Notes under the pieces: generated by a model
Told to the model about the DNA's origin: nothing
What the model saw: the letters and a program-made list of their open reading frames with translations, nothing else
The model's database searches: none
NCBI RefSeq assembly: GCF_000525775.1
Contig: NZ_JALU01000020.1
Coordinates: 1-64,000, forward strand
Direction of reading: 5' to 3'
DNA length: 64,000 nucleotides
Source of the DNA: Mogibacterium timidum ATCC 33093
Lineage (GTDB): Bacteria; Bacillota; Clostridia; Peptostreptococcales; Anaerovoracaceae
In this document: piece by piece, positions 1-64,000 of the stretch
Layout: the number at the start of each line of letters is the position of its first letter
Position numbering within the stretch: the first letter of the stretch is position 1
Translations under genes and position numbers: made by a program

Positions 1-167
1 TTACACACAGCTCCTAACGTAAACCACACTCTAATATATTTACGTTGGTACTTATAGCACTAAATTGATCAATATTCAATATATTATCCGCATTATTTAA
101 GGGCGGCACACGGATATGCTCCCTTTATGAGAGACAGTGAAACAAAAAACACTGTTGAGCATGAAAA

Positions 168-200
168 GAGCATAGCACACTTTTTTAGTGTGATATGCTC
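168..200. terminator. Hairpin, terminator-like, upstream of the IS element
   Basis: A 13-bp inverted repeat (168-180 with 188-200, one mismatch) with a T-rich loop, followed by a short T-rich stretch. It lies between the left window edge and the IS. It could end a gene left of the window or belong to the IS target site. Positions 1-167 hold no gene I can support. Confidence 0.4.
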
Positions 201-216
201 TTTCTTGTATAAGTAA

Positions 217-239
217 AACCACGCGTTGGACGCGTGGTT
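217..239. repeat. IS200 left-end hairpin
   Basis: Perfect 9-bp stem (217-225 with 231-239) with a 5-nt loop. It matches the right-end hairpin in stem core and loop pattern, as expected for the structure bound by the IS200 transposase. Confidence 0.75.
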
Positions 240-348
240 CAGTAAAGGCTTTGCCGATGAGCAGGAATTGAAAATGAAAAACCCTTCTGTTACACTTTGA
301 ATGCGGTCTGTCAGCTGCAAACAAAGGAACAGAAGGAGGTGCATTCAC

Positions 349-813
349 ATGGGAGTGAATGACATAAATAGTTTAGCGCATTCAAAGTGGAACTGCAAAT
401 ATCACATAGTTTTCGCACCAAAATATCGAAGAATGGTGTTCTATGGACAAAAGAAAAATGAGATTGGAAAAATATTAAGAAAACTATGTGAGTGGAAAGG
501 CGTAGAGGTTCTGAATGCTGAGGCATGCCCGGATCATATTCACATGCTATTATCTATACCACCCAAATATTCGGTATCCAAATTCATGGGATATCTAAAA
601 GGTAAGAGCAGTACAATGTTGTATGAACAGTTTGTGGAATTAAAGTATAAATACAGAAACCGAGAATTTTGGTGCAAAGGATATTATGTAGATACAGTAG
701 GTAAAAACGAAGCAAGAATATCCGAGTATATATCAAAACAACTGGAAGAAGACAAAATGGGAGACCGGCTAACCATGAGCGAAGCTGGAGCATTCAGGAA
801 AAAGAAAAAGTAG
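349..813 (+). CDS. tnpA: IS200/IS605-family transposase TnpA (Y1 HUH)
   Basis: A 154-aa single-domain Y1 transposase, the usual length of the family. The HUH metal-binding motif is visible as H63-I-H65 in the segment CPDHIHMLL. The catalytic tyrosine is Y127 in the segment EYISKQ. Such enzymes excise and insert the element as a single-stranded circle, cutting next to the terminal hairpins through a covalent 5'-phosphotyrosine. The start at 349 is chosen because AGAAGGAGG (331-339) lies at good spacing; the reading frame is open further upstream to 301 but without a ribosome site. No TnpB or IscB accessory gene follows. Confidence 0.93.
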   Translation: MGVNDINSLAHSKWNCKYHIVFAPKYRRMVFYGQKKNEIGKILRKLCEWKGVEVLNAEACPDHIHMLLSIPPKYSVSKFMGYLKGKSSTMLYEQFVELKYKYRNREFWCKGYYVDTVGKNEARISEYISKQLEEDKMGDRLTMSEAGAFRKKKK

Positions 814-899
814 GTTAAGGCAAAACGCAACTGACAGACCGCGTTTACGCGTTTGACGCGTCCGCGAGGAGCAGAGGGCTTTGCCCGCCTACTTAACAA

Positions 900-918
900 C
901 CACGCGTTCGACGCGTGG
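900..918. repeat. IS200 right-end hairpin
   Basis: Perfect 7-bp stem (900-906 with 912-918) and 5-nt loop, near-identical to the left-end hairpin. A related hairpin sits at 847-861, just after the transposase stop. Confidence 0.75.
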
Positions 919-1047
919 ATGGTTTTTGCCTAAAAGTGGAAAGGAGAACACATGGTATAGGGAAAAAAGAGAACCAGTATTAGGGTATAGGTTAATACAG
1001 GAAATTAATTACATACCCTTTTAAGAGTTGAAATGGTGTAATGATAT

Positions 1048-1677
1048 TTATTCAAGAGGTTCTTTGAAGAGATAGTTATACAACATTTCCGCAAATTCAT
1101 TAATTACTTTTTCTTTGTTTTGTGTTTCATCAGGATAAAAAGCTAGTTCATGAACTATACTTTCCACAGTTGTATGAATTATAAATGACGCTGTGGAAAG
1201 GTCTTTTATCTTGAGATTTGGGCGATAAAATTCAAGCAATGAGAGAATTTTATTTGTAGCAAATATACGATATGGCTTTTCAAGTTCACGAAAATCATTA
1301 TTTTGATAGGAAAGAGCCGTAATTTTCTTTTGAAACGATGTTAGATAACTGTGACTATCTAAGACAAATTTAATATATTTTTTAATTATTTCAAAGAATG
1401 AAAATTGCGATAAATCTTCCGGAATAATTTTTTCTAAAATATTTGAATAAAGATCTTTTACAAGCTCATCATAAATTGCTTTTTTATTTGGATAGTAGCT
1501 ATAAAGCGAACCAATGGATACGCCTGCAGTCTTTGCAATTTCATTTGTACTTACATTTGCATAATCTTTCTCTGAAAAAAGGAGAAGAGCAGTATTTTTT
1601 ATGAGATTTTTTCTTTCGATGCTTCTTTTTTGTTTCGGTATTCTAATATTTTTATGTTTTGATTCTTTACTTTTCAT
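1048..1677 (-). CDS. TetR/AcrR-family transcriptional regulator
   Basis: A 209-aa protein with an N-terminal TetR helix-turn-helix (about residues 15-60; segment EIAKTAGVSIGSLYSYYPNK) and a helical ligand-binding C-terminal domain with no recognisable specificity. The start at 1677 is preferred over an upstream ATG because GGAGAT precedes it at normal distance. It is divergent from the ABC exporter genes at 2015 and separated from them by a 54-bp near-perfect palindrome, so it most likely represses that operon and responds to a toxic substrate (inference). The gene is AT-rich like the exporter genes, which suggests that the three moved together. Confidence 0.88.
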   Translation of the reverse strand: MKSKESKHKNIRIPKQKRSIERKNLIKNTALLLFSEKDYANVSTNEIAKTAGVSIGSLYSYYPNKKAIYDELVKDLYSNILEKIIPEDLSQFSFFEIIKKYIKFVLDSHSYLTSFQKKITALSYQNNDFRELEKPYRIFATNKILSLLEFYRPNLKIKDLSTASFIIHTTVESIVHELAFYPDETQNKEKVINEFAEMLYNYLFKEPLE

Positions 1678-1849
1678 AACATCTCCAATATACAACGGTG
1701 GGTATTGAATTTTTTGTAATAACGATGAGTCTTTCAATTAAAATCTTGTAGAAATCTAGATTTTTTAGACTAAATAAAAAACTCCAACATAAGTATAACA
1801 TATGGACAAAAAAATTAAAGGTAAAATGCGAGTACTTGCTCATAATGTA

Positions 1850-1916
1850 TTGACAAGGCAATAAAAAAGTATATTATTAATGTGAGCTATAACTCATATT
1901 AATAATACACTTTTTT
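1850..1916 (+). promoter_or_regulatory. Promoter with overlapping long palindrome (candidate TetR operator)
   Basis: TTGACA at 1850-1855 and TATTAT at 1872-1877 (16-nt spacer) form a good sigma-A promoter pointing towards the ABC genes. A palindrome with 24-bp arms (1863-1886 and 1893-1916, two mismatches, 6-nt centre) covers the -10 box and transcription start. This is where a TetR repressor would be expected to bind. The transcript end of the palindrome could also fold into a 5' hairpin with a run of T after it, so an attenuator is the alternative. Confidence 0.65.
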
Positions 1917-2014
1917 TTAGCATGTATACTTTTCACAACAGACACCTGATGTGATTAAGATTAATGGGAAAACTCAATATATAACATAAAAATTTATGTG
2001 GAAAGGAGAAAAAA

Positions 2015-2716
2015 ATGTGTTTTATTCGTTTTCAAAATGTAACGAGAGAATATAAGGTTGGGAACAATGTAATAAAGGCTTTGAATGATGTGAATTTGGA
2101 AATTAAACAAGGTGATTTTACAGTAATTTTAGGTCCTTCCGGCTCAGGAAAATCTACTTTTTTAAATCTTCTTGGAGGTATGGATTATGTTACGAGAGGA
2201 GAGATTTATGTAGGAGAGAACAATATATCAAAATTTACCGATAAAGAACGTACTCTTTATCGTCGTAAAGATATTGGTTTTGTTTTTCAGTTTTATAATC
2301 TTATACCGACTCTTACAGCTTATGAAAATGTAGATATGGTATCCAAATTATCTGATGTTGCCATTTCGGCTGAAGAAGCATTAGAAGCGGTAGGATTGAA
2401 AGACAGAGCGGAAAACTTGCCATCTCGGTTATCGGGAGGAGAGCTTCAGAGAGTATCCATAGCAAGAGCTCTTTGCAAAAATCCTAAGCTGCTTCTTTGT
2501 GATGAACCTACGGCGGCTCTTGACAGTGAAACCGGGAAAAAAGTTTTAATTACGCTTTGTTCCATGGCAAAAGATTATGGTCATACAGTAGTTTTGGTAA
2601 CTCACAATGCTGCAGTGGCCCCTGCGGCAGACAGACTTATCAGACTTAGAGATGGTGAAGTCAGTGAAGTTATGGATCAGGAAAATCCTATTTCTATGGA
2701 GGAGGTTTTCTGGTAA
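2015..2716 (+). CDS. ABC transporter ATP-binding protein (MacB/LolD type)
   Basis: A 233-aa ATPase with Walker A GPSGSGKS (about residues 41-48), signature LSGGELQRVSIARA, and Walker B LLLCDEPTAALD. The family energises FtsX-type permeases (type VII, mechanotransmission) rather than classic importers. It is preceded by GGAAAGGAG and its stop overlaps the start of the permease gene by one base (TAATG), so translation is coupled. Together with the TetR gene it forms a probable efflux or envelope-stress cassette; the substrate cannot be read from sequence. Confidence 0.93.
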   Translation: MCFIRFQNVTREYKVGNNVIKALNDVNLEIKQGDFTVILGPSGSGKSTFLNLLGGMDYVTRGEIYVGENNISKFTDKERTLYRRKDIGFVFQFYNLIPTLTAYENVDMVSKLSDVAISAEEALEAVGLKDRAENLPSRLSGGELQRVSIARALCKNPKLLLCDEPTAALDSETGKKVLITLCSMAKDYGHTVVLVTHNAAVAPAADRLIRLRDGEVSEVMDQENPISMEEVFW

Positions 2717-5010
2717 TGAAATATTTAAATAAGAAATTTGACAGAGATATATTGCAACAATGGAAGCAGTTTGTGTCGGTACTTGTTATGGCTCTCATCT
2801 CGGTTTCAATTTACTGCGGAATGAGTTCAGTATGGACGGGGATGGAAGAATCATATACTGATTACAAAGAAAAAACTAACTTGGCAGATGCTTATATCAA
2901 TGGCATAAATATAAGCGGGGAAAACATCTCAAATATAAAAAAATTGTCTTATGTAAATCAGGCTGAAGGATCAATATTCGTTAAGTTTAATACGAGAATT
3001 GACAATGAAGATTCAGAGCTTTATATCAATTCATTTACAAATAGCACTAAAAAACTCATGAATCCGCTCCTTAGAAGCGGGCACCCCCTAAAGGATGATG
3101 AAGAAGGTATATGGATTGACGAAGATTACGCTAAGATACACAATCTGAAAGAGGGGGATAAGATTGTACTCGAGCTTAAGGGGATTAAGAAGAAAGTAAA
3201 GATTTTGGGGACTGTTCTCGATGCAGAAAATATATATTTTGTCACTTCTTATGCAGAAACAGTTCCAGATCATAAAAGACACGGATATGCTTATATAAGT
3301 GAAAAATATATAAATAAAATTTTGGGAACAGTATCTTATAATCAGGTGAGACTTGATTTACCAGAAAAGTCTGTTTCCAAGTCAAAGCTGGAAACAGATA
3401 TTAAACGTATAATGGGAGATTCTTTTTCATCAGTAGTCATGAAAGAAGATAAAATCTCTATCACTCAGGTTGATGAGGAAATAAATCAAATTCACAAAAT
3501 GGCAATGCTGTTTTCAATTGTATTTATCTTGTTATCAATTTTATCAATTTATACTACGATGAGCCGTCTTATAAGCAATCAGATGGTTCAGATTGGTACA
3601 CTTAAATCTTTAGGATTCTATGATAGACAAATTTATATTCACTATGGGGAATATGGATTTTTGGTAGCTACCATAGGAAGTCTTGTTGGGCTGATTTTTG
3701 GATATACGGTGGTGGCAAATCTTGTTATGAATATAAAAAAGGCGACACTGACACTTCCTATATGGAAAAAATCCTTTGGAATAGATAGTATGATCTTGAT
3801 TGTGCTGATTATTACGGTTTGTACCTTGGCTGCAATCATTACTACAAGAAAGGTGATTAAAAACAATCCTTCTTTTACAATCAAAGGGATGCTTGATAAA
3901 AAGTCAAGTGGTCCTGGAATATACAAAAAATCAAGATTGTCATATGATTGGCTTTGGACGATCAGGAGCATTCGAATTCATCCAATCAGAACATTTGTGA
4001 GCATAACGGCAATTGTGGGAAGTATTGTATTGATGGTTGCCGGTATTGGTGTGTGTGATTCTCTTTACAGTTCCTATCAAGATGTTTATAATAATGAATT
4101 TTGTTATAAGTATATTGGGCAGGTATACGGAGAATCTTATAATGATTTAAGTCGCAAATTGAATTCTTTTGATATGCAGTTTGCACAGACTGAAACTGCT
4201 GACTTTTCTTTTCAAGAAGCTGAAAAATCAGGTTCTCTTTTAGTGCTTGATTCAGGTGACAAAATCAGAATTTTTGATGCAAAATCAAAAAAGAAAATCA
4301 AGATAGAAAAAGATGAAGTGGCAATTGCTTCTCAGCTGGCAGAACAACTTGATGTTAAAGTTGGAGATAAGATTGCATATAAGACGAAAAGTTCGTTAAA
4401 ACAACATAAGGTTACCGTCACGGCAATCGTGGATGCAAAGATGCCTCAAGGTATTTTTATACACAAAGATAAGGTGAAAAACTTTGAACCAAACACAATT
4501 TATATAGGAAACAACGAAGCTTATGAACAAGCAAAAAAAGAAGAATCAATAAGCAATATAATATCTATAAAAAAGCAACAAGGCAATATGAAAGAAATGA
4601 TGGATAGTGTTCATTCAATCATGTATATACTAATTTTGGCAGCATTTTTATTAAGTGTCGTTATTCTATATAATCTTGGTATCTTGTCATACCTTGAACG
4701 TTATCGTGAATATGCAACAATGAAGGTTATAGGGTTTAAACGTAGTGAAATTATGGCAATGGTACTTAAGGAGAGTTTTCTAAATCTTTTGATTGGATTT
4801 GTTATCGGAATTCCTTTGAGCAAGCAGTTCTTGAAATTATATATAAGAGTTGTTTCCATGGATAGCATGGAATGGGTGCCTATTATTACTAAAGATCATT
4901 TTTTGATAGTTATATTCAGCGTTATAGGATTTTCTGTTTTAGTCAATTTGATTGTATCCATGAGAATAAGAAAGATTGACATGGTTGAAGCGTTAAAATC
5001 CATTGAATAA
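2716..5010 (+). CDS. ABC transporter permease with two FtsX domains
   Basis: A 764-aa membrane protein: an N-terminal membrane anchor (about residues 16-35), a large extracellular domain, and a three-helix FtsX module (about 260-375). A second anchor (about 425-450), a second extracellular domain and a final FtsX module (about 635-760) follow. This duplicated layout lets one polypeptide form the whole permease, in contrast to LolCE-type pairs. It overlaps the ATPase gene by one base. In Gram-positive bacteria such systems export peptides or lipids or move signals across the membrane; the actual substrate is unknown. It ends the low-GC cassette that starts at 1048. Confidence 0.88.
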   Translation: MKYLNKKFDRDILQQWKQFVSVLVMALISVSIYCGMSSVWTGMEESYTDYKEKTNLADAYINGINISGENISNIKKLSYVNQAEGSIFVKFNTRIDNEDSELYINSFTNSTKKLMNPLLRSGHPLKDDEEGIWIDEDYAKIHNLKEGDKIVLELKGIKKKVKILGTVLDAENIYFVTSYAETVPDHKRHGYAYISEKYINKILGTVSYNQVRLDLPEKSVSKSKLETDIKRIMGDSFSSVVMKEDKISITQVDEEINQIHKMAMLFSIVFILLSILSIYTTMSRLISNQMVQIGTLKSLGFYDRQIYIHYGEYGFLVATIGSLVGLIFGYTVVANLVMNIKKATLTLPIWKKSFGIDSMILIVLIITVCTLAAIITTRKVIKNNPSFTIKGMLDKKSSGPGIYKKSRLSYDWLWTIRSIRIHPIRTFVSITAIVGSIVLMVAGIGVCDSLYSSYQDVYNNEFCYKYIGQVYGESYNDLSRKLNSFDMQFAQTETADFSFQEAEKSGSLLVLDSGDKIRIFDAKSKKKIKIEKDEVAIASQLAEQLDVKVGDKIAYKTKSSLKQHKVTVTAIVDAKMPQGIFIHKDKVKNFEPNTIYIGNNEAYEQAKKEESISNIISIKKQQGNMKEMMDSVHSIMYILILAAFLLSVVILYNLGILSYLERYREYATMKVIGFKRSEIMAMVLKESFLNLLIGFVIGIPLSKQFLKLYIRVVSMDSMEWVPIITKDHFLIVIFSVIGFSVLVNLIVSMRIRKIDMVEALKSIE

Positions 5011-5427
5011 TGGAGAAGTTTAATATAGGTGTATTGTTTAGGAAACCTTCTATAATTTTGTTGAGAGTCTTTTGCACAAATACTGAAATAGGGTATATAA
5101 ATAATAATTATGAGAGAGGAAGATGTCTCCTCAGATAATTCAAGCAATTCCGTTGGAAGGATGTTAAATAGATATATTTTTTGAAGTCAAAAAGAATGTT
5201 TGTTTTGATGTGAAGCTTTGACTGGGCAAGAAAGTTTTTGAGTCATTAAACGAGTTGTAGGTGTTTATACTGTTGTATGGTATTGAATGATACTATCTAA
5301 ACAGTCACATAAAGTGCTGTAAGGAGGATATAGACGTACCATTTGTAAGATGTCTGCTAAAGATATTTTACCATCAGGCTATCCAAAGTTGAACAAGTTA
5401 TTGTATGACACTTTTTCATAAGAAAAT
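5011..5427. other. 417-bp gene-free stretch before ICE remnants
   Basis: No convincing gene. A tiny frame (5354-5422) starting MSAKDILPSGYP sits directly ahead of the VirB6-like fragment and an AAGGAGG lies at 5321-5327. The segment probably contains eroded mobile-element DNA. Confidence 0.4.
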
Positions 5428-5664
5428 GTGTCGGTAAAACATATTATACGACTAATCATCACAGCAGTACTTTGTATCGAGCTTATCAACATGGTAATGC
5501 AAAAGAACAATATGCACGATACAGATACCTTTGAATTTTTCAAGTATATCATCAAGATGTGGATTGCTGTATGGTTAGTATCTCATGCCTTTGAGTTTTC
5601 AATGGCGATCTTTGATGTGGCACAGCATATTAAAAGATGGTACACTGTTAACGGGTATTTATAA
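5428..5664 (+). pseudogene. Fragment of a VirB6-like conjugative transfer membrane protein
   Basis: A 78-codon piece with the segments ITAVLCIELINMVMQKN and MWIAVWLVSHAFEFSMAIFDVAQ. I recognise these as resembling the N-terminal part of the polytopic VirB6-like (CD0419-type) protein of Tn1549-like conjugative elements. The intact protein is several times longer. The frame diverges and stops after the DVAQ segment, and no further transfer gene follows. Together with the excisionase tail at 5879 this marks an older, mostly deleted conjugative element, separate from the one starting near 47.5 kb. The GTG start shown is only the beginning of the open frame. Confidence 0.65.
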
Positions 5665-5699
5665 ATGATCATTAAAGCTATATAGAGATAGAAAGGGAA

Positions 5700-5882
5700 A
5701 TGATGCCAGATTCAACCAGTAAAATGATACAGGACATTGAAACCGAAAGAGAGCGTAGTAGTAACCTTACGAGAAAAGATTTAGAAAAAGCATATATTGA
5801 TTTGAAAAAAGACAAATTTACTTCTGATAAAAGAATTAGATTTACAGCTGTTTTAGCCGAATGTACAAAACTATATCAATGA
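5700..5882 (+). CDS. Small hypothetical protein in mobile-element debris
   Basis: A 60-aa highly charged frame (segment LTRKDLEKAYIDLKKDK) that I do not recognise. It lies between the VirB6-like fragment and the excisionase tail and overlaps the latter by four bases. It may be the truncated remainder of a conjugative-element gene. Only a weak purine stretch precedes the start, so it may not be expressed. Confidence 0.3.
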   Translation: MMPDSTSKMIQDIETERERSSNLTRKDLEKAYIDLKKDKFTSDKRIRFTAVLAECTKLYQ

Positions 5883-5974
5883 GACAAAGCCGGATGGGAA
5901 GGCGGTTAAGGTTCAAGCGTTCGGAGCTTGATGAATGGGCGTGCAGCGGCAAGAGTACATTTTATAAGGAGTGA
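5879..5974 (+). pseudogene. C-terminal remnant of an excisionase / MerR-type helix-turn-helix protein
   Basis: A 31-codon frame containing GRRLRFKRSELDEWACSG. This is the typical last helix and wing of the small excisionase family encoded beside the integrase in Tn916/Tn1549-like elements. The N-terminal half of the helix-turn-helix is missing and no integrase follows. The sequence runs directly into the next gene, so the deletion endpoint lies close to 5970. Confidence 0.6.
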
Positions 5975-5979
5975 ATGAA

Positions 5980-6561
5980 ATGAAAAAGGAAAGACTAATC
6001 GCATTCACGGATGCGGTGCTTGCAATCATTATGACCATACTTGTGCTGGAATTGGAAAAGCCGGACGCACCTACGCTTGAGGCGTTTTGGGAACTTCGAC
6101 AGAACTTCTTTGCATATTTCCTATCTTTCTTCTGGCTGGGGTCTCTTTGGATTGCACTGAACAACCTGTGGGAGAAGGTTGAAAACATATCCGCATCGGT
6201 GATCTGATGGAACCTTGGATTGCTTTTCTGCTCATCCTTTATGCCCTACGCCACGGGACTCACTAGCGCTTATTTTTTCAACAGAACAATGCAGGCGTTC
6301 TATGGAATAATCGTAATCGTAACGACTGTTTGCAACTGGTTTCTGCGCCAGGAACTGGATAAGCCGAATAAGGATAACAGGGAACTGCCCGAAGCTACGG
6401 CAGGATACCGGAAACTGCTCATACCCGATATAGCCATCAAGGTGTTAGGGCTTATCCTTGCCGTTACGGTATATCCTCCGATCATGATGTACATTGTGCT
6501 GATTGCGGCGGCATACATTCTGACTTTGAAGGCTGTTTTAGACCGAAAGAAAAAGATATAG
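5980..6561 (+). pseudogene. TMEM175-family potassium channel (DUF1211), interrupted by one TGA
   Basis: Residues 1-75 (RLIAFTDAVLAIIMTILVLE) carry the family's RxxxFSDxV-type first-helix signature. The frame is stopped by TGA at 6205-6207 and continues in the same frame (WNLGLLFCSSFMPYATGLTS) to 6561. The whole would be about 193 aa with six membrane helices, the normal bacterial length. The family usually has two tryptophans at the break, so a single TGG to TGA change explains the lesion. AAGGAG (5965-5970) sets the ATG start at 5980. Whether any full-length channel is still made by readthrough is unknown; sequencing error is an alternative. Confidence 0.8.
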
Positions 6562-6618
6562 GTTAGGTGTCACAGTTCCACATCCACTTGGATATTGCGA
6601 TGAAAGAACGGGAGGTAT

Positions 6619-7431
6619 ATGAGAATGGGTGAAAAAAATATATTTGATGGAGTGGAAGACACTCTGTATATTCCGTTGTCAGCGAGAATATATGCATCTG
6701 AAAAGTTTCCGAAATTTTTTTATGATGACAAAGCTTTGTCGTTGAATGCACACATGCCGGCAGGCAGTATAGACAAGAATAGTAGCGAATATTTTTATAT
6801 GGCGAGTGTTTGCAGACAAAAAACAATAGATGAAAAGATTAGAAAATTCCTTAGCGTAAATAGTAAGAGTAATGTTGTGTTTTTAGGTGCGGGATTAGAA
6901 ACAGCTTACCATCGTATTCATGACTATCATGCTAATTTCTATCAGGTGGATTTGCCGGAGGTGATGGAAATTAGGAAAAGACTGCTTGGAAACGGGGAGA
7001 ATGAAAAGCTAATATCAGGAGATATGTTTTCACTTGATTGGGTTAAGGAAATCGATACTACCTTACCAACACTTGTTTCTGTTGCAGGCGTGTATCAGTA
7101 TTTCGATGAAACTAAAATCGTAGACATGATTAAGAAAATGAAGGTGTTATTTCCGAAAGGTGAATTAGTCTTTGATGCTACAAATTCAAAAGGATTAAAA
7201 CTCGCCAATAAATATGTAAAGAAAACGGGAAATGCCAATGCGCAAATGTATTTTAGTGTAGATAATCCACAGTCGTTTGTAAAGATTACGGGGACGAAGC
7301 TTTTAGAAGTTGACGGATTTTTTCAAGGAGCATTGAAGGATTGCGATGGATTAAAGCTGATTACAAAAGTCTATATGTACTTTGCGGATAGATGGAAGAG
7401 GACATTGATTCTGCATTTAAAATTCAATTGA
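6619..7431 (+). CDS. Leucine carboxyl methyltransferase-like SAM-dependent methyltransferase
   Basis: A 270-aa class I methyltransferase. The SAM-binding loop is visible in VVFLGAGLETAYHR (about residues 87-100). The following acidic strand motif FYQVDLPEVMEIRK and the later segment FPKGELVFDATNS match the leucine carboxyl methyltransferase / Tcm-P group. Bacterial members methylate carboxyl or hydroxyl groups of small molecules, often polyketide-like, but the substrate here cannot be named. The start at 6619 has GGGAGG a few bases upstream; ATG at 6625 is an alternative. It stands alone between the broken channel gene and the sulfhydrylase. Confidence 0.8.
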   Translation: MRMGEKNIFDGVEDTLYIPLSARIYASEKFPKFFYDDKALSLNAHMPAGSIDKNSSEYFYMASVCRQKTIDEKIRKFLSVNSKSNVVFLGAGLETAYHRIHDYHANFYQVDLPEVMEIRKRLLGNGENEKLISGDMFSLDWVKEIDTTLPTLVSVAGVYQYFDETKIVDMIKKMKVLFPKGELVFDATNSKGLKLANKYVKKTGNANAQMYFSVDNPQSFVKITGTKLLEVDGFFQGALKDCDGLKLITKVYMYFADRWKRTLILHLKFN

Positions 7432-7536
7432 AATTTCCGGCTAGCGTACAGTGTCTATTCTTTAACTACCGATCAAGTAGCTTTCAATTCACCGATAAAC
7501 AATATATAGTTAGTTGGTAAAAGAGGAGGGACTTAT

Positions 7537-8814
7537 ATGACAAATTACAATACCAACACAATCTGTGTACAGGGTGGCTACGAACCGAAGAACGGGGAAC
7601 CTAGAGTAGTTCCAATAGTACAATCTACAACTTTTAAGTATGAATCTTCGGAGCAGATGGGTAATCTGTTTGACTTAAAGGAGTCAGGTTATTTCTATAC
7701 TAGACTTTCGAACCCTACCAATGACGCAGTAGCAAACAAGATTTGCCAGCTTGAAGGCGGTACAGCAGCTATACTGACATCATCCGGTCAGGCGGCTAAC
7801 TTCTACGCTATTTTAAACATCGCTAACGCAGGAGATCACATTATCTCAACTTCTGCTATCTACGGTGGAACATATAACCTCATTGCTAATACTATGAAGC
7901 AGATGGGTATCGAAGCTACATTTGTTGAGCCGGACATTTCCGCAGAGGAGTTGGAAACAAAGTTCAGGACTAATACTAAGCTGGTTTTCGGCGAAACTTT
8001 ATCCAATCCCTCGCTGAGCGTACTGGATATTGAAAAGTTCGCAGATGCAGCTCACAAGCACGGTGTACCGCTAATTGTAGATAATACATTCCCTACACCA
8101 ATCTTCTGTAAGCCTTTTGAATGGGGCGCTGACATCGTTACACATTCAACTACAAAGTACATGAACGGTACTGCAAATTCAGTCGGTGGCGTAGTTGTAG
8201 ACTCGGGTAACTTCGATTGGACAAAGTACAGCGAAAAATACCCCGGGCTTACAACTCCTGACGGAACATACCATGGCACTGTATATACTGAGAGCTTTGG
8301 TAAGGCCGCATATATCGTAAAGATAACAACTAACCTGATGCGCGACCTTGGAGCTATTCCATCTCCTCAGAATGCTTTCTACCTTGGAATCGGGCTGGAA
8401 ACACTTCACCTCAGAATGGAAAGACACTTTGAAAACGCGATGACTCTCGCCAAACACCTTGAGAATCATCCTAAGGTAGCGTGGGTTTCGTTCTCAGGAT
8501 TGGAAAATGATAGCCAGCATGCACTCGCTGAGAAATACCTTCCAAACGGGTCTTGCGGCGTTATCGCATTCGGTATAAAGGGCGGCAGAGAGGCTGCGGT
8601 TAAGTTCATGGATTCCCTGAGGTTAGCTTCAATCGTTACTCACGTAGCTGATTCGAGGACCTGCGTACTTCATCCTGCATCTACCACGCATAGGCAGATG
8701 AATGATGAAGAGCTGGCAGCAGCCGGAGTGTATCCGGATCTTGTCAGAATGTCCGTGGGCATCGAGGATATTCGCGATATCATTGCTGATGTTGATCAGG
8801 CTTTGGAAAAATAA
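7537..8814 (+). CDS. metY: O-acetylhomoserine sulfhydrylase (PLP enzyme, Cys/Met metabolism)
   Basis: A 425-aa fold-type I PLP enzyme. K207 in the segment HSTTKYMNG is the Schiff-base lysine, and LTSSGQAANFY and VPLIVDNTFPTPI give the cofactor pocket. Length and the long insert around residues 225-260 favour MetY (O-acetylhomoserine plus sulfide to homocysteine) over cystathionine synthases or lyases. It acts in cytosolic methionine synthesis by direct sulfhydrylation. AAGAGGAGGG precedes the ATG. The 105-bp upstream gap holds no SAM riboswitch or T-box that I can recognise. It is monocistronic, with an intrinsic terminator behind it. Confidence 0.93.
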   Translation: MTNYNTNTICVQGGYEPKNGEPRVVPIVQSTTFKYESSEQMGNLFDLKESGYFYTRLSNPTNDAVANKICQLEGGTAAILTSSGQAANFYAILNIANAGDHIISTSAIYGGTYNLIANTMKQMGIEATFVEPDISAEELETKFRTNTKLVFGETLSNPSLSVLDIEKFADAAHKHGVPLIVDNTFPTPIFCKPFEWGADIVTHSTTKYMNGTANSVGGVVVDSGNFDWTKYSEKYPGLTTPDGTYHGTVYTESFGKAAYIVKITTNLMRDLGAIPSPQNAFYLGIGLETLHLRMERHFENAMTLAKHLENHPKVAWVSFSGLENDSQHALAEKYLPNGSCGVIAFGIKGGREAAVKFMDSLRLASIVTHVADSRTCVLHPASTTHRQMNDEELAAAGVYPDLVRMSVGIEDIRDIIADVDQALEK

Positions 8815-8835
8815 GTTGAATAAATAGAATCCTCT

Positions 8836-8900
8836 AAAAGGGGTTGTCTACAGATGATGGTTTACCGTTCTATGATATGGCAACTCCTTTTGTTTTTGTT
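8836..8900 (+). terminator. Intrinsic terminator after metY
   Basis: An 11-bp stem (8836-8846 with 8881-8891, one G-T pair) followed by a T-rich run. The long loop may form inner pairs. Confidence 0.65.
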
Positions 8901-9030
8901 GGTTTAGATAAGTGTGTCTGTAAGGCAAGGCTTTTCTGGTTAGGCAAGATTGTATGCTTATCGTTCATTTAATATTATTCCGATAATTAAAAAATATTAT
9001 TCAGATATATATGATGTCTTTTCGATGAAA

Positions 9031-9039
9031 TGGTATAAT
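9031..9039 (+). promoter_or_regulatory. Extended -10 promoter ahead of the NERD locus
   Basis: TGG-TATAAT at 9031-9039, a perfect extended -10 element with no clear -35. It lies 27 bp before the 39-codon gene that is followed at once by the NERD gene. Confidence 0.6.
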
Positions 9040-9065
9040 ACAGGGGCTTGTGTGGGAAAGCTGTT

Positions 9066-9185
9066 ATGTCACGTGCTGATATCAGTGTTGATAAGTGTGA
9101 ATTCAGAGTGCCGATTGATGCGAAAGCTTATGATGAGTTCTCAGGTAAGATGAAGGAAAAAGAGGGACCTGCAAGAGGATGGTAA
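9066..9185 (+). CDS. 39-aa hypothetical protein, coupled to the NERD gene
   Basis: A short frame starting MSRADISVDKCEFR that ends one base before the NERD protein start. GGGAAAG at 9053-9059 is a fair ribosome site and a strong promoter lies just upstream. I do not recognise the protein. It may be a leader whose translation controls the next gene, or the truncated remainder of a larger protein. The overlapping 67-codon frame at 8950-9153 is not favoured, because it starts ahead of the promoter. Confidence 0.45.
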   Translation: MSRADISVDKCEFRVPIDAKAYDEFSGKMKEKEGPARGW

Positions 9186-9186
9186 A

Positions 9187-9798
9187 ATGAGCGAAAATAT
9201 TATCACAGCAATCGTTCTCTCGATTGCTGTACTAAGCGTTATTGTCGTTTTGGCGTACGCTTCTGAAGATCAACGGAATTCTGCTGAATCCGGACAGAAA
9301 ATAGCAGGAATCAGAGGCGAACAATTGACGAGTCGGATTCTTAGCGAGCTGTTGGACAGTGAAGATGTATTACTTACAAATGTTCAAATTGCATATGGCG
9401 ACATGGAGACAGAACTCGACAATGTAATAATTAACAGGCATGGCGTATTTATAATCGAAGTGAAGAATTACAGCGGCACATTGACTGGCGGGGCGTATGA
9501 CTTCAACTGGATTAGAATAAAATGCAGTCGTGGTGGGAAGCTGTACCGGAATCCTGTCAAAAATCCAATCAGGCAGGTAAGACGACAAATATATATACTT
9601 GCCAGTTACATAAGGGAAAATGGAATTAACGTGTGGGTTGAAGGATATGCATACCTGTTGAGAGGAAATAGCCCGGTTAAAAATGCATATATATTAAATA
9701 ACCGCGAGGACATGAATGCAGCGATTCATCTGAGGACCAGCCATAAGATTCTAAAGGATACAAAGAGCGATATAATTGAGCTGCTGATAAACACCTGA
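9187..9798 (+). CDS. NERD-domain (nuclease-related) membrane-anchored protein
   Basis: A 203-aa protein with one N-terminal membrane helix (about residues 5-24) followed by a NERD domain. The restriction-endonuclease-like core is visible: E45 in GIRGEQL, D78 in ELDNVIINRHG, and E91-V-K93 in FIIEVKNYSG. These are the PD-(D/E)XK catalytic positions. The conserved N-P segment and Q (NPIRQVRRQIYIL) follow. NERD proteins are thought to cut or process DNA, but few have been tested. The membrane tether would place the nuclease on the inner face, a plausible position for acting on incoming DNA (inference). A second unrelated membrane protease gene follows 212 bp downstream. Confidence 0.82.
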   Translation: MSENIITAIVLSIAVLSVIVVLAYASEDQRNSAESGQKIAGIRGEQLTSRILSELLDSEDVLLTNVQIAYGDMETELDNVIINRHGVFIIEVKNYSGTLTGGAYDFNWIRIKCSRGGKLYRNPVKNPIRQVRRQIYILASYIRENGINVWVEGYAYLLRGNSPVKNAYILNNREDMNAAIHLRTSHKILKDTKSDIIELLINT

Positions 9799-10010
9799 AC
9801 AGCCGAAGAAAAGACAGGGGGTTCATGATCAGTCCTCCTGAATTAGCTATACCGGGAACGAGAGGCTTGATACAGATCCATTGACGAATGAATAGTCCGG
9901 AATGCGGCGGAAGAGAAGGAAATATAGTGATGTAAAAATACCGGATGAAATTATGGCAAGCGTGTTCTGAGAAGCGTTGGTTTAATTTTAACAGATACGG
10001 AGAAATGAAT

Positions 10011-10883
10011 ATGATATCGAATAATAATCAAAAGTTCGGGTTTAGAGACAATATCCTCTGGATCACTGTACTGACCTTGCTGCTATTATTGGCTAGCGAT
10101 TTCTTATCACTATTCCATATCAACCTTGCGGTATTCAGTAAAGAGTATGCTGCTACCTTTAACATGTATTTATCTTTCTGGACGATGTGGGTTGTCTTCG
10201 TAGTTGCAATCGTCGGTATAAGTAAAAACAGATATATACTGGATAAGCTAAAACACGGAAATGGCGGGAACACCTTTAATAATCTCATGATTGGATTCGC
10301 TGCAGGCTTTCTCATGAATGGCGCTTGTGCTCTGAGCGCCTATCTGCATGGTGACATAAAGCTCAGCTTCTATAGGTTTGAACCTGTTCCTGTTTTATTT
10401 ATGTTTATCGCCGTATTCATTCAATCATCAGCTGAGGAGCTGGTATGCAGAGGCTTTATGCTTCAGAGAATTGCCTATAGATACGGAAATTCTTGGATAC
10501 CGACTATAATAACGTCCTGTTTCTTTATGATTCTTCACCTTGGAAATGATCACGTATCATTCCTTCCGCTTCTCGATTTGTTCTTGTCAGGAATACTGTT
10601 TGGCGCTATGATCCGATATTTTGACAGCATCTGGATGGCAATGGGTTGTCATACTGCATGGAACTTCACCCAGAACATTTTGTTGGGTCTTCCCAATAGC
10701 GGGGCTGTACCCACTTATTCAATATTTAAACTGGACACAAAGCATGACCTTAATAGTTTCGCTTATAACACAGGATTCGGACTTGAAGGTACAATAATGT
10801 CAGTAATAGTGATGATAGTCGGCTTCATAGTACTTAAGCTTATATACTCATTACATACTAAAAAAATATTTTCGGATAAGTAA
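10011..10883 (+). CDS. CPBP-family intramembrane metalloprotease (CAAX protease / Abi)
   Basis: A 290-aa polytopic protein, about eight membrane helices. Family motifs are present: E142-E143-x3-R147 (EELVCRGF), FMILH176, and HTAWN further on. These glutamates and histidines bind the catalytic zinc. Members process prenylated or peptide substrates in the membrane and often give self-immunity to bacteriocins; the substrate here is unknown. The start at 10011 is chosen because GGAG (9999-10002) lies 8 bp upstream; the frame is open from 9945. Confidence 0.85.
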   Translation: MISNNNQKFGFRDNILWITVLTLLLLLASDFLSLFHINLAVFSKEYAATFNMYLSFWTMWVVFVVAIVGISKNRYILDKLKHGNGGNTFNNLMIGFAAGFLMNGACALSAYLHGDIKLSFYRFEPVPVLFMFIAVFIQSSAEELVCRGFMLQRIAYRYGNSWIPTIITSCFFMILHLGNDHVSFLPLLDLFLSGILFGAMIRYFDSIWMAMGCHTAWNFTQNILLGLPNSGAVPTYSIFKLDTKHDLNSFAYNTGFGLEGTIMSVIVMIVGFIVLKLIYSLHTKKIFSDK

Positions 10884-11019
10884 ACAGCGATCCCTCATTG
10901 TAATAGCCCGGAACAAGAATGCGGCACAAAATGACGCAAATCTTGCAATGTTTTCTTGAAAATTAATAAGAATGATAATACAATGCCAGTGCAGTGTATT
11001 ATGCGGTAAAGGAGTCAGC

Positions 11020-11210
11020 ACGACTGTTTCATATAATAAATTACGGAAAACTCTTATCGACAGAAAGATGAGCAGAGCAGATCTGAGAAAAGCAGCTTAA
11101 ATTGCTCCGATACTATGACAAAAGTTCGTAAAGATGAGCCTGTTCATTTGCACATCCTTATAAGAATCTGCAATGTACTTGATTGTAGTTTTGGTGATAT
11201 TGTCGATTAG
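11020..11210 (+). pseudogene. Decayed Cro/CI-type helix-turn-helix regulator
   Basis: In one frame the sequence reads TVSYNKLRKTLIDRKMSRAD and ends at a TAA, then continues in another frame with HLHILIRICNVLDCSFGDIVD up to 11210. The joined product matches the small (about 65-aa) YozG-like Cro regulator family. Three lesions are visible: ACG where the ATG start is expected (11020, with AAAGGAG at 11008-11014), an in-frame TAA, and a frameshift near 11115. The rest of the gap 10884-11262 holds no other gene. Confidence 0.7.
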
Positions 11211-11262
11211 TTCAGATAGCGTCAACTGATCTATGAAAACCGAGACAAAGGGGAGACAGAAA

Positions 11263-12513
11263 ATGAAAAAATATGAACATTTACCTGTTTATGGAATAGG
11301 ACCTGTTTACGTTATTTCCATTTTATTGCTGACGGTCGTTGCTGTGCTTTTGAGAAATCTTACTGTTCTTTCAACGGGAAGGTTGACGATTCTGCGTATA
11401 CCCCTTATCGTTATGGGGATTCTTTTCATCATTCTATTTGTTGTTATGTGGATCCAGGCTGTCATTATATCTAAACTGGATGAGAATATTAAAAAGAATC
11501 ATCTTGTTACATCCGGAGTTTATGCATGGGTCAGAAATCCGGTTTACTCCGCCTTTATGCTGCTTTGTACGGGTGTGCTTTTGATTGTCGGCAATGCCTG
11601 GTTGTTGATACTTCCTTTTATCTACTGGTGGATGCTGACTGTGCTTATAAAGCATACTGAGGAAAAATGGCTTATAGATACGTACGGCAACGAATATACA
11701 GCGTATTGCAGGAAGGTTAACCGCTGCTGGCCGTGGATACCCAGAGAATTAAGAAGGAAATGGATAAAAGGACATAATACATTAAATAATTCAGAAGCTG
11801 CGAAGGAACATAAAATAAATCAATATTTGCAGGAAACTGAAATGCTGGACTTTTCAAATCCGAGTATTCAAAAGTTAATAGAAATGAAGCATTGGAAGGA
11901 ACAAAATGAATTTGACTGTATTAAATCCATATATAATTTTGTAAAGGATGATATTTCGTTTGGATATAATGTTGATGATAATATCCCCGCATCTAAGGTT
12001 GTGAGGGATGGATATGGTCAATGCAATACGAAAGGAACTCTTTTTATGGCACTGCTGCGTGCCTGCGAAATCCCTTGTCGGATTCATGGGTTTACCATAG
12101 ATAAACGACTACAAAAAGGTGCAATGCGCGGACTTGTTTATAAAAATGCACCTCGAAATATATTTCACAGCTGGGTTGAAGTATACTTTGAAAACACATG
12201 GTATGAGCTTGAAGCTTTTATATTGGATCGGAAATATTTATCTAATTTGCAGAAAAAATTTGTAAGCTGTAGCGGCTCATTTTGTGGTTATGGTGTTGCG
12301 GTGAAAGATTTCCGGCATCCCGTAATTGATTTTGATAGAAACAATACATACATTCAAAGTGAGGGAATTACGCAGGACTTCGGGGTATATGATTCTCCTG
12401 ATGAATTGTTGAAGAATCATCATCAAGAGATGTCAGGAATCAAAGCTTTTACGTATAGACACTTGGGAAGGCATTTAATGAATCGCAATATTAAAAAAAT
12501 AAGAAACTTTTAA
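11263..12513 (+). CDS. Fusion protein: ICMT-like membrane methyltransferase plus transglutaminase-like domain
   Basis: A 416-aa protein made of two normally separate proteins. Residues 1-170 have four to five membrane helices and the isoprenylcysteine methyltransferase/PEMT signature (HLVTSGVYAWVRNPVY, then HTEEKWLIDTYGNEYTAYC). Residues 185-416 are a transglutaminase-like cysteine protein with C254 (YGQCNTKG), H302 (IFHSWVEV) and acidic E315/E317 or D322 as the probable third catalytic residue. AAGGA at 11803-11807 followed 7 bp later by ATA (I185) looks like a former start of the second gene. GGGGAG sets the ATG at 11263. Function is unknown; the second domain could cut or cross-link peptides. 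Confidence 0.8.
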   Translation: MKKYEHLPVYGIGPVYVISILLLTVVAVLLRNLTVLSTGRLTILRIPLIVMGILFIILFVVMWIQAVIISKLDENIKKNHLVTSGVYAWVRNPVYSAFMLLCTGVLLIVGNAWLLILPFIYWWMLTVLIKHTEEKWLIDTYGNEYTAYCRKVNRCWPWIPRELRRKWIKGHNTLNNSEAAKEHKINQYLQETEMLDFSNPSIQKLIEMKHWKEQNEFDCIKSIYNFVKDDISFGYNVDDNIPASKVVRDGYGQCNTKGTLFMALLRACEIPCRIHGFTIDKRLQKGAMRGLVYKNAPRNIFHSWVEVYFENTWYELEAFILDRKYLSNLQKKFVSCSGSFCGYGVAVKDFRHPVIDFDRNNTYIQSEGITQDFGVYDSPDELLKNHHQEMSGIKAFTYRHLGRHLMNRNIKKIRNF

Positions 12514-12598
12514 ATATCGACTCGGGAGTGCTTTATATACTTTTCCAGGTCCACTGACAGCATCTTGGATTCTGAAATAAGTAAACTGAAATTTCCCA

Positions 12599-12757
12599 AT
12601 GCACAAGTTCATCACAGAGGCAGCTAAGTGGGATAAGCTGGATAAGGACAGCCTTTCTTCGTATCTGGATGCGAAGTACGGAGAAGGAACGTATACATAT
12701 AACAAATCGGATAATACAGTATCACATGAAGGTGAAGTTGAGATTGTGCACATTTGA
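12599..12757 (+). pseudogene. Small frame, probable gene remnant
   Basis: A 52-codon frame starting MHKFITEAAKWDKL and ending GEVEIVHI. It has no ribosome site, and an in-frame stop lies four codons upstream, while an overlapping frame reads into the same spot (SKLKFPNAQVHH). This looks like the frameshifted C-terminal end of a lost gene. Family not recognised. The remainder of the gap 12514-12872 contains only this and a promoter. Confidence 0.3.
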
Positions 12758-12818
12758 AGATAGATGGCTATGGGTCACATTTTCTCCTAATAGGTGTATA
12801 ATGCACGGGATTGATAAG

Positions 12819-12827
12819 TGATATAAT
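12819..12827 (+). promoter_or_regulatory. Extended -10 promoter for the YdcF gene
   Basis: TGA-TATAAT at 12819-12827 with no strong -35, 45 bp before the ATG at 12873. Confidence 0.5.
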
Positions 12828-12872
12828 AACACACAACCTTGGGATTTTGTTTGATTAAGGAAGTGGGACTGA

Positions 12873-13895
12873 ATGTATATAATAACTTTGTTTTCTATAA
12901 TTGCTTTTATCTGCTCTTTCTTAAGAGACAGAAGGAGTTTTTTGAATCCTGCATTATTGATTTCGAGTCTTATATTGGGATACATATCTATCGTAAAGCT
13001 TTTCTATGATTTAAGGCTTGTTGCTGCTTATAATTTGTTGCTGTTTATGATGTTGTTTGCATTACCTCTTGTAATTTTTATAAGTGCAGTCTTTTTAATT
13101 TATAATGGCTGTATTTTGCTGAAACGCGAAGGAATGTCCAAGACAAATCTATTATCTTTGTCACTGGGCGTGCTTATTCTATTGTTTTTCGCTTTAATGT
13201 TTATTTACGTAACGGGTGCGGGAAGTGCGTTTATTACAAATCCTCCGATAAGTATAATGGTTGCTATAGTTATATTTTCGTACATGCTTTTCGGAACAGC
13301 CTTTGCAGGGTTTATACTTTATTCTATCCTGTACTTGGCGATTCCAAAGAATAAGCATTATGATTTTATAATTATACATGGAGCAGGTCTGAAAAACGGG
13401 GAATCCGTGACTCCCCTGTTGAAGAAGCGCATTGACAAGGCAATTGAAGCGTTTAGGCAATCGAGCAATCCCGGCATCAAAATCATCGCGAGCGGAGGCA
13501 GAGGTTCTGATGAGAAAATCTCTGAAGCACAAGCGATTGCAAACTATATAGCCGAAGAAACCGATGTTCCTATGGATAAAGTAATTCTGGAGGATAAGTC
13601 AACAACGACGTATGAGAATTTGCTGTTTTCAAAGAAACTAGGTGAAGCATTGGTTGACAGTCCAATGTTCTTATTTGTGACCAACAATTATCATGTATAC
13701 AGAACCGGGGCTTATGCAAAGACGATAGGGATGCTTGGAGACGGGCTTGGCTGCAATACCGCAAGCTATTATATTCCTTCCGCGTTCATTCGCGAATTTA
13801 TAGCGATCTGCGTAAAAATCAAGTGGGTGTTTATTGCTTTTTATGCCTTATTCTTTCTGATGCTTGCTGTTTCGTATCTGGGTAGAAATTTATAA
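12873..13895 (+). CDS. YdcF/ElyC-family membrane protein (DUF218)
   Basis: A 340-aa protein with several N-terminal membrane helices (about residues 1-165), a cytosol- or surface-exposed DUF218 domain (about 165-310), and a final membrane helix (about 315-335). Family landmarks are DFIIIHGAGLKNGE, the ASGGRGSDEKISEAQ loop, and VTNNYHVYRTGAYAK. Relatives ElyC and SanA influence cell-envelope precursor metabolism; the biochemical activity is not settled. GGAAG lies upstream of the ATG. An intrinsic terminator follows. Confidence 0.85.
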   Translation: MYIITLFSIIAFICSFLRDRRSFLNPALLISSLILGYISIVKLFYDLRLVAAYNLLLFMMLFALPLVIFISAVFLIYNGCILLKREGMSKTNLLSLSLGVLILLFFALMFIYVTGAGSAFITNPPISIMVAIVIFSYMLFGTAFAGFILYSILYLAIPKNKHYDFIIIHGAGLKNGESVTPLLKKRIDKAIEAFRQSSNPGIKIIASGGRGSDEKISEAQAIANYIAEETDVPMDKVILEDKSTTTYENLLFSKKLGEALVDSPMFLFVTNNYHVYRTGAYAKTIGMLGDGLGCNTASYYIPSAFIREFIAICVKIKWVFIAFYALFFLMLAVSYLGRNL

Positions 13896-13960
13896 GTTAG
13901 GTGTTTGAAATTGCCGGTAAGAAATATATTTGTAATATACTAATACAGAATTTAAGGCGA

Positions 13961-14003
13961 TAAATCCCTGTGATCGCAATATGGTTGCAGGGATTTATTT
14001 GTC
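13961..14003 (+). terminator. Intrinsic terminator after the YdcF gene
   Basis: Perfect 10-bp stem (13961-13970 with 13988-13997) followed by TTTGTC. Confidence 0.75.
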
Positions 14004-14027
14004 ATTAGTATATAAAAAAGAGTAAAA

Positions 14028-14056
14028 TTAACACTGGTATTATTAATATAGATAAT
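14028..14056 (+). promoter_or_regulatory. Promoter of the Bce-type regulator operon
   Basis: TTAACA (14028-14033), 17-nt spacer, GATAAT (14051-14056), 26 bp before the TTG start of the response regulator. Confidence 0.65.
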
Positions 14057-14082
14057 GTTTAAGTGTAAGGAGATAGGAGACA

Positions 14083-14751
14083 TTGAAAATATTAATTGTA
14101 GAGGATGACAGAACAATAGATTCGATTATCAGCGAAGAATTAAATCAGTGGGGATATCATACGCAAAGCATCGGAGACTTCACAACAGTGTATGAAACCT
14201 TCAAAAGCTTTAATCCCGATCTTGTCTTGATGGATATCAGTCTGCCTCATTACAACGGCTTCTATTGGACACAGAAGATTCGTCAGGAATCAAATGTCCC
14301 AATTGTATTCATTTCGTCATACGCCGAATCGATGGACATGGTGCAGGCAATACAATTTGGAGCAGATGACTATATTACGAAGCCTATCGATATTGCGGTA
14401 ACAAGAGCCAAGATACAGGCGATTTTGAGGAGGACATATGACTATACGTTGGAAAGTGATAAATTGTCATACGGAGCTCTGACACTGAATCTATCCTCGG
14501 CAAAGCTGGAAGGACAAGACTTTTCTGTAGATTTGACAAGAACAGAATTGCTGATATTAGAGATTTTGTTCAATATGAAAAATCAGATTGCCGGGCGAGA
14601 GGAAATTATGAACCACTGTTGGCAGGGGGATGATTTTATAGATGACAACACATTGGCAGTCAATATGACTAGACTGAGAAAAAAATTAAGTGGCGTAGGT
14701 CTGGGAGAATTGATACAGACCAAGAAGGGAATAGGATATTTTCTACAATGA
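14083..14751 (+). CDS. OmpR-family response regulator, BceR-like
   Basis: A 222-aa regulator: receiver domain (residues 1-115) with phospho-acceptor D51 in LVLMDISLPHYNG and K102-like lysine in DYITKPID, then a winged-helix DNA-binding domain (about 125-222). It begins with TTG; AAGGAG at 14067-14072 is the ribosome site and no better ATG exists. It overlaps the kinase frame. Its place ahead of a short intramembrane-sensing kinase and an ABC pair of the Bce type says that it controls a peptide-antibiotic detoxification transporter. Its likely target promoter lies between the kinase and the ATPase genes. Confidence 0.9.
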   Translation: MKILIVEDDRTIDSIISEELNQWGYHTQSIGDFTTVYETFKSFNPDLVLMDISLPHYNGFYWTQKIRQESNVPIVFISSYAESMDMVQAIQFGADDYITKPIDIAVTRAKIQAILRRTYDYTLESDKLSYGALTLNLSSAKLEGQDFSVDLTRTELLILEILFNMKNQIAGREEIMNHCWQGDDFIDDNTLAVNMTRLRKKLSGVGLGELIQTKKGIGYFLQ

Positions 14752-14759
14752 GGGTGAAT

Positions 14760-15671
14760 ATGCATAAGTTAGCGGATTTTTTAAGAAGTGAATATAAGGC
14801 AATAATTGTTTCCCTTTGTTCAGTCGCTGTGTTTGGATTGATCTTTGCATTTGCTAATCTCAACAAAGAATATTTTATACTCGGAGCTGAAATTATTGCT
14901 TTTTCTGATGTAATATACTTATTTATCCAGTATTTTAATTACGAGAGAAGAGAGGGCGCCCGGGAAATTGCAGAGAAATTGGAGGTGGAAAACAGACAAT
15001 TGCAAAGTCAAGCTATAAATGACAGACGTGATCTGGAGGAGTATTTTCTGCTGTGGGTACATCAAATCAAGACGCCTATTACAGTTGCTAAGCTTATTCT
15101 GCAAAAGGAAGAAACAGTGTATGCAAAGAAGCTTAAAGAAGAGCTGTTCTATATTGAAGAATATACGAACATGGCAATTAATTATTTGAAAATTAAAGAC
15201 CGACAGGCAGATATGGACATAACGTCAGTGAGGTTGGATGACATAATAAAGAGCTTGCTGAAGAAATATTCTATGATTTTTATAGAAAAGCGAATTTCAC
15301 TGGAATATAAACCTATTCCAAATGAAGTTTTTGCTGATGCAAGATGGTTATCTGTATTAATAGAGCAGATTCTTGCCAATGCCCTCAAATATACGAAAAA
15401 AGGGAGTATTCGGATTTCTTATGAGGAAGAGACGAACACCTTGAGTATTCAAGATACGGGAATCGGAATACGCTCGGAAGACTTAAAAAAGATATTTGAC
15501 AGAGGCTATTCGGGATTTAACGGAAGAATAAACGAGAAATCCAGCGGCCTCGGACTTTACCTGGTTAAAACCATTTCAGAATTGATAAATGTTGAAGTGA
15601 GTGTAAAATCTACCTTAAATGTCGGCAGCGTGTTTACAGTGCGTTTTCCGTCCAACCTTTCAGAGTTGTAA
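14760..15671 (+). CDS. Intramembrane-sensing histidine kinase, BceS-like
   Basis: A 303-aa kinase with two membrane helices close together (about residues 12-30 and 35-55) and almost no extracellular loop, the hallmark of BceS-type kinases that read the state of their partner ABC transporter. H101 in LLWVHQIKTPI is the phosphorylation site; the ATPase domain shows ALKYTKKGS, DTGIGIRSEDLKKIF and SSGLGLYL. The ATG at 14760 follows GAGGGTG; an ATG at 14748 overlapping the regulator stop is possible. It partners the regulator just upstream. Confidence 0.9.
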   Translation: MHKLADFLRSEYKAIIVSLCSVAVFGLIFAFANLNKEYFILGAEIIAFSDVIYLFIQYFNYERREGAREIAEKLEVENRQLQSQAINDRRDLEEYFLLWVHQIKTPITVAKLILQKEETVYAKKLKEELFYIEEYTNMAINYLKIKDRQADMDITSVRLDDIIKSLLKKYSMIFIEKRISLEYKPIPNEVFADARWLSVLIEQILANALKYTKKGSIRISYEEETNTLSIQDTGIGIRSEDLKKIFDRGYSGFNGRINEKSSGLGLYLVKTISELINVEVSVKSTLNVGSVFTVRFPSNLSEL

Positions 15672-15763
15672 GATTAGAAGTAAGGATTGTCATATTAGAT
15701 AAATGCAGCAATCAATACAGTTGTATAAAATTAGATTATCTGGGAAAGGAGTAACTTAAAAAT

Positions 15764-16519
15764 ATGGCAATCTTAGAATTAAAAAATGTAAAGAGAATAT
15801 ACCAAACAAAAAAGGTAACGACTGAAGCTCTCAAGGGAGTGAACTTTTCCGTAGAAAAAGGGGAGTTTATCTCTATTATGGGCGAGTCCGGTGCCGGAAA
15901 GACGACGCTGTTGAATATCATAGCAACTCTTGACAGGGCGACATCAGGCACAGTTGTTCTAAATGGTCAGGATACCACGTCGTTAAAGGATAGTGAGATT
16001 TCAAAGTTCCGCAGAAGAGAGCTTGGATTTGTATTTCAGGACTTCAACCTGCTCGATCAGTTTAACAATCGCGACAACATATATCTGCCTCTTGTTCTCT
16101 CAAATGAAAAAGAAGCTGTTATGAGGTCAAGGTTAAGTGGTCTTAAAGGACCGCTCGGAATTGGTGAGCTACTGGAAAAGTATCCGTACGAGATATCGGG
16201 AGGTCAGAAGCAAAGGGTTGCTGTAGCGAGGGCAGTGATTACCAATCCTGCTCTGCTTCTTGCTGATGAACCCACAGGTGCACTTGACTCACAGTCCTCG
16301 GAAACACTGCTAAAGATGTTCCGTACAATTAACAGTACCGGACAGACTATAATAATGGTTACACACTCGCTGAGAGCGGCGTCGTATGCAAACAGGGTAT
16401 TATTTATCAAAGACGGTGTCGTTTATCACGAAATATATCGTGGTGAAAATGAGAGACAATCGGAGTTTATGGAGCGTATAAATCAAGCTCAATTTATGTT
16501 GAATCGAGGTGAGCAGTAA
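15764..16519 (+). CDS. ABC transporter ATP-binding protein, BceA-like
   Basis: A 251-aa ATPase with Walker A MGESGAGKT (about residues 39-47), signature ISGGQKQRVAVARA and Walker B LLLADEPTGALD. The Bce group frees lipid II-cycle intermediates from bound peptide antibiotics and signals flux to the kinase. A 92-bp gap separates it from the kinase gene and probably holds its own regulated promoter; an imperfect palindrome ATACAG/TTGTAT (15715-15726) is a possible regulator site. AAAGGAG precedes the start; its stop overlaps the permease start by one base. Confidence 0.93.
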   Translation: MAILELKNVKRIYQTKKVTTEALKGVNFSVEKGEFISIMGESGAGKTTLLNIIATLDRATSGTVVLNGQDTTSLKDSEISKFRRRELGFVFQDFNLLDQFNNRDNIYLPLVLSNEKEAVMRSRLSGLKGPLGIGELLEKYPYEISGGQKQRVAVARAVITNPALLLADEPTGALDSQSSETLLKMFRTINSTGQTIIMVTHSLRAASYANRVLFIKDGVVYHEIYRGENERQSEFMERINQAQFMLNRGEQ

Positions 16520-18486
16520 TGACGTTCTCAATGGCCGGAAAGTTTGCTTTTCAGAATCTGAAGGCAAACAGATTGTTTGAAACTCCATTTGTATTATCTT
16601 TAGGTATAATGCTTATCATGTTTAACATCATGGCAAGCTTGATCAATAACGAATACGTTCAGACCAGACATGCAAGTCTTCCTACTGTTATCGCAATGGG
16701 AGCAGCGGTAGTTGGAATTTTTGCTTTAATCTTTGTGACATACACTACGAATTTCCTACTCAAAAGGCGAAACAAAGAGTTTGCATTGTACGCTATCCTG
16801 GGATTGGAAAAGAAACATATTCGAAAAATCATCAGCATAGAATTTTTCGTGCTGTTTGCTATAATTGCATTTATCGGAATTGTGGGCGGCTACGTATTTG
16901 GGCAGCTTACATTTCTCGGACTTAATCATCTGATGCACGATGTTTCGGGAAGACCTATGGACTATCCTTTCAGTGTCGCGGCCATGCTTATAACCCTGAT
17001 AATTGCAGTAGTACTATATGTAATTACGGTTCTGCGCAGCAGCTATAGGATCTATTTGACTACTCCGATTCAGCTGCTTGGTAAACAGCATAGTGGAGAA
17101 GGTGAACCGAAATCCAGAGTGTTTATTTCACTTCTGGGATTTGCAGCATTGGCAGGAGGGTATACCATTGCCTTAGTGACAAAAGGAGCTGTATCATCCT
17201 TATTATACTTTTTCGTTGCTGCCTTGCTGGTTATGCTTGCGACATATCTTCTGTACGTGTCATTTTCAGTTATAATTTTGAAGTCGCAAAAGAAAAAAAA
17301 GAGCTACTTTAAACCGACGCGATTCTTAGGCACCAGCGGACTCCTATATCGAATGAAGAGTAATGCTGTGTCACTGGCAAGTATCTCGATTATGAGTGTA
17401 GGTATTATAATTACCCTGTCCGCTACTGCAACAATGTATTCGAATGTTCAATCGATGGCGGAAAATGTACTTCCGAGAGAGTATCAGATTAACAGTAATG
17501 TGCCTTTGAACGAAAATAATTATAAAGATGTTTCCAAAGCGCTTGCTGAAAGAGTTAGGAAGACGGAAAGCGCCAATGCGCATATTTCGGATGAATTCGT
17601 AGGTTATAATATAATTGCAGCTACAATTAAAAAGGGTAATTCATTAAAAGAATATAATGGCTCCGGCGGTGTGCCCAGTTACGTTATGGTTTATGACCTG
17701 GACAGCTATAACGCAAGAACTCATCAAAATATTAAATTAAAGGATGACGAGATCCTTGTCTGCGCTAATATGAAGCGTTTGCTTGATATGGACAGTCTCA
17801 AAATAGGCGGACGCAAATTCAAGGTCAGAAAGATTGAAAATATAGTTCCGTCAAACTACGCTGCAGAGGTTTACGGTGTTATTGCAAAAGATTTTTCTAC
17901 AATGCAGTATATCAGCAGGTCGATAAGAACATTGAATATGAAAAAATCAAGGATGGAAGATTCAATCATAAACTGCAATGCGGATTGGAATGTTAAAGGT
18001 ATCTCGGACAAGGCCTATACGAAGGAGCTTAATAAGCTGAAGCAAGAAAAAGAATATGAAGTTGCTGTGAAATCCGAATATTTAAAATCTGTTTATGAGC
18101 TGAACGGAGGTTTTCTCTTCCTTGGAGTTATAATCGGGCTAATATTCCTGACAGGTACTATCCTTGTAATTTACTATAAACAGGTAAGCGAGGGCTATGA
18201 GGATCGGGAGAAATATCAGATAATGAAAAAAATCGGTCTTTCTGATGAGCTGATTAAGAAGACCGGTGCGTCTCAGATAGTATGGATGTTCTTTGCTCCG
18301 CTCGCAGTTGCAATTATCCATTCTGTGGTTGCATCAAAGATAGTATATCAATTACTGGGACTGTTTGGCGTAAACAGCTTCGTGCAATACGGAACCTTAT
18401 TCGGCATAGTAATTGCAATGTTCTTCGCAGTTTACTTTGTAATTTTCAAATTTACATCGCGCAGATATTATAAGATTGTACATTAA
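16519..18486 (+). CDS. ABC transporter permease, BceB-like (FtsX domains)
   Basis: A 655-aa permease with the ten-helix Bce layout: an FtsX module in the first third, a large extracellular domain (about residues 310-520) between later helices, and a C-terminal FtsX module. The extracellular domain is the specificity part that binds antibiotic-lipid complexes and the kinase. Typical Bce length is 620-670 aa. It closes the regulator-kinase-ATPase-permease module. Which peptide antibiotic is recognised cannot be told. Confidence 0.9.
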   Translation: MTFSMAGKFAFQNLKANRLFETPFVLSLGIMLIMFNIMASLINNEYVQTRHASLPTVIAMGAAVVGIFALIFVTYTTNFLLKRRNKEFALYAILGLEKKHIRKIISIEFFVLFAIIAFIGIVGGYVFGQLTFLGLNHLMHDVSGRPMDYPFSVAAMLITLIIAVVLYVITVLRSSYRIYLTTPIQLLGKQHSGEGEPKSRVFISLLGFAALAGGYTIALVTKGAVSSLLYFFVAALLVMLATYLLYVSFSVIILKSQKKKKSYFKPTRFLGTSGLLYRMKSNAVSLASISIMSVGIIITLSATATMYSNVQSMAENVLPREYQINSNVPLNENNYKDVSKALAERVRKTESANAHISDEFVGYNIIAATIKKGNSLKEYNGSGGVPSYVMVYDLDSYNARTHQNIKLKDDEILVCANMKRLLDMDSLKIGGRKFKVRKIENIVPSNYAAEVYGVIAKDFSTMQYISRSIRTLNMKKSRMEDSIINCNADWNVKGISDKAYTKELNKLKQEKEYEVAVKSEYLKSVYELNGGFLFLGVIIGLIFLTGTILVIYYKQVSEGYEDREKYQIMKKIGLSDELIKKTGASQIVWMFFAPLAVAIIHSVVASKIVYQLLGLFGVNSFVQYGTLFGIVIAMFFAVYFVIFKFTSRRYYKIVH

Positions 18487-18600
18487 CCGGTAGCTATGAA
18501 TCCGGTGAATATACGAGCAAATTATCTGAATGAGAAATCTGCGATTTGAGCATGAAGAATACCAGTTGTTCAGAATACGGATATAGATTAAAATATCAAC

Positions 18601-18645
18601 AAATACCGCACCTGCATCATATCGATGAAGGTGCGGTATTTGTAT
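18601..18645. terminator. Strong terminator after the Bce-type module
   Basis: Perfect 13-bp stem (18601-18613 with 18629-18641) with a 15-nt loop followed by a short T-rich stretch. The gap 18487-18878 otherwise holds the repeat and palindrome listed separately. Confidence 0.7.
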
Positions 18646-18676
18646 AGCAGCAAACTGTCCTTTATATATAAATCCT

Positions 18677-18728
18677 GAGTATTTTTTGAGTATTTTTGAA
18701 TGTTTAAGAGTGTTTTTGAGTTTTTGTG
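18677..18728. repeat. Phased T-tract repeat upstream of the metal-uptake operon
   Basis: Five units of 10-11 bp, each beginning GAG or GAA and followed by a T run (starts at 18677, 18688, 18698, 18708 and 18718). T-tracts in phase with the DNA helix are known to bend DNA. It lies about 25 bp upstream of the candidate operator at 18751. Confidence 0.6.
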
Positions 18729-18750
18729 TAGCGTAATCATTAAATAAGTG

Positions 18751-18771
18751 TTGTATATGTTTCTATACAAT
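18751..18771. promoter_or_regulatory. Inverted repeat over a candidate -10 box (operator)
   Basis: TTGTATA and TATACAA in a perfect inverted repeat with a 6-nt centre (18751-18757, 18764-18770). The right arm contains TACAAT (18766-18771), a possible -10. It is the only palindrome close to the substrate-binding protein gene and could bind a metal-dependent repressor, though it is not an obvious Fur box. Confidence 0.45.
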
Positions 18772-18878
18772 TTATTGAACATAGCATAGGGCAGCTTACA
18801 GATCGGGATTATGTTACCCTAGGCTTGGGACTTTTACGGATGAGTTTATTATGACTAATGCAGAAAGGATATACGGAC

Positions 18879-19979
18879 ATGCAGAAAAATAATGGGATGA
18901 AGCTTGTGGTATTGATGTTGATGGTAGTCGTTATTGCAGCCGGTCTTAGCGCATGTAGCGGTAAAAATGGCAATGATAGCAAGACTCGTATAATCAAGGA
19001 TGGAGCAGGTCGTGAGGTTAAGGTTCCGAATAAGGTCAAGCGTGTTGTTTGCGTTGGCGTCGGATCCCTCAGATACACTTCATATATGGATGCTGCAGAT
19101 CTTGTTGTCGGAGTAGAGGATTATGAGAAGAAAGATAAGACTACGGCATTACCTTATAATTATGTCAATCATTCAAAGTTTGAAAAGCTGCCTGTAACGG
19201 GTACGAACGGAATTCCAAACACGGAGGCTATAGTTAAGGCAAATCCTCAGGTGATTGTTCTTAGTTCCTTCGCATCAGTTAACGCCGATGAACTATCTGA
19301 GAAAACCGGGATTCCGGTTGTAGTGATACCGGGAAGTGATACTACTCTTGATAAAAAAGCATATAAGACAATAGAAATTATGGGTAAGCTCTATGGAAAA
19401 GAGGACAGAGCCAATGAATTAAAGGAATACTTCGACGACGTTAAGAAGGACCTGAAGGATAGAACGAAGGGAATAAAAAACAAAAATAAACCGCTTGTTT
19501 ACGTCGGAGGTGTGTCCTTTAAAGGTCATCACGGATTTGAAGGGACCGAAGCTCTCTACGGACCATTAGAGTTGATAAGAGCAAATAACCTTGCAAATAC
19601 AACCGGGCAAAAGGGTGCATTTAATATGGACATTGAAAAAGTTGTGGCAGCAGATCCTGACATAATATTCTTGGATTTTAACGGAATACAGATTATTAAA
19701 CAGCAGTACAGGCAGAATAAGGGGCTATATGATAGTTTAAAGGCGGTAAAGAAAGGCAAGATATTCTCTCAGATTTCATTCCGTTACTGTGCTACTAATC
19801 TGGAGACATCAATAGCCGACTCTTACTATGCCGGATGTAAAGTATTCCCTAAGGAGTTTAAGGGCGTAGACTATGAGAAGAAGGCGAGAGAAGCTTTCAA
19901 AAAACTGTTAGGCAAGGATATCTACGATGATATGAAGGAGGAAGGATATGAATTCCGTTCTCTCAAGCTTGGAGAATAA
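18879..19979 (+). CDS. Metal-chelate ABC transporter substrate-binding lipoprotein (FecB/FepB type)
   Basis: A 366-aa lipoprotein: signal peptide with lipobox LSAC (cysteine about residue 26), then a two-lobed helical-backbone binding protein (segments KVKRVVCVGVGSLRY, VTGTNGIPNTEAIVKANPQVIV). This class binds siderophores, haem, cobalamin or other metal chelates. ATG at 18879 is chosen over 18858 because AAAGGAT (18863-18869) precedes it. It overlaps the permease gene by 32 bases. The FmdE protein at the end of the operon hints at a special metal or cofactor rather than a common siderophore (inference). Confidence 0.88.
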   Translation: MQKNNGMKLVVLMLMVVVIAAGLSACSGKNGNDSKTRIIKDGAGREVKVPNKVKRVVCVGVGSLRYTSYMDAADLVVGVEDYEKKDKTTALPYNYVNHSKFEKLPVTGTNGIPNTEAIVKANPQVIVLSSFASVNADELSEKTGIPVVVIPGSDTTLDKKAYKTIEIMGKLYGKEDRANELKEYFDDVKKDLKDRTKGIKNKNKPLVYVGGVSFKGHHGFEGTEALYGPLELIRANNLANTTGQKGAFNMDIEKVVAADPDIIFLDFNGIQIIKQQYRQNKGLYDSLKAVKKGKIFSQISFRYCATNLETSIADSYYAGCKVFPKEFKGVDYEKKAREAFKKLLGKDIYDDMKEEGYEFRSLKLGE

Positions 19980-21006
19980 TTGCTCATCAACCTCTTATAA
20001 CAGCAAGAAGAACTATTCGATCGGATTTCTTATAATTCTGGGAACAATTCTGATAATATTCGTATTTGTTTCTCTTAGGATTGGTCTTTATGACACTTCG
20101 GCTACTGAAATCCTGAAGGGGATTGTAGGAATATCAGATGACAACAGAATTAATCTCATTGTAAGAAATAATAGACTTCCAAGAATATGTACGGCACTTG
20201 TTTCCGGTGCAGGGCTCGGGCTTGTTGGCTGCATTCTTCAGGCAGTCCTGCACAATCCGCTTGCATCTCCTTCAACTCTCGGCGTATCACAAGGAGCGAC
20301 CTTTGGAGCTGCTGTTGCTATTGTAGTTGTTGGATTAGGTAACCACTCGATCATCGGGATAACCCTGCTTTCTTTCACCGGATCAGTTGCAGTTGCAGCT
20401 TTGATACTTGTGCTATCGAGATTTAGACAAATCTCTGCTGAGGGAATTGTGCTTGCCGGTGTGGCTATAAGTGCGATGCTGACAGGGGCAACGACTCTTA
20501 TACAGTATTTTGCAAATGACATTGAGTTAGCAACAATAGTTTTCTGGACATTTGGAGATCTTGGAAATACAACATGGTCAGATATTAGAAAAATAATGGT
20601 GATAGTATTATTATTGATTTTATTCAGCGTACTGCACCGCTGGGATTATAATGCATTATTAAGTGGCGAAGAAACTGCAATAAGCTTGGGTATCAATGTC
20701 AAAAGACTGACTTTAACCAGTATGATTATCTGTTGTCTAACGAGCTCTGTAATTGTATCAAATATAGGACTTGTAAATTTTATCGGCTTGATAGCACCAC
20801 ATATTGTGAGACTTGCAGTTGGAAACAATTATATTTATCTGATTCCGGGATCCACTATTGCAGGATCGTTAATTTTACTGTTAAGTGATCTCTTTGCAAG
20901 AATAGCTATCTCGCCGATAATATTGCCAATTGGTGCAATTACATCCTTCCTTGGAGGTCCGTTATTCCTCTTTCTGTTACTCAAAAGGGGGAGACGAAGA
21001 TGCTGA
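19948..21006 (+). CDS. FecCD-family ABC transporter permease
   Basis: A 352-aa permease with about ten membrane helices and FecCD motifs (NNRLPRICTALVSGAGLGLVG, SPSTLGVSQGA, GLIAPHIVRLAVG). It forms the homodimeric channel of a type II importer. Start ATG at 19948, inside the end of the binding protein gene, is preceded by AAGGAGGAAGG. A cytosolic N-terminal extension of about 20 residues is present. Confidence 0.92.
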   Translation: MNSVLSSLENNCSSTSYNSKKNYSIGFLIILGTILIIFVFVSLRIGLYDTSATEILKGIVGISDDNRINLIVRNNRLPRICTALVSGAGLGLVGCILQAVLHNPLASPSTLGVSQGATFGAAVAIVVVGLGNHSIIGITLLSFTGSVAVAALILVLSRFRQISAEGIVLAGVAISAMLTGATTLIQYFANDIELATIVFWTFGDLGNTTWSDIRKIMVIVLLLILFSVLHRWDYNALLSGEETAISLGINVKRLTLTSMIICCLTSSVIVSNIGLVNFIGLIAPHIVRLAVGNNYIYLIPGSTIAGSLILLLSDLFARIAISPIILPIGAITSFLGGPLFLFLLLKRGRRRC

Positions 21007-21752
21007 AAATAGACAATCTGTACTTTCATTACAAATGTGGAAGGGAGATTTTGCATGATGTCGGATTTTCGGTTAATCCCGGGCAATTCAAGGCAATTCT
21101 GGGGAATAACGGTGTCGGTAAAAGTACCTTGCTCAAATGTCTTAATCATATTCTCAGACCTGAGAAAGGTTCAGTCCAATTACATGATGAAAATATTTTA
21201 GAGATGTGCAATCGTGATGTTGCAAGACGCATTGCCTTCGTGTCACAAAGTGTTCCAAGTACGGAGGTTACGGTTCATGATTTTGTGATGCTGGGAAGAA
21301 GACCATATATGAAATGGAGCTTTACAGAGGAAGATCATAATATCATTCATTCGGCTATGAACAGGCTCGGGATAGAACACTTGAAGGGATGCTTTATTTC
21401 GGAGTTATCCGGAGGAGAACGCCAGAAGGTTATGTTGGCGAGAGCCCTTTCGCAGCAGCCCGAGGTGCTTCTGCTTGACGAACCGACCAGCTCTCTTGAT
21501 CTTGCCAACCAACATCACGTTCTAAAGCTTGTCAGAGAGCTCTGTGATAAGGACAGCTTCGCCGCAGTTATTGTCATTCACGATATTAACCTGGCGCTAA
21601 GATATTGTGATTCTTTTCTGCTGCTCAAAGACGGAGAAGTATATGCTGATGGCGGAATTGAAGTACTTAAAGCAGATCACCTAAAAGCTGTGTATGGAAT
21701 CGACGCGGAAATAGTCGAGGTAAGAGGTCACAAAATTATATTGATGGACTAG
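21000..21752 (+). CDS. Iron/cobalamin-type ABC transporter ATP-binding protein (FecE type)
   Basis: A 250-aa ATPase with Walker A LGNNGVGKST (about residues 34-43), signature LSGGERQKVMLARA and Walker B LLLDEPTSSLD. Overlaps the permease gene by 7 bases and is preceded by GGGGGAG. It completes the three-part importer. Confidence 0.93.
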   Translation: MLKIDNLYFHYKCGREILHDVGFSVNPGQFKAILGNNGVGKSTLLKCLNHILRPEKGSVQLHDENILEMCNRDVARRIAFVSQSVPSTEVTVHDFVMLGRRPYMKWSFTEEDHNIIHSAMNRLGIEHLKGCFISELSGGERQKVMLARALSQQPEVLLLDEPTSSLDLANQHHVLKLVRELCDKDSFAAVIVIHDINLALRYCDSFLLLKDGEVYADGGIEVLKADHLKAVYGIDAEIVEVRGHKIILMD

Positions 21753-21827
21753 ATTTATAGGAGATAAATCAAACGGATTTATAAGGAATGTTGTATAACA
21801 CAAGTTTTTGTTGACAAGGAGGTTGAC

Positions 21828-22349
21828 ATGAAAACATGGGAAGACTGTGTAGCCTTTCATGGGCATGAATGTGGGGGCTTGACGATAGGATACAAAGCAT
21901 CACTTTACGCGATCGAATTACTGGATATTAAATTCTCCGAGGATGAAGAATTAGTGTGTATTTCAGAGAACGATGCCTGCGGAGTAGATGCTATTCAGAC
22001 GATGCTCGGGTGCAGCATCGGAAAAGGAAATCTGCTTTTTCACATGAGAGGAAAGCAAGCTTTCTCCTTTTACAATAGGACAAGCAATAGAGCTATAAGG
22101 TTGGTACTAAAGGATAAACCGGATGGAATGACTAGAGCTGAATCGTTTGAATATTATCAGCGATCCGAACCTCGTGATATGTTTGATGTTAAGAAACCTC
22201 ACATCGCTGTTCCTGATCGTGCAAAAATCTTTGAGTCGTATACATGCGAGTGCTGCGGGGAAGTAACGGGGGCAAATTGGATAAGGCTCGAAGGCGGCAA
22301 GAAGCTATGCTTGGATTGCTGCGATAAATACAATAGATTTGATGTGTGA
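21828..22349 (+). CDS. FmdE-family protein with C-terminal zinc ribbon
   Basis: A 173-aa protein with the FmdE signature FHGHECGGLTIGYKAS (residues 9-24) and DACGVDAIQTMLGC further on, holding His and Cys that bind metal. The C-terminus carries two CxxC knuckles (CECCGE and CLDCC). The family is named from a molybdenum formylmethanofuran dehydrogenase subunit, but most bacterial members sit beside metal transport genes and have no proven role. Here it follows an importer operon by 75 bp and probably handles the imported metal or chelate. AAGGAGG precedes the start; a terminator follows. Confidence 0.85.
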   Translation: MKTWEDCVAFHGHECGGLTIGYKASLYAIELLDIKFSEDEELVCISENDACGVDAIQTMLGCSIGKGNLLFHMRGKQAFSFYNRTSNRAIRLVLKDKPDGMTRAESFEYYQRSEPRDMFDVKKPHIAVPDRAKIFESYTCECCGEVTGANWIRLEGGKKLCLDCCDKYNRFDV

Positions 22350-22370
22350 GTGAACTGCGTTCGGAGATCA

Positions 22371-22408
22371 ACCTGCCTTTTGCTAATCAGGCGATGGCAG
22401 GTGTTTTT
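22371..22408 (+). terminator. Terminator after the FmdE gene
   Basis: Perfect 7-bp GC-rich stem (22371-22377 with 22396-22402) followed by GTTTTTAA. Confidence 0.75.
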
Positions 22409-22431
22409 AATGAATTAACTGTTAATATTCC

Positions 22432-22460
22432 TTGCTACTATCAACCATGTGCATTACAAT
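22432..22460 (+). promoter_or_regulatory. Promoter of the folate operon
   Basis: TTGCTA (22432-22437), 17-nt spacer, TACAAT (22455-22460), 34 bp before folC. No tetrahydrofolate riboswitch was recognised in the short leader. Confidence 0.65.
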
Positions 22461-22494
22461 AAGGTCGTATGATTAACTAAGATAGGAGCAATAA

Positions 22495-23790
22495 ATGAAT
22501 TACAAAGAGTCAAGAGTATATCTGGACGAGCTGTCCGGATACGGAAGTGTACTTGGCCTGGACAGCATGCGGGAACTACTCCATAGGTTGGGTGATCCAC
22601 AGGACGAGCTAAGGTTTATACACGTCGCGGGCACCAACGGTAAGGGATCGCTTCTCTCGTATCTATCCAACATTCTAATTCAAGCAGGATACACCACGGG
22701 GAGCTACTATTCTCCGTGGCTTTTTGAGTATGGCGAACAATTTCAGGTGAATGGTCACCATATCGGCGAAAAGGAACTGGCAAGGTGTACAACCGAGCTT
22801 GCAGCTGAGATTAGACATATGGAGGAAGATGGACTCAGATCTCCAACGTTGTTCGAGGTAGAGACAGCGTTAGCTATGCTGTATTTTAGAGCATCCAAAT
22901 GTGATTATGTGGTACTTGAAACCGGTCTCGGCGGCCGCGAAGACGCTACGAATGTTGTAACCACGACGGTGATTGAGGTAATCACGCCAATATCGATGGA
23001 TCATATGGCAATCCTGGGTGATACAATCGCAGAGATTGCTGTCGAAAAGGCCGGAATAATCAAGCCTAACACTATTGTTGTCAGCGCCAAGCAGCACATA
23101 GATGCCGAGAAGGTGTTATCTGAACGATGCAAGTCTTTAGGCTGTGAGCTTAGGACGGTTGCGGACACTGAAATCAAAGTGTGCTCGTTAGGGCTAAGAG
23201 ATCAGAGCTTTGAATACAGAGACTGGCATGATGTGCATATTTCACTGGCCGGTACGTATCAGTTTAAGAATGCGTCCCTTGCTATTATGGCTACTGAGGC
23301 GCTAAGAGACAAAGGCTGCGATATATCGGATCAGGCGGTATATGCCGGATTAAAAGCCGCTCGCTGGGTAGGGAGATTTACGCAAATTGCAGAGGCCCCT
23401 GCAGTGATAATAGATGGAGCTCATAATGATGGAGCTGCGATAGCGCTGGAGGATTCCGTACAGCAATATTTTGGAGATAAAAAAGTAATACTGGTTATTG
23501 GAATATTTAAGGACAAGGAATATGAGAGTGTGCTTGCACATCTGGTGCCACTTGCCAAGCAGGTTATAACAATTGAAACGCCTAACAGCGACCGGGCATT
23601 ACCGGCAGATGTGCTAATGGAGAAAGCGTTTCGGTATTCGGAATATGTCGAGGCGGCGGAAAGTATTTGCAAGGGCATGGAGGCCGCGCACAGCTATGCG
23701 TTACAGGATGATGTAATCCTGGTGTGCGGATCGCTGTCGTTCCTTGGCGATGTGAAGCAGTTTGTAGATAGAAGGAGAAATAATGGATAA
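22495..23790 (+). CDS. folC: Folylpolyglutamate synthase / dihydrofolate synthase
   Basis: A 431-aa Mur-ligase-type enzyme. The ATP loop is [11 protein letters not shown] (about residues 45-55), with the folate-binding segment [17 protein letters not shown] and the C-terminal domain after about residue 300. It adds glutamate to dihydropteroate and to reduced folates in the cytosol. AGGAGC precedes ATG. It is first in the folate operon and overlaps folE by 8 bases. Confidence 0.92.
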
Positions 23791-24340
23791 AGACAAGATT
23801 ATTGAAGGCGTCAAGCTCATACTCGAAGGGATTGGCGAAGATCCGGTCAGAGAGGGATTAATCGAGACCCCTGAACGAGTCGCAAAGATGTATGAAGAGC
23901 TGGTGTGTGGGTATAACGATTCAGCCGGTACACATCTTGAAAAACGCTTTGCCGTTGAAAATAACGATATTGTGATGGAAAAGGACATAGAGTTCTATTC
24001 GCTGTGTGAGCACCACATTCTACCGTTTTATGGACGCGCTGCAATCGCATATATTCCGAACGGAGAGGTTATCGGGCTCAGCAAGATGGCCAGAACGGTC
24101 GAGGTATTTGCCAAGAGACTGCAGCTGCAGGAGCGACTGACGGCGCAGATTGCAGATGCTTTTATGAATGAGCTGAAGCCAAAGGGTGTGATGGTTCTCA
24201 TTGAAGCAGAGCACATGTGTATGACTATGCGCGGCATCAAGAAGCCGGGAACCAAGACGGTAACATCAATAGCTCGAGGTGCATTTGACGGCAATGAGCA
24301 GCTACAGAACAAATTCTTTAGGATGCTGGAGAGAAGATAG
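23783..24340 (+). CDS. folE: GTP cyclohydrolase I
   Basis: A 185-aa enzyme that opens the GTP imidazole ring to form dihydroneopterin triphosphate, the first step of folate synthesis. Zinc ligands are visible in [13 protein letters not shown] and in the later [17 protein letters not shown] segment. Length is standard for the short bacterial form. The start overlaps folC and GAAGGAG lies upstream. Confidence 0.95.
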
Positions 24341-24342
24341 CT

Positions 24343-24924
24343 ATGGCATATAGCACAGATTTCATAGAACCATATATGGATGTGACAGCTCCAAATGAGG
24401 AGCACGATGCAGCTCCATGTATACCGGAGAGTATGGCGAGACTTGAAGCAATCTATCGTGATGAGATGTGGCTCAGCTGCATGGCCGAGATAGAAGCTGC
24501 AGAGGATGAGCGCAGGTACTGCAAACACGATATATCTCATTTGATGGATGTTGCTCGCATCGCATACATATACTCTCTGGAAGAGGACTTAAAGCTGGCC
24601 AGGGATGTGATTTACGCTGCCGCTCTGCTGCATGATATTGGCAGGAGCGCCGAGTATCGCTCGGGGGTATCTCACGATGAGGCGGGAGCGATAGCTGCCG
24701 CTGAGATACTAAGCAGGTCACATTTCACGGAGAATGAGCGTGCAGCTATTATAAATTCAATTCGCAATCACCGCGGCAGCAATTGCGTTTCGGAGGATTC
24801 GTCAAATGCTTTGCAGGTGATCATAAAGAGAGCAGACAAACAGTCAAGGCTTTGCTTTGCCTGTGAAGCCTCGGAAACCTGCAACTGGTCGGAGGAAAAG
24901 AAGAATCACAGCATCGAATATTGA
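24343..24924 (+). CDS. HD-domain phosphohydrolase within the folate operon
   Basis: A 193-aa protein with an HD metal-dependent phosphohydrolase core: H in CKHDISHLMDVARI, the HD pair in ALLHDIGRSAEY, and a later NHRG. The C-terminus has three cysteines (CFACEASETC). It starts two bases after folE and before folP. Its position suggests that it removes phosphate from a pterin intermediate, a step that needs a phosphatase and has no gene elsewhere in this operon (inference). A general nucleotide phosphohydrolase is the alternative. Confidence 0.8.
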   Translation: MAYSTDFIEPYMDVTAPNEEHDAAPCIPESMARLEAIYRDEMWLSCMAEIEAAEDERRYCKHDISHLMDVARIAYIYSLEEDLKLARDVIYAAALLHDIGRSAEYRSGVSHDEAGAIAAAEILSRSHFTENERAAIINSIRNHRGSNCVSEDSSNALQVIIKRADKQSRLCFACEASETCNWSEEKKNHSIEY

Positions 24925-25033
24925 TACACCTTGATAAACTGTTAAGGTTGTTGCGATACAGATAAATGTGCTCTCGGTATAAATGGTAAGTATCCGTAAT
25001 ACAGATATGGCACTTGAACAATTTCATAAAGTT

Positions 25034-25068
25034 AAGAATGGTTGAGGATTAATAAGAATGGTTGAGGA
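25034..25068 (+). repeat. Tandem repeat duplicating the folP ribosome-binding region
   Basis: AAGAATGGTTGAGGA occurs twice (25034-25048, 25054-25068) with a 20-bp period. The second copy provides the GAGG just before the folP ATG at 25074. Confidence 0.7.
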
Positions 25069-25073
25069 ATAAA

Positions 25074-25886
25074 ATGAGAATCGGCAATAAGAATTTTGAC
25101 CTTGAAAATGACTGCTACATCATGGGAATACTTAATTTCACCCCTGATTCATTCTCGGATGGCGGCAGATGGAATGACATGGACAGCGCACTGCATCATG
25201 TAGCCGAGATGATTCGTGACGGAGCGGCTATAATTGACATAGGAGGAGAGTCAACCAGGCCGGGACATATCCGGATAACTGAAGATGAGGAAATTGCAAG
25301 GATTATTCCCGTTATTGAGGCTGTGAAGGAACGCTTTGACATCCCTGTTTCCATCGATAGCTACAAGGGCTCCGTTGTAGAAGCTGCGCTTGCTGCGGGT
25401 GCAGATATGGTTAACGATATCTGGGGCTTCAAATATGATGAGACAGTTGCAGCTGCAACTGCCAAGTATGAGGTGCCGGTTTGTCTTATGCACAATAGAG
25501 ATGATAAGGTGTATGGGGATTTTGTATCAGAGTGGTTGGATGATATGAGTGGTTGTATCGAAATCGCTAAATCGCATGGAGTCAGCGTGAACAGAATTAT
25601 TATGGATCCCGGATTTGGCTTCGGCAAGCTGCCGGAGCACAACCTGATGGCTATGCACCATCTGGATAGGATGCAGGAGCTTGGGATGCCGGTGCTGCTG
25701 GGCACTTCGAGAAAGTCGACGCTTGGACTCATACTGGATTTGCCGGTGGACCAGCGCATAGAGGCTACTGTGGCAACTACGGTATACGGTGTCGCGCAGG
25801 GGGCATCGATATTTAGAGTACACGATGTTAAGGAGAACTACCGTGCGATGAAGACTATGCAGGCTATCCTGCGTGAACACATATAG
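25074..25886 (+). CDS. folP: Dihydropteroate synthase
   Basis: A 270-aa TIM-barrel enzyme joining pterin diphosphate and p-aminobenzoate, the sulfonamide target. Signatures MGILNFTPDSFSDGG (about residues 18-32), IDIGGESTRPG, GFGFGKLPEHN and LGTSRKSTLG are intact. ATG at 25074 is chosen since GAGG of the second repeat copy lies ahead; the frame is open from a TTG at 25062. It is separated from the HD gene by 149 bp that contain the tandem repeat but no terminator. Confidence 0.94.
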   Translation: MRIGNKNFDLENDCYIMGILNFTPDSFSDGGRWNDMDSALHHVAEMIRDGAAIIDIGGESTRPGHIRITEDEEIARIIPVIEAVKERFDIPVSIDSYKGSVVEAALAAGADMVNDIWGFKYDETVAAATAKYEVPVCLMHNRDDKVYGDFVSEWLDDMSGCIEIAKSHGVSVNRIIMDPGFGFGKLPEHNLMAMHHLDRMQELGMPVLLGTSRKSTLGLILDLPVDQRIEATVATTVYGVAQGASIFRVHDVKENYRAMKTMQAILREHI

Positions 25887-25954
25887 TATGCAGTGATGCG
25901 GCGCTTCCAAATCTATTGCCGTGTCAGATGAATGTACCCCAGGAGATGTGAGAG

Positions 25955-26773
25955 ATGTACGATGAGATAAGAATAACCGATCTGGAGGTATTCGCTAATC
26001 ACGGAGTGTTCCCGGAGGAGAATGCTCTGGGGCAAAAGTTCGTATTTACGATAAAATTGTATACGGATACCAAGCTTGCCGGCAGGACTGATGAATTAGA
26101 GAACTCCATTAATTACGGTGACGTAGCAACCTTTGTAACTGAATTTGCCAAGGAACACACAGTAAAGCTACTCGAATCGGCGGCGGAACAGCTTGCTGAG
26201 GCGTTGCTCCTGAGATATGCGCGGGTCAAGGGAGTATCTGTTGAAATCAAGAAGCCTTGGGCGCCGATTGGGTTGCCGCTGCGAGACGCATCAGTCAAGA
26301 TTGAACGCTTCTGGCACAAGTCATACGTGGCAATTGGATCAAATATGGGAGATAAACTTGGGTATCTGGATTTCGGAGTTAAACGCATGGATGAGATCAA
26401 GGGCTGCAGAGTTAAGCGTGTTTCGTCCTATATCGAAACTGTACCTTACGGAGGAGTTGAGCAGGACAATTTCCTCAACGGCGCACTGCTGGTTGAGACG
26501 CTGCTAACACCGGATGAACTCCTAGTTGAGCTCCGGAGAATAGAGATAGAAGCGCATAGAGAGCGCAATATCCACTGGGGTCCTAGAACTCTTGATCTGG
26601 ACATTATCCTCTATGATGATGAAGTCGTGGAATCCGATAATCTAATTGTTCCTCATATAGAGATGCATAAGAGGGATTTCGTGCTTAGACCATTGGCGGA
26701 AATCGCACCATATGCTAAGCATCCAATTTTGGGGCAGACAGTACTGCAGCTGCTTGATAAATTAGAAAAGTAA
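25955..26773 (+). CDS. folBK: Dihydroneopterin aldolase fused to HPPK
   Basis: A 272-aa bifunctional folate enzyme. Residues 1-115 are dihydroneopterin aldolase (FANHGVFPEENALGQKF, SINYGDVATFV); residues 120-272 are 6-hydroxymethyl-7,8-dihydropterin pyrophosphokinase (VAIGSNMGDK, RWGPRTLDLDI-like segment HWGPRTLDLDIILYDD). It carries out the two steps before FolP. FolB-FolK fusions are known in several bacteria. AGGAGATG precedes the start. It ends the operon; no strong terminator is visible in the following 64 bp. Confidence 0.93.
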   Translation: MYDEIRITDLEVFANHGVFPEENALGQKFVFTIKLYTDTKLAGRTDELENSINYGDVATFVTEFAKEHTVKLLESAAEQLAEALLLRYARVKGVSVEIKKPWAPIGLPLRDASVKIERFWHKSYVAIGSNMGDKLGYLDFGVKRMDEIKGCRVKRVSSYIETVPYGGVEQDNFLNGALLVETLLTPDELLVELRRIEIEAHRERNIHWGPRTLDLDIILYDDEVVESDNLIVPHIEMHKRDFVLRPLAEIAPYAKHPILGQTVLQLLDKLEK

Positions 26774-26774
26774 T

Positions 26775-26803
26775 TGTAACGTTTTCTTATTATCTGAGTC
26801 ATA
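26775..26803 (+). promoter_or_regulatory. Candidate ECF-type autoregulated promoter
   Basis: TGTAAC at 26775-26780 and AGTCATA at 26797-26803 with a 16-nt spacer resemble ECF promoters (AAC-containing -35, GTC/GTA -10). It lies just upstream of the ECF sigma gene. Confidence 0.5.
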
Positions 26804-26837
26804 TATGTAGAAACAGCTGTTAAGAAAAGGGGTAACA

Positions 26838-27323
26838 ATGGATTTAGAACATATATATCACGAATATTTTAGTTCAGTCTATCGTTACATCTTCTCTATG
26901 TGCAGGGATTCGCACATAGCTGAGGAGATTACACAGGAGACTTTCTTTAGGGCGGTAAAGTCTATCGATTCGTACCGCGGTGAATCGAGTATGAGAGTTT
27001 GGCTGTGTCAAATCGCCAAGAACTTATATTTTACATATCTTAAAAAAGAGCGACATACTGTTGATATCGATAAATTGGATGAGGAACAACTGATAGATGA
27101 CGGCGTAGAAGCTACCATACTCAGTAATGAACAAACTCATGAGCTCAGATACGCAATCCACAATCTTGATGAACCGTACAAAGAAGTGTTTATGCTCAGA
27201 GTGTATGCTGAAATGCATTTTAGAGATATCGGGACACTGTTCGGAAAGTCGGATAGCTGGGCACGCGTGACCTATCATCGTAGTCGCCTTAAGATAATAG
27301 ATGATTTGGAGGATAAGGGATGA
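26838..27323 (+). CDS. ECF-type RNA polymerase sigma factor
   Basis: A 161-aa sigma factor with region 2 (about residues 5-75; HIAEEITQETFFRAVKSID) and region 4 (about 105-155; EPYKEVFMLRVYAEMHFRDI). There is no region 1 or 3, the ECF layout. AAAAGGGG precedes the start. Its stop overlaps the next gene's start (ATGA), which encodes a zinc-finger anti-sigma, so the pair is translated together. The signal it answers to is not evident; cell-envelope stress is common for such pairs. Confidence 0.9.
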   Translation: MDLEHIYHEYFSSVYRYIFSMCRDSHIAEEITQETFFRAVKSIDSYRGESSMRVWLCQIAKNLYFTYLKKERHTVDIDKLDEEQLIDDGVEATILSNEQTHELRYAIHNLDEPYKEVFMLRVYAEMHFRDIGTLFGKSDSWARVTYHRSRLKIIDDLEDKG

Positions 27324-28060
27324 AGATAAGCTGTGACGTGGCAAGGGATTTGATGCCTTTGTATGTTGATGACGTTCTTTCAGAGGATAGTGTGGCCCTT
27401 GTATTGGATCATACTCGAGAGTGCGATAGTTGTCGCACCGAGCTGGAACGGTTAGCGGGAGCCCAGTTATCGGACAGTGTAGCCGAGACCATTGATGAGG
27501 ACATAAGTTTATATGATTCATTAAGGAAGATTAGGCGACGTATGAGCCTTAGACAGCAGCTTACTGTATTAATTACTGTAGCCGTGATAGTGATCATAGG
27601 GGCGACTGGTTGGTATTTTTATGATCAGTATGAATTGTATCTTCCTTATGATAAAGCAGAAATTACGTATAGGGATGATATGCTTTATTCCGGTAGTACT
27701 GGTTCATCGTATGAGCGGATACTATCGTCTGATCTTAAAACTATGATTGTTGTAATTTCGACAACTCATAGAAGTGCGCATGATTATAAGAAGATGTGTT
27801 ATGAAAGCGTGCTGTGGAATGGCCCGAAACGTGAGACAACATACTATGATACGGATGGCAAGGAACTGGTTGCTAATATTGATAAAGTATATTATATTTC
27901 GGAGAGCGGTTGGAAAGATTTCGAGAAGACGGATGATTTACTTAAATTGGGAATACCCACAGAAAGATTACAGCTAGACAAATACGATAAGAGATTTGAA
28001 AAAATTAAGAATTCTTCCAAGCTGATATGGACAAAGTCAGACGGGTTTGTGGGGAAGTAG
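27320..28060 (+). CDS. Membrane anti-sigma factor with N-terminal zinc finger
   Basis: A 246-aa protein: zf-HC2 anti-sigma domain with H-x3-C-x2-C (DHTRECDSC, about residues 33-41), one membrane helix (about 78-98; LITVAVIVIIGATGWYF), and an extracellular domain of about 145 residues with no recognised fold. It would hold the ECF sigma factor at the membrane until a signal causes release. A strong terminator follows. Confidence 0.87.
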   Translation: MKISCDVARDLMPLYVDDVLSEDSVALVLDHTRECDSCRTELERLAGAQLSDSVAETIDEDISLYDSLRKIRRRMSLRQQLTVLITVAVIVIIGATGWYFYDQYELYLPYDKAEITYRDDMLYSGSTGSSYERILSSDLKTMIVVISTTHRSAHDYKKMCYESVLWNGPKRETTYYDTDGKELVANIDKVYYISESGWKDFEKTDDLLKLGIPTERLQLDKYDKRFEKIKNSSKLIWTKSDGFVGK

Positions 28061-28072
28061 CTATTAGCGAAG

Positions 28073-28104
28073 CGGCAGATGCACTCGCATCTGCCGTATT
28101 TTTG
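28073..28104 (+). terminator. Terminator after the sigma/anti-sigma pair
   Basis: Perfect 10-bp stem (28073-28082 with 28087-28096), 4-nt loop, then TATTTTTGT. Confidence 0.85.
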
Positions 28105-28258
28105 TACGGCTAAACATAACAAATCAGTTATGTAGCTTATGATTATAAAACGATTATACAAAACAAAGTCTCTAATGTAATATTTAGTTGAAAATACTGT
28201 CTTGTTTTTAACAAGAGCTTTCTTATGGATGATTTTAATTGATTGTGGGGGATTGAGT

Positions 28259-29236
28259 ATGAAAATTTTAGGTATTTCGCTAGGGACAAAAAACGGCAAC
28301 AACGATACCATGTGCCGCGTTGTACTTGAGCAGGCTAAGGCGATGGGATGCGATATCGAGTTTATCCATCTATTCGACTGGGATATCAAACCGTGTACAG
28401 GGTGTGTTGCATGTTCTAGAGCTCTTGTAATGGGTAAGGGAATGGTATGTTCGCAGAAGGATGATTTTGCTGCACTATATGACAAGATGACGGATTCTGA
28501 CGGAATACTCATCGTTGACCCAATCTTTGAGTCCGGTGGTACAGGTATGTTTCACAACCTCATGGACAGAATGGGTCCCGGACACGATACAGGTATGATG
28601 CTCGGGTGCCAGGAAAAGCTGATGGAGGCCGGCAAGGAGCCACTGCCGATGAAGTATTTCAAGCAGAGAGCAATCTCTTTTGTAGGAATCGGAGGTTCAG
28701 ACTGGGCTGTACGCACAGAGACTGACCACGCAATGCTCGCAATGAGCCCTGGCTGGAAGGTTGTAGATAACGATTATTTCTCGTGGTCGAAGGACGTTAT
28801 CGTTCAGGACGACAAGGTTGCTCGTATCAGGGAGATTGGTAAGAATCTAGTAGAGGCTGCTAAGGACATCGCTGACAGAAACCTCATGATTATGGAGCCT
28901 GACAACGATAAGCTCGATTACTTCAAGGGCCCTAAGGGCGCATGTCCGCACTGTCACGGCAATAACTTCTACATTCACCCGGGAACTAATGAAGCCGAGT
29001 GTGAGCTCTGCGGTCTTAAAGGAGAGCTGGTTATGGAAGGCGGAACGCTTAGACTCAAGTTCGACCCTGCAACTCTTCATCATGCTCATGACCTGCTGTC
29101 CGGTAAGGCGCTGCACGGCAAGGACATATTCGAGAATGAAGGCCGTCTCATGAACCTCTTCAAGGATGAGAAGTTTAAGGAGCGCAAGGCACATTACACA
29201 GCAGTATGTGAGCCAACTCCATCTCCATCCAAGTAG
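28259..29236 (+). CDS. Flavodoxin-family NAD(P)H-dependent oxidoreductase with zinc-ribbon tail
   Basis: A 325-aa protein. Residues 1-190 are an FMN-reductase/flavodoxin-like domain (ILGISLGTKNGNND for the FMN phosphate, then CTGCVACSRALVMGKGMVC). The latter is the cysteine motif of the iron-sulfur flavoprotein group, though a cluster is not proven. Residues 225-270 hold a CxxC...CxxC zinc ribbon (CPHCHGNNFY, CELCGLKG). ATG at 28259 follows GGGGGA; the frame is open upstream to 28202. The substrate is unknown; such proteins reduce quinones, aromatic compounds or oxygen species in anaerobes. Confidence 0.82.
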   Translation: MKILGISLGTKNGNNDTMCRVVLEQAKAMGCDIEFIHLFDWDIKPCTGCVACSRALVMGKGMVCSQKDDFAALYDKMTDSDGILIVDPIFESGGTGMFHNLMDRMGPGHDTGMMLGCQEKLMEAGKEPLPMKYFKQRAISFVGIGGSDWAVRTETDHAMLAMSPGWKVVDNDYFSWSKDVIVQDDKVARIREIGKNLVEAAKDIADRNLMIMEPDNDKLDYFKGPKGACPHCHGNNFYIHPGTNEAECELCGLKGELVMEGGTLRLKFDPATLHHAHDLLSGKALHGKDIFENEGRLMNLFKDEKFKERKAHYTAVCEPTPSPSK

Positions 29237-29278
29237 GACGGCAATTGGTCAACGCCGGTAATACGATATATAGATAAT

Positions 29279-29309
29279 AGGCTGCTCTCAGTGCGCAGCT
29301 TATTTTTTT
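29279..29309 (+). terminator. Terminator after the flavodoxin-like gene
   Basis: Short GC stem (29281-29285 with 29295-29299) followed by TTATTTTTTT. Confidence 0.7.
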
Positions 29310-29450
29310 ACAAATTCTTACTCGCGTGTACAGGCAATGTTCTCGCGAGCAAGCTCGTATGCACTGCCACGCCGTCATTATGGAGAACAAGGTATTCTAA
29401 ATATTATGGAAAGCTCAAATTAAAATGCAATTATATTGCGCGCACTTTAA

Positions 29451-29479
29451 TGGCAAGTGGATATAATACGTGGTATAAT
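29451..29479 (+). promoter_or_regulatory. Promoter of the ferritin gene
   Basis: Weak -35 TGGCAA (29451-29456), 17-nt spacer, TGG-extended TATAAT (29474-29479), 50 bp before the start codon. Confidence 0.6.
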
Positions 29480-29528
29480 ATATGAAATAGATGATATTAT
29501 AAAATTATGGATGTAGGAGGGTACTGAC

Positions 29529-30041
29529 ATGCTAGACAAGAAAGTAGCAGAGCTAATTAATAATCAGATTAACAAGGAGTTTTATTCCGCATATCTGTAT
29601 CTCGACTTCGCTAACTTCTACAATGATGCAGGCTTGGACGGATTCGCAAACTATTTCGATGTGCAGGCTCAGGAGGAGCGTGACCATGCGATGCTGATGA
29701 GAACATACCTCTTCAACAACGGTGAAAAGGTAACTCTATCCGAGATTGATAAGCCGGATATGAAATGCAAGGAGATCTATGACGCACTAAATTTCAGTCT
29801 CAAACACGAGCAGTATGTGACAAGCCTCATCAACAAGATTTACAAGGCTGCCAACGAGGTAGACGACTATCGCACTATGCAGTTCTTTGACTGGTTCGTC
29901 AAGGAGCAGGGAGAAGAAGAAAAGTCTGCTGATGATCTGCTTAAAAAGTTTGAGCTGTATGGAAGAGATCCTAAGGGGCTTTATGCGCTCAATCAGGAGC
30001 TGCTGGCGAGAGCTTACGCTGCACCGTCGCTAGTTCTATAA
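29529..30041 (+). CDS. ftnA: Ferritin (non-haem, FtnA type)
   Basis: A 170-aa four-helix-bundle iron-storage protein. Di-iron ligands are recognisable: E in INKEFYSAYLYLDFANF, E and H in QEERDHAM, and E and Q in VKEQGEEEKS. Twenty-four subunits form a shell that oxidises and stores iron in the cytosol. AGGAGG lies ahead of ATG. The gene is monocistronic between a promoter and a terminator. Confidence 0.95.
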   Translation: MLDKKVAELINNQINKEFYSAYLYLDFANFYNDAGLDGFANYFDVQAQEERDHAMLMRTYLFNNGEKVTLSEIDKPDMKCKEIYDALNFSLKHEQYVTSLINKIYKAANEVDDYRTMQFFDWFVKEQGEEEKSADDLLKKFELYGRDPKGLYALNQELLARAYAAPSLVL

Positions 30042-30102
30042 GGCGCGTGTTCTGTAGTCGGATTGAGATATATCATGTCAATCAGATATACTAACAGTTA
30101 TT

Positions 30103-30132
30103 AAGAGCCGGGTTTAGCCCTGCTCTTTTTTA
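30103..30132 (+). terminator. Terminator after ferritin
   Basis: GC-rich hairpin with AAGAGC...GCTCTT arms followed by a run of T (30125-30130). Confidence 0.8.
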
Positions 30133-30173
30133 TAAAATTTTGTATCAACTAAGCCTTACTTCGCATTGACAAA

Positions 30174-30200
30174 GAGCTCCGTCTGCTACTGACGCAGCTC
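30174..30200. other. Hairpin in the yeiH upstream region
   Basis: 10-bp stem (30174-30183 with 30191-30200, one mismatch), 7-nt loop, TTGACA immediately ahead at 30166-30171. No downstream gene starts for 130 bp. It may be a second terminator or a regulatory site. Confidence 0.4.
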
Positions 30201-30329
30201 GTATTTTATGTTATATTAATATTGTTTTGTCGGAATGGTATGCGTAAAGCATGCAGCTTTATTACCGAAAAATACATATTTTTAATATTTATTAATAGTT
30301 TATAAGAACAATTGCTAAAGGAGCGTCAC

Positions 30330-31376
30330 ATGAGTTCATTAAAATTCAAATTGCCGGGTATTGCAGCTTGCTTTATTATCGCACTGCCGGCATGGTTCCT
30401 TGGGAAGCTCGTTCCGGTTGTCGGCGGACCGGTATTTTCCATTATTTTAGGTATGATTATCACACTGGTGTGGGTGAATAAGGGCATATGTAGCGAAGGA
30501 ATAAAATTCACATCCAAATATATACTTCAGATGGCTGTAGTTCTCCTTGGCTTTGGTCTCAATCTTAATGTAATTCTTAAGACCGGAGCTCAGTCGCTCC
30601 CAATAATTATCTGTACGATTTCCACGTCACTTATTCTCGCGTACATCATACATAAGGTGATGAAGGTCGACGCCAATTCTGCTACGCTTGTCGGCGTGGG
30701 GTCATCAATATGCGGTGGGTCTGCTATCGCAGCTACAGCTCCGGTAATTGATGCTTCGGATGACGAGGTTGCGCAGGCGATTTCAGTAATATTCTTTTTC
30801 AACGTCATTGCGGCGCTCGTGTTCCCGATATTCGGTCACTTACTCGGGATGAGCACGACGAGTGGAGAAGCCTTTGGAATATTTGCAGGAACTGCTGTAA
30901 ATGATACATCGTCTGTAACTGCGGCTGCTTCGACATGGGACAGCATGTGGCATCTCGGATCTCAGGCTCTTGACAAAGCGGTGACGGTTAAGCTGACGAG
31001 GACTCTGGCAATCATCCCTATAACGTTGGTGCTGGCAATTTTCTCGGCCAAAAAGAAGAGTGAGGTGAGCGCTGATGCAACCGATACAAATTCATTCAGC
31101 CTTAAGCGCGCTTTCCCGATGTTCATCTTGTATTTTATAATTGCATCGATAATAACAACTGTATGCGTATCAATAGGAATTAACGCTGAGGCATTTGAAC
31201 CGCTCAAGACTCTGAGCAAGTTCCTGATAGTAATGGCAATGGGCGCTATCGGTTTGAACAGCAATATAGTGAAGCTAATCAAGACCGGAGGGAAGCCTCT
31301 GGTACTTGGAGCAGTGTGCTGGGTGGGAATCACGATTGTCGGCCTGATAATGCAGCGCATGATGGGGTTGTGGTAG
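30330..31376 (+). CDS. YeiH/UPF0324-family putative anion (sulfate) exporter
   Basis: A 348-aa membrane protein with about ten helices. Family landmarks are [33 protein letters not shown] and [13 protein letters not shown]. Related proteins have been proposed to export sulfite-derived or taurine-derived anions; the substrate here is uncertain. ATG at 30330 has AAAGGAG (30317-30323); the open frame starts earlier. It stands alone with a terminator behind. Confidence 0.85.
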
Positions 31377-31450
31377 AGTTGTGAGAGCGTGATAAAGTGA
31401 GTGCCGAATGTGTGCTACGTTGCAAATCAAGAATTTTGGCGAATTTATGC

Positions 31451-31500
31451 AACCTGAAATCTGAGTAGAGAAATAATCTCCCTGGATTTCAGGTTTTTTA
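31451..31500 (+). terminator. Terminator after the YeiH gene
   Basis: Perfect 11-bp stem (31451-31461 with 31485-31495) followed by a T run. Confidence 0.8.
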
Positions 31501-31621
31501 TAAAAACGAACAATAGTCTTTAGAATCAATTAAAAAGTTAGAGAAAACTAACAATAATACATTTTCTTAGAAGGTTATGTTGATTATCATCATATTTTAT
31601 GTGGATATTTCCAATACATAA

Positions 31622-31630
31622 TGATACAAT
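31622..31630 (+). promoter_or_regulatory. Extended -10 promoter of the large surface protein gene
   Basis: TGA-TACAAT at 31622-31630 with a weak -35; leaves a leader of about 100 nt. Confidence 0.4.
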
Positions 31631-31734
31631 CAGCTTGAATTAGTATAGTCTAACTATCTAGATTTACTAGCTTGCAGTATTATTTAACACGCTTTTACAT
31701 TGCATGTATTTATTCATTAAGGAGGAATAGGTAG

Positions 31735-34167
31735 ATGAAAAAAACATGGCCGAAGAAATTACTGACCGCGGCTCTGACATCGAGCATGATGGTCAGCATG
31801 TGCGCCGTCAATTTGTTTGCGGTGACTGGCGACCAGGTTGCCAAGGATAAGGTTTATGTAGGAACCGGTTCTGTTGAGGCGGATCCTAATTCTGTGTGGT
31901 CCGGATACGATATCACCTTGCAGATGGAGGTTAAGGGCGGTGTCATCAAGTCTGTTACCTGCACACCTGCAGCCAACATGGATAAAATGAACAAAGGATA
32001 TGTCGATTTGACAAGGATGCAGCTGGCCTCGCTTATTGGTAAGCCGGCTACGGCTAAGTCTGTCAATGAGTTAGTCGACACTAACACAGGCGCAACGTAT
32101 TCACTAAAGAGTGCGAAGAAAATTGCAGCCAAGATAATGCAGAATGCAGAAGCTGCAGATGCATCCGGTTCTAATCCCGGCACAAATCCGGGAACAAACC
32201 CCGGAGGCTCCACTAATCCGGGCGGCAACACAGGAACTACAATACCCAGCTTAGATGGTATCGGTGACAATGATTATATCTATGGCAAGCTGGATGTACC
32301 ATATGCAGATTTCTACTACGGCGAGCTTAAGGAACTGCATAGTGGCACTCAGACGATGGATTTAAGCGCTGCTGACAAGGCATCAGGAATGAGAGACGCA
32401 GGGCGGTACGACGCCGTGACGAGTGCTACTAAGAATAAGGCCAAGAGATTTCCGACAACGTATTATGAGGAAACATCTAAAACAGTTGAGATTCTAGGAA
32501 TCAAGGACACTTCTGTAGCCATCAGAAAGGGTCTGTATCTGGAAGCCATGCAGGCTATCAAGGATGGTAAGACATCCAATAATCCATTACTTGAGATGGT
32601 CAAGAAGTTTAGACTTAATGAGAATCCAGGGCAGGCTACTCCTGAGTACAAGATTCTAAACGGGGATGGCACTCTCAATGCTACAACTACACAGAAAATA
32701 TTGGATCAAGCTGCTAGGGTAGAGGTTGAGACTGGCAGCCCATGGGGTAACTATCTTGTGAATGTACAGTCTGAGAAGATTCCCAGCTCCGACGATATTG
32801 AGGGTATCATCGTCAAGACTAGCGATGGGAAACAGTACGGAATGGAACATCTTGAAAACATTTGGCTTCGTGCAAATGAGTTTTCATTTGCTGTAAAGCC
32901 CGGTTTTGTCGAGCCTCACGGTAACACTGTTGATTACAAGCGTCACGAGGGTCTGCAGGGAGCAACCATCACTCAGATTCGTTATCTGATTAGAAATAAG
33001 GCTGACCTCGTTATTAACACAAACGTGCTCTGCAAGACTCTGTTGAGTGAAGGGCAGGGGGCAACCGTCAATGATGAACAGTTCAAGGATGGAGTTGTTG
33101 TTAAGCCAGTACTCAAGACACCGGCTGGCAGCAATTATAAGCTTGTTTCTGTCAAAAAGGGTAGAACTACACTTGATAAGGACATAGATTATACTGTTGA
33201 GGGCAATAACATCGTCATTAAGGATACAGGTAAAACCGGCATAGGTCGGTATTCTGTAACCTACAGTGATGATAAATACGAGGATATCAATGCCTCCTTC
33301 ATCCTTAGATCAAAGTATAAGGATGGAGAGGTTAAGCTCGTTGATAACAAGCTGACATTACCTGAAGGCCTATCCAGAGAAGCTTATGCTGATTCAATTG
33401 GAAACATTCTCATTGATGGCAAGAGAGTAAGAGCTAATAATCTCATGAAGGATCTGTTTAACGAGGATGGTTCCGTTAACTTCGCTCTCAAGCTCAAGGG
33501 CAGGGATGGAAAGGAAACTCCGCTATTCACAAAGGGTGCAGCAGGAGTGTATACTATTGAACTCGTGTCGCAGGGGTATCCAAGTGTTAAGAGCATGGTG
33601 ATCGCACCCGGAACAAAAGAAGTAACGGCATATGCTGCTGATTCTGAGCATGCAGTTAAAATGTCATTCCTCGGCTACAAATTAAATGGCTATAATCTAA
33701 ATGGGTACGAATACGAAGCTTATGACATCTCGTATAGAGATGCTACTGATAATGCTGTTGAACCGGTAGCAGGACAAAAGGTCAAGGTGCGTATTGAGCT
33801 GCGCAAGGGAGAGCCTTCCAAGCTTGAGATTTTCCATGATAAGGGGAATAAGGTGCTCGAAAAGATCAAAGATTATAAGGTAATTGATGGCAAAAAGATT
33901 GAGTTTGAGACAGATAAATTCTCAACATTTATCTTTGCTAACAGAACAGGCAGCAACGTAACGCCAAATAATGGAAATAATAGTGGCGGAACAGCAGCTG
34001 TTGATTCCGGTAAATCAAATGTTAAAAAAACTAGGCTCATAAAGAGGTCAGGAATAGTAAGGACCGGAGATTCAAGCGCTATAATTGCTTATGCATTCAG
34101 CATGGCTGCAGCAGTGTTGCTTGTGATAGTGGTAGTTATCGCAAGGAGAAGAAGGAGCGTTAGATAA
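31735..34167 (+). CDS. Large secreted, wall- or membrane-anchored surface protein
   Basis: An 810-aa protein with a signal peptide (residues 1 to about 29), a folded domain (about 35-140) that loosely resembles FMN-binding-like repeats, and a Gly/Asn/Pro-rich linker (about 142-165). A second related stretch (RDAGRYDAVTSATKNKAKRF) and long beta-rich domains follow. It ends with a membrane helix and the positive tail RRRRSVR. Just before the helix is GIVRTGDSS, which resembles a sortase signal (LPxTG) without its leucine and proline. It may therefore be a degenerate sortase substrate or simply membrane-anchored. AAGGAGG precedes ATG. Flanking genes are unrelated. Role unknown; adhesion or redox at the surface are guesses. 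Confidence 0.7.
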   Translation: MKKTWPKKLLTAALTSSMMVSMCAVNLFAVTGDQVAKDKVYVGTGSVEADPNSVWSGYDITLQMEVKGGVIKSVTCTPAANMDKMNKGYVDLTRMQLASLIGKPATAKSVNELVDTNTGATYSLKSAKKIAAKIMQNAEAADASGSNPGTNPGTNPGGSTNPGGNTGTTIPSLDGIGDNDYIYGKLDVPYADFYYGELKELHSGTQTMDLSAADKASGMRDAGRYDAVTSATKNKAKRFPTTYYEETSKTVEILGIKDTSVAIRKGLYLEAMQAIKDGKTSNNPLLEMVKKFRLNENPGQATPEYKILNGDGTLNATTTQKILDQAARVEVETGSPWGNYLVNVQSEKIPSSDDIEGIIVKTSDGKQYGMEHLENIWLRANEFSFAVKPGFVEPHGNTVDYKRHEGLQGATITQIRYLIRNKADLVINTNVLCKTLLSEGQGATVNDEQFKDGVVVKPVLKTPAGSNYKLVSVKKGRTTLDKDIDYTVEGNNIVIKDTGKTGIGRYSVTYSDDKYEDINASFILRSKYKDGEVKLVDNKLTLPEGLSREAYADSIGNILIDGKRVRANNLMKDLFNEDGSVNFALKLKGRDGKETPLFTKGAAGVYTIELVSQGYPSVKSMVIAPGTKEVTAYAADSEHAVKMSFLGYKLNGYNLNGYEYEAYDISYRDATDNAVEPVAGQKVKVRIELRKGEPSKLEIFHDKGNKVLEKIKDYKVIDGKKIEFETDKFSTFIFANRTGSNVTPNNGNNSGGTAAVDSGKSNVKKTRLIKRSGIVRTGDSSAIIAYAFSMAAAVLLVIVVVIARRRRSVR

Positions 34168-34214
34168 CGCGTGGCAGTTTAATTCTCTCGCGAACTAATA
34201 ACTGTAAAATAATA

Positions 34215-34266
34215 TAATAGCCTAGGACTGCTTACATGCAAGCATATTCCTAGGCTATTATTTAAA
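34215..34266. terminator. Bidirectional terminator between convergent genes
   Basis: Perfect 13-bp stem (34215-34227 with 34248-34260) with an inner 4-bp hairpin. A- and T-rich flanks suit both the surface protein (+) and MATE (-) transcripts. Confidence 0.85.
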
Positions 34267-34334
34267 TCAAGATTGTTCACAGCTGATACCGATTGTCTGA
34301 TAATATACGAATATATTGTCCGGTATTCTATTGA

Positions 34335-35684
34335 CTAATAATCATACCGTTTGCGCATCAGAGCCAGTGTAATCATGGAGATGATAAATGCCGCTATCTC
34401 TGATAGGGTGTTTGACCACCAGATTCCTTCGATTCCAATCAAAATAGGCAGTAAAATTACAAACGACAGCTTGAATACAAACGTTCTCAGGAACGATATT
34501 ATTGCTGAAACCCAACCATTATTCAAGGCAGTAAAGAATGATGAGGCAAATATGTTGATCCCGACGATTATGAAGCACAGCGTGGTAATCCTCATAGCGT
34601 GTACTGTCAAAATTAAAAGTGAGGTGTCATAGCCCACAAAAAAGCTTGAAAGCGGTTTTGCCAAAAACTCTCCAATTGCGAGCATCACGGTACCGGTGAT
34701 AAACAGAAGTTTAAAACTTTTTGACAAAATATTTCCTAGTTCATTCGTATTGCGTGCTCCGTAATGATAACCGATAACCGGGGAGCAGCCCATCGCATAT
34801 CCTATAAAAATCGCTGCAAATATAAATTGAACGTACATGAGCACGCCGTATGCAGCTACTCCGTCAGAACCTATATATTTTAGAAGCTGCACATTGTAGA
34901 ACATGCTGACAAAGGATGATGTAATGCTGGTAACCATTTCGGAAACTCCGTTACCGCAGGCTTTGGCAATTGGACGAAGCTCCGGCTTGCATCGCTTTAG
35001 ATTGAGTAAACTTGAATTAGGGCGTATAAAGTATACCAGCGGAATCATAGCTCCGATAAATTCACTGATTCCAGTTGCGTATGCGGCACCGGCAACTCCC
35101 ATGTGAAATACGTAGATTAGAAGTGCGTCAAGAATGATGTTTGAAAGACCTGCAAACACCGTACACAAAAGACCGAGGTGAGGTTTTTCTGCAGCAATCA
35201 AAAAGTCTTGAAAACTGTTCTGGAGCATGAAGAATACATTGAAATACATGCTTATTCGTCCATACGTAACGCAATCATTGATCATATCTGAATTTGCACC
35301 AAGAGCAATGCAGATTGGTTCCATAAAGATATATATAAATATGCAGATTATGATGCCGACGACAGCGGTTGTTGATATCATCATGTAGAAGTATTGTTCT
35401 GCGCGTTCTTGTCTCTGTTCTCCGAGCGTTTTCGCCACCAGTGCGGCGCCGCCGGTGCCAATCATGAAGCCTATGCCGCCGACAATCATCTCCACAGGCA
35501 TAATAAGATTTATAGCCGCAAATGCTGTTTTCCCGACTATATTAGACACAAATAGACCGTCTACAACACCATATACAGACGTAAAAACCATCATTCCTAT
35601 TGATGGAATGACAAATCTGAGAAGCCTAACATAGGTGAAATGATCTGATAATTGAATTTTATTTTTCTTTACCGTGTACTTCAT
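34335..35684 (-). CDS. MATE-family multidrug efflux transporter
   Basis: A 449-aa protein with twelve membrane helices in two related halves. It has MATE landmarks such as GIGFMIGTGGAALVAKTLGE and GCSPVIGYHYGARN. Exports cationic drugs or metabolites against sodium or protons. No clear ribosome site precedes the chosen ATG at 35684, so the start is uncertain. It converges with the surface-protein gene and has no operon partner. Confidence 0.92.
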   Translation of the reverse strand: MKYTVKKNKIQLSDHFTYVRLLRFVIPSIGMMVFTSVYGVVDGLFVSNIVGKTAFAAINLIMPVEMIVGGIGFMIGTGGAALVAKTLGEQRQERAEQYFYMMISTTAVVGIIICIFIYIFMEPICIALGANSDMINDCVTYGRISMYFNVFFMLQNSFQDFLIAAEKPHLGLLCTVFAGLSNIILDALLIYVFHMGVAGAAYATGISEFIGAMIPLVYFIRPNSSLLNLKRCKPELRPIAKACGNGVSEMVTSITSSFVSMFYNVQLLKYIGSDGVAAYGVLMYVQFIFAAIFIGYAMGCSPVIGYHYGARNTNELGNILSKSFKLLFITGTVMLAIGEFLAKPLSSFFVGYDTSLLILTVHAMRITTLCFIIVGINIFASSFFTALNNGWVSAIISFLRTFVFKLSFVILLPILIGIEGIWWSNTLSEIAAFIISMITLALMRKRYDY

Positions 35685-35815
35685 ACTTTTATATTCTACA
35701 TAAGAGCTGAAATTTGTAAATAATAATGTTGTATTTCAATAATTGTAACAGTAGCTGTAATTGTAAATGGCAGATACGACTAAATTTTCTGTATTAAGGC
35801 GGACAGGCACTTCCA

Positions 35816-36559
35816 TCAGGACATCAGTCTAGCTGATATATATGATGAAACAGGGATTATAACAACAGTTCCGATGGCGCTTATCATAATCGCAATTAGC
35901 TCCTGTGTGAAATCCTTCGAGTTAATAAGCGTACTCCATGAATAGAACTTTAGAAAGCTTATGCACATTATCATAAATTCCCCGGCAAATATAAAGAAGA
36001 GCGTGTTGACGTTAGAGCTTAATATTTTGCAGCCGATATTCATTCCTGCACCAAATAGCTCAGCTCTACGTGAGTCCGGATTATGACGGGCAATCTCATA
36101 GACTCCTGAGCTCACTGCCATGGCCGTATCTATGAGTCCTCCAACAAGAATTACTACAAACACAGCGATTTCAACTAGAAGCATATTTATCCCAATGGCT
36201 CCGGAGTAACCGTTAGATTCGTGAATCTTGACATCTCCAATTGTACCGAATCCCTGTAGATGCGCATGCTTAATGATGAATACTATAAGTATTACAGAGA
36301 TGGATAGAACCAAAATGACTGACATAAATGCGGATTTTGTTTTAATATTCCTGTCATTCTGGTAGAAGATAGTTACTGCAGTTATGAGCAATACTGCTAT
36401 AATCGTTGAAATGGAAATATTGAAGCCTAAATAAATCAACTCAATCAACAGTGCGAAAATAGAAATGTTTATAGCAGTCGTCATTATGGCTTTAGCGGTT
36501 TTATTGCCCCCCGCAACAAGTGAGAGGAGTACAAATATTATGATAAGTATTTTAATCAT
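35816..36559 (-). CDS. YibE/F-family membrane protein, YibF-like half
   Basis: A 247-aa protein with about seven membrane helices (segments VAGGNKTAKAIMTTAINI, GGLIDTAMAVSSGVYEIARHNP). The family is often found as adjacent YibE and YibF pairs in Firmicutes; the molecular function is unknown. AAAGGAG precedes the ATG, which overlaps the upstream partner gene by 8 bases, so the two are translationally coupled. Confidence 0.83.
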   Translation of the reverse strand: MIKILIIIFVLLSLVAGGNKTAKAIMTTAINISIFALLIELIYLGFNISISTIIAVLLITAVTIFYQNDRNIKTKSAFMSVILVLSISVILIVFIIKHAHLQGFGTIGDVKIHESNGYSGAIGINMLLVEIAVFVVILVGGLIDTAMAVSSGVYEIARHNPDSRRAELFGAGMNIGCKILSSNVNTLFFIFAGEFMIMCISFLKFYSWSTLINSKDFTQELIAIMISAIGTVVIIPVSSYISARLMS

Positions 36560-37601
36560 GCTTTAGCTCCTTTCGCGCCACTGACGAAGTTACAAAGATA
36601 GAGACCAGTATGGCAACAACTATTGACAACATTCCGGAAAATGAGCGTGCTATATAAAAATAAGCGTCATGATTTATTACAGTCCTAAAGCTTATCTCAT
36701 TTGACATGGAGATAAGGAAAATAGGCAGAGTTGGTGCGATATTTGTTAGAAGGACTACACTTATCATTGTTCCGGTTATATCATCAGCAATCTCGTGTAA
36801 AGACTGCAGCAGACCTTTGAACTTCAGATTACGGGTTCGTTCAATCAGTTCTGTTGCAGCAGCTGTGACGGTTACAGATACGTCAATAACAGCACCGAGG
36901 CAGCCTATGATTACCTGTGCTAAAAAGAAGTGTCTGGCGTCAGTAACAGTAAACGGTTCCGGTAGAAAATGCAGAAAATCATAATCAATATCACTTCTCC
37001 ATATCAGGAGCATGATGCAGAGAGATAGGAGCAAGGTGGTGAGTAGTGTGGACGCATATGATAGGAGCATGTGCTTGTTGAAGCCATCAGTAACCAGCAA
37101 AACGAAAAACGTGAAAATCAGCACGCTTAATATCGTCATGTAAAGGATGTCATTTCCATGGATGTTCATGAAAATAACAATGCCAAAAAGCGCAATATTC
37201 CCGATTATGCAAATAGAAGTAAAAACTCCCTGACGACCACCGATAGTGATTAGTGCTGCAATGAGCAATAAAAAAACACCAGCGACCCAGTAATCCCGTT
37301 TTACTCCTGTAATCCCTGAATAATCGTCATTAAGGAAGACGTAATCGTTGCGATAATATTTTTCATCATAAGTCCTCGACTTGTCATATTTGTTTTTTAG
37401 ATGGATAACCTTGCCTTTATTATGTCCATTTTCTATTCTTAATTCGAGTAATTGATTGTTATCCCTGTCAGTGACATCCGTTACTTTTGCAACAGTTGTT
37501 TTATACATGCTCGAATTGTTTAATATCAACATGAACAATATCGATACTGCTATCATGGATAATATAAATTTGATTAGATATTTTTTTTTCATATAATTCA
37601 T
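36552..37601 (-). CDS. YibE/F-family membrane protein, YibE-like half
   Basis: A 349-aa protein: N-terminal membrane helix (about residues 10-28), an extracellular domain of about 85 residues (EYYRNDYVFLN-like region), then seven or eight helices. It has the family segment GCLGAVIDVSVTVTAAATEL. It is the first gene of the yibEF pair. Two candidate ATGs (37601 and 37592) exist and neither has a good ribosome site. A 12-bp palindrome lies about 90 bp upstream. Confidence 0.83.
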   Translation of the reverse strand: MNYMKKKYLIKFILSMIAVSILFMLILNNSSMYKTTVAKVTDVTDRDNNQLLELRIENGHNKGKVIHLKNKYDKSRTYDEKYYRNDYVFLNDDYSGITGVKRDYWVAGVFLLLIAALITIGGRQGVFTSICIIGNIALFGIVIFMNIHGNDILYMTILSVLIFTFFVLLVTDGFNKHMLLSYASTLLTTLLLSLCIMLLIWRSDIDYDFLHFLPEPFTVTDARHFFLAQVIIGCLGAVIDVSVTVTAAATELIERTRNLKFKGLLQSLHEIADDITGTMISVVLLTNIAPTLPIFLISMSNEISFRTVINHDAYFYIARSFSGMLSIVVAILVSIFVTSSVARKELKHD

Positions 37602-37692
37602 ATAAATTTTAATATGTAGTATTCAAATTCCTTGAAACCGAAGGATTTTTCCGTAACTACATTCCTGTAGCTCCGGTCTAAATATCCCAGTA

Positions 37693-37704
37693 TGCTATAT
37701 AGCA
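37693..37704. promoter_or_regulatory. 12-bp perfect palindrome upstream of the yibEF pair
   Basis: TGCTATATAGCA, a perfect palindrome in the divergent region between the YibE-like gene and the hydrolase at 37849. Possible operator. Confidence 0.35.
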
Positions 37705-37830
37705 CTTTACGGATATATATTCTAGCATAGGTGCAGGTCGACATATTGACAATAACATGATTTAAATAAAAACAATCTTGTTTCTGCAAGCAAAATTTCT
37801 TCAAAAAAACCACCCTTATGCAAAGCAATT

Positions 37831-37839
37831 TGATACAAT
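37831..37839 (+). promoter_or_regulatory. Extended -10 promoter directly before the hydrolase ATG
   Basis: TGA-TACAAT at 37831-37839 ends 9 bp before the ATG at 37849. A transcript from here would have almost no leader. Confidence 0.45.
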
Positions 37840-37848
37840 GTGAGTGCT

Positions 37849-38526
37849 ATGATTAGACACAACTATATTGATATAGGTGAGGGTAAACCGCTGATCCTGC
37901 TCCATGGCAATGGTGCGGACGGCAGCTACTTTATTCACCAGATTAATTATTTTTCATCAAAATATAGAGTGATAGCCGTAGATTCTCGTGGACACGGAAA
38001 AACTCCGCGTGGCGAAAAGCCGTTTACATTACTGCAATTTTCCGAGGATTTGCATGCATTCCTCGATACGCATGCCATCAAGAGGGCTCACATACTCGGC
38101 TTTTCTGATGGAGCCAATGTAGGTATCAGGTTTGCCATCGACTATCCTGAGTATGTGGATAAACTGATTCTAAGTGGCGCTAATCTCAAGTACAGCTCGC
38201 TTAGAATTTCGGTTCGTATGGCAATTAGACTGCTTGAGAAGGCAAATTCGACCTTTAGTGGAGATAAGGATAATCAAACCAGGCGTTCGGAGCTGTTACA
38301 GCTGATGAAGGGTGAGCCGGTAACCGGCGTGGATGAGCTGGAGCGGATACAGGCGGAAACACTGGTCATAGCTGGGACGATGGATTTGATGTACGGCAGT
38401 CATACCAAGCTGATTGCTTCCAAAATTCCAAATTCCAGACTTGAGTTTGTAAAGGGAAATCATTCATTGGCACGCCGGAGCTATAAGGCTTTTAACGAAA
38501 TTATAGACGATTTCTTGCAGGGGTAA
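37849..38526 (+). CDS. Alpha/beta hydrolase
   Basis: A 225-aa hydrolase: oxyanion segment ILLHGNGADGSYF, nucleophile region HILGFSDGANVGI (GxSxG, S about residue 93), acid in AGTMDLMYG and histidine in KGNHSLARR. The substrate is unknown. An in-frame GTG at 37840 touches the -10 box, so the ATG at 37849 is chosen. No ribosome site is seen; translation may be leaderless. Confidence 0.85.
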   Translation: MIRHNYIDIGEGKPLILLHGNGADGSYFIHQINYFSSKYRVIAVDSRGHGKTPRGEKPFTLLQFSEDLHAFLDTHAIKRAHILGFSDGANVGIRFAIDYPEYVDKLILSGANLKYSSLRISVRMAIRLLEKANSTFSGDKDNQTRRSELLQLMKGEPVTGVDELERIQAETLVIAGTMDLMYGSHTKLIASKIPNSRLEFVKGNHSLARRSYKAFNEIIDDFLQG

Positions 38527-38608
38527 AAACAACAGGGTACTCTTTCCTGGATAATTAGCCGGTATTTAGACTTGTGTGCTGTATGAAGCCGCATTAAAAA
38601 CATAAAAC

Positions 38609-38643
38609 CGCCTATCCTTAATTCTATTCAATAAGGACAGGCG
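38609..38643. terminator. Bidirectional terminator between the hydrolase and uppP
   Basis: 12-bp stem (38609-38620 with 38632-38643, one G-T pair). On the minus strand it is followed by GGTTTTATGTTTTT, which suits uppP. Confidence 0.8.
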
Positions 38644-38646
38644 ATC

Positions 38647-38692
38647 TTGACGTCACTGCACAAGTTAATTCAATTTGACGTCACTGCACAAG
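38647..38692. repeat. Direct repeat with TGACGTCA cores next to the uppP stop
   Basis: The 18-bp sequence TTGACGTCACTGCACAAG occurs twice (38647-38664 and 38675-38692), 28 bp apart. Each copy contains the perfect palindrome TGACGTCA. The second copy ends exactly at the uppP stop codon. Confidence 0.8.
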
Positions 38693-39514
38693 CTAGTCGA
38701 AGAAGAAATACAGTAGTACGATGGCTCCAAGCACGATTCTGTACCAACCAAACACTTTGAAATCATGTTTTTTGATATAGTTCATAAGGAATTTGATGAT
38801 GAACATCGATACTACGAAGGCAACTATCATTCCCACGAGCAGGATTGCCGCCTCGCTAACGGTGAAGTTTAATCCATATTTGAGTAATTTGAGCAGGCTG
38901 GCTCCAAACATCACCGGAACCGCGAGAAAAAATGTGAACTGAGCTGCAGTCTTGCGGCTGACTCCAAGCAGCAGGGCGCCTAGAATCGTCGATCCGGAGC
39001 GCGATGTGCCAGGGAAAACTGCTGATACGAGTTGAAATAGCCCGATGATGAAGGCCTGCTTATAGGAAAGGTCATCAATACTGTTAGTCTCCGGCTTAGA
39101 GTGCTTATTGCGGTTCTCTGCGATAATGAATAGAATTCCGATGAGTATGAGCATTATCGACACTACTTTGTAATTGTAGAAGTGCTCTTCGATCGCATCG
39201 TCCCACTTGAGACCGACTATTACTGCAGGAATACATGCCACAATAACCTTGAACCACATTGACCATACGTCCTTGCGAATATATTTCTTGGATTTGTCGC
39301 TGGTAAAAGGCCAAATGTCGTTCCAAAATGTTATTACGACGGCCATAATTGCTCCGAGTTGAATTACAACGAGGAACATGCTCATGAAGTCCGGATTGAC
39401 GCGCATTGGCCAGATTTGATTGACAAGAATCATGTGGCCGGTGCTGGACACAGGCAGCCATTCGGTGATACCCTCAACAATACCTAAGAATACAGCTTGT
39501 AGAAATACAATCAT
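38693..39514 (-). CDS. uppP: Undecaprenyl-diphosphatase (BacA/UppP)
   Basis: A 273-aa membrane enzyme that removes a phosphate from undecaprenyl diphosphate to recycle the cell-wall lipid carrier; extra copies give bacitracin resistance. Active-site motifs EGITEWLPVSSTGHM (about residues 14-28) and PGTSRSGSTI are intact. The ATG has AAAGGAG upstream on the minus strand. It is far from the Bce module but both act on the lipid II cycle. Confidence 0.95.
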   Translation of the reverse strand: MIVFLQAVFLGIVEGITEWLPVSSTGHMILVNQIWPMRVNPDFMSMFLVVIQLGAIMAVVITFWNDIWPFTSDKSKKYIRKDVWSMWFKVIVACIPAVIVGLKWDDAIEEHFYNYKVVSIMLILIGILFIIAENRNKHSKPETNSIDDLSYKQAFIIGLFQLVSAVFPGTSRSGSTILGALLLGVSRKTAAQFTFFLAVPVMFGASLLKLLKYGLNFTVSEAAILLVGMIVAFVVSMFIIKFLMNYIKKHDFKVFGWYRIVLGAIVLLYFFFD

Positions 39515-39629
39515 ATTTAACTCCTTTGCTAATACGCCAATATATTATACCAAATAATCGGTGGTATTACGCATTTGAAAAAGTTATTATTTATAGAAAA
39601 TATTTGGAGGTAGTGGGATTTTTGAATTC

Positions 39630-40520
39630 ATGAAACGCAGCGATAAAGCCCTCAAGCTTACGTCAACTACATGTAAGCCGCGAGATCGAGCATATTTGCT
39701 GCAATACGAGGAAGCGTTAACAGAGGAATCGCTTCAGAATTCGTCAAAAGTAAGTATAACAGCTCGGGATGGTTTAAAGCTTGCAGGCAGGTTATACCGC
39801 AAACGCGAGCATCCTAAGGCTATTGTCATCGCTGTACACGGGTTCCACAGCGGCGGTCTGAGGGACATGGGTCGATTTGCAGATATGTACTACAGAAACG
39901 ACTTTGATTATTTGGTTATATCGCAGAGAAGTCATGAGGAATCAGAAGGGAATTATCTGACCTTTGGTGCAAAGGAATCTTTCGATTTAATCGATTGGAT
40001 TCGCCAAATCAGAAAACTCTACCCGGTTACGATCCCGATAATATTGCACGGTGTGTCGATGGGCGCAGCTACGGTAATTTTGGCTGCGGGAAATAGAGAG
40101 GTCCTGGATGGCAATAAAAACCCGTATAACATAAAGTGTTGCATTTCAGACAGTGCATATAGCGATATAATGGACCAAATTTCGTATTTGATAGGAGATA
40201 CGCACTCTTTTATCAAAACTGCGTATATGGAGCTATTTAAGGCAAATATGAGGCTTAGAGGAGGTGCTAAGGCAAGCTCTGCATCTCCGATCTCTGTTGC
40301 TGGAAAAATATCCATACCGTTTATGTTTATTCACGGTAAAAAAGACAAATTTGTACCATATGCAAATTCTATTCGGATATATGAGGCGTGTAGCTCTACC
40401 GAGAAGGAAATACATCTGTTTGAAGGGGCAGGGCACGTGTGTTCATATGTTGTAAACAAGTCAAAATACGAGGAATTGTTCGCGTCCTTTGTCAAAAGTA
40501 AATTGGACGAATGTGAATAA
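39630..40520 (+). CDS. Alpha/beta hydrolase (esterase/lipase, COG1073-like)
   Basis: A 296-aa hydrolase with HGFHSGG (oxyanion region, about residues 71-77), nucleophile motif GVSMGAAT (S about 142), acid in HGKKDKFVPY and histidine in EGAGHVCSY. The first 35 residues may be a poorly conserved extension. GGAGG lies about 20 bp upstream, rather far, so the start is somewhat uncertain. Divergent from uppP. Substrate unknown. Confidence 0.83.
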   Translation: MKRSDKALKLTSTTCKPRDRAYLLQYEEALTEESLQNSSKVSITARDGLKLAGRLYRKREHPKAIVIAVHGFHSGGLRDMGRFADMYYRNDFDYLVISQRSHEESEGNYLTFGAKESFDLIDWIRQIRKLYPVTIPIILHGVSMGAATVILAAGNREVLDGNKNPYNIKCCISDSAYSDIMDQISYLIGDTHSFIKTAYMELFKANMRLRGGAKASSASPISVAGKISIPFMFIHGKKDKFVPYANSIRIYEACSSTEKEIHLFEGAGHVCSYVVNKSKYEELFASFVKSKLDECE

Positions 40521-40550
40521 TATGATGAAAAAATCGGAATATGAATAAAT

Positions 40551-40579
40551 CAAGGACCCTCCCGGCGGGAGGGCCCTTG
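40551..40579. terminator. Hairpin between convergent genes
   Basis: 13-bp GC-rich stem (40551-40563 with 40567-40579, one mismatch) with a 3-nt loop. It serves the hydrolase and the transporter. Confidence 0.75.
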
Positions 40580-40620
40580 AGACTTTGATCATACCGTTCA
40601 TTATCTCGTTGCGAGATTTT

Positions 40621-42027
40621 TTACTTTCCGCCCCAGAATGATGTGAACTGTCCGTAAACGATCATTGCCATAAAGAGAGGTCCTATCCACTTAATGCAGA
40701 AGTTATAGAATCCTCTTGTCTTGAATATGCGCTCACCGCCATTCTCGATTTCATCATCGAGATAGTGAGGTACAAACCATCCAAGCAGGATAGCCATAAT
40801 CAGACCGGTTAGCGGCATCAAGATACCTTCAGCGAGGCAATCCCATACACTCAATACATCCGCCTGTCCGAATAGGTGGAACCAGTTCATCTTAGGGTTT
40901 CCGCCGAGAGCATCAGCAGTTGTCAGGAAGTTACCAACAAAAGCTGCTAGAGCCATCACGACAGATACCTTAACTCTGCTTGCCGGCTTACCGGCCTTAA
41001 CTCTCGAGTCAAGGATAGCGGAGATACCGGCCTCCATCATACCGATTGAGGAAGACAGAGCTGCGAAGAATACCAGTAGCCAGAATGCAAGCTGGAAGAT
41101 CTTTCCTGCAGCACCCATAGACTGGAATACTGTTGTCATCGACACGAAGAGCAGTCCGGGACCGCCGCCTGGCTCGAGGCCAAATGCGAATACGGCCGGC
41201 ATGATAGCCATACCTGCGAGGATAGCTACCAGGGAGTCACCTAATGTGATGATTGCAGCGTTCGACTCGAGGTTCTCTTTCTTACCTAGGTAAGAACCGT
41301 AAGCGATGATGCAGCCGGATGCTAGTGACAGTGAGAAGAACATCTGTCCACCGGCCAGGGATACTACATTGAAGAAACTCTTCTTCCACATCGATAGGTC
41401 AGGGTAGAAGAGGAACTTTAGGCCGGGAGTAGCTCCGGGAAGTGTGCAAGATCTGATTACAACTATAACAAGTAGTACAAATAGAGCTGGCATAGCAATC
41501 TTGCAGAACTTCTCAATACCGCCGGAAACTCCACCAAATACAATAATCATTGTAAGTATCAGGAAGCCTGCCATCCAAGCTACGGAGTTGCCAACGTTTC
41601 CTACCATTCCGCCAAACAGTGCCCCCGGGTCTCCGGTGTTAAGAACTGCGCTCTTGCTGAATAGTGCTGTAATTGATTGAAATAAGTACTTACTGATGTA
41701 ACCACCGAAAGTACAGTAGAAGCAGATCAGGAACCAAGGTACGATTGTCTGAAGAATACCGTTGAACTTGAATCTGTGGTCAGCTTCTTTGTATGCCTCG
41801 ATAGCAGCCTTCTGAGTCTTACGTCCAAGAGCAATCTCGGATAGCATCAGAGGATAACCTACTACGATAGCAAGAATAGTGTAAATAATAAGGAATGCGA
41901 ATCCGCCGCCAAGTCCTAGTTTATAAGGGAAGGACCATAGGTTACCAAGACCTACAGCGGAACCGAGTGCAGCCATCAGAAATCCAAAATTGGAATTAAA
42001 TTGGCCTTTGTTGTTTTCCTGTTCCAT
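40621..42027 (-). CDS. Sodium-dependent amino-acid transporter (NSS/SNF family)
   Basis: A 468-aa transporter of the LeuT fold with eleven to twelve helices. The sodium and substrate signature GSAVGLGNLWSFPYKLG appears at about residues 22-38. Bacterial members import tryptophan, tyrosine, leucine or alanine with sodium; the exact substrate is not evident. GGAGGTAG supports the start at 42027 rather than the open frame to 42057. Confidence 0.92.
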   Translation of the reverse strand: MEQENNKGQFNSNFGFLMAALGSAVGLGNLWSFPYKLGLGGGFAFLIIYTILAIVVGYPLMLSEIALGRKTQKAAIEAYKEADHRFKFNGILQTIVPWFLICFYCTFGGYISKYLFQSITALFSKSAVLNTGDPGALFGGMVGNVGNSVAWMAGFLILTMIIVFGGVSGGIEKFCKIAMPALFVLLVIVVIRSCTLPGATPGLKFLFYPDLSMWKKSFFNVVSLAGGQMFFSLSLASGCIIAYGSYLGKKENLESNAAIITLGDSLVAILAGMAIMPAVFAFGLEPGGGPGLLFVSMTTVFQSMGAAGKIFQLAFWLLVFFAALSSSIGMMEAGISAILDSRVKAGKPASRVKVSVVMALAAFVGNFLTTADALGGNPKMNWFHLFGQADVLSVWDCLAEGILMPLTGLIMAILLGWFVPHYLDDEIENGGERIFKTRGFYNFCIKWIGPLFMAMIVYGQFTSFWGGK

Positions 42028-42307
42028 TTTTTCTACCTCCATACATAGAATAATCAAAGTCTTATTACAAGTACAATCTGATTATAAAAGCGACATTTTG
42101 TGTTGTCAATATGACTGCATCGTCACAAATTTGTCACCTTTTGTCACAATTTGTTCAACGCCTTGTATTTGAGCAGATACACGCGATTTGCCAAATAATA
42201 AACAAATGAAATTTTTTGACAATACTATCAAATGCGTTGGAGGAAAAATAAAATTTAGAATAGAATTCTTAAACGCAGCTGATGAAATTAGATGGAATTT
42301 TGCTATA

Positions 42308-42350
42308 AACCCGGGCAGGTCCCGCATATTATGTGTGACCTGCCCGGGTT
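42308..42350 (-). terminator. Terminator behind the PBP gene
   Basis: Perfect 14-bp GC-rich stem (42308-42321 with 42337-42350), followed on the minus strand by TTTATAGC. The gap 42028-42405 otherwise holds only the promoter region of the transporter. Confidence 0.75.
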
Positions 42351-42405
42351 AGCTGTAACCATTGTTTAGAAAAATAAATCCACCTTGTGCGTGTACTAAT
42401 ATTTT

Positions 42406-45400
42406 TTATGCACCGGGGATAGTGGGACCGGATGGTGGCGTGCTAGGTGATGAGTTACCGGAATCTGTCGAAGATTGTTGCTCAGAATCTGATGTATCAG
42501 CTTCGGTTTCTCCAGTCGTCTGTCTTTGCGTCGTTGCCTCTCTTCTTACATAGCTGGAGCGGCCTTTTTCAGTGCCTTTTGTATAGTATTCGTTTCCTAT
42601 CCTTATCACGTTATCAGGCGCTGCATTATATTTGCCTGTCTTGGCAGCCGGAATCTGGTTCATAATCTTGCCCCACAGTCTTGCAGCCATTTCGGACATA
42701 GAGGACAGCTTGATGTTGACATCGGTTCCAATCCAGAGGGAAGCCGCATATTTTGCTGTAAACCCATCGAACCAGATATCGTATTTATCGTTTGTTGTAC
42801 CAGTTTTACCACCGGCTTGTGTGCCGCTTACAGCAGCAGGACCGGCGATTCCTTGAGTGATAACCGACTTTAGCATGTCCGTCATGATGAAGGCCACACC
42901 TTCGTCCAGAACTTTTGTCTTTTTGGACTTGCTCTTAAGCAGAACCTTCCCGTGTCTATCTGTAACCGTTGTGTATGCTATAGATGATTGTCTGACGCCA
43001 CCGTTAGGGAATACCGCAAATGCTTGCGCCATCTCAAGAGGAATTACACCCTTTGTAAGGCCTCCGAGTGCAAGAGCAGCGGAGTTCATGTCACTCGTCG
43101 CACCTTCGGTAACGATCGTTGTAAGTCCAAACTTCTTGAGCAGATCAGCCGAATACTCGTTTCCGACCTGAAGCTGGATTTTGACGGCTACAGTATTGAT
43201 GGACTGCTGGATACCTTTACGCATTGATACAGCACCGGAATATCTATTGTTAGAGTTCTTAGGCCATGTCTTACCGTTAAATGTCATTGGTTCGTCGACA
43301 ATTGTCGATGAAGCCGTTAGGTAATCTCCATAGCCTCTAGTCCCTTGTTTATCGTGCTTGTAATCAACCATCGGCCATGTTTCACCTTTTTCGGCATATT
43401 CATAGCTCTTCTGAAGGGCTGCACCATATACAGATAGAGGCTTGATAGATGAGCCCGACTGTCTGGGGTTCAGCGCACGGTTATACAATCTGCTGCCGGA
43501 TTGTCCGCGGCCGCCGACCATAGCCTTTATCTCACCGGTTCCTACGCCTACGATAACCATGGCAGCTTGAGGCTGTATAGTCTTCTCGTTGAGAGAGTAA
43601 GCATCAGGTTTAATAACCAGAGTGTTTCCGGATTTCACCATTGAATTGGGGAAGTCCTTGAAATAGCTCTTATCTATGACCAGATCATCGCTTGAATCCA
43701 GCTTCTTGTATTTGCTGGGAACATTGATATATCCACCGGAGTAGATATATAACGTTCCTTTTTCCTGCACATATTGCTTCTTAAATTCTAAGCTGTAATT
43801 AACCTTGCCGCCGGTCTTGGTAGTATAAATGTTGAGTCTCTTACCTCTCTTGATTGTTGCTGAGCCATCCTTGCCAAACGACACTTCGTCTTTGCCAAGC
43901 GTAAAGTTTCCTTCAGAATTGAAGCTATCATTGTAATCGTAGAGAATTATATTTCCACTCGAACTGATGACATTTCCTGATGAATCCTTGCGTATGCTGA
44001 CCAGGGAAGGGAAGTTAGAGCTGTTCTTAAACTCCTCGACAGCAACCTTCTGTGCTGTCGAATCCATGGTTGAGTGAATCTGCAGACCACCGGTGTAAAT
44101 CATTCGTTCAGCTTCCTGTGGTGAAATATCATATTTTTTCTGCAGGTCACGCGATACCTCATCAATTAAATATTCATTGAAGTAAGAGTTGACGCCCTTG
44201 TTGCTCTTTACAGATGGGTTGATAAAGTCGATAAGGTTCTTGTGATAAGCTGCCTTAAAATCCTTGTCTGTTATATATCCTTGGTCGTGCATAAGCTTGA
44301 GTGCTGTATCACGACGATTCTTGGACATATCATTTGCGATATAGGTATCAGGATTGCGCAGAATGATATTTGTATCGCCTTCTGTGACAGAGTCTTTGCC
44401 GGCAAGCTTCACAAGAGCGTATGTGTCCGGCGCCTGTGGCAGTGCTGCCAGCGCAGCACATTCCTCCAGTGACAAATCCTTAGGGTCTTTGGAGAAATAA
44501 GCGTGCGAAGCAGAGTATACTCCGTAGCTTCCAAAGCCCAAATAGATTGTGTTTAGATATGCCTCAACAATCTGCTCCTTGGATAGTGTGCGTTCAATCT
44601 GACTTGCATAGTACATCTCCAGAATTTTACGCCTAACACTTCGCTGGCTCTTAATTTTAGGCAGATATACGTTACGAGCGAGCTGCTGAGTGATTGTACT
44701 GGTTCCACTGATGTGACCGGAACCTGTAAATGATTGGACTACAGCTCCGGCCATTCTGGTCCAATTGAAACCGTGGTGCTTCCAGAAGGTCTTGTCTTCA
44801 AGCGCAACAAATGCATTTATCATGTTTTTGGGCATCTGCTTATATGAGATAAGCTGACGATCCTGATTGTAGAATACAGTATCTACTTTTTTGCCTTGAT
44901 CGTCATAAACTACAGAGCTCTGCGCAACTGAATCATAGATGTTCTCAGGATCGATTTTTGGAGCAGTACTGATGATTATAAATGTATATAAAATCGCCAA
45001 AACAAACAAAATCACGAATAAACCTACGATGTCCTTCGCAATTTTGCCTTTGCTGACAACCTTAGGTGTATTTTTGATTTTCTTGCCGTTTACTATAACG
45101 TCAGCTCCCAGACTGGGGTTGTAGTAAGGATTATCCTTCAGGAACAGTCGATCCTTCAGTGGTTCACCATTCCCCCTTATTAAACCGGAAAGAGACGCAC
45201 CGCTCTTCTTTTTAGAAGACTTTGATGCTGAACGCTTTATACCCTTGTTGTTCCTCTTATTCTTATTATTCTTATGGCCTTTCGAAGATTGGCTGCTGTC
45301 AGCTGTTCCATGCTCAACAGGAACATTCGCGGAATCATCTTCATCAAGTGCTTCAAACTTGGATAGAAATTCATCTATCTCACGTTCGTTTTTAGAAATA

Positions 45401-45420
45401 TTGTCTTTATCAGACTTCAT
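42406..45420 (-). CDS. Class A penicillin-binding protein (PBP1A type)
   Basis: A 1004-aa bifunctional wall synthase. The basic, Lys/Ser/Asn-rich cytosolic head (about residues 1-125) precedes one membrane helix (about 135-155). A GT51 glycosyltransferase domain with ALEDKTFWKHHGFNW follows, then a transpeptidase domain with SGSSIKPLS (catalytic serine and lysine), SINT and GGKTGTTND. The tail (last 45 residues) is rich in Ser, Thr and Pro. GGAGGTTT supports ATG at 45420 rather than the upstream open frame. It makes and cross-links glycan strands outside the membrane. Confidence 0.94.
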   Translation of the reverse strand: MKSDKDNISKNEREIDEFLSKFEALDEDDSANVPVEHGTADSSQSSKGHKNNKNKRNNKGIKRSASKSSKKKSGASLSGLIRGNGEPLKDRLFLKDNPYYNPSLGADVIVNGKKIKNTPKVVSKGKIAKDIVGLFVILFVLAILYTFIIISTAPKIDPENIYDSVAQSSVVYDDQGKKVDTVFYNQDRQLISYKQMPKNMINAFVALEDKTFWKHHGFNWTRMAGAVVQSFTGSGHISGTSTITQQLARNVYLPKIKSQRSVRRKILEMYYASQIERTLSKEQIVEAYLNTIYLGFGSYGVYSASHAYFSKDPKDLSLEECAALAALPQAPDTYALVKLAGKDSVTEGDTNIILRNPDTYIANDMSKNRRDTALKLMHDQGYITDKDFKAAYHKNLIDFINPSVKSNKGVNSYFNEYLIDEVSRDLQKKYDISPQEAERMIYTGGLQIHSTMDSTAQKVAVEEFKNSSNFPSLVSIRKDSSGNVISSSGNIILYDYNDSFNSEGNFTLGKDEVSFGKDGSATIKRGKRLNIYTTKTGGKVNYSLEFKKQYVQEKGTLYIYSGGYINVPSKYKKLDSSDDLVIDKSYFKDFPNSMVKSGNTLVIKPDAYSLNEKTIQPQAAMVIVGVGTGEIKAMVGGRGQSGSRLYNRALNPRQSGSSIKPLSVYGAALQKSYEYAEKGETWPMVDYKHDKQGTRGYGDYLTASSTIVDEPMTFNGKTWPKNSNNRYSGAVSMRKGIQQSINTVAVKIQLQVGNEYSADLLKKFGLTTIVTEGATSDMNSAALALGGLTKGVIPLEMAQAFAVFPNGGVRQSSIAYTTVTDRHGKVLLKSKSKKTKVLDEGVAFIMTDMLKSVITQGIAGPAAVSGTQAGGKTGTTNDKYDIWFDGFTAKYAASLWIGTDVNIKLSSMSEMAARLWGKIMNQIPAAKTGKYNAAPDNVIRIGNEYYTKGTEKGRSSYVRREATTQRQTTGETEADTSDSEQQSSTDSGNSSPSTPPSGPTIPGA

Positions 45421-45569
45421 AAGAAACCTCCAATCAGGAATTGTTTGTTGTCTTTGGTCACACCTACACATATCATAGTAGATTTTTACATTATATCACA
45501 TAAATTATTTATGTGATTATTAATAGACGCTTAATTTATTTTGCTGATTCTATTTACCTGTAAAAGCGT

Positions 45570-45608
45570 TTCACCATTGCTCGGAGCGGAGCCATGAACA
45601 ATGGTGAA
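45570..45608 (-). terminator. Hairpin between the 489-aa protein gene and the PBP gene
   Basis: Perfect 10-bp stem (45570-45579 with 45599-45608) followed on the minus strand by a weak T-rich stretch. The rest of the gap 45421-45711 shows no gene. Confidence 0.5.
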
Positions 45609-45711
45609 CGTTGATTTTATAAGGGTTTACACGAACCGTAGTGCTGTTCGCAGCATGGTCGAATTATTGTATATTTTTAAGTGCCAGATCGTGCCTATAG
45701 TTAGACGTGTG

Positions 45712-47181
45712 TCAGAAGTTGATCAGACCTGACTTAACATAAGAGTTTATATAATTGAGTATAGTATTGGTGACCTTGATGCCTGCATACTCATCGTCAT
45801 CATCAAGATTGATGTGGGTGATATTGGCCTTGTCCTGAATACTGTTCAGGATAGAGGCCGTTGTAAATTTGTTGTCTGAGTCCACAGGAATAGCAATCGT
45901 CTTAGCCGCCTTGTCATTAGCGGTAGAATATATTTTGCTCAGATCGCTGGACAGTTTGTCGTTTTTGTTCTTAAATGAACCATATAGCTCTGATGTCGTC
46001 ATGGTGAGGCCGGCAAGTGATGCGGCAGATGCATTTTCCTGCATAACTTGATCTCTATACGCTTCAGTTACACCGGTTGTATTCATTTTGAGATGGAGTG
46101 TATCGCCGTCGACATATAGTTCCTCGATTGTGTTTGTAGCGTAAACGTCACCTTTTGAATACTTAGCGGGGATTTTATCATCGTCACTAAATCTGTAATT
46201 GCTATTCTTAGCTATATAAAGAAAGGTGCTGAGGTCATTTATTGTCTGCGCTCCTATTGCAGTATCAGGCAGTTTGGCTTCGTCTGAAATTATTGAGTAA
46301 GTCATTTTGGCATCAGGAAAATACTTCTTATTGGCCTTTTTAAAGCTCTCGACCTGACCATCAAAATACTTCTTTGTATCCTCGAGGTTAAATGAATCTA
46401 CAAGCATTGTAAATTCAATCGAATCCGGATACATATTACCGTTGTTTCCAACTTTTAGATCTGCAATCTGGTATGAAACAGATTTATTCTTGTACTTGGA
46501 GATGATTCCGTTTAGTATGTTGAACACATCTGGCTGCTGGGAGATGTAGGAGCTTGGACTATCAGTCTTGATGCCGGTAATTTTAATTTTTATACCTGTA
46601 TTCTGAGTCCTGGGCTCAGTGCTGTACGGAATGGCAAGATTACTCATGCCGCTTGCGAATGAGGTATTTGACACATACAGCTTCTTGCCGCTGCTCACGT
46701 AGATAACGTTAGAGTTTGCAGGAATATATGACTTATTGATATTAAGTGCGCCAGAATGTTCATTCCTGTCATTATTAAGAAAGATAGCGATAACACTTCC
46801 ACCTTTAGTATTTGAAGTTGATACTTCATGGATTGTGGAAAGGGTATCAGCATCCATAGCAGCCGTTTTATAGTTATATTCGGCAACAACGACAGTTGCA
46901 GGAGCTGTAACATCAGTTGCTGTCTTGGTCACGATTATATTTCCGTTTTCATCGGTAATGTATATAACCTTGTCCTTAGTAGTTTCTTCCTCGATGAAGT
47001 GCTGCAGAGCCTTGTTGGATTTAAACCCTTTAGATTTATCAATCAGCGCTTCTCGAAAGCTTCTGTAGTTGCTCTTGTCGACTAGACGAGTTTTATTCAT
47101 CTTATAATATGCGATGATACCGACGAATAATATAATTATTACCAGCACAATCGCAGTGGTTTTCGTGTTAGATTTATGCAT
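45712..47181 (-). CDS. Membrane-anchored extracellular protein, possible inactive M20-like fold
   Basis: A 489-aa protein with an N-terminal membrane helix (about residues 9-26) and a long extracellular part. The segment around residues 205-300 (SPSSYISQQPDVFNIL, then SIEFTMLVDSFNLED) resembles the lid/dimerisation domain of M20 peptidases. No metal-binding His/Asp/Glu pattern of an active M20 enzyme is seen, so it could be a non-catalytic relative. This assignment is tentative. GAGAGG supports ATG at 47181. It lies upstream of the PBP gene on the same strand, so a wall-related role is possible. Confidence 0.45.
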   Translation of the reverse strand: MHKSNTKTTAIVLVIIILFVGIIAYYKMNKTRLVDKSNYRSFREALIDKSKGFKSNKALQHFIEEETTKDKVIYITDENGNIIVTKTATDVTAPATVVVAEYNYKTAAMDADTLSTIHEVSTSNTKGGSVIAIFLNNDRNEHSGALNINKSYIPANSNVIYVSSGKKLYVSNTSFASGMSNLAIPYSTEPRTQNTGIKIKITGIKTDSPSSYISQQPDVFNILNGIISKYKNKSVSYQIADLKVGNNGNMYPDSIEFTMLVDSFNLEDTKKYFDGQVESFKKANKKYFPDAKMTYSIISDEAKLPDTAIGAQTINDLSTFLYIAKNSNYRFSDDDKIPAKYSKGDVYATNTIEELYVDGDTLHLKMNTTGVTEAYRDQVMQENASAASLAGLTMTTSELYGSFKNKNDKLSSDLSKIYSTANDKAAKTIAIPVDSDNKFTTASILNSIQDKANITHINLDDDDEYAGIKVTNTILNYINSYVKSGLINF

Positions 47182-47458
47182 TATCATCCTCTCAAAATTT
47201 GTTGTATGTATACATTTATGCGTTGCCTATTATACAGATAAACTGTGAAGATTTGAACAAGAAAAGGAACTGTTCTTGTATACAAAGCAGATATGCAAGG
47301 TGATTGGAGTTATTTTAGTCACGTGATGTCAAATGTTATAGAAATGTTTTAAGCAAATATTTACTTATATATTATATATAGAAATGAAGTAAAGTGAATC
47401 ATAATATTAGTATGATAAACAGGCCGTCCGGGTCATGTTAATGATGCTGAGTTTTATA

Positions 47459-47497
47459 ATTAGATTGCACAAAGAAAGTGCAGTCTAATTTTTTTTA
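47459..47497 (+). terminator. Hairpin with T run at the chromosome/ICE boundary region
   Basis: 12-bp stem (47459-47470 with 47478-47489, one mismatch), then a run of eight T. No plus-strand gene lies directly before it in the window, so it may be a relic of what the element inserted next to. The gap 47182-47685 shows this, AT-rich sequence and the repeats at 47581. Confidence 0.6.
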
Positions 47498-47580
47498 TTG
47501 CAATTTCAACGGTTTCAATACATGGGTTTGATAAGTTATCTCATAAATTACCTTTGAAGTAATATAAAAAAGTTATGATA

Positions 47581-47638
47581 CGGACAAAGTCCGGACAAAA
47601 GTCCGCACATATTACTATTACTATAACTATTACTATAA
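47581..47638. repeat. Overlapping hairpins and 12-bp tandem repeat at the ICE left end
   Basis: CGGAC-aaa-GTCCG (47581-47593) overlaps CGGAC-aaaa-GTCCG (47592-47605). Next, CTATTACTATAA is repeated exactly twice (47615-47626, 47627-47638). The block ends about 48 bp before the first gene. It could be a partition or replication site or a regulator target. Confidence 0.7.
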
Positions 47639-47685
47639 AAGAGAAAAATATAAGTATATATAGTTATATAAGAAGGAGGAGAAAA

Positions 47686-47976
47686 ATGGCAAAAAGAACT
47701 GGCTCAAACACATGGAATTGGGAGATGAGAAAAAACCTTGAGTTTTTAGTTTCTGAAGAAGGTTATCCACCAAAGAAAATAGCAAAGGAATTATCTGTGT
47801 CTGATGCAACAGTATATCTTGAACTAAAAAGAGGAATGACAGCAGAAGAGTATTTGAACAAGCGATATTCAAAGTACAGAGCTGAAGTAGCTTTATACAA
47901 CGAAGCGGTATCAATATTCGGCATAGATGGACTTGCTGTAGTAATGAAGATTTTTCAGGCACAGGAAGAAAAGTAG
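47686..47976 (+). CDS. Small helix-turn-helix protein (ICE)
   Basis: A 96-aa protein with a helix-turn-helix of the IS30/HTH_38 sort (YPPKKIAKELSVSDATVYLE, about residues 27-46). It probably binds DNA at the element's left-end repeats or regulates the operon (inference). AGAAGGAGGAG lies just before ATG at 47686; the frame is open further upstream, without a ribosome site. First gene of the element's operon. Confidence 0.65.
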   Translation: MAKRTGSNTWNWEMRKNLEFLVSEEGYPPKKIAKELSVSDATVYLELKRGMTAEEYLNKRYSKYRAEVALYNEAVSIFGIDGLAVVMKIFQAQEEK

Positions 47977-47985
47977 GAGAATGAC

Positions 47986-48639
47986 ATGAACAGAGGTACA
48001 GACGATGTTTTCATTTGGTACTATAGGATGGTTTTTTCCTTTTTTACTGAAGAACGAATGAGAAACATGAAACATGTTCCAATGTATGGTTACCAGTTTA
48101 TTGTTATATTTCTGGAACTTTGTGGATTAGCAACTCCTACAAAAGGAAGGATTACAATTCAAGGTTATTCTCCGGGAGAAATTGCACCAATTATTTGTAA
48201 AGATATAGGAGAGGATGCAGAAATAACAATGCTTGCACTCAAATATTTTACCCAGCAAGAACTAATAGAAGTTTGGTTGGAGAATGGAAGCACTATTATT
48301 CATATTCCGTTCTTAAATGACAAGATTGGAAGAAGGAATAAAGAATCTGAAAAGAGACAAGCAAGACGATTGCAACAGATGGAAAGAAAAGCGAATATGC
48401 TTGCTTTACAAGCTGGGCTTGAAGCAAGAATCCAAAAGTGCCAAACATATGGATTATTTGAAAATGTATATTTAACCGATGAAGAAAAAAATGAGCTTGA
48501 TAATCTTTTCTGTAATTCTGATGAGATTATAAAAAGGGTAGGACTGGAAAAGAAAAGGACTGGAACAAGTGACATAGTAGAAACAGATTATGATTTGTGT
48601 CTTAAAAAAGGGAAACAAATTGGAAAAGAACGCATATGA
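47986..48639 (+). CDS. Replisome-organiser-like replication protein (ICE)
   Basis: A 217-aa protein whose first 110 residues (MVFSFFTEERMRNMKHVP, then YSPGEIAPIICKDIGE) resemble the N-terminal winged-helix domain of phage replisome organisers. A basic helical region follows (about 120-150; RRNKESEKRQARRLQQMERK). Such proteins start replication of mobile elements by loading helicase. It begins 9 bp after the helix-turn-helix gene. Similarity is by layout and a few positions, so moderate confidence. Confidence 0.6.
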   Translation: MNRGTDDVFIWYYRMVFSFFTEERMRNMKHVPMYGYQFIVIFLELCGLATPTKGRITIQGYSPGEIAPIICKDIGEDAEITMLALKYFTQQELIEVWLENGSTIIHIPFLNDKIGRRNKESEKRQARRLQQMERKANMLALQAGLEARIQKCQTYGLFENVYLTDEEKNELDNLFCNSDEIIKRVGLEKKRTGTSDIVETDYDLCLKKGKQIGKERI

Positions 48640-48654
48640 TGCGAGAGGTGTGAT

Positions 48655-49050
48655 GTGGCAACATTATATGATAAAAATTATGAATTACCAAAGGGATGCT
48701 ACGGTCTAACAAAACCTACATACATAGTGGTGACAGCCAGAATAAGAGCATATCCGGAGTTCAAAAGAAAAATAGCTAGAATCGATGATAAATCAGAAAT
48801 CAATTTAACAGAGGACGATATACTTGCAAAAAATTGTATGCAGGCATTTGTAGATGCTATAGAAGCAGGAACAGCATGGATTAGTGAGGAGTATAGAGAG
48901 CCAATCTGGAAATATGCAATCAAACATTATGAACATGGAGTGACATGGGAAGATATAGCAGAAGAATATCACTATAGCTCATCTCATTTAAGATTGCAGT
49001 ATGTAAAATTTGTTTATGGTGTAGCGTTTGAACTTGGAGAAATCATTTAG
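48655..49050 (+). CDS. Hypothetical helix-turn-helix-like protein (ICE)
   Basis: A 131-aa protein starting at GTG, with GAGAGGTG just upstream. The C-terminal part (GVTWEDIAEEYHYSSSHLRL, about residues 95-114) looks like a helix-turn-helix of the sigma-like or phage-regulator type. It sits between the replication protein and ParA. Function not known. Confidence 0.6.
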   Translation: MATLYDKNYELPKGCYGLTKPTYIVVTARIRAYPEFKRKIARIDDKSEINLTEDDILAKNCMQAFVDAIEAGTAWISEEYREPIWKYAIKHYEHGVTWEDIAEEYHYSSSHLRLQYVKFVYGVAFELGEII

Positions 49051-49062
49051 GAGGAAAAGGTT

Positions 49063-49863
49063 ATGAAAATAGTATCTGTTGTTAACCATAAAGGCGGAGT
49101 TGGAAAAACTACAATAACTATAAATTTAGGTGCAGAACTTGCAGAGCGAGGGAACAAGGTTCTCCTTATTGATTTAGACAGTCAGGGAAACTTAACGAAA
49201 GCTACGGGCATAGATGTACACAGAACTGGTGACAATCTATATACCGTTGCATCAGCCTTAAATGGAATTATGAAAGGGCAGGAGATTGATCCTTTGAAAT
49301 ACATATACAGGACAAATATTAGCGATAATCTTGATGTAGTACCTTGCTGTATAGATATGGCAGACACAAAGATTGCTTTAAATATCGCTATGGCAAGGGA
49401 AACAATGCTAAAACTTTTCATTGAGGAAATAGTTAAAAGCAAAAATTATGATTATGTGCTTATAGATAATGCCCCATCGATTGAAGTGGATTTCCAAAAC
49501 TCCTTAGTTGCAAGTGATGAGGTTCTTATTATCACAGAAGCAGATGAATTTTCTACAGATGGAATGGAAAGCCTGCTAAAACAACTTGGAAAAATAAAGA
49601 GTTTTTTCAATCCGAAACTTGAAGTAGCCGGTGTACTCATAAATAAAGCTGATTGCAGAACAAATTTATGTAAAGACATGATTGGCATAATAAGGGAACT
49701 ATTCGGCAAGCTAAAAGTATTTAATACCGTAATTCCGGCAAGCGTGAAACTAAAAGAAAGCCAGATTATGAAGGTTAGTATTAAAACTTATGATAAAGAT
49801 AATGCTGTTGCAAAGGCTATTTCTTCTTTTACTGATGAATTTGAAGGGAAAGTAGCAAAGTAG
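49063..49863 (+). CDS. parA: ParA-family ATPase (ICE partition)
   Basis: A 266-aa deviant Walker-A ATPase: KGGVGKTT (about residues 10-17), LLIDLDSQGN (Walker A'), and DYVLIDNAPS (Walker B). With the ParB-like gene downstream it would segregate the circular, excised form of the element. GGAGGAAAAGG lies before the start and a 16-bp gap leads to parB. Confidence 0.93.
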   Translation: MKIVSVVNHKGGVGKTTITINLGAELAERGNKVLLIDLDSQGNLTKATGIDVHRTGDNLYTVASALNGIMKGQEIDPLKYIYRTNISDNLDVVPCCIDMADTKIALNIAMARETMLKLFIEEIVKSKNYDYVLIDNAPSIEVDFQNSLVASDEVLIITEADEFSTDGMESLLKQLGKIKSFFNPKLEVAGVLINKADCRTNLCKDMIGIIRELFGKLKVFNTVIPASVKLKESQIMKVSIKTYDKDNAVAKAISSFTDEFEGKVAK

Positions 49864-49879
49864 GTTAAGGAGAAGAATA

Positions 49880-50884
49880 ATGGCAATGAATTATAGAAAA
49901 AGTGTGTACATCAGAGACGAGCAATCAATCAAAAATGATATAGAAAATATAACTGATTTATACGGCGGAGCTGAAAAGAGACTTGAGGAAGCCAGTAAAA
50001 ATGGAGTTAAGAATATAGATGTTAATTTGCTTCAGGAAAGTAGTCTTAATCATTTTCATGCTATTTCAGGAGAGGAATGGGATGAATTTGTAGCAAGCAT
50101 AAAATCTCATGGAATATTAACACCTATCACAGTCAGACCTATAGCCGATGGAAAATATGAAATACTGGCAGGACATAATAGAGTTCGTGGAGCAAAAACA
50201 GCAGGGATTACAGAAGTTCCGGCAATTATAAAGGATGTTGATGATGTAGAAGCAAGCATCATAATTGCGGATACCAACCTTCAGAGAGAGGAAGTAACAG
50301 ACCTTGAGAAAGGCTGGGCATATAGAAATATATTTGAAGCCATAAATCGAAAAGGCAAAAATCAGTATACAAGTGCTTCGGGTCAGAACGACCCAAAGCA
50401 AAATGTTTCAGAGGAGAGTGCTTCGGGTCAGAACGACCCAAAGCTAAGAAGTAGTGAAATTATTGCTGAAAAATATGGCATTGGTGAAAAAACAGTTAGA
50501 AGAAAAATCCGTCTAACCTACCTAATCTATCCGCTATATACTTGCTATGAAAATAAGCTTATAACACAGGAAGTAGCAGAACAGTTGTCTTACCTAAGAA
50601 AGAATGAACAGGCTTTAGCAGAAGGTCTAATTAGTGCCGGGCTGGGGCTTACTCCGGAAATTGCTAAAGTAATCAGGAAGGCAAGTGAAGACCGCCATAT
50701 AAGTGATGTGGATATGCAGGAAATTGCAGGCACTAATATTAAGCAGGATACTACAAAGCCATCACGCCCAAAGAGGTACAGGATAGACGAAGCTCTATTC
50801 CCACCAACAGTAAAGAAAGGGCTGAGAGAAGACTATATAGTTAAAGCACTAACATATATTAGGGATAATAATATTGAGGTGTAA
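49880..50884 (+). CDS. parB: ParB/Spo0J-family nuclease-domain protein (ICE partition)
   Basis: A 334-aa ParB protein: ParB N-terminal domain (about residues 60-135; ILTPITVRPIADGKYEILAG and HNRVRGAKTAG), then an HTH region after about 190 (SSEIIAEKYGIGEKTVRRKI). Between them (about 165-188) is a 15-residue period repeat, SASGQNDPK appearing twice, encoded by an exact 28-bp direct repeat. It would bind a parS-like site and act with ParA. AAGGAG precedes the start; its stop overlaps the next ATG. Confidence 0.9.
   Translation: MAMNYRKSVYIRDEQSIKNDIENITDLYGGAEKRLEEASKNGVKNIDVNLLQESSLNHFHAISGEEWDEFVASIKSHGILTPITVRPIADGKYEILAGHNRVRGAKTAGITEVPAIIKDVDDVEASIIIADTNLQREEVTDLEKGWAYRNIFEAINRKGKNQYTSASGQNDPKQNVSEESASGQNDPKLRSSEIIAEKYGIGEKTVRRKIRLTYLIYPLYTCYENKLITQEVAEQLSYLRKNEQALAEGLISAGLGLTPEIAKVIRKASEDRHISDVDMQEIAGTNIKQDTTKPSRPKRYRIDEALFPPTVKKGLREDYIVKALTYIRDNNIEV
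50372..50444 (+). repeat. 28-bp direct repeat inside parB
   Basis: Identical copies at 50372-50399 and 50417-50444, 45-nt period (15 codons, in frame). Each contains the perfect hairpin GGGTC-agaac-GACCC. Confidence 0.85.
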
Positions 50885-51342
50885 TGATGGAAAAGGTAAG
50901 CAAAAAGGAGCTGGAGCAAGGCAATACTCAGCTAAAGGAATTAGTTAAGTTTTGCAAAAAATATGATAATCCGTTTACTGTAGATTTTGAAAGCAAAGAA
51001 CTGAAAGAAGCCTTAAGCGAATTTAAAGAAATGGTAACAGATCTTCCGGATTTGTATTTTAAGATGGATACAACATTCAGGTATCCAACAAGAGGTTTAC
51101 CCGGAAATGTAGACTGCAAGACTTTCACATCATACTATGTGATGCGTATTCCAGAGATATATTTGCTATATAAAAATAAGGGTTATGGAACTTTCTTTCA
51201 TGAGATGAGAGAGTTTCTTGAGGATGAGGTGCTTGGTGTGGAAATAGGAGATGATGCAAAAAGTATTGCACTGTCCTTAGAGGTGAAAAATGCTATAATC
51301 GACTTGATAGAGAGAATTGAGAAGAAGGAAGCATTGTTATGA
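50884..51342 (+). CDS. Hypothetical ICE protein, translationally coupled to parB
   Basis: A 152-aa mostly helical protein (segments ELVKFCKKYDNPFTVDFES, EFLEDEVLGVEIGDD) starting on the parB stop (TAATG); a second ATG follows directly. It overlaps the next tiny gene. No known domain recognised. Position suggests a partition- or replication-linked role (inference). Confidence 0.65.
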   Translation: MMEKVSKKELEQGNTQLKELVKFCKKYDNPFTVDFESKELKEALSEFKEMVTDLPDLYFKMDTTFRYPTRGLPGNVDCKTFTSYYVMRIPEIYLLYKNKGYGTFFHEMREFLEDEVLGVEIGDDAKSIALSLEVKNAIIDLIERIEKKEALL

Positions 51343-51485
51343 TATTCAGCCGAAAAAGAAAAAGAGAAGTTGCAGATTATTCACCACTTAGAAATACTGA
51401 ACGATATAAAGGGGATAGAGAGCAATATAAGTGCCTGTTATACAATGTTCAGAGTTGGTACTCATATATAAATTATCTAAACTAA
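51339..51485 (+). CDS. 48-aa basic hypothetical protein (ICE)
   Basis: A short frame starting MIFSRKRKREVADYSP that overlaps the previous gene's end by four bases (ATGA), which argues for translation coupling. It is basic at the N-terminus and tyrosine-rich at the C-terminus. Unknown function. Confidence 0.5.
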   Translation: MIFSRKRKREVADYSPLRNTERYKGDREQYKCLLYNVQSWYSYINYLN

Positions 51486-51663
51486 AATATCAAAATTAAA
51501 AAAAGCAAGTGAAAGCATAAAAGTTAAGCGTTTGCGAAAATTTACATATGTTATAATAATAGCATAGAGATATATTATATAAATTAAACAAAAGTTTGCT
51601 ATAAACTAAACAAACCAGTAATTGCAACGCATGCAGAGATTTGGTGGAAATGCAGGAGAATAT

Positions 51664-52452
51664 ATGATAAACATAGATTTTACGGAAAAAACGAAAAAAA
51701 TAGAAAAAACATTACCGTACATAAAAGAAAAATTGAAAGAAAATCTGATATTTGAACCTTTCTATAAAGATTTTAAGTATTCATTTTGCTGGAGTTCTAA
51801 TGCGATTGAAGGTAACACACTATCTCTTAGTGAAACCATATCCTTACTTGAATACGATGAAGTATCAGCAGGACATAGTTTTAGAGAGTATGACGAAGCA
51901 AAGAGGTTATATTCAGCAATTGAGAAATATTTAAGTTTTGAATATAAGGATATTACTGAAAGCTGGATAAAGAATATTGCTCAAGAAGTTACAGGCTTGT
52001 CAGGAGGGTATAGAAAAGAAAATGTGTATATAGGCACTCTTTCAGAAGCAATATATTATCCGCCAAGTCATGAAAATATAAATGAGCTAATGGGGGAATA
52101 TATAAAGTATATAAAGCCATTTAGCAAAATGCAACTTGGGGATAAGATTACATATATTGCAAAGAAGCACATTGAATTTGAACGGATACATCCCTTTTTA
52201 GATGGGAACGGTAGAACCGGCAGGGTTATATTAAATCAATCCCTTATCAATGAAAGTCTGCTACCAATAGTAATAGAGCCGAAATCAAAATATAGAAGTG
52301 CTTTCAAAGAATATAACAAGTCTGGGGACACTTCCCTTATGGAAAACATAGTATATAACGGACAGCTTGAAGCCATAGAGAAAGTGAAACTTCTTGTAAG
52401 AAATATGGAGCATACACTTGGAAAATCAAAAGAAAGGGGGCTTGAGATTTAA
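51664..52452 (+). CDS. Fic-domain AMP-transferase, class II-like (ICE)
   Basis: A 263-aa Fic protein. The active-site motif HPFLDGNGRTGR lies at about residues 176-187, with its catalytic histidine H176. An N-terminal inhibitory motif S-N-A-I-E-G (S45, E49, G50) is intact, as in class II Fic proteins that hold themselves in check. Fic enzymes transfer AMP to target proteins such as gyrase or topoisomerase IV. AGGAGA precedes ATG at 51664; the frame is open upstream. A 178-bp gap with an AT-rich promoter-like sequence separates it from the operon before. Confidence 0.88.
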   Translation: MINIDFTEKTKKIEKTLPYIKEKLKENLIFEPFYKDFKYSFCWSSNAIEGNTLSLSETISLLEYDEVSAGHSFREYDEAKRLYSAIEKYLSFEYKDITESWIKNIAQEVTGLSGGYRKENVYIGTLSEAIYYPPSHENINELMGEYIKYIKPFSKMQLGDKITYIAKKHIEFERIHPFLDGNGRTGRVILNQSLINESLLPIVIEPKSKYRSAFKEYNKSGDTSLMENIVYNGQLEAIEKVKLLVRNMEHTLGKSKERGLEI

Positions 52453-52495
52453 CTAAAAATGGCATAAAGAATATTCAATTTATGGAGGAATAACC

Positions 52496-53338
52496 ATGAA
52501 CATAAAGAAAATGGAAAGAGCATCTATTATCCTTTTGATACTTGTGTGCATAGGGATAATGTTTACCGGATGTTCTAAATCAGTAAAAGAAGAAGCTATG
52601 AATGAAGTTAAAGCTTTAAAGGCATCTGAATATATGACAGAAGACCAAAAGAGCATAGAAACACTAAAAAAATCCTTTATCAATAGCATTGACAAAGCTA
52701 AAGATGATAATGAAATTAAGAAAATTGTAAAGCAGTTTAGAACTGAAAAGAAAACCTTCGCCACAAGGAAGGATAAGATTAAGGCATATAAGGATCTTGT
52801 AATAAAGCAGGCAGGAGACAAGAAAGCTGAAGCTGAGAAAATCTTAAAGGCATATGAGAAAAAGCTTAATGCTGTCAAATCGAACAAGGAACTTGAGAAA
52901 CTAACTAAAGAAATAAACGCTAAAATTACAGAAAAGACCGGAAAATCAATAGAGGTTACAACTTCTGAAATTGAAACATCCACACCAGCCGGAAAGGAAA
53001 TACAGAAACAGCAGGCAAGTCCGGCAAGTTCCAGAAATAGCGGAAGTTCTGCTGAAACTCCTAAAAGTAATAGTGGTTCGAGCAGTTCCAAGCAGAAAGT
53101 ATGGGTAGTAGATAAGCCGGCATGGACGGAAACAAAATACAAAACTGAAACATACACATATACGGTGTATATATGTGGAGGAAGAGAGTTCCCAGATTAT
53201 GATTCTGGATATGCATATTACTGTGAGCTGGGTGATGCAGGCACTCCATCAAGATTGTATCCATCTACCAAGACAGGTACAAGGCAAGTGCCATACACGG
53301 TAACACATCCGGAGCAAGGACATTGGGAATACAGATAA
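52496..53338 (+). CDS. Lipoprotein with coiled-coil stalk and a C-terminal extracellular domain (ICE)
   Basis: A 280-aa protein: lipobox MFTGC (cysteine 26), a Lys/Glu-rich helical stretch with coiled-coil character (about residues 30-150), a Ser/Pro/Thr-rich linker (about 160-198), and a compact Tyr/Trp/Cys-containing C-terminal domain (VVDKPAWTETKYKTETYTYT, two cysteines). The domain resembles small repeats found on other surface lipoproteins, but no family can be named. GGAGGAA precedes ATG. A terminator follows, so it may be a separate unit in front of the adhesin. Confidence 0.7.
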   Translation: MNIKKMERASIILLILVCIGIMFTGCSKSVKEEAMNEVKALKASEYMTEDQKSIETLKKSFINSIDKAKDDNEIKKIVKQFRTEKKTFATRKDKIKAYKDLVIKQAGDKKAEAEKILKAYEKKLNAVKSNKELEKLTKEINAKITEKTGKSIEVTTSEIETSTPAGKEIQKQQASPASSRNSGSSAETPKSNSGSSSSKQKVWVVDKPAWTETKYKTETYTYTVYICGGREFPDYDSGYAYYCELGDAGTPSRLYPSTKTGTRQVPYTVTHPEQGHWEYR

Positions 53339-53348
53339 ATGATTTAAG

Positions 53349-53370
53349 CCACTCGAAAGGGTGGTTTTTC
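53349..53370 (+). terminator. Terminator after the ICE lipoprotein gene
   Basis: Six-bp stem with a GAAA tetraloop (53349-53354 with 53359-53364) followed by TTTTTC. Confidence 0.75.
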
Positions 53371-53398
53371 TAATGCTTAAAATTCAAAGGAGAAGAGA

Positions 53399-53431
53399 AT
53401 GGCAAAAAAACTAAAGGGTATACCTCCATAA
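53399..53431 (+). pseudogene. Ten-codon frame, probably a truncated gene start or leader
   Basis: AAAGGAG is followed by a short frame MAKKLKGIPP and stop. The good ribosome site suggests a real start whose gene was cut off, or a leader peptide for the adhesin. The surface-protein gene block might have inserted here. Confidence 0.4.
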
Positions 53432-53454
53432 TAAATATAAAAATTAAAACAGAT

Positions 53455-53486
53455 TTTAAGAGCGGTACACTTTAAGAGCGGTACAC
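53455..53486 (+). repeat. Exact 16-bp tandem duplication before the adhesin gene
   Basis: TTTAAGAGCGGTACAC occurs at 53455-53470 and 53471-53486, directly adjacent, ahead of a T run at 53491-53498. It could be an insertion scar or regulator site. Confidence 0.8.
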
Positions 53487-53529
53487 AGCCGTTTTTTTTC
53501 GTGTATTTTTTTACAAAGAAAGGAAAAAG

Positions 53530-56500
53530 ATGATAAAAAAATATAAAAAATTAACTGCGATTTTTGCAATACTTGTGACTATGAGCATGACAGCAGTTCC
53601 AATTCTATCCTTCGCGGAAACAATTCCACAGGGAACTGCTAAAAGTACAAATCTGAAAGAAAATTCTGCTTATGTTGAAAGCGAAAAAGAAGCAGAAAAA
53701 CCGGTAATTCCGGAAAAAGACAGCACTAACCCAGATAAAAGCGAAAATTCTAAAACTGAAAAGGCTGAAACAAAAAAAGATAAACCGGAAACTGAAAAAT
53801 CAAAGCCTGAAGATAAAATAAATTCAGATATAAAAGTTAAATTTTCTGCTTCCGGAAATGGTTCGTTCATCGTTAAAAAGGTAGGCGAACCTGAAGAGAA
53901 ACTTAGAGATATTGAAGCAGGAAAGACGGATTACATTAGTGCAGAAAAAGGGGAAACCTTTGAGGTATACACCTACGCATTAGATGGTAACAAGCTTACA
54001 TATAGACTAAATGACATAGAGAAGGTATCTGAGAACAAGGAAACAGTTAATAACACTCTTTTGAAATTTAAGGTAACAGGAGATAAGCCTGAAGCAATTC
54101 TTTCTTTTACCGGTGGTGAGAGTTTAGGCTCATCTGTACAGGAGATTTTTGCTGTACCGAGGTCATTTGGAAGTTCTAAATCTATATATGTATCCATAGA
54201 AAAATATCAATATGGATATGATGCTAGTGGACAAAGAGTGGCTCAAAATAAATACGGCAAATTTACAACATCTACAAGTGGAGTGTATGGCGGTGCTGTA
54301 TATTGTGCAGAACACGGTAAAACTCCAACAGTTGGAGGAATTACAGGAACTCTCATATCGGACACTACAATCCGTAAAATAATGTACTACGGGTATAGAG
54401 GTCCAGCTCAGTGGTCGGGGTTTGCATCAAGTTCCAATAATAGTGCATACAAAATTTGGGGGTCAAATACAAATAAGACGGAAATTGCCGGTACAGTAAT
54501 AACATCACAGGCTCTTTCTAACAGATATAGAAGTTTGGGCGGAAGTGGTATAACTACAAATCCACAAGGGTTAAGTGCTTTTATGTCATATGTTAACAGT
54601 CAACCGGATCCCGGAAACAGTTATGCTGTATATAGGGCTAGTGCTAGTGGACAAGACCTAATGTTTGGAGTATATCAGCCTAAAGGGTATGCAAAGGTGC
54701 AAAAGAGTGTGGCAAGCAACAAACACCTTACAGATGAGTGCAAGAATATGTACTCACTAAAAGGAGCGGAGTACCGGGTGTCTAAGAACAAAGATGGCTC
54801 CGGATACTTGGGGTCGCTAACAACAGATGCAAGCGGTAAGACAAATACGCTGAAACTTACCCCTGGAACATATTATGTGAGAGAAGCGAAAGCACCGAAA
54901 GGGTTTGCACTAGACCCTACAGTACATACTGTAAATGTCGTTTCGGGACAAACTGCTACGGTGCAATCAAAAGACGAACCGCTTTTTGACCCAATAGGTA
55001 TAGTTCTTCAAAAGACCGCTACAGATAACAGCTATTTAAATAAGTCAGATATGTCTGATGCTGAATTTGAAATAGCTTACTATAATGAAATGCTTGATAA
55101 GGTAGAAGGTAAAACTCCAACTAGAAAATGGGTTTTAAAAACAATGAAAGCTCAAAACGGGAATTATGTATCTCTTTTGCAAGATAAATATAAAGTATCC
55201 GGAGATGCTTTCTACAAGAGCGAGAAAGGCTCTATTGTTATTCCAAGAGGTACAGTAACAATTAGAGAAATTAAAGCACCTAAAGGTTATAAGGTTGATT
55301 CTAAAGTCTATGTAACTCATGTAGACAATGACCTGAATTTCAAAGACCAACTTGTATATAACTTTGGAAATACGCCTAAACAGCCCAATAAACCGTTAAA
55401 TCCGGAAATTCATACCACAGCATTGGATAGGGATACTACGGATAATATCGGCTCATACGGAAAGAATATAACCCTCATAGATAAGGTGGCATATAAGGAA
55501 CTGTCAGAAAATGAGACATATACTGTAAAAGGTGTTCTTATGGACAAGGCTACAGGAAAGCCACTTATGGTAAATGGGAAGAGAGTTACAGCAGAAAAAA
55601 CCTTTACCGTGACAAAGGATAATTCTACTATTGATGGAAATGGTGCAAGAGGAACGGTAGAGCTGGAATTTAATGTGGACAGCACAGTATTAGCCGGAAA
55701 AACAACCGTTGTTTTTGAGCATCTATATTATGACAAAAAGGAAATTGCCACTCACACAGACATCGAAGACGAGGGACAGACAGTCCATTTTTCTGAAATT
55801 AAGACAACTGCAAAATCTGCCGAAACAGGAAGCATGCTTGGTATGCCAAGAGAAAAAGAGATTCTCATAGATACAGTTAAGTATACAAATCTCATTCCGG
55901 GTAAAGAGTACACTATAAAGGGTGTGCTTATGGACAAAGATACAGGTAAGCCTATAAAAGACGAAAATGGTAGAAAAATCACAGCAGAAAAGACCTTTAC
56001 TCCGAACACGGCAGAAGGCAGTATAGATTTAGAGTTCACATATAACTCGCTTCTTCGTCAGGGGAAGACGACCGTTGTTTTTGAGGATGTATACCATAAT
56101 GGAATAAAAGTTGGAACACACGCAGACATTAATGATAAAGGACAGAGTATAGAATATCCGAATATCCATACTTCCGCAGACTTTAAGAACCTAGGAAGAG
56201 TTAATAACGGAATGGTTACAATACTTGATAAAGTGTCATATAAGAATCTTGCTCCGGGTAAAAAATACACCGTAAAAGGCATTCTTATGGATAAGGCTAC
56301 AGGTAAGCCTTTTATAGCGAACGGTAAGGAAGTAAAAGGGGAAACTACCTTTACACCTATAAGTTCAACCGGAACTATCACGGTGGAATTTGCATTCCCG
56401 GCATCTGCTATTGAAGGAAAGACTGTTGTTGTATTTGAGAATCTATATAATGACAACATTAAAATTGCAACTCATTCAGATATTACAGATATGAACCAGA

Positions 56501-56667
56501 CTGTTGAAGTTGGTCGAATGAATGTAAGATACGGCGGTGCAAACGGTTATCCAATTACAGGAGATGAGAATGTAATCTGGATTTTTGCAAGCATTCTATT
56601 ACTTTCAGCCGCCGGACTTATGCTTGCTGTAAAGCGTAAAAATAAGAAAAATAAAAAAGATAAATAG
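53530..56667 (+). CDS. Large surface adhesin: thioester domain, SpaA-like domains, three ester-bond (VaFE) domains
   Basis: A 1045-aa wall protein: signal peptide (1-29), a disordered Lys/Glu/Pro-rich segment (about 30-105), a beta domain, and a thioester-type domain with C259 in AVYCAEHGK and Q327 in TSQALSN as the likely bond pair. Two SpaA-like prealbumin domains (about 390-490 and 490-615) follow. Then come three T-Q ester-bond domains (about 626-755, 756-877, 878-995), each ending in a Gln such as DEGQTV or DKGQSI. Near the end is YPITG (about 1007-1011), a sortase-like motif, then a membrane helix and basic tail. Thioester domains form covalent bonds with target surfaces. AAAGGAAAAAG precedes ATG. 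Confidence 0.85.
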   Translation: MIKKYKKLTAIFAILVTMSMTAVPILSFAETIPQGTAKSTNLKENSAYVESEKEAEKPVIPEKDSTNPDKSENSKTEKAETKKDKPETEKSKPEDKINSDIKVKFSASGNGSFIVKKVGEPEEKLRDIEAGKTDYISAEKGETFEVYTYALDGNKLTYRLNDIEKVSENKETVNNTLLKFKVTGDKPEAILSFTGGESLGSSVQEIFAVPRSFGSSKSIYVSIEKYQYGYDASGQRVAQNKYGKFTTSTSGVYGGAVYCAEHGKTPTVGGITGTLISDTTIRKIMYYGYRGPAQWSGFASSSNNSAYKIWGSNTNKTEIAGTVITSQALSNRYRSLGGSGITTNPQGLSAFMSYVNSQPDPGNSYAVYRASASGQDLMFGVYQPKGYAKVQKSVASNKHLTDECKNMYSLKGAEYRVSKNKDGSGYLGSLTTDASGKTNTLKLTPGTYYVREAKAPKGFALDPTVHTVNVVSGQTATVQSKDEPLFDPIGIVLQKTATDNSYLNKSDMSDAEFEIAYYNEMLDKVEGKTPTRKWVLKTMKAQNGNYVSLLQDKYKVSGDAFYKSEKGSIVIPRGTVTIREIKAPKGYKVDSKVYVTHVDNDLNFKDQLVYNFGNTPKQPNKPLNPEIHTTALDRDTTDNIGSYGKNITLIDKVAYKELSENETYTVKGVLMDKATGKPLMVNGKRVTAEKTFTVTKDNSTIDGNGARGTVELEFNVDSTVLAGKTTVVFEHLYYDKKEIATHTDIEDEGQTVHFSEIKTTAKSAETGSMLGMPREKEILIDTVKYTNLIPGKEYTIKGVLMDKDTGKPIKDENGRKITAEKTFTPNTAEGSIDLEFTYNSLLRQGKTTVVFEDVYHNGIKVGTHADINDKGQSIEYPNIHTSADFKNLGRVNNGMVTILDKVSYKNLAPGKKYTVKGILMDKATGKPFIANGKEVKGETTFTPISSTGTITVEFAFPASAIEGKTVVVFENLYNDNIKIATHSDITDMNQTVEVGRMNVRYGGANGYPITGDENVIWIFASILLLSAAGLMLAVKRKNKKNKKDK

Positions 56668-56686
56668 GATACTGGAGGAAGAAGAA

Positions 56687-57628
56687 ATGAGAAAAGGAAG
56701 GATTATATCTACTGTCCTTATTCTTGTATTTATACTTTCTTGCTGTTTTGCAAATGCATCAGCTGAGCTGGTAAAAAAAGAAATATTCATTAGCGAAACA
56801 AAGAAAGCTTCATATGATGCACCGAAAGAAATAGAGGAAGGCGGTAAAGCATATAGGCTAAAGAAGATAGATTACAAGGTTATCAGAAGTCCGGAGGAGC
56901 TTAAGGGGGAAGTTGAGATTAAAAATCTTAATGAGAAAAAAGTTCCTTTAACTAAGAATATTGAAATTGATGGAAAGAAATACACCCTTTATCTTGATAC
57001 AGGTAAGACCAAATACAAGAAAGACAATAAAGAAGAAAAATATGTGTATGAAGCAAGAGACCCAAATAACTTCGTTCCTGAGCAAACAAGAATTTTTAAG
57101 CACGCTGATGGTAAAGACCTTACAGGAAAACTAAAGTCCACAGTTAAGGGACAAAACTACGGAAAGGGAATTACCGTACCGGGAAGATTTGATGGTTCTC
57201 CTAATGCTAAATATTTTCGTTTCGCAGGTTCAGGAAATTTCTATCCGCTGGATACATCAGTTCCAACATGGAAAGGCTATGAAGGAGACATACTAGCTCA
57301 TCTTGGATTAAATCCAAATACACATAGCATCACAGGCGGAAGATGGACAGGAACTGATGGAAGCGGAAAAAACGCAGTCTTTTCTGGAACAAGAACAGTA
57401 TGCGATTACACATGCACCTATACGACTGAAGGGGGCGGAGATACATATACAGCAAATGCAGTATATAACGGATATGAAATTGAAGCTTCAGCCATATATG
57501 AGGAATATATGACATTAAAGACAAAAATCCTTATCGGAATAGGTATAGGAATCCTAGCACTTGCAGTTGCAGTAATCATATATTTTCTTAAGAGAAGGAA
57601 AAAGAACAAGGAAGAACAATATATTTAG
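56687..57628 (+). CDS. Single-pass surface protein following the adhesin (ICE)
   Basis: A 313-aa protein with a signal peptide (1-26), an extracellular region of about 240 residues with repeated beta motifs (segments KKVPLTKNIEIDGKKYTLYL, VPGRFDGSPNAKYFRF), and a C-terminal membrane helix (about 275-297) with a basic tail. No sortase motif is seen, so it stays in the membrane. ACTGGAGGAAGAAG precedes ATG. Position 20 bp after the adhesin suggests a partner that presents or stabilises it. I do not recognise the family. Confidence 0.68.
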   Translation: MRKGRIISTVLILVFILSCCFANASAELVKKEIFISETKKASYDAPKEIEEGGKAYRLKKIDYKVIRSPEELKGEVEIKNLNEKKVPLTKNIEIDGKKYTLYLDTGKTKYKKDNKEEKYVYEARDPNNFVPEQTRIFKHADGKDLTGKLKSTVKGQNYGKGITVPGRFDGSPNAKYFRFAGSGNFYPLDTSVPTWKGYEGDILAHLGLNPNTHSITGGRWTGTDGSGKNAVFSGTRTVCDYTCTYTTEGGGDTYTANAVYNGYEIEASAIYEEYMTLKTKILIGIGIGILALAVAVIIYFLKRRKKNKEEQYI

Positions 57629-57637
57629 GAGGAGAAT

Positions 57638-57799
57638 ATGAGTGAGAAATTAGCTGTTGTAATAGAAGAAGAAAACTTTGAGATATCTCCTGAAGAACTG
57701 GATGGAATGCTTGGAAGACCGGATAACGACTATGACCCAGAAACAGCTTATCAGGTAGATGAGGTTGAAATTATACTACCAAAAGAAGTAAGGGAATAA
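57638..57799 (+). CDS. 53-aa acidic hypothetical protein (ICE)
   Basis: A short acidic frame (starts MSEKLAVVIEEENF) beginning 9 bp after the membrane protein stop, with AGGAGG directly ahead. It is followed by a terminator. No family recognised; soluble and probably cytosolic. Confidence 0.6.
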   Translation: MSEKLAVVIEEENFEISPEELDGMLGRPDNDYDPETAYQVDEVEIILPKEVRE

Positions 57800-57808
57800 C
57801 TGTTAGGT

Positions 57809-57830
57809 GGACGGAGAACCGTCCTTTTTT
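57809..57830 (+). terminator. Intrinsic terminator within the ICE operon
   Basis: Perfect 6-bp stem (57809-57814 with 57819-57824), GNRA-like 4-nt loop, then six T. It closes the surface-protein block. Confidence 0.8.
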
Positions 57831-57866
57831 ATTGGGAAATTATTGGCAAAGGAGCTGGTAAATATT

Positions 57867-59522
57867 ATGGCAAATAAGAAAAGTGAGGAATTTAGGCGTC
57901 AAGTTGCAGACATGTTTATAGAAGGCTTAAGAAAAGACGGATTAGCATGGAAGCAAGGCTGGAAAAGTGAATCTATTCTTCCTACAAATGCTAAGTCCGG
58001 TATTCCATATAGGGGAATGAACAGGATAAACCTTTTCTATACAGCATTATCTAGGGGATATGAGGATACAAGATGGCTTACCTTTAATCAGATAAAAGAT
58101 GCCGGATATGCACTAGAGAAAGGCTCTAAAGGAGCAAAAGTCGAATACTGGTATCCATTTGACAGACTGGAAAGAAAACCACTCACATGGAAGAAATACA
58201 ATATGCTTATCAAAGACGGGATAGACAAAGAGCGGTTTGCAATATTCGTCAAAATGTATACGGTATTCAATGGTGACAATATCAAAGGACTTCCGGAAAA
58301 AGAAGAATATATAAATCCGGATATTAAGCCGGGTGAGCTAATAGAAAAGCTTTCAAAAAGTATGGAAGTGCCAATAATCCACGACATAAACCATGAAGCA
58401 TGCTATATCCCCTCAAGAGATGAGATTTTTTTACCACCGGTAGAAAAGTTCTTGAATGCAGAAGCATATAACGCTACAGCACTACATGAGCTTGCACATT
58501 CTACCGGGCATGAAAGCAGGCTTGATAGAGAAATGGCGAATGCCTTTGGTAGTGAAGGGTATTCTTTTGAGGAACTTGTAGCAGAAATGACCTCTGTTTT
58601 TATGAGTGTCCATACGGAAATAGACCCTATGAATACGGATATTGAGAATCACCAAGCATATGTAAATGGATGGATAGAAGCTATAGAAAAAAGTCCGGAA
58701 GTTCTTTCTAAAGCCATTAAATATGCTGAAGAAGCTACCGCATATATGGAAGAAAAAGCAGGGATTTCGGAAGAACTATTGAAAGAAGCTGAAAAGATTA
58801 AGGCGTTTGAATTTGAATATAGGATGCTTGGAAGACTGCAACAGGACTGTGAATACTACTTAGGAGCTGGGGGAAAAGATGCTGAACATGCACTTTATTA
58901 TCATGACGAAAAAAGACATATAGAAGAGATGAAAAATTTATATGACAAAGTACCGATTAAACCTGAATGGCTTTCAGAAGAAAAACTGAAAGAGTATGAA
59001 AAATTACTCTTGAATACGAATGGTGATATTTTACAGGAGTTTAATGATAAGTTCTATAAATTCGGAGTAGTGTTAACCTCTGAAAATGAAGTTAGAGCCT
59101 TAACTCATGACGAGGGATGGATTACATGGTTTGATAAAGAGGGTAAATGCATGGGTAATACCGACCAGCTGAATATTTGGTTGTCAGACAGGGGTAATTC
59201 GGATTATCCGGATAGTGAGCAATTTTTGATGCCTACATGTGAAGATGTCCTTGAAATGGTGGAGAGTATTGCTAAAGTATATGGCATTACAATTCCTGAA
59301 GCACAGCTAGGGAATGTAATCGATTTAGAAGATTTTGGAGAACTTAGCTTTAATGCGACTAATTTAAAAGCTGATTTTCTAAAGGATGCTGAAGAAAACT
59401 TACATGAAGAAAGTCCGGTAGAAAGGCTTAAGGACATGTTTAACAGTAAAGAAAAAGAAATTGAAGCAGAAGGGAATACTTCATCGAAGGTAAGGCATAA
59501 AGCACTAGAGTTAGAACTGTAG
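57867..59522 (+). CDS. ArdC-like antirestriction protein with zinc metallopeptidase domain (ICE)
   Basis: A 551-aa protein: N-terminal ArdC single-strand DNA-binding domain (about residues 5-125; AWKQGWKSESILPTNAKSG and PYRGMNR), followed by a zincin-like peptidase domain with HELAH (H207 to H211) in LHELAHSTGHESRL. A longer C-terminal helical region (about 290-551) is special to the Gram-positive element version. It would protect incoming single-stranded DNA from restriction. ATG at 57867 follows AAAGGAG with a longish 13-nt spacing. Confidence 0.87.
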   Translation: MANKKSEEFRRQVADMFIEGLRKDGLAWKQGWKSESILPTNAKSGIPYRGMNRINLFYTALSRGYEDTRWLTFNQIKDAGYALEKGSKGAKVEYWYPFDRLERKPLTWKKYNMLIKDGIDKERFAIFVKMYTVFNGDNIKGLPEKEEYINPDIKPGELIEKLSKSMEVPIIHDINHEACYIPSRDEIFLPPVEKFLNAEAYNATALHELAHSTGHESRLDREMANAFGSEGYSFEELVAEMTSVFMSVHTEIDPMNTDIENHQAYVNGWIEAIEKSPEVLSKAIKYAEEATAYMEEKAGISEELLKEAEKIKAFEFEYRMLGRLQQDCEYYLGAGGKDAEHALYYHDEKRHIEEMKNLYDKVPIKPEWLSEEKLKEYEKLLLNTNGDILQEFNDKFYKFGVVLTSENEVRALTHDEGWITWFDKEGKCMGNTDQLNIWLSDRGNSDYPDSEQFLMPTCEDVLEMVESIAKVYGITIPEAQLGNVIDLEDFGELSFNATNLKADFLKDAEENLHEESPVERLKDMFNSKEKEIEAEGNTSSKVRHKALELEL

Positions 59523-59531
59523 GAGGATGAA

Positions 59532-59810
59532 ATGGTAACAAAAAATACACTAATAGAAATTATTGCAGAAAAAGAAGATATTACAAAGACTAAAGCAAGC
59601 AGGATTCTATCACTTATAGGGAACGGCATTATGGAAGCTGTTTCCAACGGAGAAAGAGTAACGATTGCCGGGTTTGGAACTTTTGAATCAAAGGAAAGAA
59701 GCGAGCGGGATGGAGTCAATCCTTTCACCGGAGAAAAAATTCATATTCCGGCATCAAAGGGAGTTAAGTTCAAGCCCGGTAAAGCATTTAAGGAAAGCGT
59801 TAACAAATAG
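59532..59810 (+). CDS. HU-family DNA-binding protein (ICE)
   Basis: A 92-aa histone-like protein with the DNA-arm signature GFGTFESKERSERDGVNPFT and a helical N-terminus. It bends DNA and probably helps transfer or excision. GGAGG lies ahead of the start. Located 9 bp after the antirestriction gene. Confidence 0.92.
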   Translation: MVTKNTLIEIIAEKEDITKTKASRILSLIGNGIMEAVSNGERVTIAGFGTFESKERSERDGVNPFTGEKIHIPASKGVKFKPGKAFKESVNK

Positions 59811-59840
59811 GAAATATAACTTAAAATCACGGAGGTAAAA

Positions 59841-60062
59841 ATGGGAAGTTTTGCATCACAGCTTACAGCATTCGTACAGAGTGCCAGACCGCTTATTATT
59901 GCACTTGTTGCAGTAGCACTACTTATTAACGGTGCTATGATGATATATCCAAGCGAACGAGGAAAGGAAAGGGCGAAGGAAGCTCTCCCTTGGGTTGTAA
60001 TTGGTTCAGCTATAGCGTTAGGAGCTGTAGCTCTTGCATCAGCTTTAACAAGTGGATTTTAA
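59841..60062 (+). CDS. Maff2-family small membrane protein (ICE)
   Basis: A 73-aa protein with two membrane helices (about residues 16-36 and 49-70), one on each side of the short loop PSERGKERAKEALPW. Maff2 proteins occur in every Tn1549-like element beside VirD4 and VirB6 and are viewed as the VirB2-like subunit of the transfer channel (inference). GGAGG precedes ATG. A perfect 12-bp hairpin follows immediately. Confidence 0.88.
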   Translation: MGSFASQLTAFVQSARPLIIALVAVALLINGAMMIYPSERGKERAKEALPWVVIGSAIALGAVALASALTSGF

Positions 60063-60072
60063 ACTATATAGA

Positions 60073-60101
60073 CCGGAGAGATGGTAATTCCATCTCTCCG
60101 G
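60073..60101 (+). other. Perfect hairpin behind the Maff2 gene
   Basis: 12-bp perfect stem (60073-60084 with 60090-60101), 5-nt loop, no T run. More likely an mRNA stabiliser or processing site than a terminator, since the operon continues. Confidence 0.7.
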
Positions 60102-60124
60102 CATTTATATAAAGGAGCTGGATT

Positions 60125-60253
60125 ATGAGTGAATCTATAAAGGATAAAGAAATAAAAATGACAGCAGATGAACTGAAAGAATATATAGAAAACATGCCTG
60201 AAGGAACTATAGTAAATATTGATTTTGATAGGGAGACTGAAGACAATGCCTAA
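60125..60253 (+). CDS. 42-aa acidic hypothetical protein (ICE)
   Basis: A short acidic frame (starts MSESIKDKEIKMTADELKE) with AAAGGAG upstream, overlapping the next gene's start by 8 bases. No known family; translation coupling supports its reality. Confidence 0.6.
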   Translation: MSESIKDKEIKMTADELKEYIENMPEGTIVNIDFDRETEDNA

Positions 60254-61151
60254 AAAGAGGGAGCTTAATGTTGTAAATGTAAGACTTGTGGATGCACCTT
60301 CACTATATAGCGAGGAGGTATTGGATTCCCCTGAAGCTGTTTCTAAAGTTGTAGCTGAAGAGTTTAAGAATTATGACCGTGAAGTTTTTGCTGTTATAAA
60401 TTTAAATACGAAACTAAAGCCTATTAATATAAACATTTGTAGTGTTGGAACGCTCGATGCAACATTGATAAATCCCAGAGAGGTTTTTAAATCTACTATT
60501 CTCTCAAATGCTTCGGCGTTTATTGCTGTTCATAATCATCCTTCCGGAGATGTGAACCCATCAAGAGAAGATATATCAGTAACAAAAAGGCTCATGGATT
60601 GTGGCAATCTACTAGATATAAAGATGTTAGACCATATTATCATTGGTGGGGGAAGTGGTGAGATTTACAGTTTTAATGAAAAAGGTCGTTTTGACAACCT
60701 ATACATTGAAACTACTGAAGTTAGAGAGAATATGGTAATGGAAAAGGAAGGGGTAAGAAAAACAATGGATAAAGAAAGAGTATATTTAAATGTGCATACC
60801 AGTTTTGCAAAATTAGGAATCGAAGACAAAAGTGGAAACGGACAAACTTACAATGTGGTTACATTGCCACGAGGAACAAGCGTAGATGGAAAAGACCTTA
60901 GCGGTGGGAGACTTTATCCTTTTGGGATGTACATATACCCAAATAAGTTTAATGATAATCTAATTACCGTGCAATATAAACCGGAGCAAGAGGTACAGGT
61001 TAACCTGAAAAACGGTGAAAAAGTAAAAGTTAAGGCTGAAGAACTATGCGAAAGTGTAGATAAAGCTAATAAGAAATATCTTAGTGAACATAAAGAAGTC
61101 CAGAATAGTAAAGTAAAGCAAAAAGATAAAGATAAGGAAGTAGAGCTGTAA
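60246..61151 (+). CDS. JAB/RadC-like domain protein with C-terminal extension (ICE)
   Basis: A 301-aa protein: residues 1-150 carry a RadC/JAB metal-binding domain with HNHPSGDVNPSREDISVTK (H96, H98, D109 of the JAMM motif). Residues 175-290 are a second region (KERVYLNVHTSFAKLGIEDK, then TLPRGTSVDGKDLSGGRLYP) of unknown function, also seen in conjugative elements. Start at 60246 follows GGGAG; the frame is open from 60219. It ends one base before VirD4 starts. Confidence 0.82.
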   Translation: MPKKRELNVVNVRLVDAPSLYSEEVLDSPEAVSKVVAEEFKNYDREVFAVINLNTKLKPININICSVGTLDATLINPREVFKSTILSNASAFIAVHNHPSGDVNPSREDISVTKRLMDCGNLLDIKMLDHIIIGGGSGEIYSFNEKGRFDNLYIETTEVRENMVMEKEGVRKTMDKERVYLNVHTSFAKLGIEDKSGNGQTYNVVTLPRGTSVDGKDLSGGRLYPFGMYIYPNKFNDNLITVQYKPEQEVQVNLKNGEKVKVKAEELCESVDKANKKYLSEHKEVQNSKVKQKDKDKEVEL

Positions 61152-61152
61152 T

Positions 61153-63861
61153 ATGGAACACTTAAAGAAATATATATCCATAAATTTTAGACCGGAACTT
61201 ACCACAGACAATGTTAATAAGACTATGGTGCTTAACCGCTTTTTAGGTAATCCTCTCATAGTTTTAATATATATAGCTATATTAGATATTGCACTTACAC
61301 TTGCATTTAGTTTCGTGCTTAATGTGGTATCGAGTATACCCTTAATGCTTAAAGACTGGGAACATTTAGGTAAATATATCAACTTTGCCCAATGTATACC
61401 TAACATAACGGAAGGAAGAAAAGTAATCTACTTTTTCTTTTTTACTGTATTGCTACTTGTGGATATTAGGCAGGCATATATGCTTAGGGTTTCCTTTGCA
61501 GAAAAAGATATTAACAAGGGGAATCAAGGAACTAGAAGATGGACAACACTAAAGGAAGTTGTTAATCAGTATAAGGAAATTGAACTTATCCCTTCTACAT
61601 ATAAAATCGTTCCGGCTGGAAAGAACATCGAAGAAGACAAGGAACTTCCGGAAGAGGGAGGAAGCTATGTAGATGAAATAATTTGTGATGAAAATGGTGA
61701 GGTTATAGAGGAAAAAGTGAAAACACCGAATTGGTATCAGGGAAAAGGAGGTATCCCGGTAACAAGGTGGAGAGATAAACTGTACATAGACCCACAATTA
61801 ACGAACAACCTCTTTATAGGTACGACACGGTCAGGAAAAGGAGAGATGTTCGTATTTACCCTTATAGATATTCTATCAAGAGCGTATAAAATGGTAGATA
61901 GACCTTCAATGATAATTTTTGACCCGAAGCTTGAACTATATAAATCATCGAAGAATACATTAGAAAAAAGGGGATATGTAACAAGACTATTGAACCTTGA
62001 TGACCCTAAAAAATCTGCCGGATACAATCCACTTGCAATAGTAACAGAATATTATGCTGAAGGAAAACATGATGAAGCACAACAACTTGCTAAATCTTTT
62101 GCCTTCAGCATTTTTAATTCCAGTAAAGACATGCAAGAGCCGATTTGGAAAAATACTGCTACAGACCTTTTTACCGCACTAATTTTGGCAGTAGTAAGTG
62201 ATTGCATAGGAATGGACGAAGAACTTAACTCTAAAAGAAGAGAACACCTTCTTCTGATGAAAGAAAACTTTGATAGCATCGATGATAAAGAGGAAGCAAG
62301 CGATAGATTTTATCAGATTTTGGAAAAACTATCTCCGGAAGAAGATGTAATTTTAGAAAGTTCAAGGCTCGGATTAACCTGTGCTCCACCTGAATATGAA
62401 TTTGCATATATTTATCCGAATAGGAAAAATATCAACTGTTTTTCTGTAATCAACTTCTTTAGGGAACTTTGTGATGTAAATAGTGAAAATGCAGGACAAG
62501 ACCCTAAAGCCGGAGAAAAACAAGCTGAAACAGCACTAGATGATTATTTCAACAGCCGTCCACAGCTTGACTATGCAAGAGGGCTTTACGCATCAATTAA
62601 AACCGCCGGAGATAGAACGAAGGGAAGCATCTATGTAAATATGCAGTCAGCACTCACAATTTTCAGTATGGATTCTATAGCGAGAATGACTGCTGAAAAC
62701 GATATAGATTTTGCGAGTATCGGTTTTGGAGATAAGCCGGTGGCAATTTTTCTGGGTCTTCCAACAGAAGATAAATCTAATCACTTTTTAGCCCTTAATT
62801 TTGTAACGCAGGTTTTTCAGTATCTATTTAAGCTGGCAAAAGCAGACAAGGGAAAGCTAAAGAGAAATGTAAGATTTATACTTGATGAGTTTGGGAACAT
62901 GCCGATACTGGATAACTTTGGCAGTATGGTTACAAACTGTCTTGGCGTTGGATTTTCTTTTGATATTTTTATCCAGTCATACGACCAGCTCAGGACAAAT
63001 TACGAGATGGAAATGGACACAATCAAGGATAATTTTGCAAATCAAATATATATTCTTGCGATGGGAATGGAAACAGCAAATGAATTTAGTGAGCAACTTG
63101 GAAATAAAACAATAGTGGATCTTCAGCGAACGGGAACAAGGTTTGGTAAGAATAAAACATTTATGGAATCTACAAAAGAGAAACCACTGTTGTTTCCGCA
63201 GGAGCTTCAGGATTTGTTTGAAGGAGAATTTGCACTAATCAGAGGGTCAAAGCGAACAGATTTGGCAGGTGCTGCTATTCGCTCCTATCCTATCCTTGCT
63301 GAATATATGAAGTGTCCATATTTTTGGTGGTATTTTGTGGCACTTGGGACAGCTATAAAGAGCAGACGGGAAAAAGGAGCTATGAAGGATAAGGATACAG
63401 AAGAACCTTTATCTTTTCGTAAAGAATATGGCTACCACTTAAGTCAAATTAAGAGAAAGCTTGGAACTGCATTTTTATATCGCTGGCAATATGCAACGGA
63501 AGATTTTCCTAATCCTACAGATATAAGACTTTCAGATATATGTGACGAAAGCAGAGCTTCTATAAACTATACAAAGCTGGTATACGATACAAACGAAGTT
63601 ATGAGAAAGCTCGGTATTTTTGATTTTGCTGAAGAAGCCGAAATCGGTAAAAAGAAAAAGAAGCTTAGGGATTTAAATTCTGCTTACTATGCCTTTGATA
63701 ATAAGCTGGCAGAAAAGGTGGAAAATTACAAAGATGAGTTCGGTCTATATCCGGATACGGATGTAAATAAGGCAATGAGGATACTTAAAAACATCCAGAA
63801 ACAGTATGCCCTTTCAGAAGACTATATATCTTCGCTAGAATCGATTATTATGCAAAGCTAA
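61153..63861 (+). CDS. virD4: VirD4/TraG-type coupling ATPase (ICE)
   Basis: A 902-aa coupling protein bringing the DNA-relaxase complex to the transfer channel. Two N-terminal membrane helices (about residues 33-60 and 92-112), a soluble ATPase with Walker A FIGTTRSGKGE (about 221-231) and Walker B VRFILDEFGNMP (about 574-585), and a long C-terminal domain. It is longer than the approximately 600-aa classical members, mainly in the segment after the second helix and the C-terminus. Begins one base after the JAB gene's stop. It is intact, indicating a functional transfer system. Confidence 0.93.
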   Translation: MEHLKKYISINFRPELTTDNVNKTMVLNRFLGNPLIVLIYIAILDIALTLAFSFVLNVVSSIPLMLKDWEHLGKYINFAQCIPNITEGRKVIYFFFFTVLLLVDIRQAYMLRVSFAEKDINKGNQGTRRWTTLKEVVNQYKEIELIPSTYKIVPAGKNIEEDKELPEEGGSYVDEIICDENGEVIEEKVKTPNWYQGKGGIPVTRWRDKLYIDPQLTNNLFIGTTRSGKGEMFVFTLIDILSRAYKMVDRPSMIIFDPKLELYKSSKNTLEKRGYVTRLLNLDDPKKSAGYNPLAIVTEYYAEGKHDEAQQLAKSFAFSIFNSSKDMQEPIWKNTATDLFTALILAVVSDCIGMDEELNSKRREHLLLMKENFDSIDDKEEASDRFYQILEKLSPEEDVILESSRLGLTCAPPEYEFAYIYPNRKNINCFSVINFFRELCDVNSENAGQDPKAGEKQAETALDDYFNSRPQLDYARGLYASIKTAGDRTKGSIYVNMQSALTIFSMDSIARMTAENDIDFASIGFGDKPVAIFLGLPTEDKSNHFLALNFVTQVFQYLFKLAKADKGKLKRNVRFILDEFGNMPILDNFGSMVTNCLGVGFSFDIFIQSYDQLRTNYEMEMDTIKDNFANQIYILAMGMETANEFSEQLGNKTIVDLQRTGTRFGKNKTFMESTKEKPLLFPQELQDLFEGEFALIRGSKRTDLAGAAIRSYPILAEYMKCPYFWWYFVALGTAIKSRREKGAMKDKDTEEPLSFRKEYGYHLSQIKRKLGTAFLYRWQYATEDFPNPTDIRLSDICDESRASINYTKLVYDTNEVMRKLGIFDFAEEAEIGKKKKKLRDLNSAYYAFDNKLAEKVENYKDEFGLYPDTDVNKAMRILKNIQKQYALSEDYISSLESIIMQS

Positions 63862-63945
63862 TACAAACTATCGAAAAGTTAATAAAACATGGCTTAAAAC
63901 TCAAATTTGAAGCCCTAAAATTTTAAAAAGGAAGGAAGAAATATT

Positions 63946-64000
63946 TTGAAGGAGAAAAAACGAAGAAAATTCGTTCTTAGAAGAGGAATCACTCTTTTAG
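63946..64000 (+). CDS. Start of the next ICE gene (partial)
   Basis: A frame with a TTG start and AAGGAAGGAAG just upstream. It begins MKEKKRRKFVLRRGITLL and continues past the window end without a stop. The basic start and following hydrophobic residues suggest a membrane or exported protein. Too little is visible for a name. Positions 63862-63945 hold no gene. Confidence 0.5.
   Translation, partial: MKEKKRRKFVLRRGITLL

Follow-up and report, generated by a model that had tools for sequence, protein, structure and literature searches.

A thioester adhesin and its membrane partner inside a conjugative element of Mogibacterium timidum: a candidate mating-adhesion module

How donor and recipient cells are held together during Gram-positive conjugation is poorly known beyond pCF10 and pLS20. 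In this study, a 64,000-nucleotide stretch of contig NZ_JALU01000020.1 from Mogibacterium timidum ATCC 33093 (the window) was analyzed, and it raised the question of what a block of surface-protein genes does inside an integrated conjugative element (ICE). The block lies downstream of ParA/ParB and upstream of the ArdC, pilin and VirD4 genes, in the following order.

49063-49863 (+): ParA, upstream limit of the module
49880-50884 (+): ParB (98.5 bits), upstream limit of the module
51622-52452 (+): Fic-domain protein (Pfam Fic, E 8e-16), variable cargo located after ParB and ahead of the module
52496-53338 (+): lipoprotein, 280 aa, lipobox FTGC26
53530-56667 (+): TIE adhesin (by its sequence), 1045 aa, with signal peptide, thioester domain, two SpaA domains, three TQ/VaFE domains and YPITG
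56687-57628 (+): membrane partner, 313 aa, with signal peptide and C-terminal transmembrane (TM) segment, a type I membrane protein
57638-57799 (+): 53-aa acidic protein, no signal peptide or TM segment, predicted cytosolic
57807-59522 (+): ArdC-type antirestriction protein (ArdcN, MPTase-PolyVal, LPD11)
59841-60062 (+): TrbC/VirB2-like pilin (E 2e-4, below cut-off)
61153-63861 (+): VirD4-like coupling protein, CD1115 family (NF045973, 315.8 bits, cut-off 250)

Markers of a Tn1549/pLS20-like ICE are present, including the CD1115-family VirD4, VirB4, primase/topoisomerase and ParAB; VirB4-like, DUF3991/Toprim and topoisomerase genes were found downstream of the block. The contig end at 76,843 falls inside the element, and on the left flank homology to same-genus genomes ends at 47,271. 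The ArdC-type gene probably starts at the ATG at 57867. A first-pass annotation of this DNA had described four genes for exported or surface proteins, with the partition genes on one side and the antirestriction and transfer genes on the other. The general position was borne out, but the Fic gene separates the block from ParB/orf152, and the exported products are three (lipoprotein, adhesin and membrane partner), not four, because the 53-aa ORF has neither signal peptide nor TM segment.

The combination of thioester, SpaA-type and three ester-bond domains proposed for the adhesin agreed with the Pfam/NCBIfam matches, the ester-bond residues and the AF2 fold. Its features are as follows.

54175-54675 (+): thioester domain (about residues 216-382), from alignment, AF2 model and structure matches
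54304-54306 and 54652-54654 (+): codons of C259 and Q375, within the thioester domain
55402-56511 (+): three T-Q ester-bond domains (about residues 625-994; PF18202 three times, NF033903)
56548-56562 (+): sorting motif YPITG (residues 1007-1011; TIGR01167 20.6 bits, cut-off 15.9)

Pfam searches matched TQ ester-bond domains three times (E 1e-80) and SpaA domains twice (E 1e-17), with a TED_2 match that stayed sub-threshold (E 3e-5, 24.3 bits versus the 27-bit cut-off); the NCBIfam models for VaFE repeats (NF033903, E 4e-108) and the LPXTG anchor both exceeded their cut-offs. PF08341 (TED) had no match in the organism's own genome, a negative that carries no weight, since the controls likewise gave none. 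With T450/D480/E547/H572/D577/Q580 of Cpe0147 (PMC12679949) as template, all six ester-bond positions were filled in each of the three TQ domains. YPITG, which departs from the canonical LPXTG, is followed by a TM segment and a basic tail. With thioester-domain motifs, a SpaA/ester-bond stalk, a signal peptide and a sorting signal, the protein has the predicted make-up of a TIE adhesin.

Two motifs mark the reactive residues of thioester domains, [YFL]C-Phi-zeta for the Cys and Phi-Q-zeta-Phi-Phi, on a C-terminal strand, for the Gln; a third, TQxxPhiW, belongs to a helix and is dispensable for the thioester bond (PMC4450167, PMC6194298); the Gln motif has been described as weak (PMC4450167). 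Alignment with 24 relatives (25 divergent sequences) showed C259 (YCAE) to be invariant and Q375 (GQDLM) nearly so, the motifs being Y258-C259-A260-E261 and G374-Q375-D376-L377-M378, with G in the first Phi position. In the AF2 model of the domain (pLDDT 78, pTM 0.66), both C259 and Q375 fall on strands, with Q327 inside a long central helix. Q327, named at first as the likely partner of C259, was rejected, as it sits in the variable helix motif equivalent to TQxxPhiW; C259 was retained, and its partner is almost certainly Q375, with which it would form an internal thioester. The model adopts the thioester-domain fold: its top match in the PDB was BaTIE (E 5e-11), and structural alignment gave Z scores of 12.0 for EfmTIE86, 9.8 for CpTIE and 9.7 for SaTIE. 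These four proteins share fold and domain logic with the ICE adhesin, but they have been studied as host-directed, and membership in a transfer module is not described for them. A profile grown from the thioester domain also found TIE_pLS20 (E 2.7e-7, pLS20 ORFs searched alone).

Three sortases are encoded by the host, two of them adjoining pilin genes and one on contig C5; none was found on contig C20. The C5 enzyme appears, in our reading of its sequence, to be class B-like. At about 44,900-49,000 of contig C18, two sortase genes lie side by side in a pilus-type locus that also encodes SpaA-type pilins.

A second ICE of this family, divergent from the first, is present in the M. timidum genome (contig C24, about 100,000-129,961; loci L008 and L011), and its surface block has the same order. 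Identities between the two ICEs were 51% for the lipoprotein, 56% for the adhesin, 45% for the partner and 50% for ArdC, compared with 56% for VirB4, 43% for ParA and 32% for ParB. Given the shared order and a divergence matching that of the T4SS protein VirB4, the block was inherited jointly with the transfer core rather than acquired as recent cargo. The two ICEs do not share the Fic gene: at its position the second has an unrelated gene. The partner-ArdC gap of the second ICE, only 112 bp, is too short for the 53-aa ORF. Both copies of the adhesin keep their active-site residues, a single acid in one of the second copy's ester domains being the exception. The two ICEs also share, close to their left ends, a 78-bp stretch of 85% identical DNA (47431-47508 of the window and 124732-124809 of contig C24).

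The first-pass annotation had proposed a comparison across related elements with structure prediction, and the predicted structure matched solved thioester domains. Four further ICE contigs, from other genomes of the family (L024/L034, L027/L035, L132 and L133), repeat the order exported protein, giant thioester adhesin and membrane partner; the trio is followed by pilin/SSB/ArdC/SNF2 or VirD4 genes, with ParB-type genes upstream where the contig extends that far. A thioester-type Cys motif (YCLE, FCMN) opens every adhesin on these contigs, and a helix motif resembling TQ..IIW occurs in most of them. The upstream exported proteins of L034, L035, L132 and L133 did not match the lipoprotein profile. 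In L025 the module is rearranged or partial, and in L026 it is truncated. On an Enterocloster bolteae plasmid (L120/L121, NZ_CP069521.1), one 3925-aa ORF joins a SpaA adhesin to the partner domain (54 bits), which comes after the sorting signal; next to it are genes for a class B sortase and, in a Tcp conjugation cluster of TcpA/C/D/E type, for an FtsK/TcpA-type protein, a conjugal transfer protein, TcpD and TcpE. This fusion was found in the plasmid search when a homologue from genome G286 was used as query; the window's own partner gave no match there.

Copies were also observed away from transfer genes. L136 is a chromosomal trio and L137 a partner with a large exported protein, both beside housekeeping genes with no transfer genes in view. 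A third TIE-like adhesin of the M. timidum genome (L009, 11495-14698, contig C21), in which no thioester domain was detectable, lies among housekeeping genes (mtaB-like, HIT, rplC/rplD-like). Among 79 named relatives retrieved from the genome_contigs collection with a wider adhesin alignment, 16 had a core conjugation gene within 10 kb and 63 had no core marker, figures that have no background rate and include many loci ending at contig edges. Linked relatives include Blautia hansenii, B. caecimuris, Clostridium symbiosum, Mordavella and a Tn916-type element of Anaerostipes. Neither a narrow thioester alignment nor a single adhesin retrieved any relatives when used to scan genome_contigs and viral_contigs.

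The membrane partner belongs to an unnamed family linked to thioester adhesins. It matched no Pfam family and no PDB chain, profile search of the PDB giving chance-level matches only; single-sequence structure prediction reached pLDDT 33, and no copy was found in three same-genus genomes. The lipoprotein has a charged N-terminal half and a conserved C-terminal unit, WVVDKPAWTET...HPEQGHWEYR; it likewise matched no Pfam family and had only chance-level matches in the PDB profile search. A weak match to EexN (E 0.05) spanned the signal peptide only, and this identity was rejected. A lipoprotein-like gene ending in HPEEGHWEYK was observed shortly upstream of a SpaA adhesin in L029 (9391-12775), outside any ICE seen. 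Three hairpins bear on the transcription of the block.

53346-53367 (+): intrinsic terminator after the lipoprotein gene (-11.9 kcal/mol, z -3.7)
53464-53507 (+): hairpin plus U-run within the leader of the adhesin gene, 22 nt upstream of its ATG (-15.9 kcal/mol, z -3.9)
57809-57824 (+): intrinsic terminator closing the adhesin-partner operon (-10.3 kcal/mol, z -2.1)

The terminators annotated earlier at 53349 and 57809 both fold well. The former had been taken as a boundary of the block; it lies inside the block, after the lipoprotein gene. Having its own terminator, the lipoprotein gene would be transcribed separately from the adhesin and partner genes, and we infer two units, the lipoprotein alone and the adhesin, partner and 53-aa ORF together, the partner probably being co-transcribed with the adhesin. 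The leader hairpin, in which a repeated AAGAGCGGTACAC-like stretch was observed, is possibly an attenuator or terminator; a riboswitch scan of the leader against Rfam found no family.

What the block does is best judged against known conjugation adhesins. TIE_pLS20 (p34) of the Bacillus subtilis plasmid pLS20 is encoded in the conjugation operon and is needed for efficient conjugation (PMC8092201, 2021); without it, transfer falls about 1000-fold in liquid but 15-fold on solid medium, and its Cys68 is essential (PMC8092201). The first-pass annotation had regarded a mating function as not described for such a protein, a statement that this study of 2021 overturns. Like the ICE adhesin, TIE_pLS20 is a thioester-domain adhesin in a conjugation module with a CD1115-family VirD4, and the thioester domains of the two are profile-related; unlike it, TIE_pLS20 has a class II domain and no sorting signal, needs no sortase and has no TQ domain described. 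No homologue of the membrane partner or lipoprotein was found in pLS20. Conjugation adhesins of the TIE_pLS20 kind are placed inside or beside transfer genes, as the ICE adhesin is. PrgA/PrgB/PrgC of pCF10 are also sortase-anchored, encoded with a T4SS and aid mating-pair formation (PMC12857230); PrgB differs in that it has no thioester and binds LTA and DNA through a polymer adhesin domain.

A second comparison is with the ICE-borne, SrtB-anchored Clostridioides difficile adhesins CD0386 of CTn1 and CD3392 of CTn7 (PMC3158075, PMC5569036). A C. difficile record for a SrtB-anchored collagen-binding adhesin contains YCID, EQCVVW, GQELG, SpaA, two TQ domains and SPKTG. As this record and CD0386 have a product name in common, the thioester/SpaA/TQ pattern of the record makes CD0386 another probable TIE protein, apparently of the same design as the ICE adhesin, although in 2011 no ligand-binding domain was found in it (PMC3158075). 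Unlike the ICE adhesin gene, CD0386 is the last gene of CTn1, and the record has two TQ domains and no partner genes seen beside it. In L031 (12461-15505, NZ_CP149680.1), a C. difficile SrtB-anchored 'collagen-binding' adhesin with thioester motifs was observed directly 5' of a Tn916-type transfer module. CTn1 marked in CD0386 was transferred at 2.0e-8, versus 7.0e-9 when marked in CD0364, in filter mating with large errors (PMC3158075); from these values the CD0386 insertion caused no loss of filter transfer. Filters and solid medium are where TIE_pLS20 matters least (PMC8092201).

Our preferred reading, held with only slightly better than even confidence, is that the block serves the ICE as a mating-adhesion module. 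Once exported, the adhesin would be wall-anchored via YPITG by the class B-like host sortase, and the SpaA and ester-bond stalk would project the thioester domain away from the donor. The Cys259-Gln375 thioester could then bond to an amine of the recipient surface or of a shared matrix, and this covalent bond would serve as a force-resistant link during T4SS DNA transfer, as is thought for TIE_pLS20. The membrane partner may help to display or hold the adhesin, and the lipoprotein may be a separately expressed helper. The mating-contact role suggested by the first-pass annotation is strengthened by co-inheritance with the T4SS, recurrence in ICEs and the pLS20 precedent, and weakened mainly by the CD0386 filter result and also by the chromosomal copies, the 63 relatives without a core marker and the lack of partner and lipoprotein homologues in pLS20. 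Two observations had been named beforehand as telling against it, a chromosomal locus without transfer genes in relatives and undiminished conjugation after deletion; the outcome went halfway, with the trio of L136, the partner of L137 and the CD0386 insertion that left filter transfer undiminished (PMC3158075).

These same observations favor colonization cargo, that is, an adhesin which binds host or mucus to the advantage of its carrier and has no direct part in transfer. The known targets of thioester domains are host proteins (SfbI to fibrinogen, PMC4450167), CTn1 transfer was not lowered, and L009, L136 and L137 are chromosomal. In the ICEs seen, the block is nevertheless flanked by par and transfer genes, and it diverges at the pace of VirB4, while the adjacent Fic cargo is not shared, and we consider cargo unlikely, though a serious alternative. 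A single adhesin might also do both, joining mating cells and attaching its carrier to host or biofilm, for which PrgB of pCF10 is a precedent (PMC12857230, PMC8092201), and thioester chemistry is not tied to a single partner; with no known target for the adhesin and a different adhesion domain in PrgB, such a dual role seems improbable. The pLS20 precedent, weighed against a CD0386 result obtained on filters, sets these estimates for mating, cargo and mixed roles.

It is very unlikely that the lipoprotein and membrane partner are entry-exclusion factors against redundant transfer, unrelated to the adhesin. Gram-positive elements do encode surface exclusion factors, such as ses of pLS20 and the lipoprotein YddJ of ICEBs1. 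However, the partner accompanies large surface proteins outside ICEs as well (L136, L137), it is fused to an adhesin in E. bolteae, and neither protein has similarity to known exclusion proteins. That the block is an inert or unexpressed, decaying passenger is scarcely credible: expression of CD3392 was not detectable in the laboratory (PMC5569036), but every ORF here is intact and the active-site residues are kept in both ICE copies, bar the one acid.

Thioester adhesins on conjugative elements are already known; the novelty lies in the conservation of the trio, in the unnamed family of the membrane partner, in the partner-adhesin fusion and in the evidence of inheritance with the transfer core. 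Extending the mating-adhesion reading, we tentatively suggest, at somewhat less than even confidence, that the trio is a conserved three-gene mating module of Gram-positive ICEs: a covalent thioester adhesin, a dedicated membrane protein by which it is presented or tensioned, and an exported helper, used with such different machines as the pLS20/Tn1549-like and the Tcp-like and taking the role of Gram-negative pili. The findings on the ICE block suggest a retest, in liquid mating, of the CTn1 and CTn7 adhesins, which were discussed in 2011 as host factors. If a thioester adhesin with a standard partner is regular in the ICEs of gut Firmicutes, mating contact would often be covalent, a common partner family would be available for study, and mating contact would be open to inhibition.
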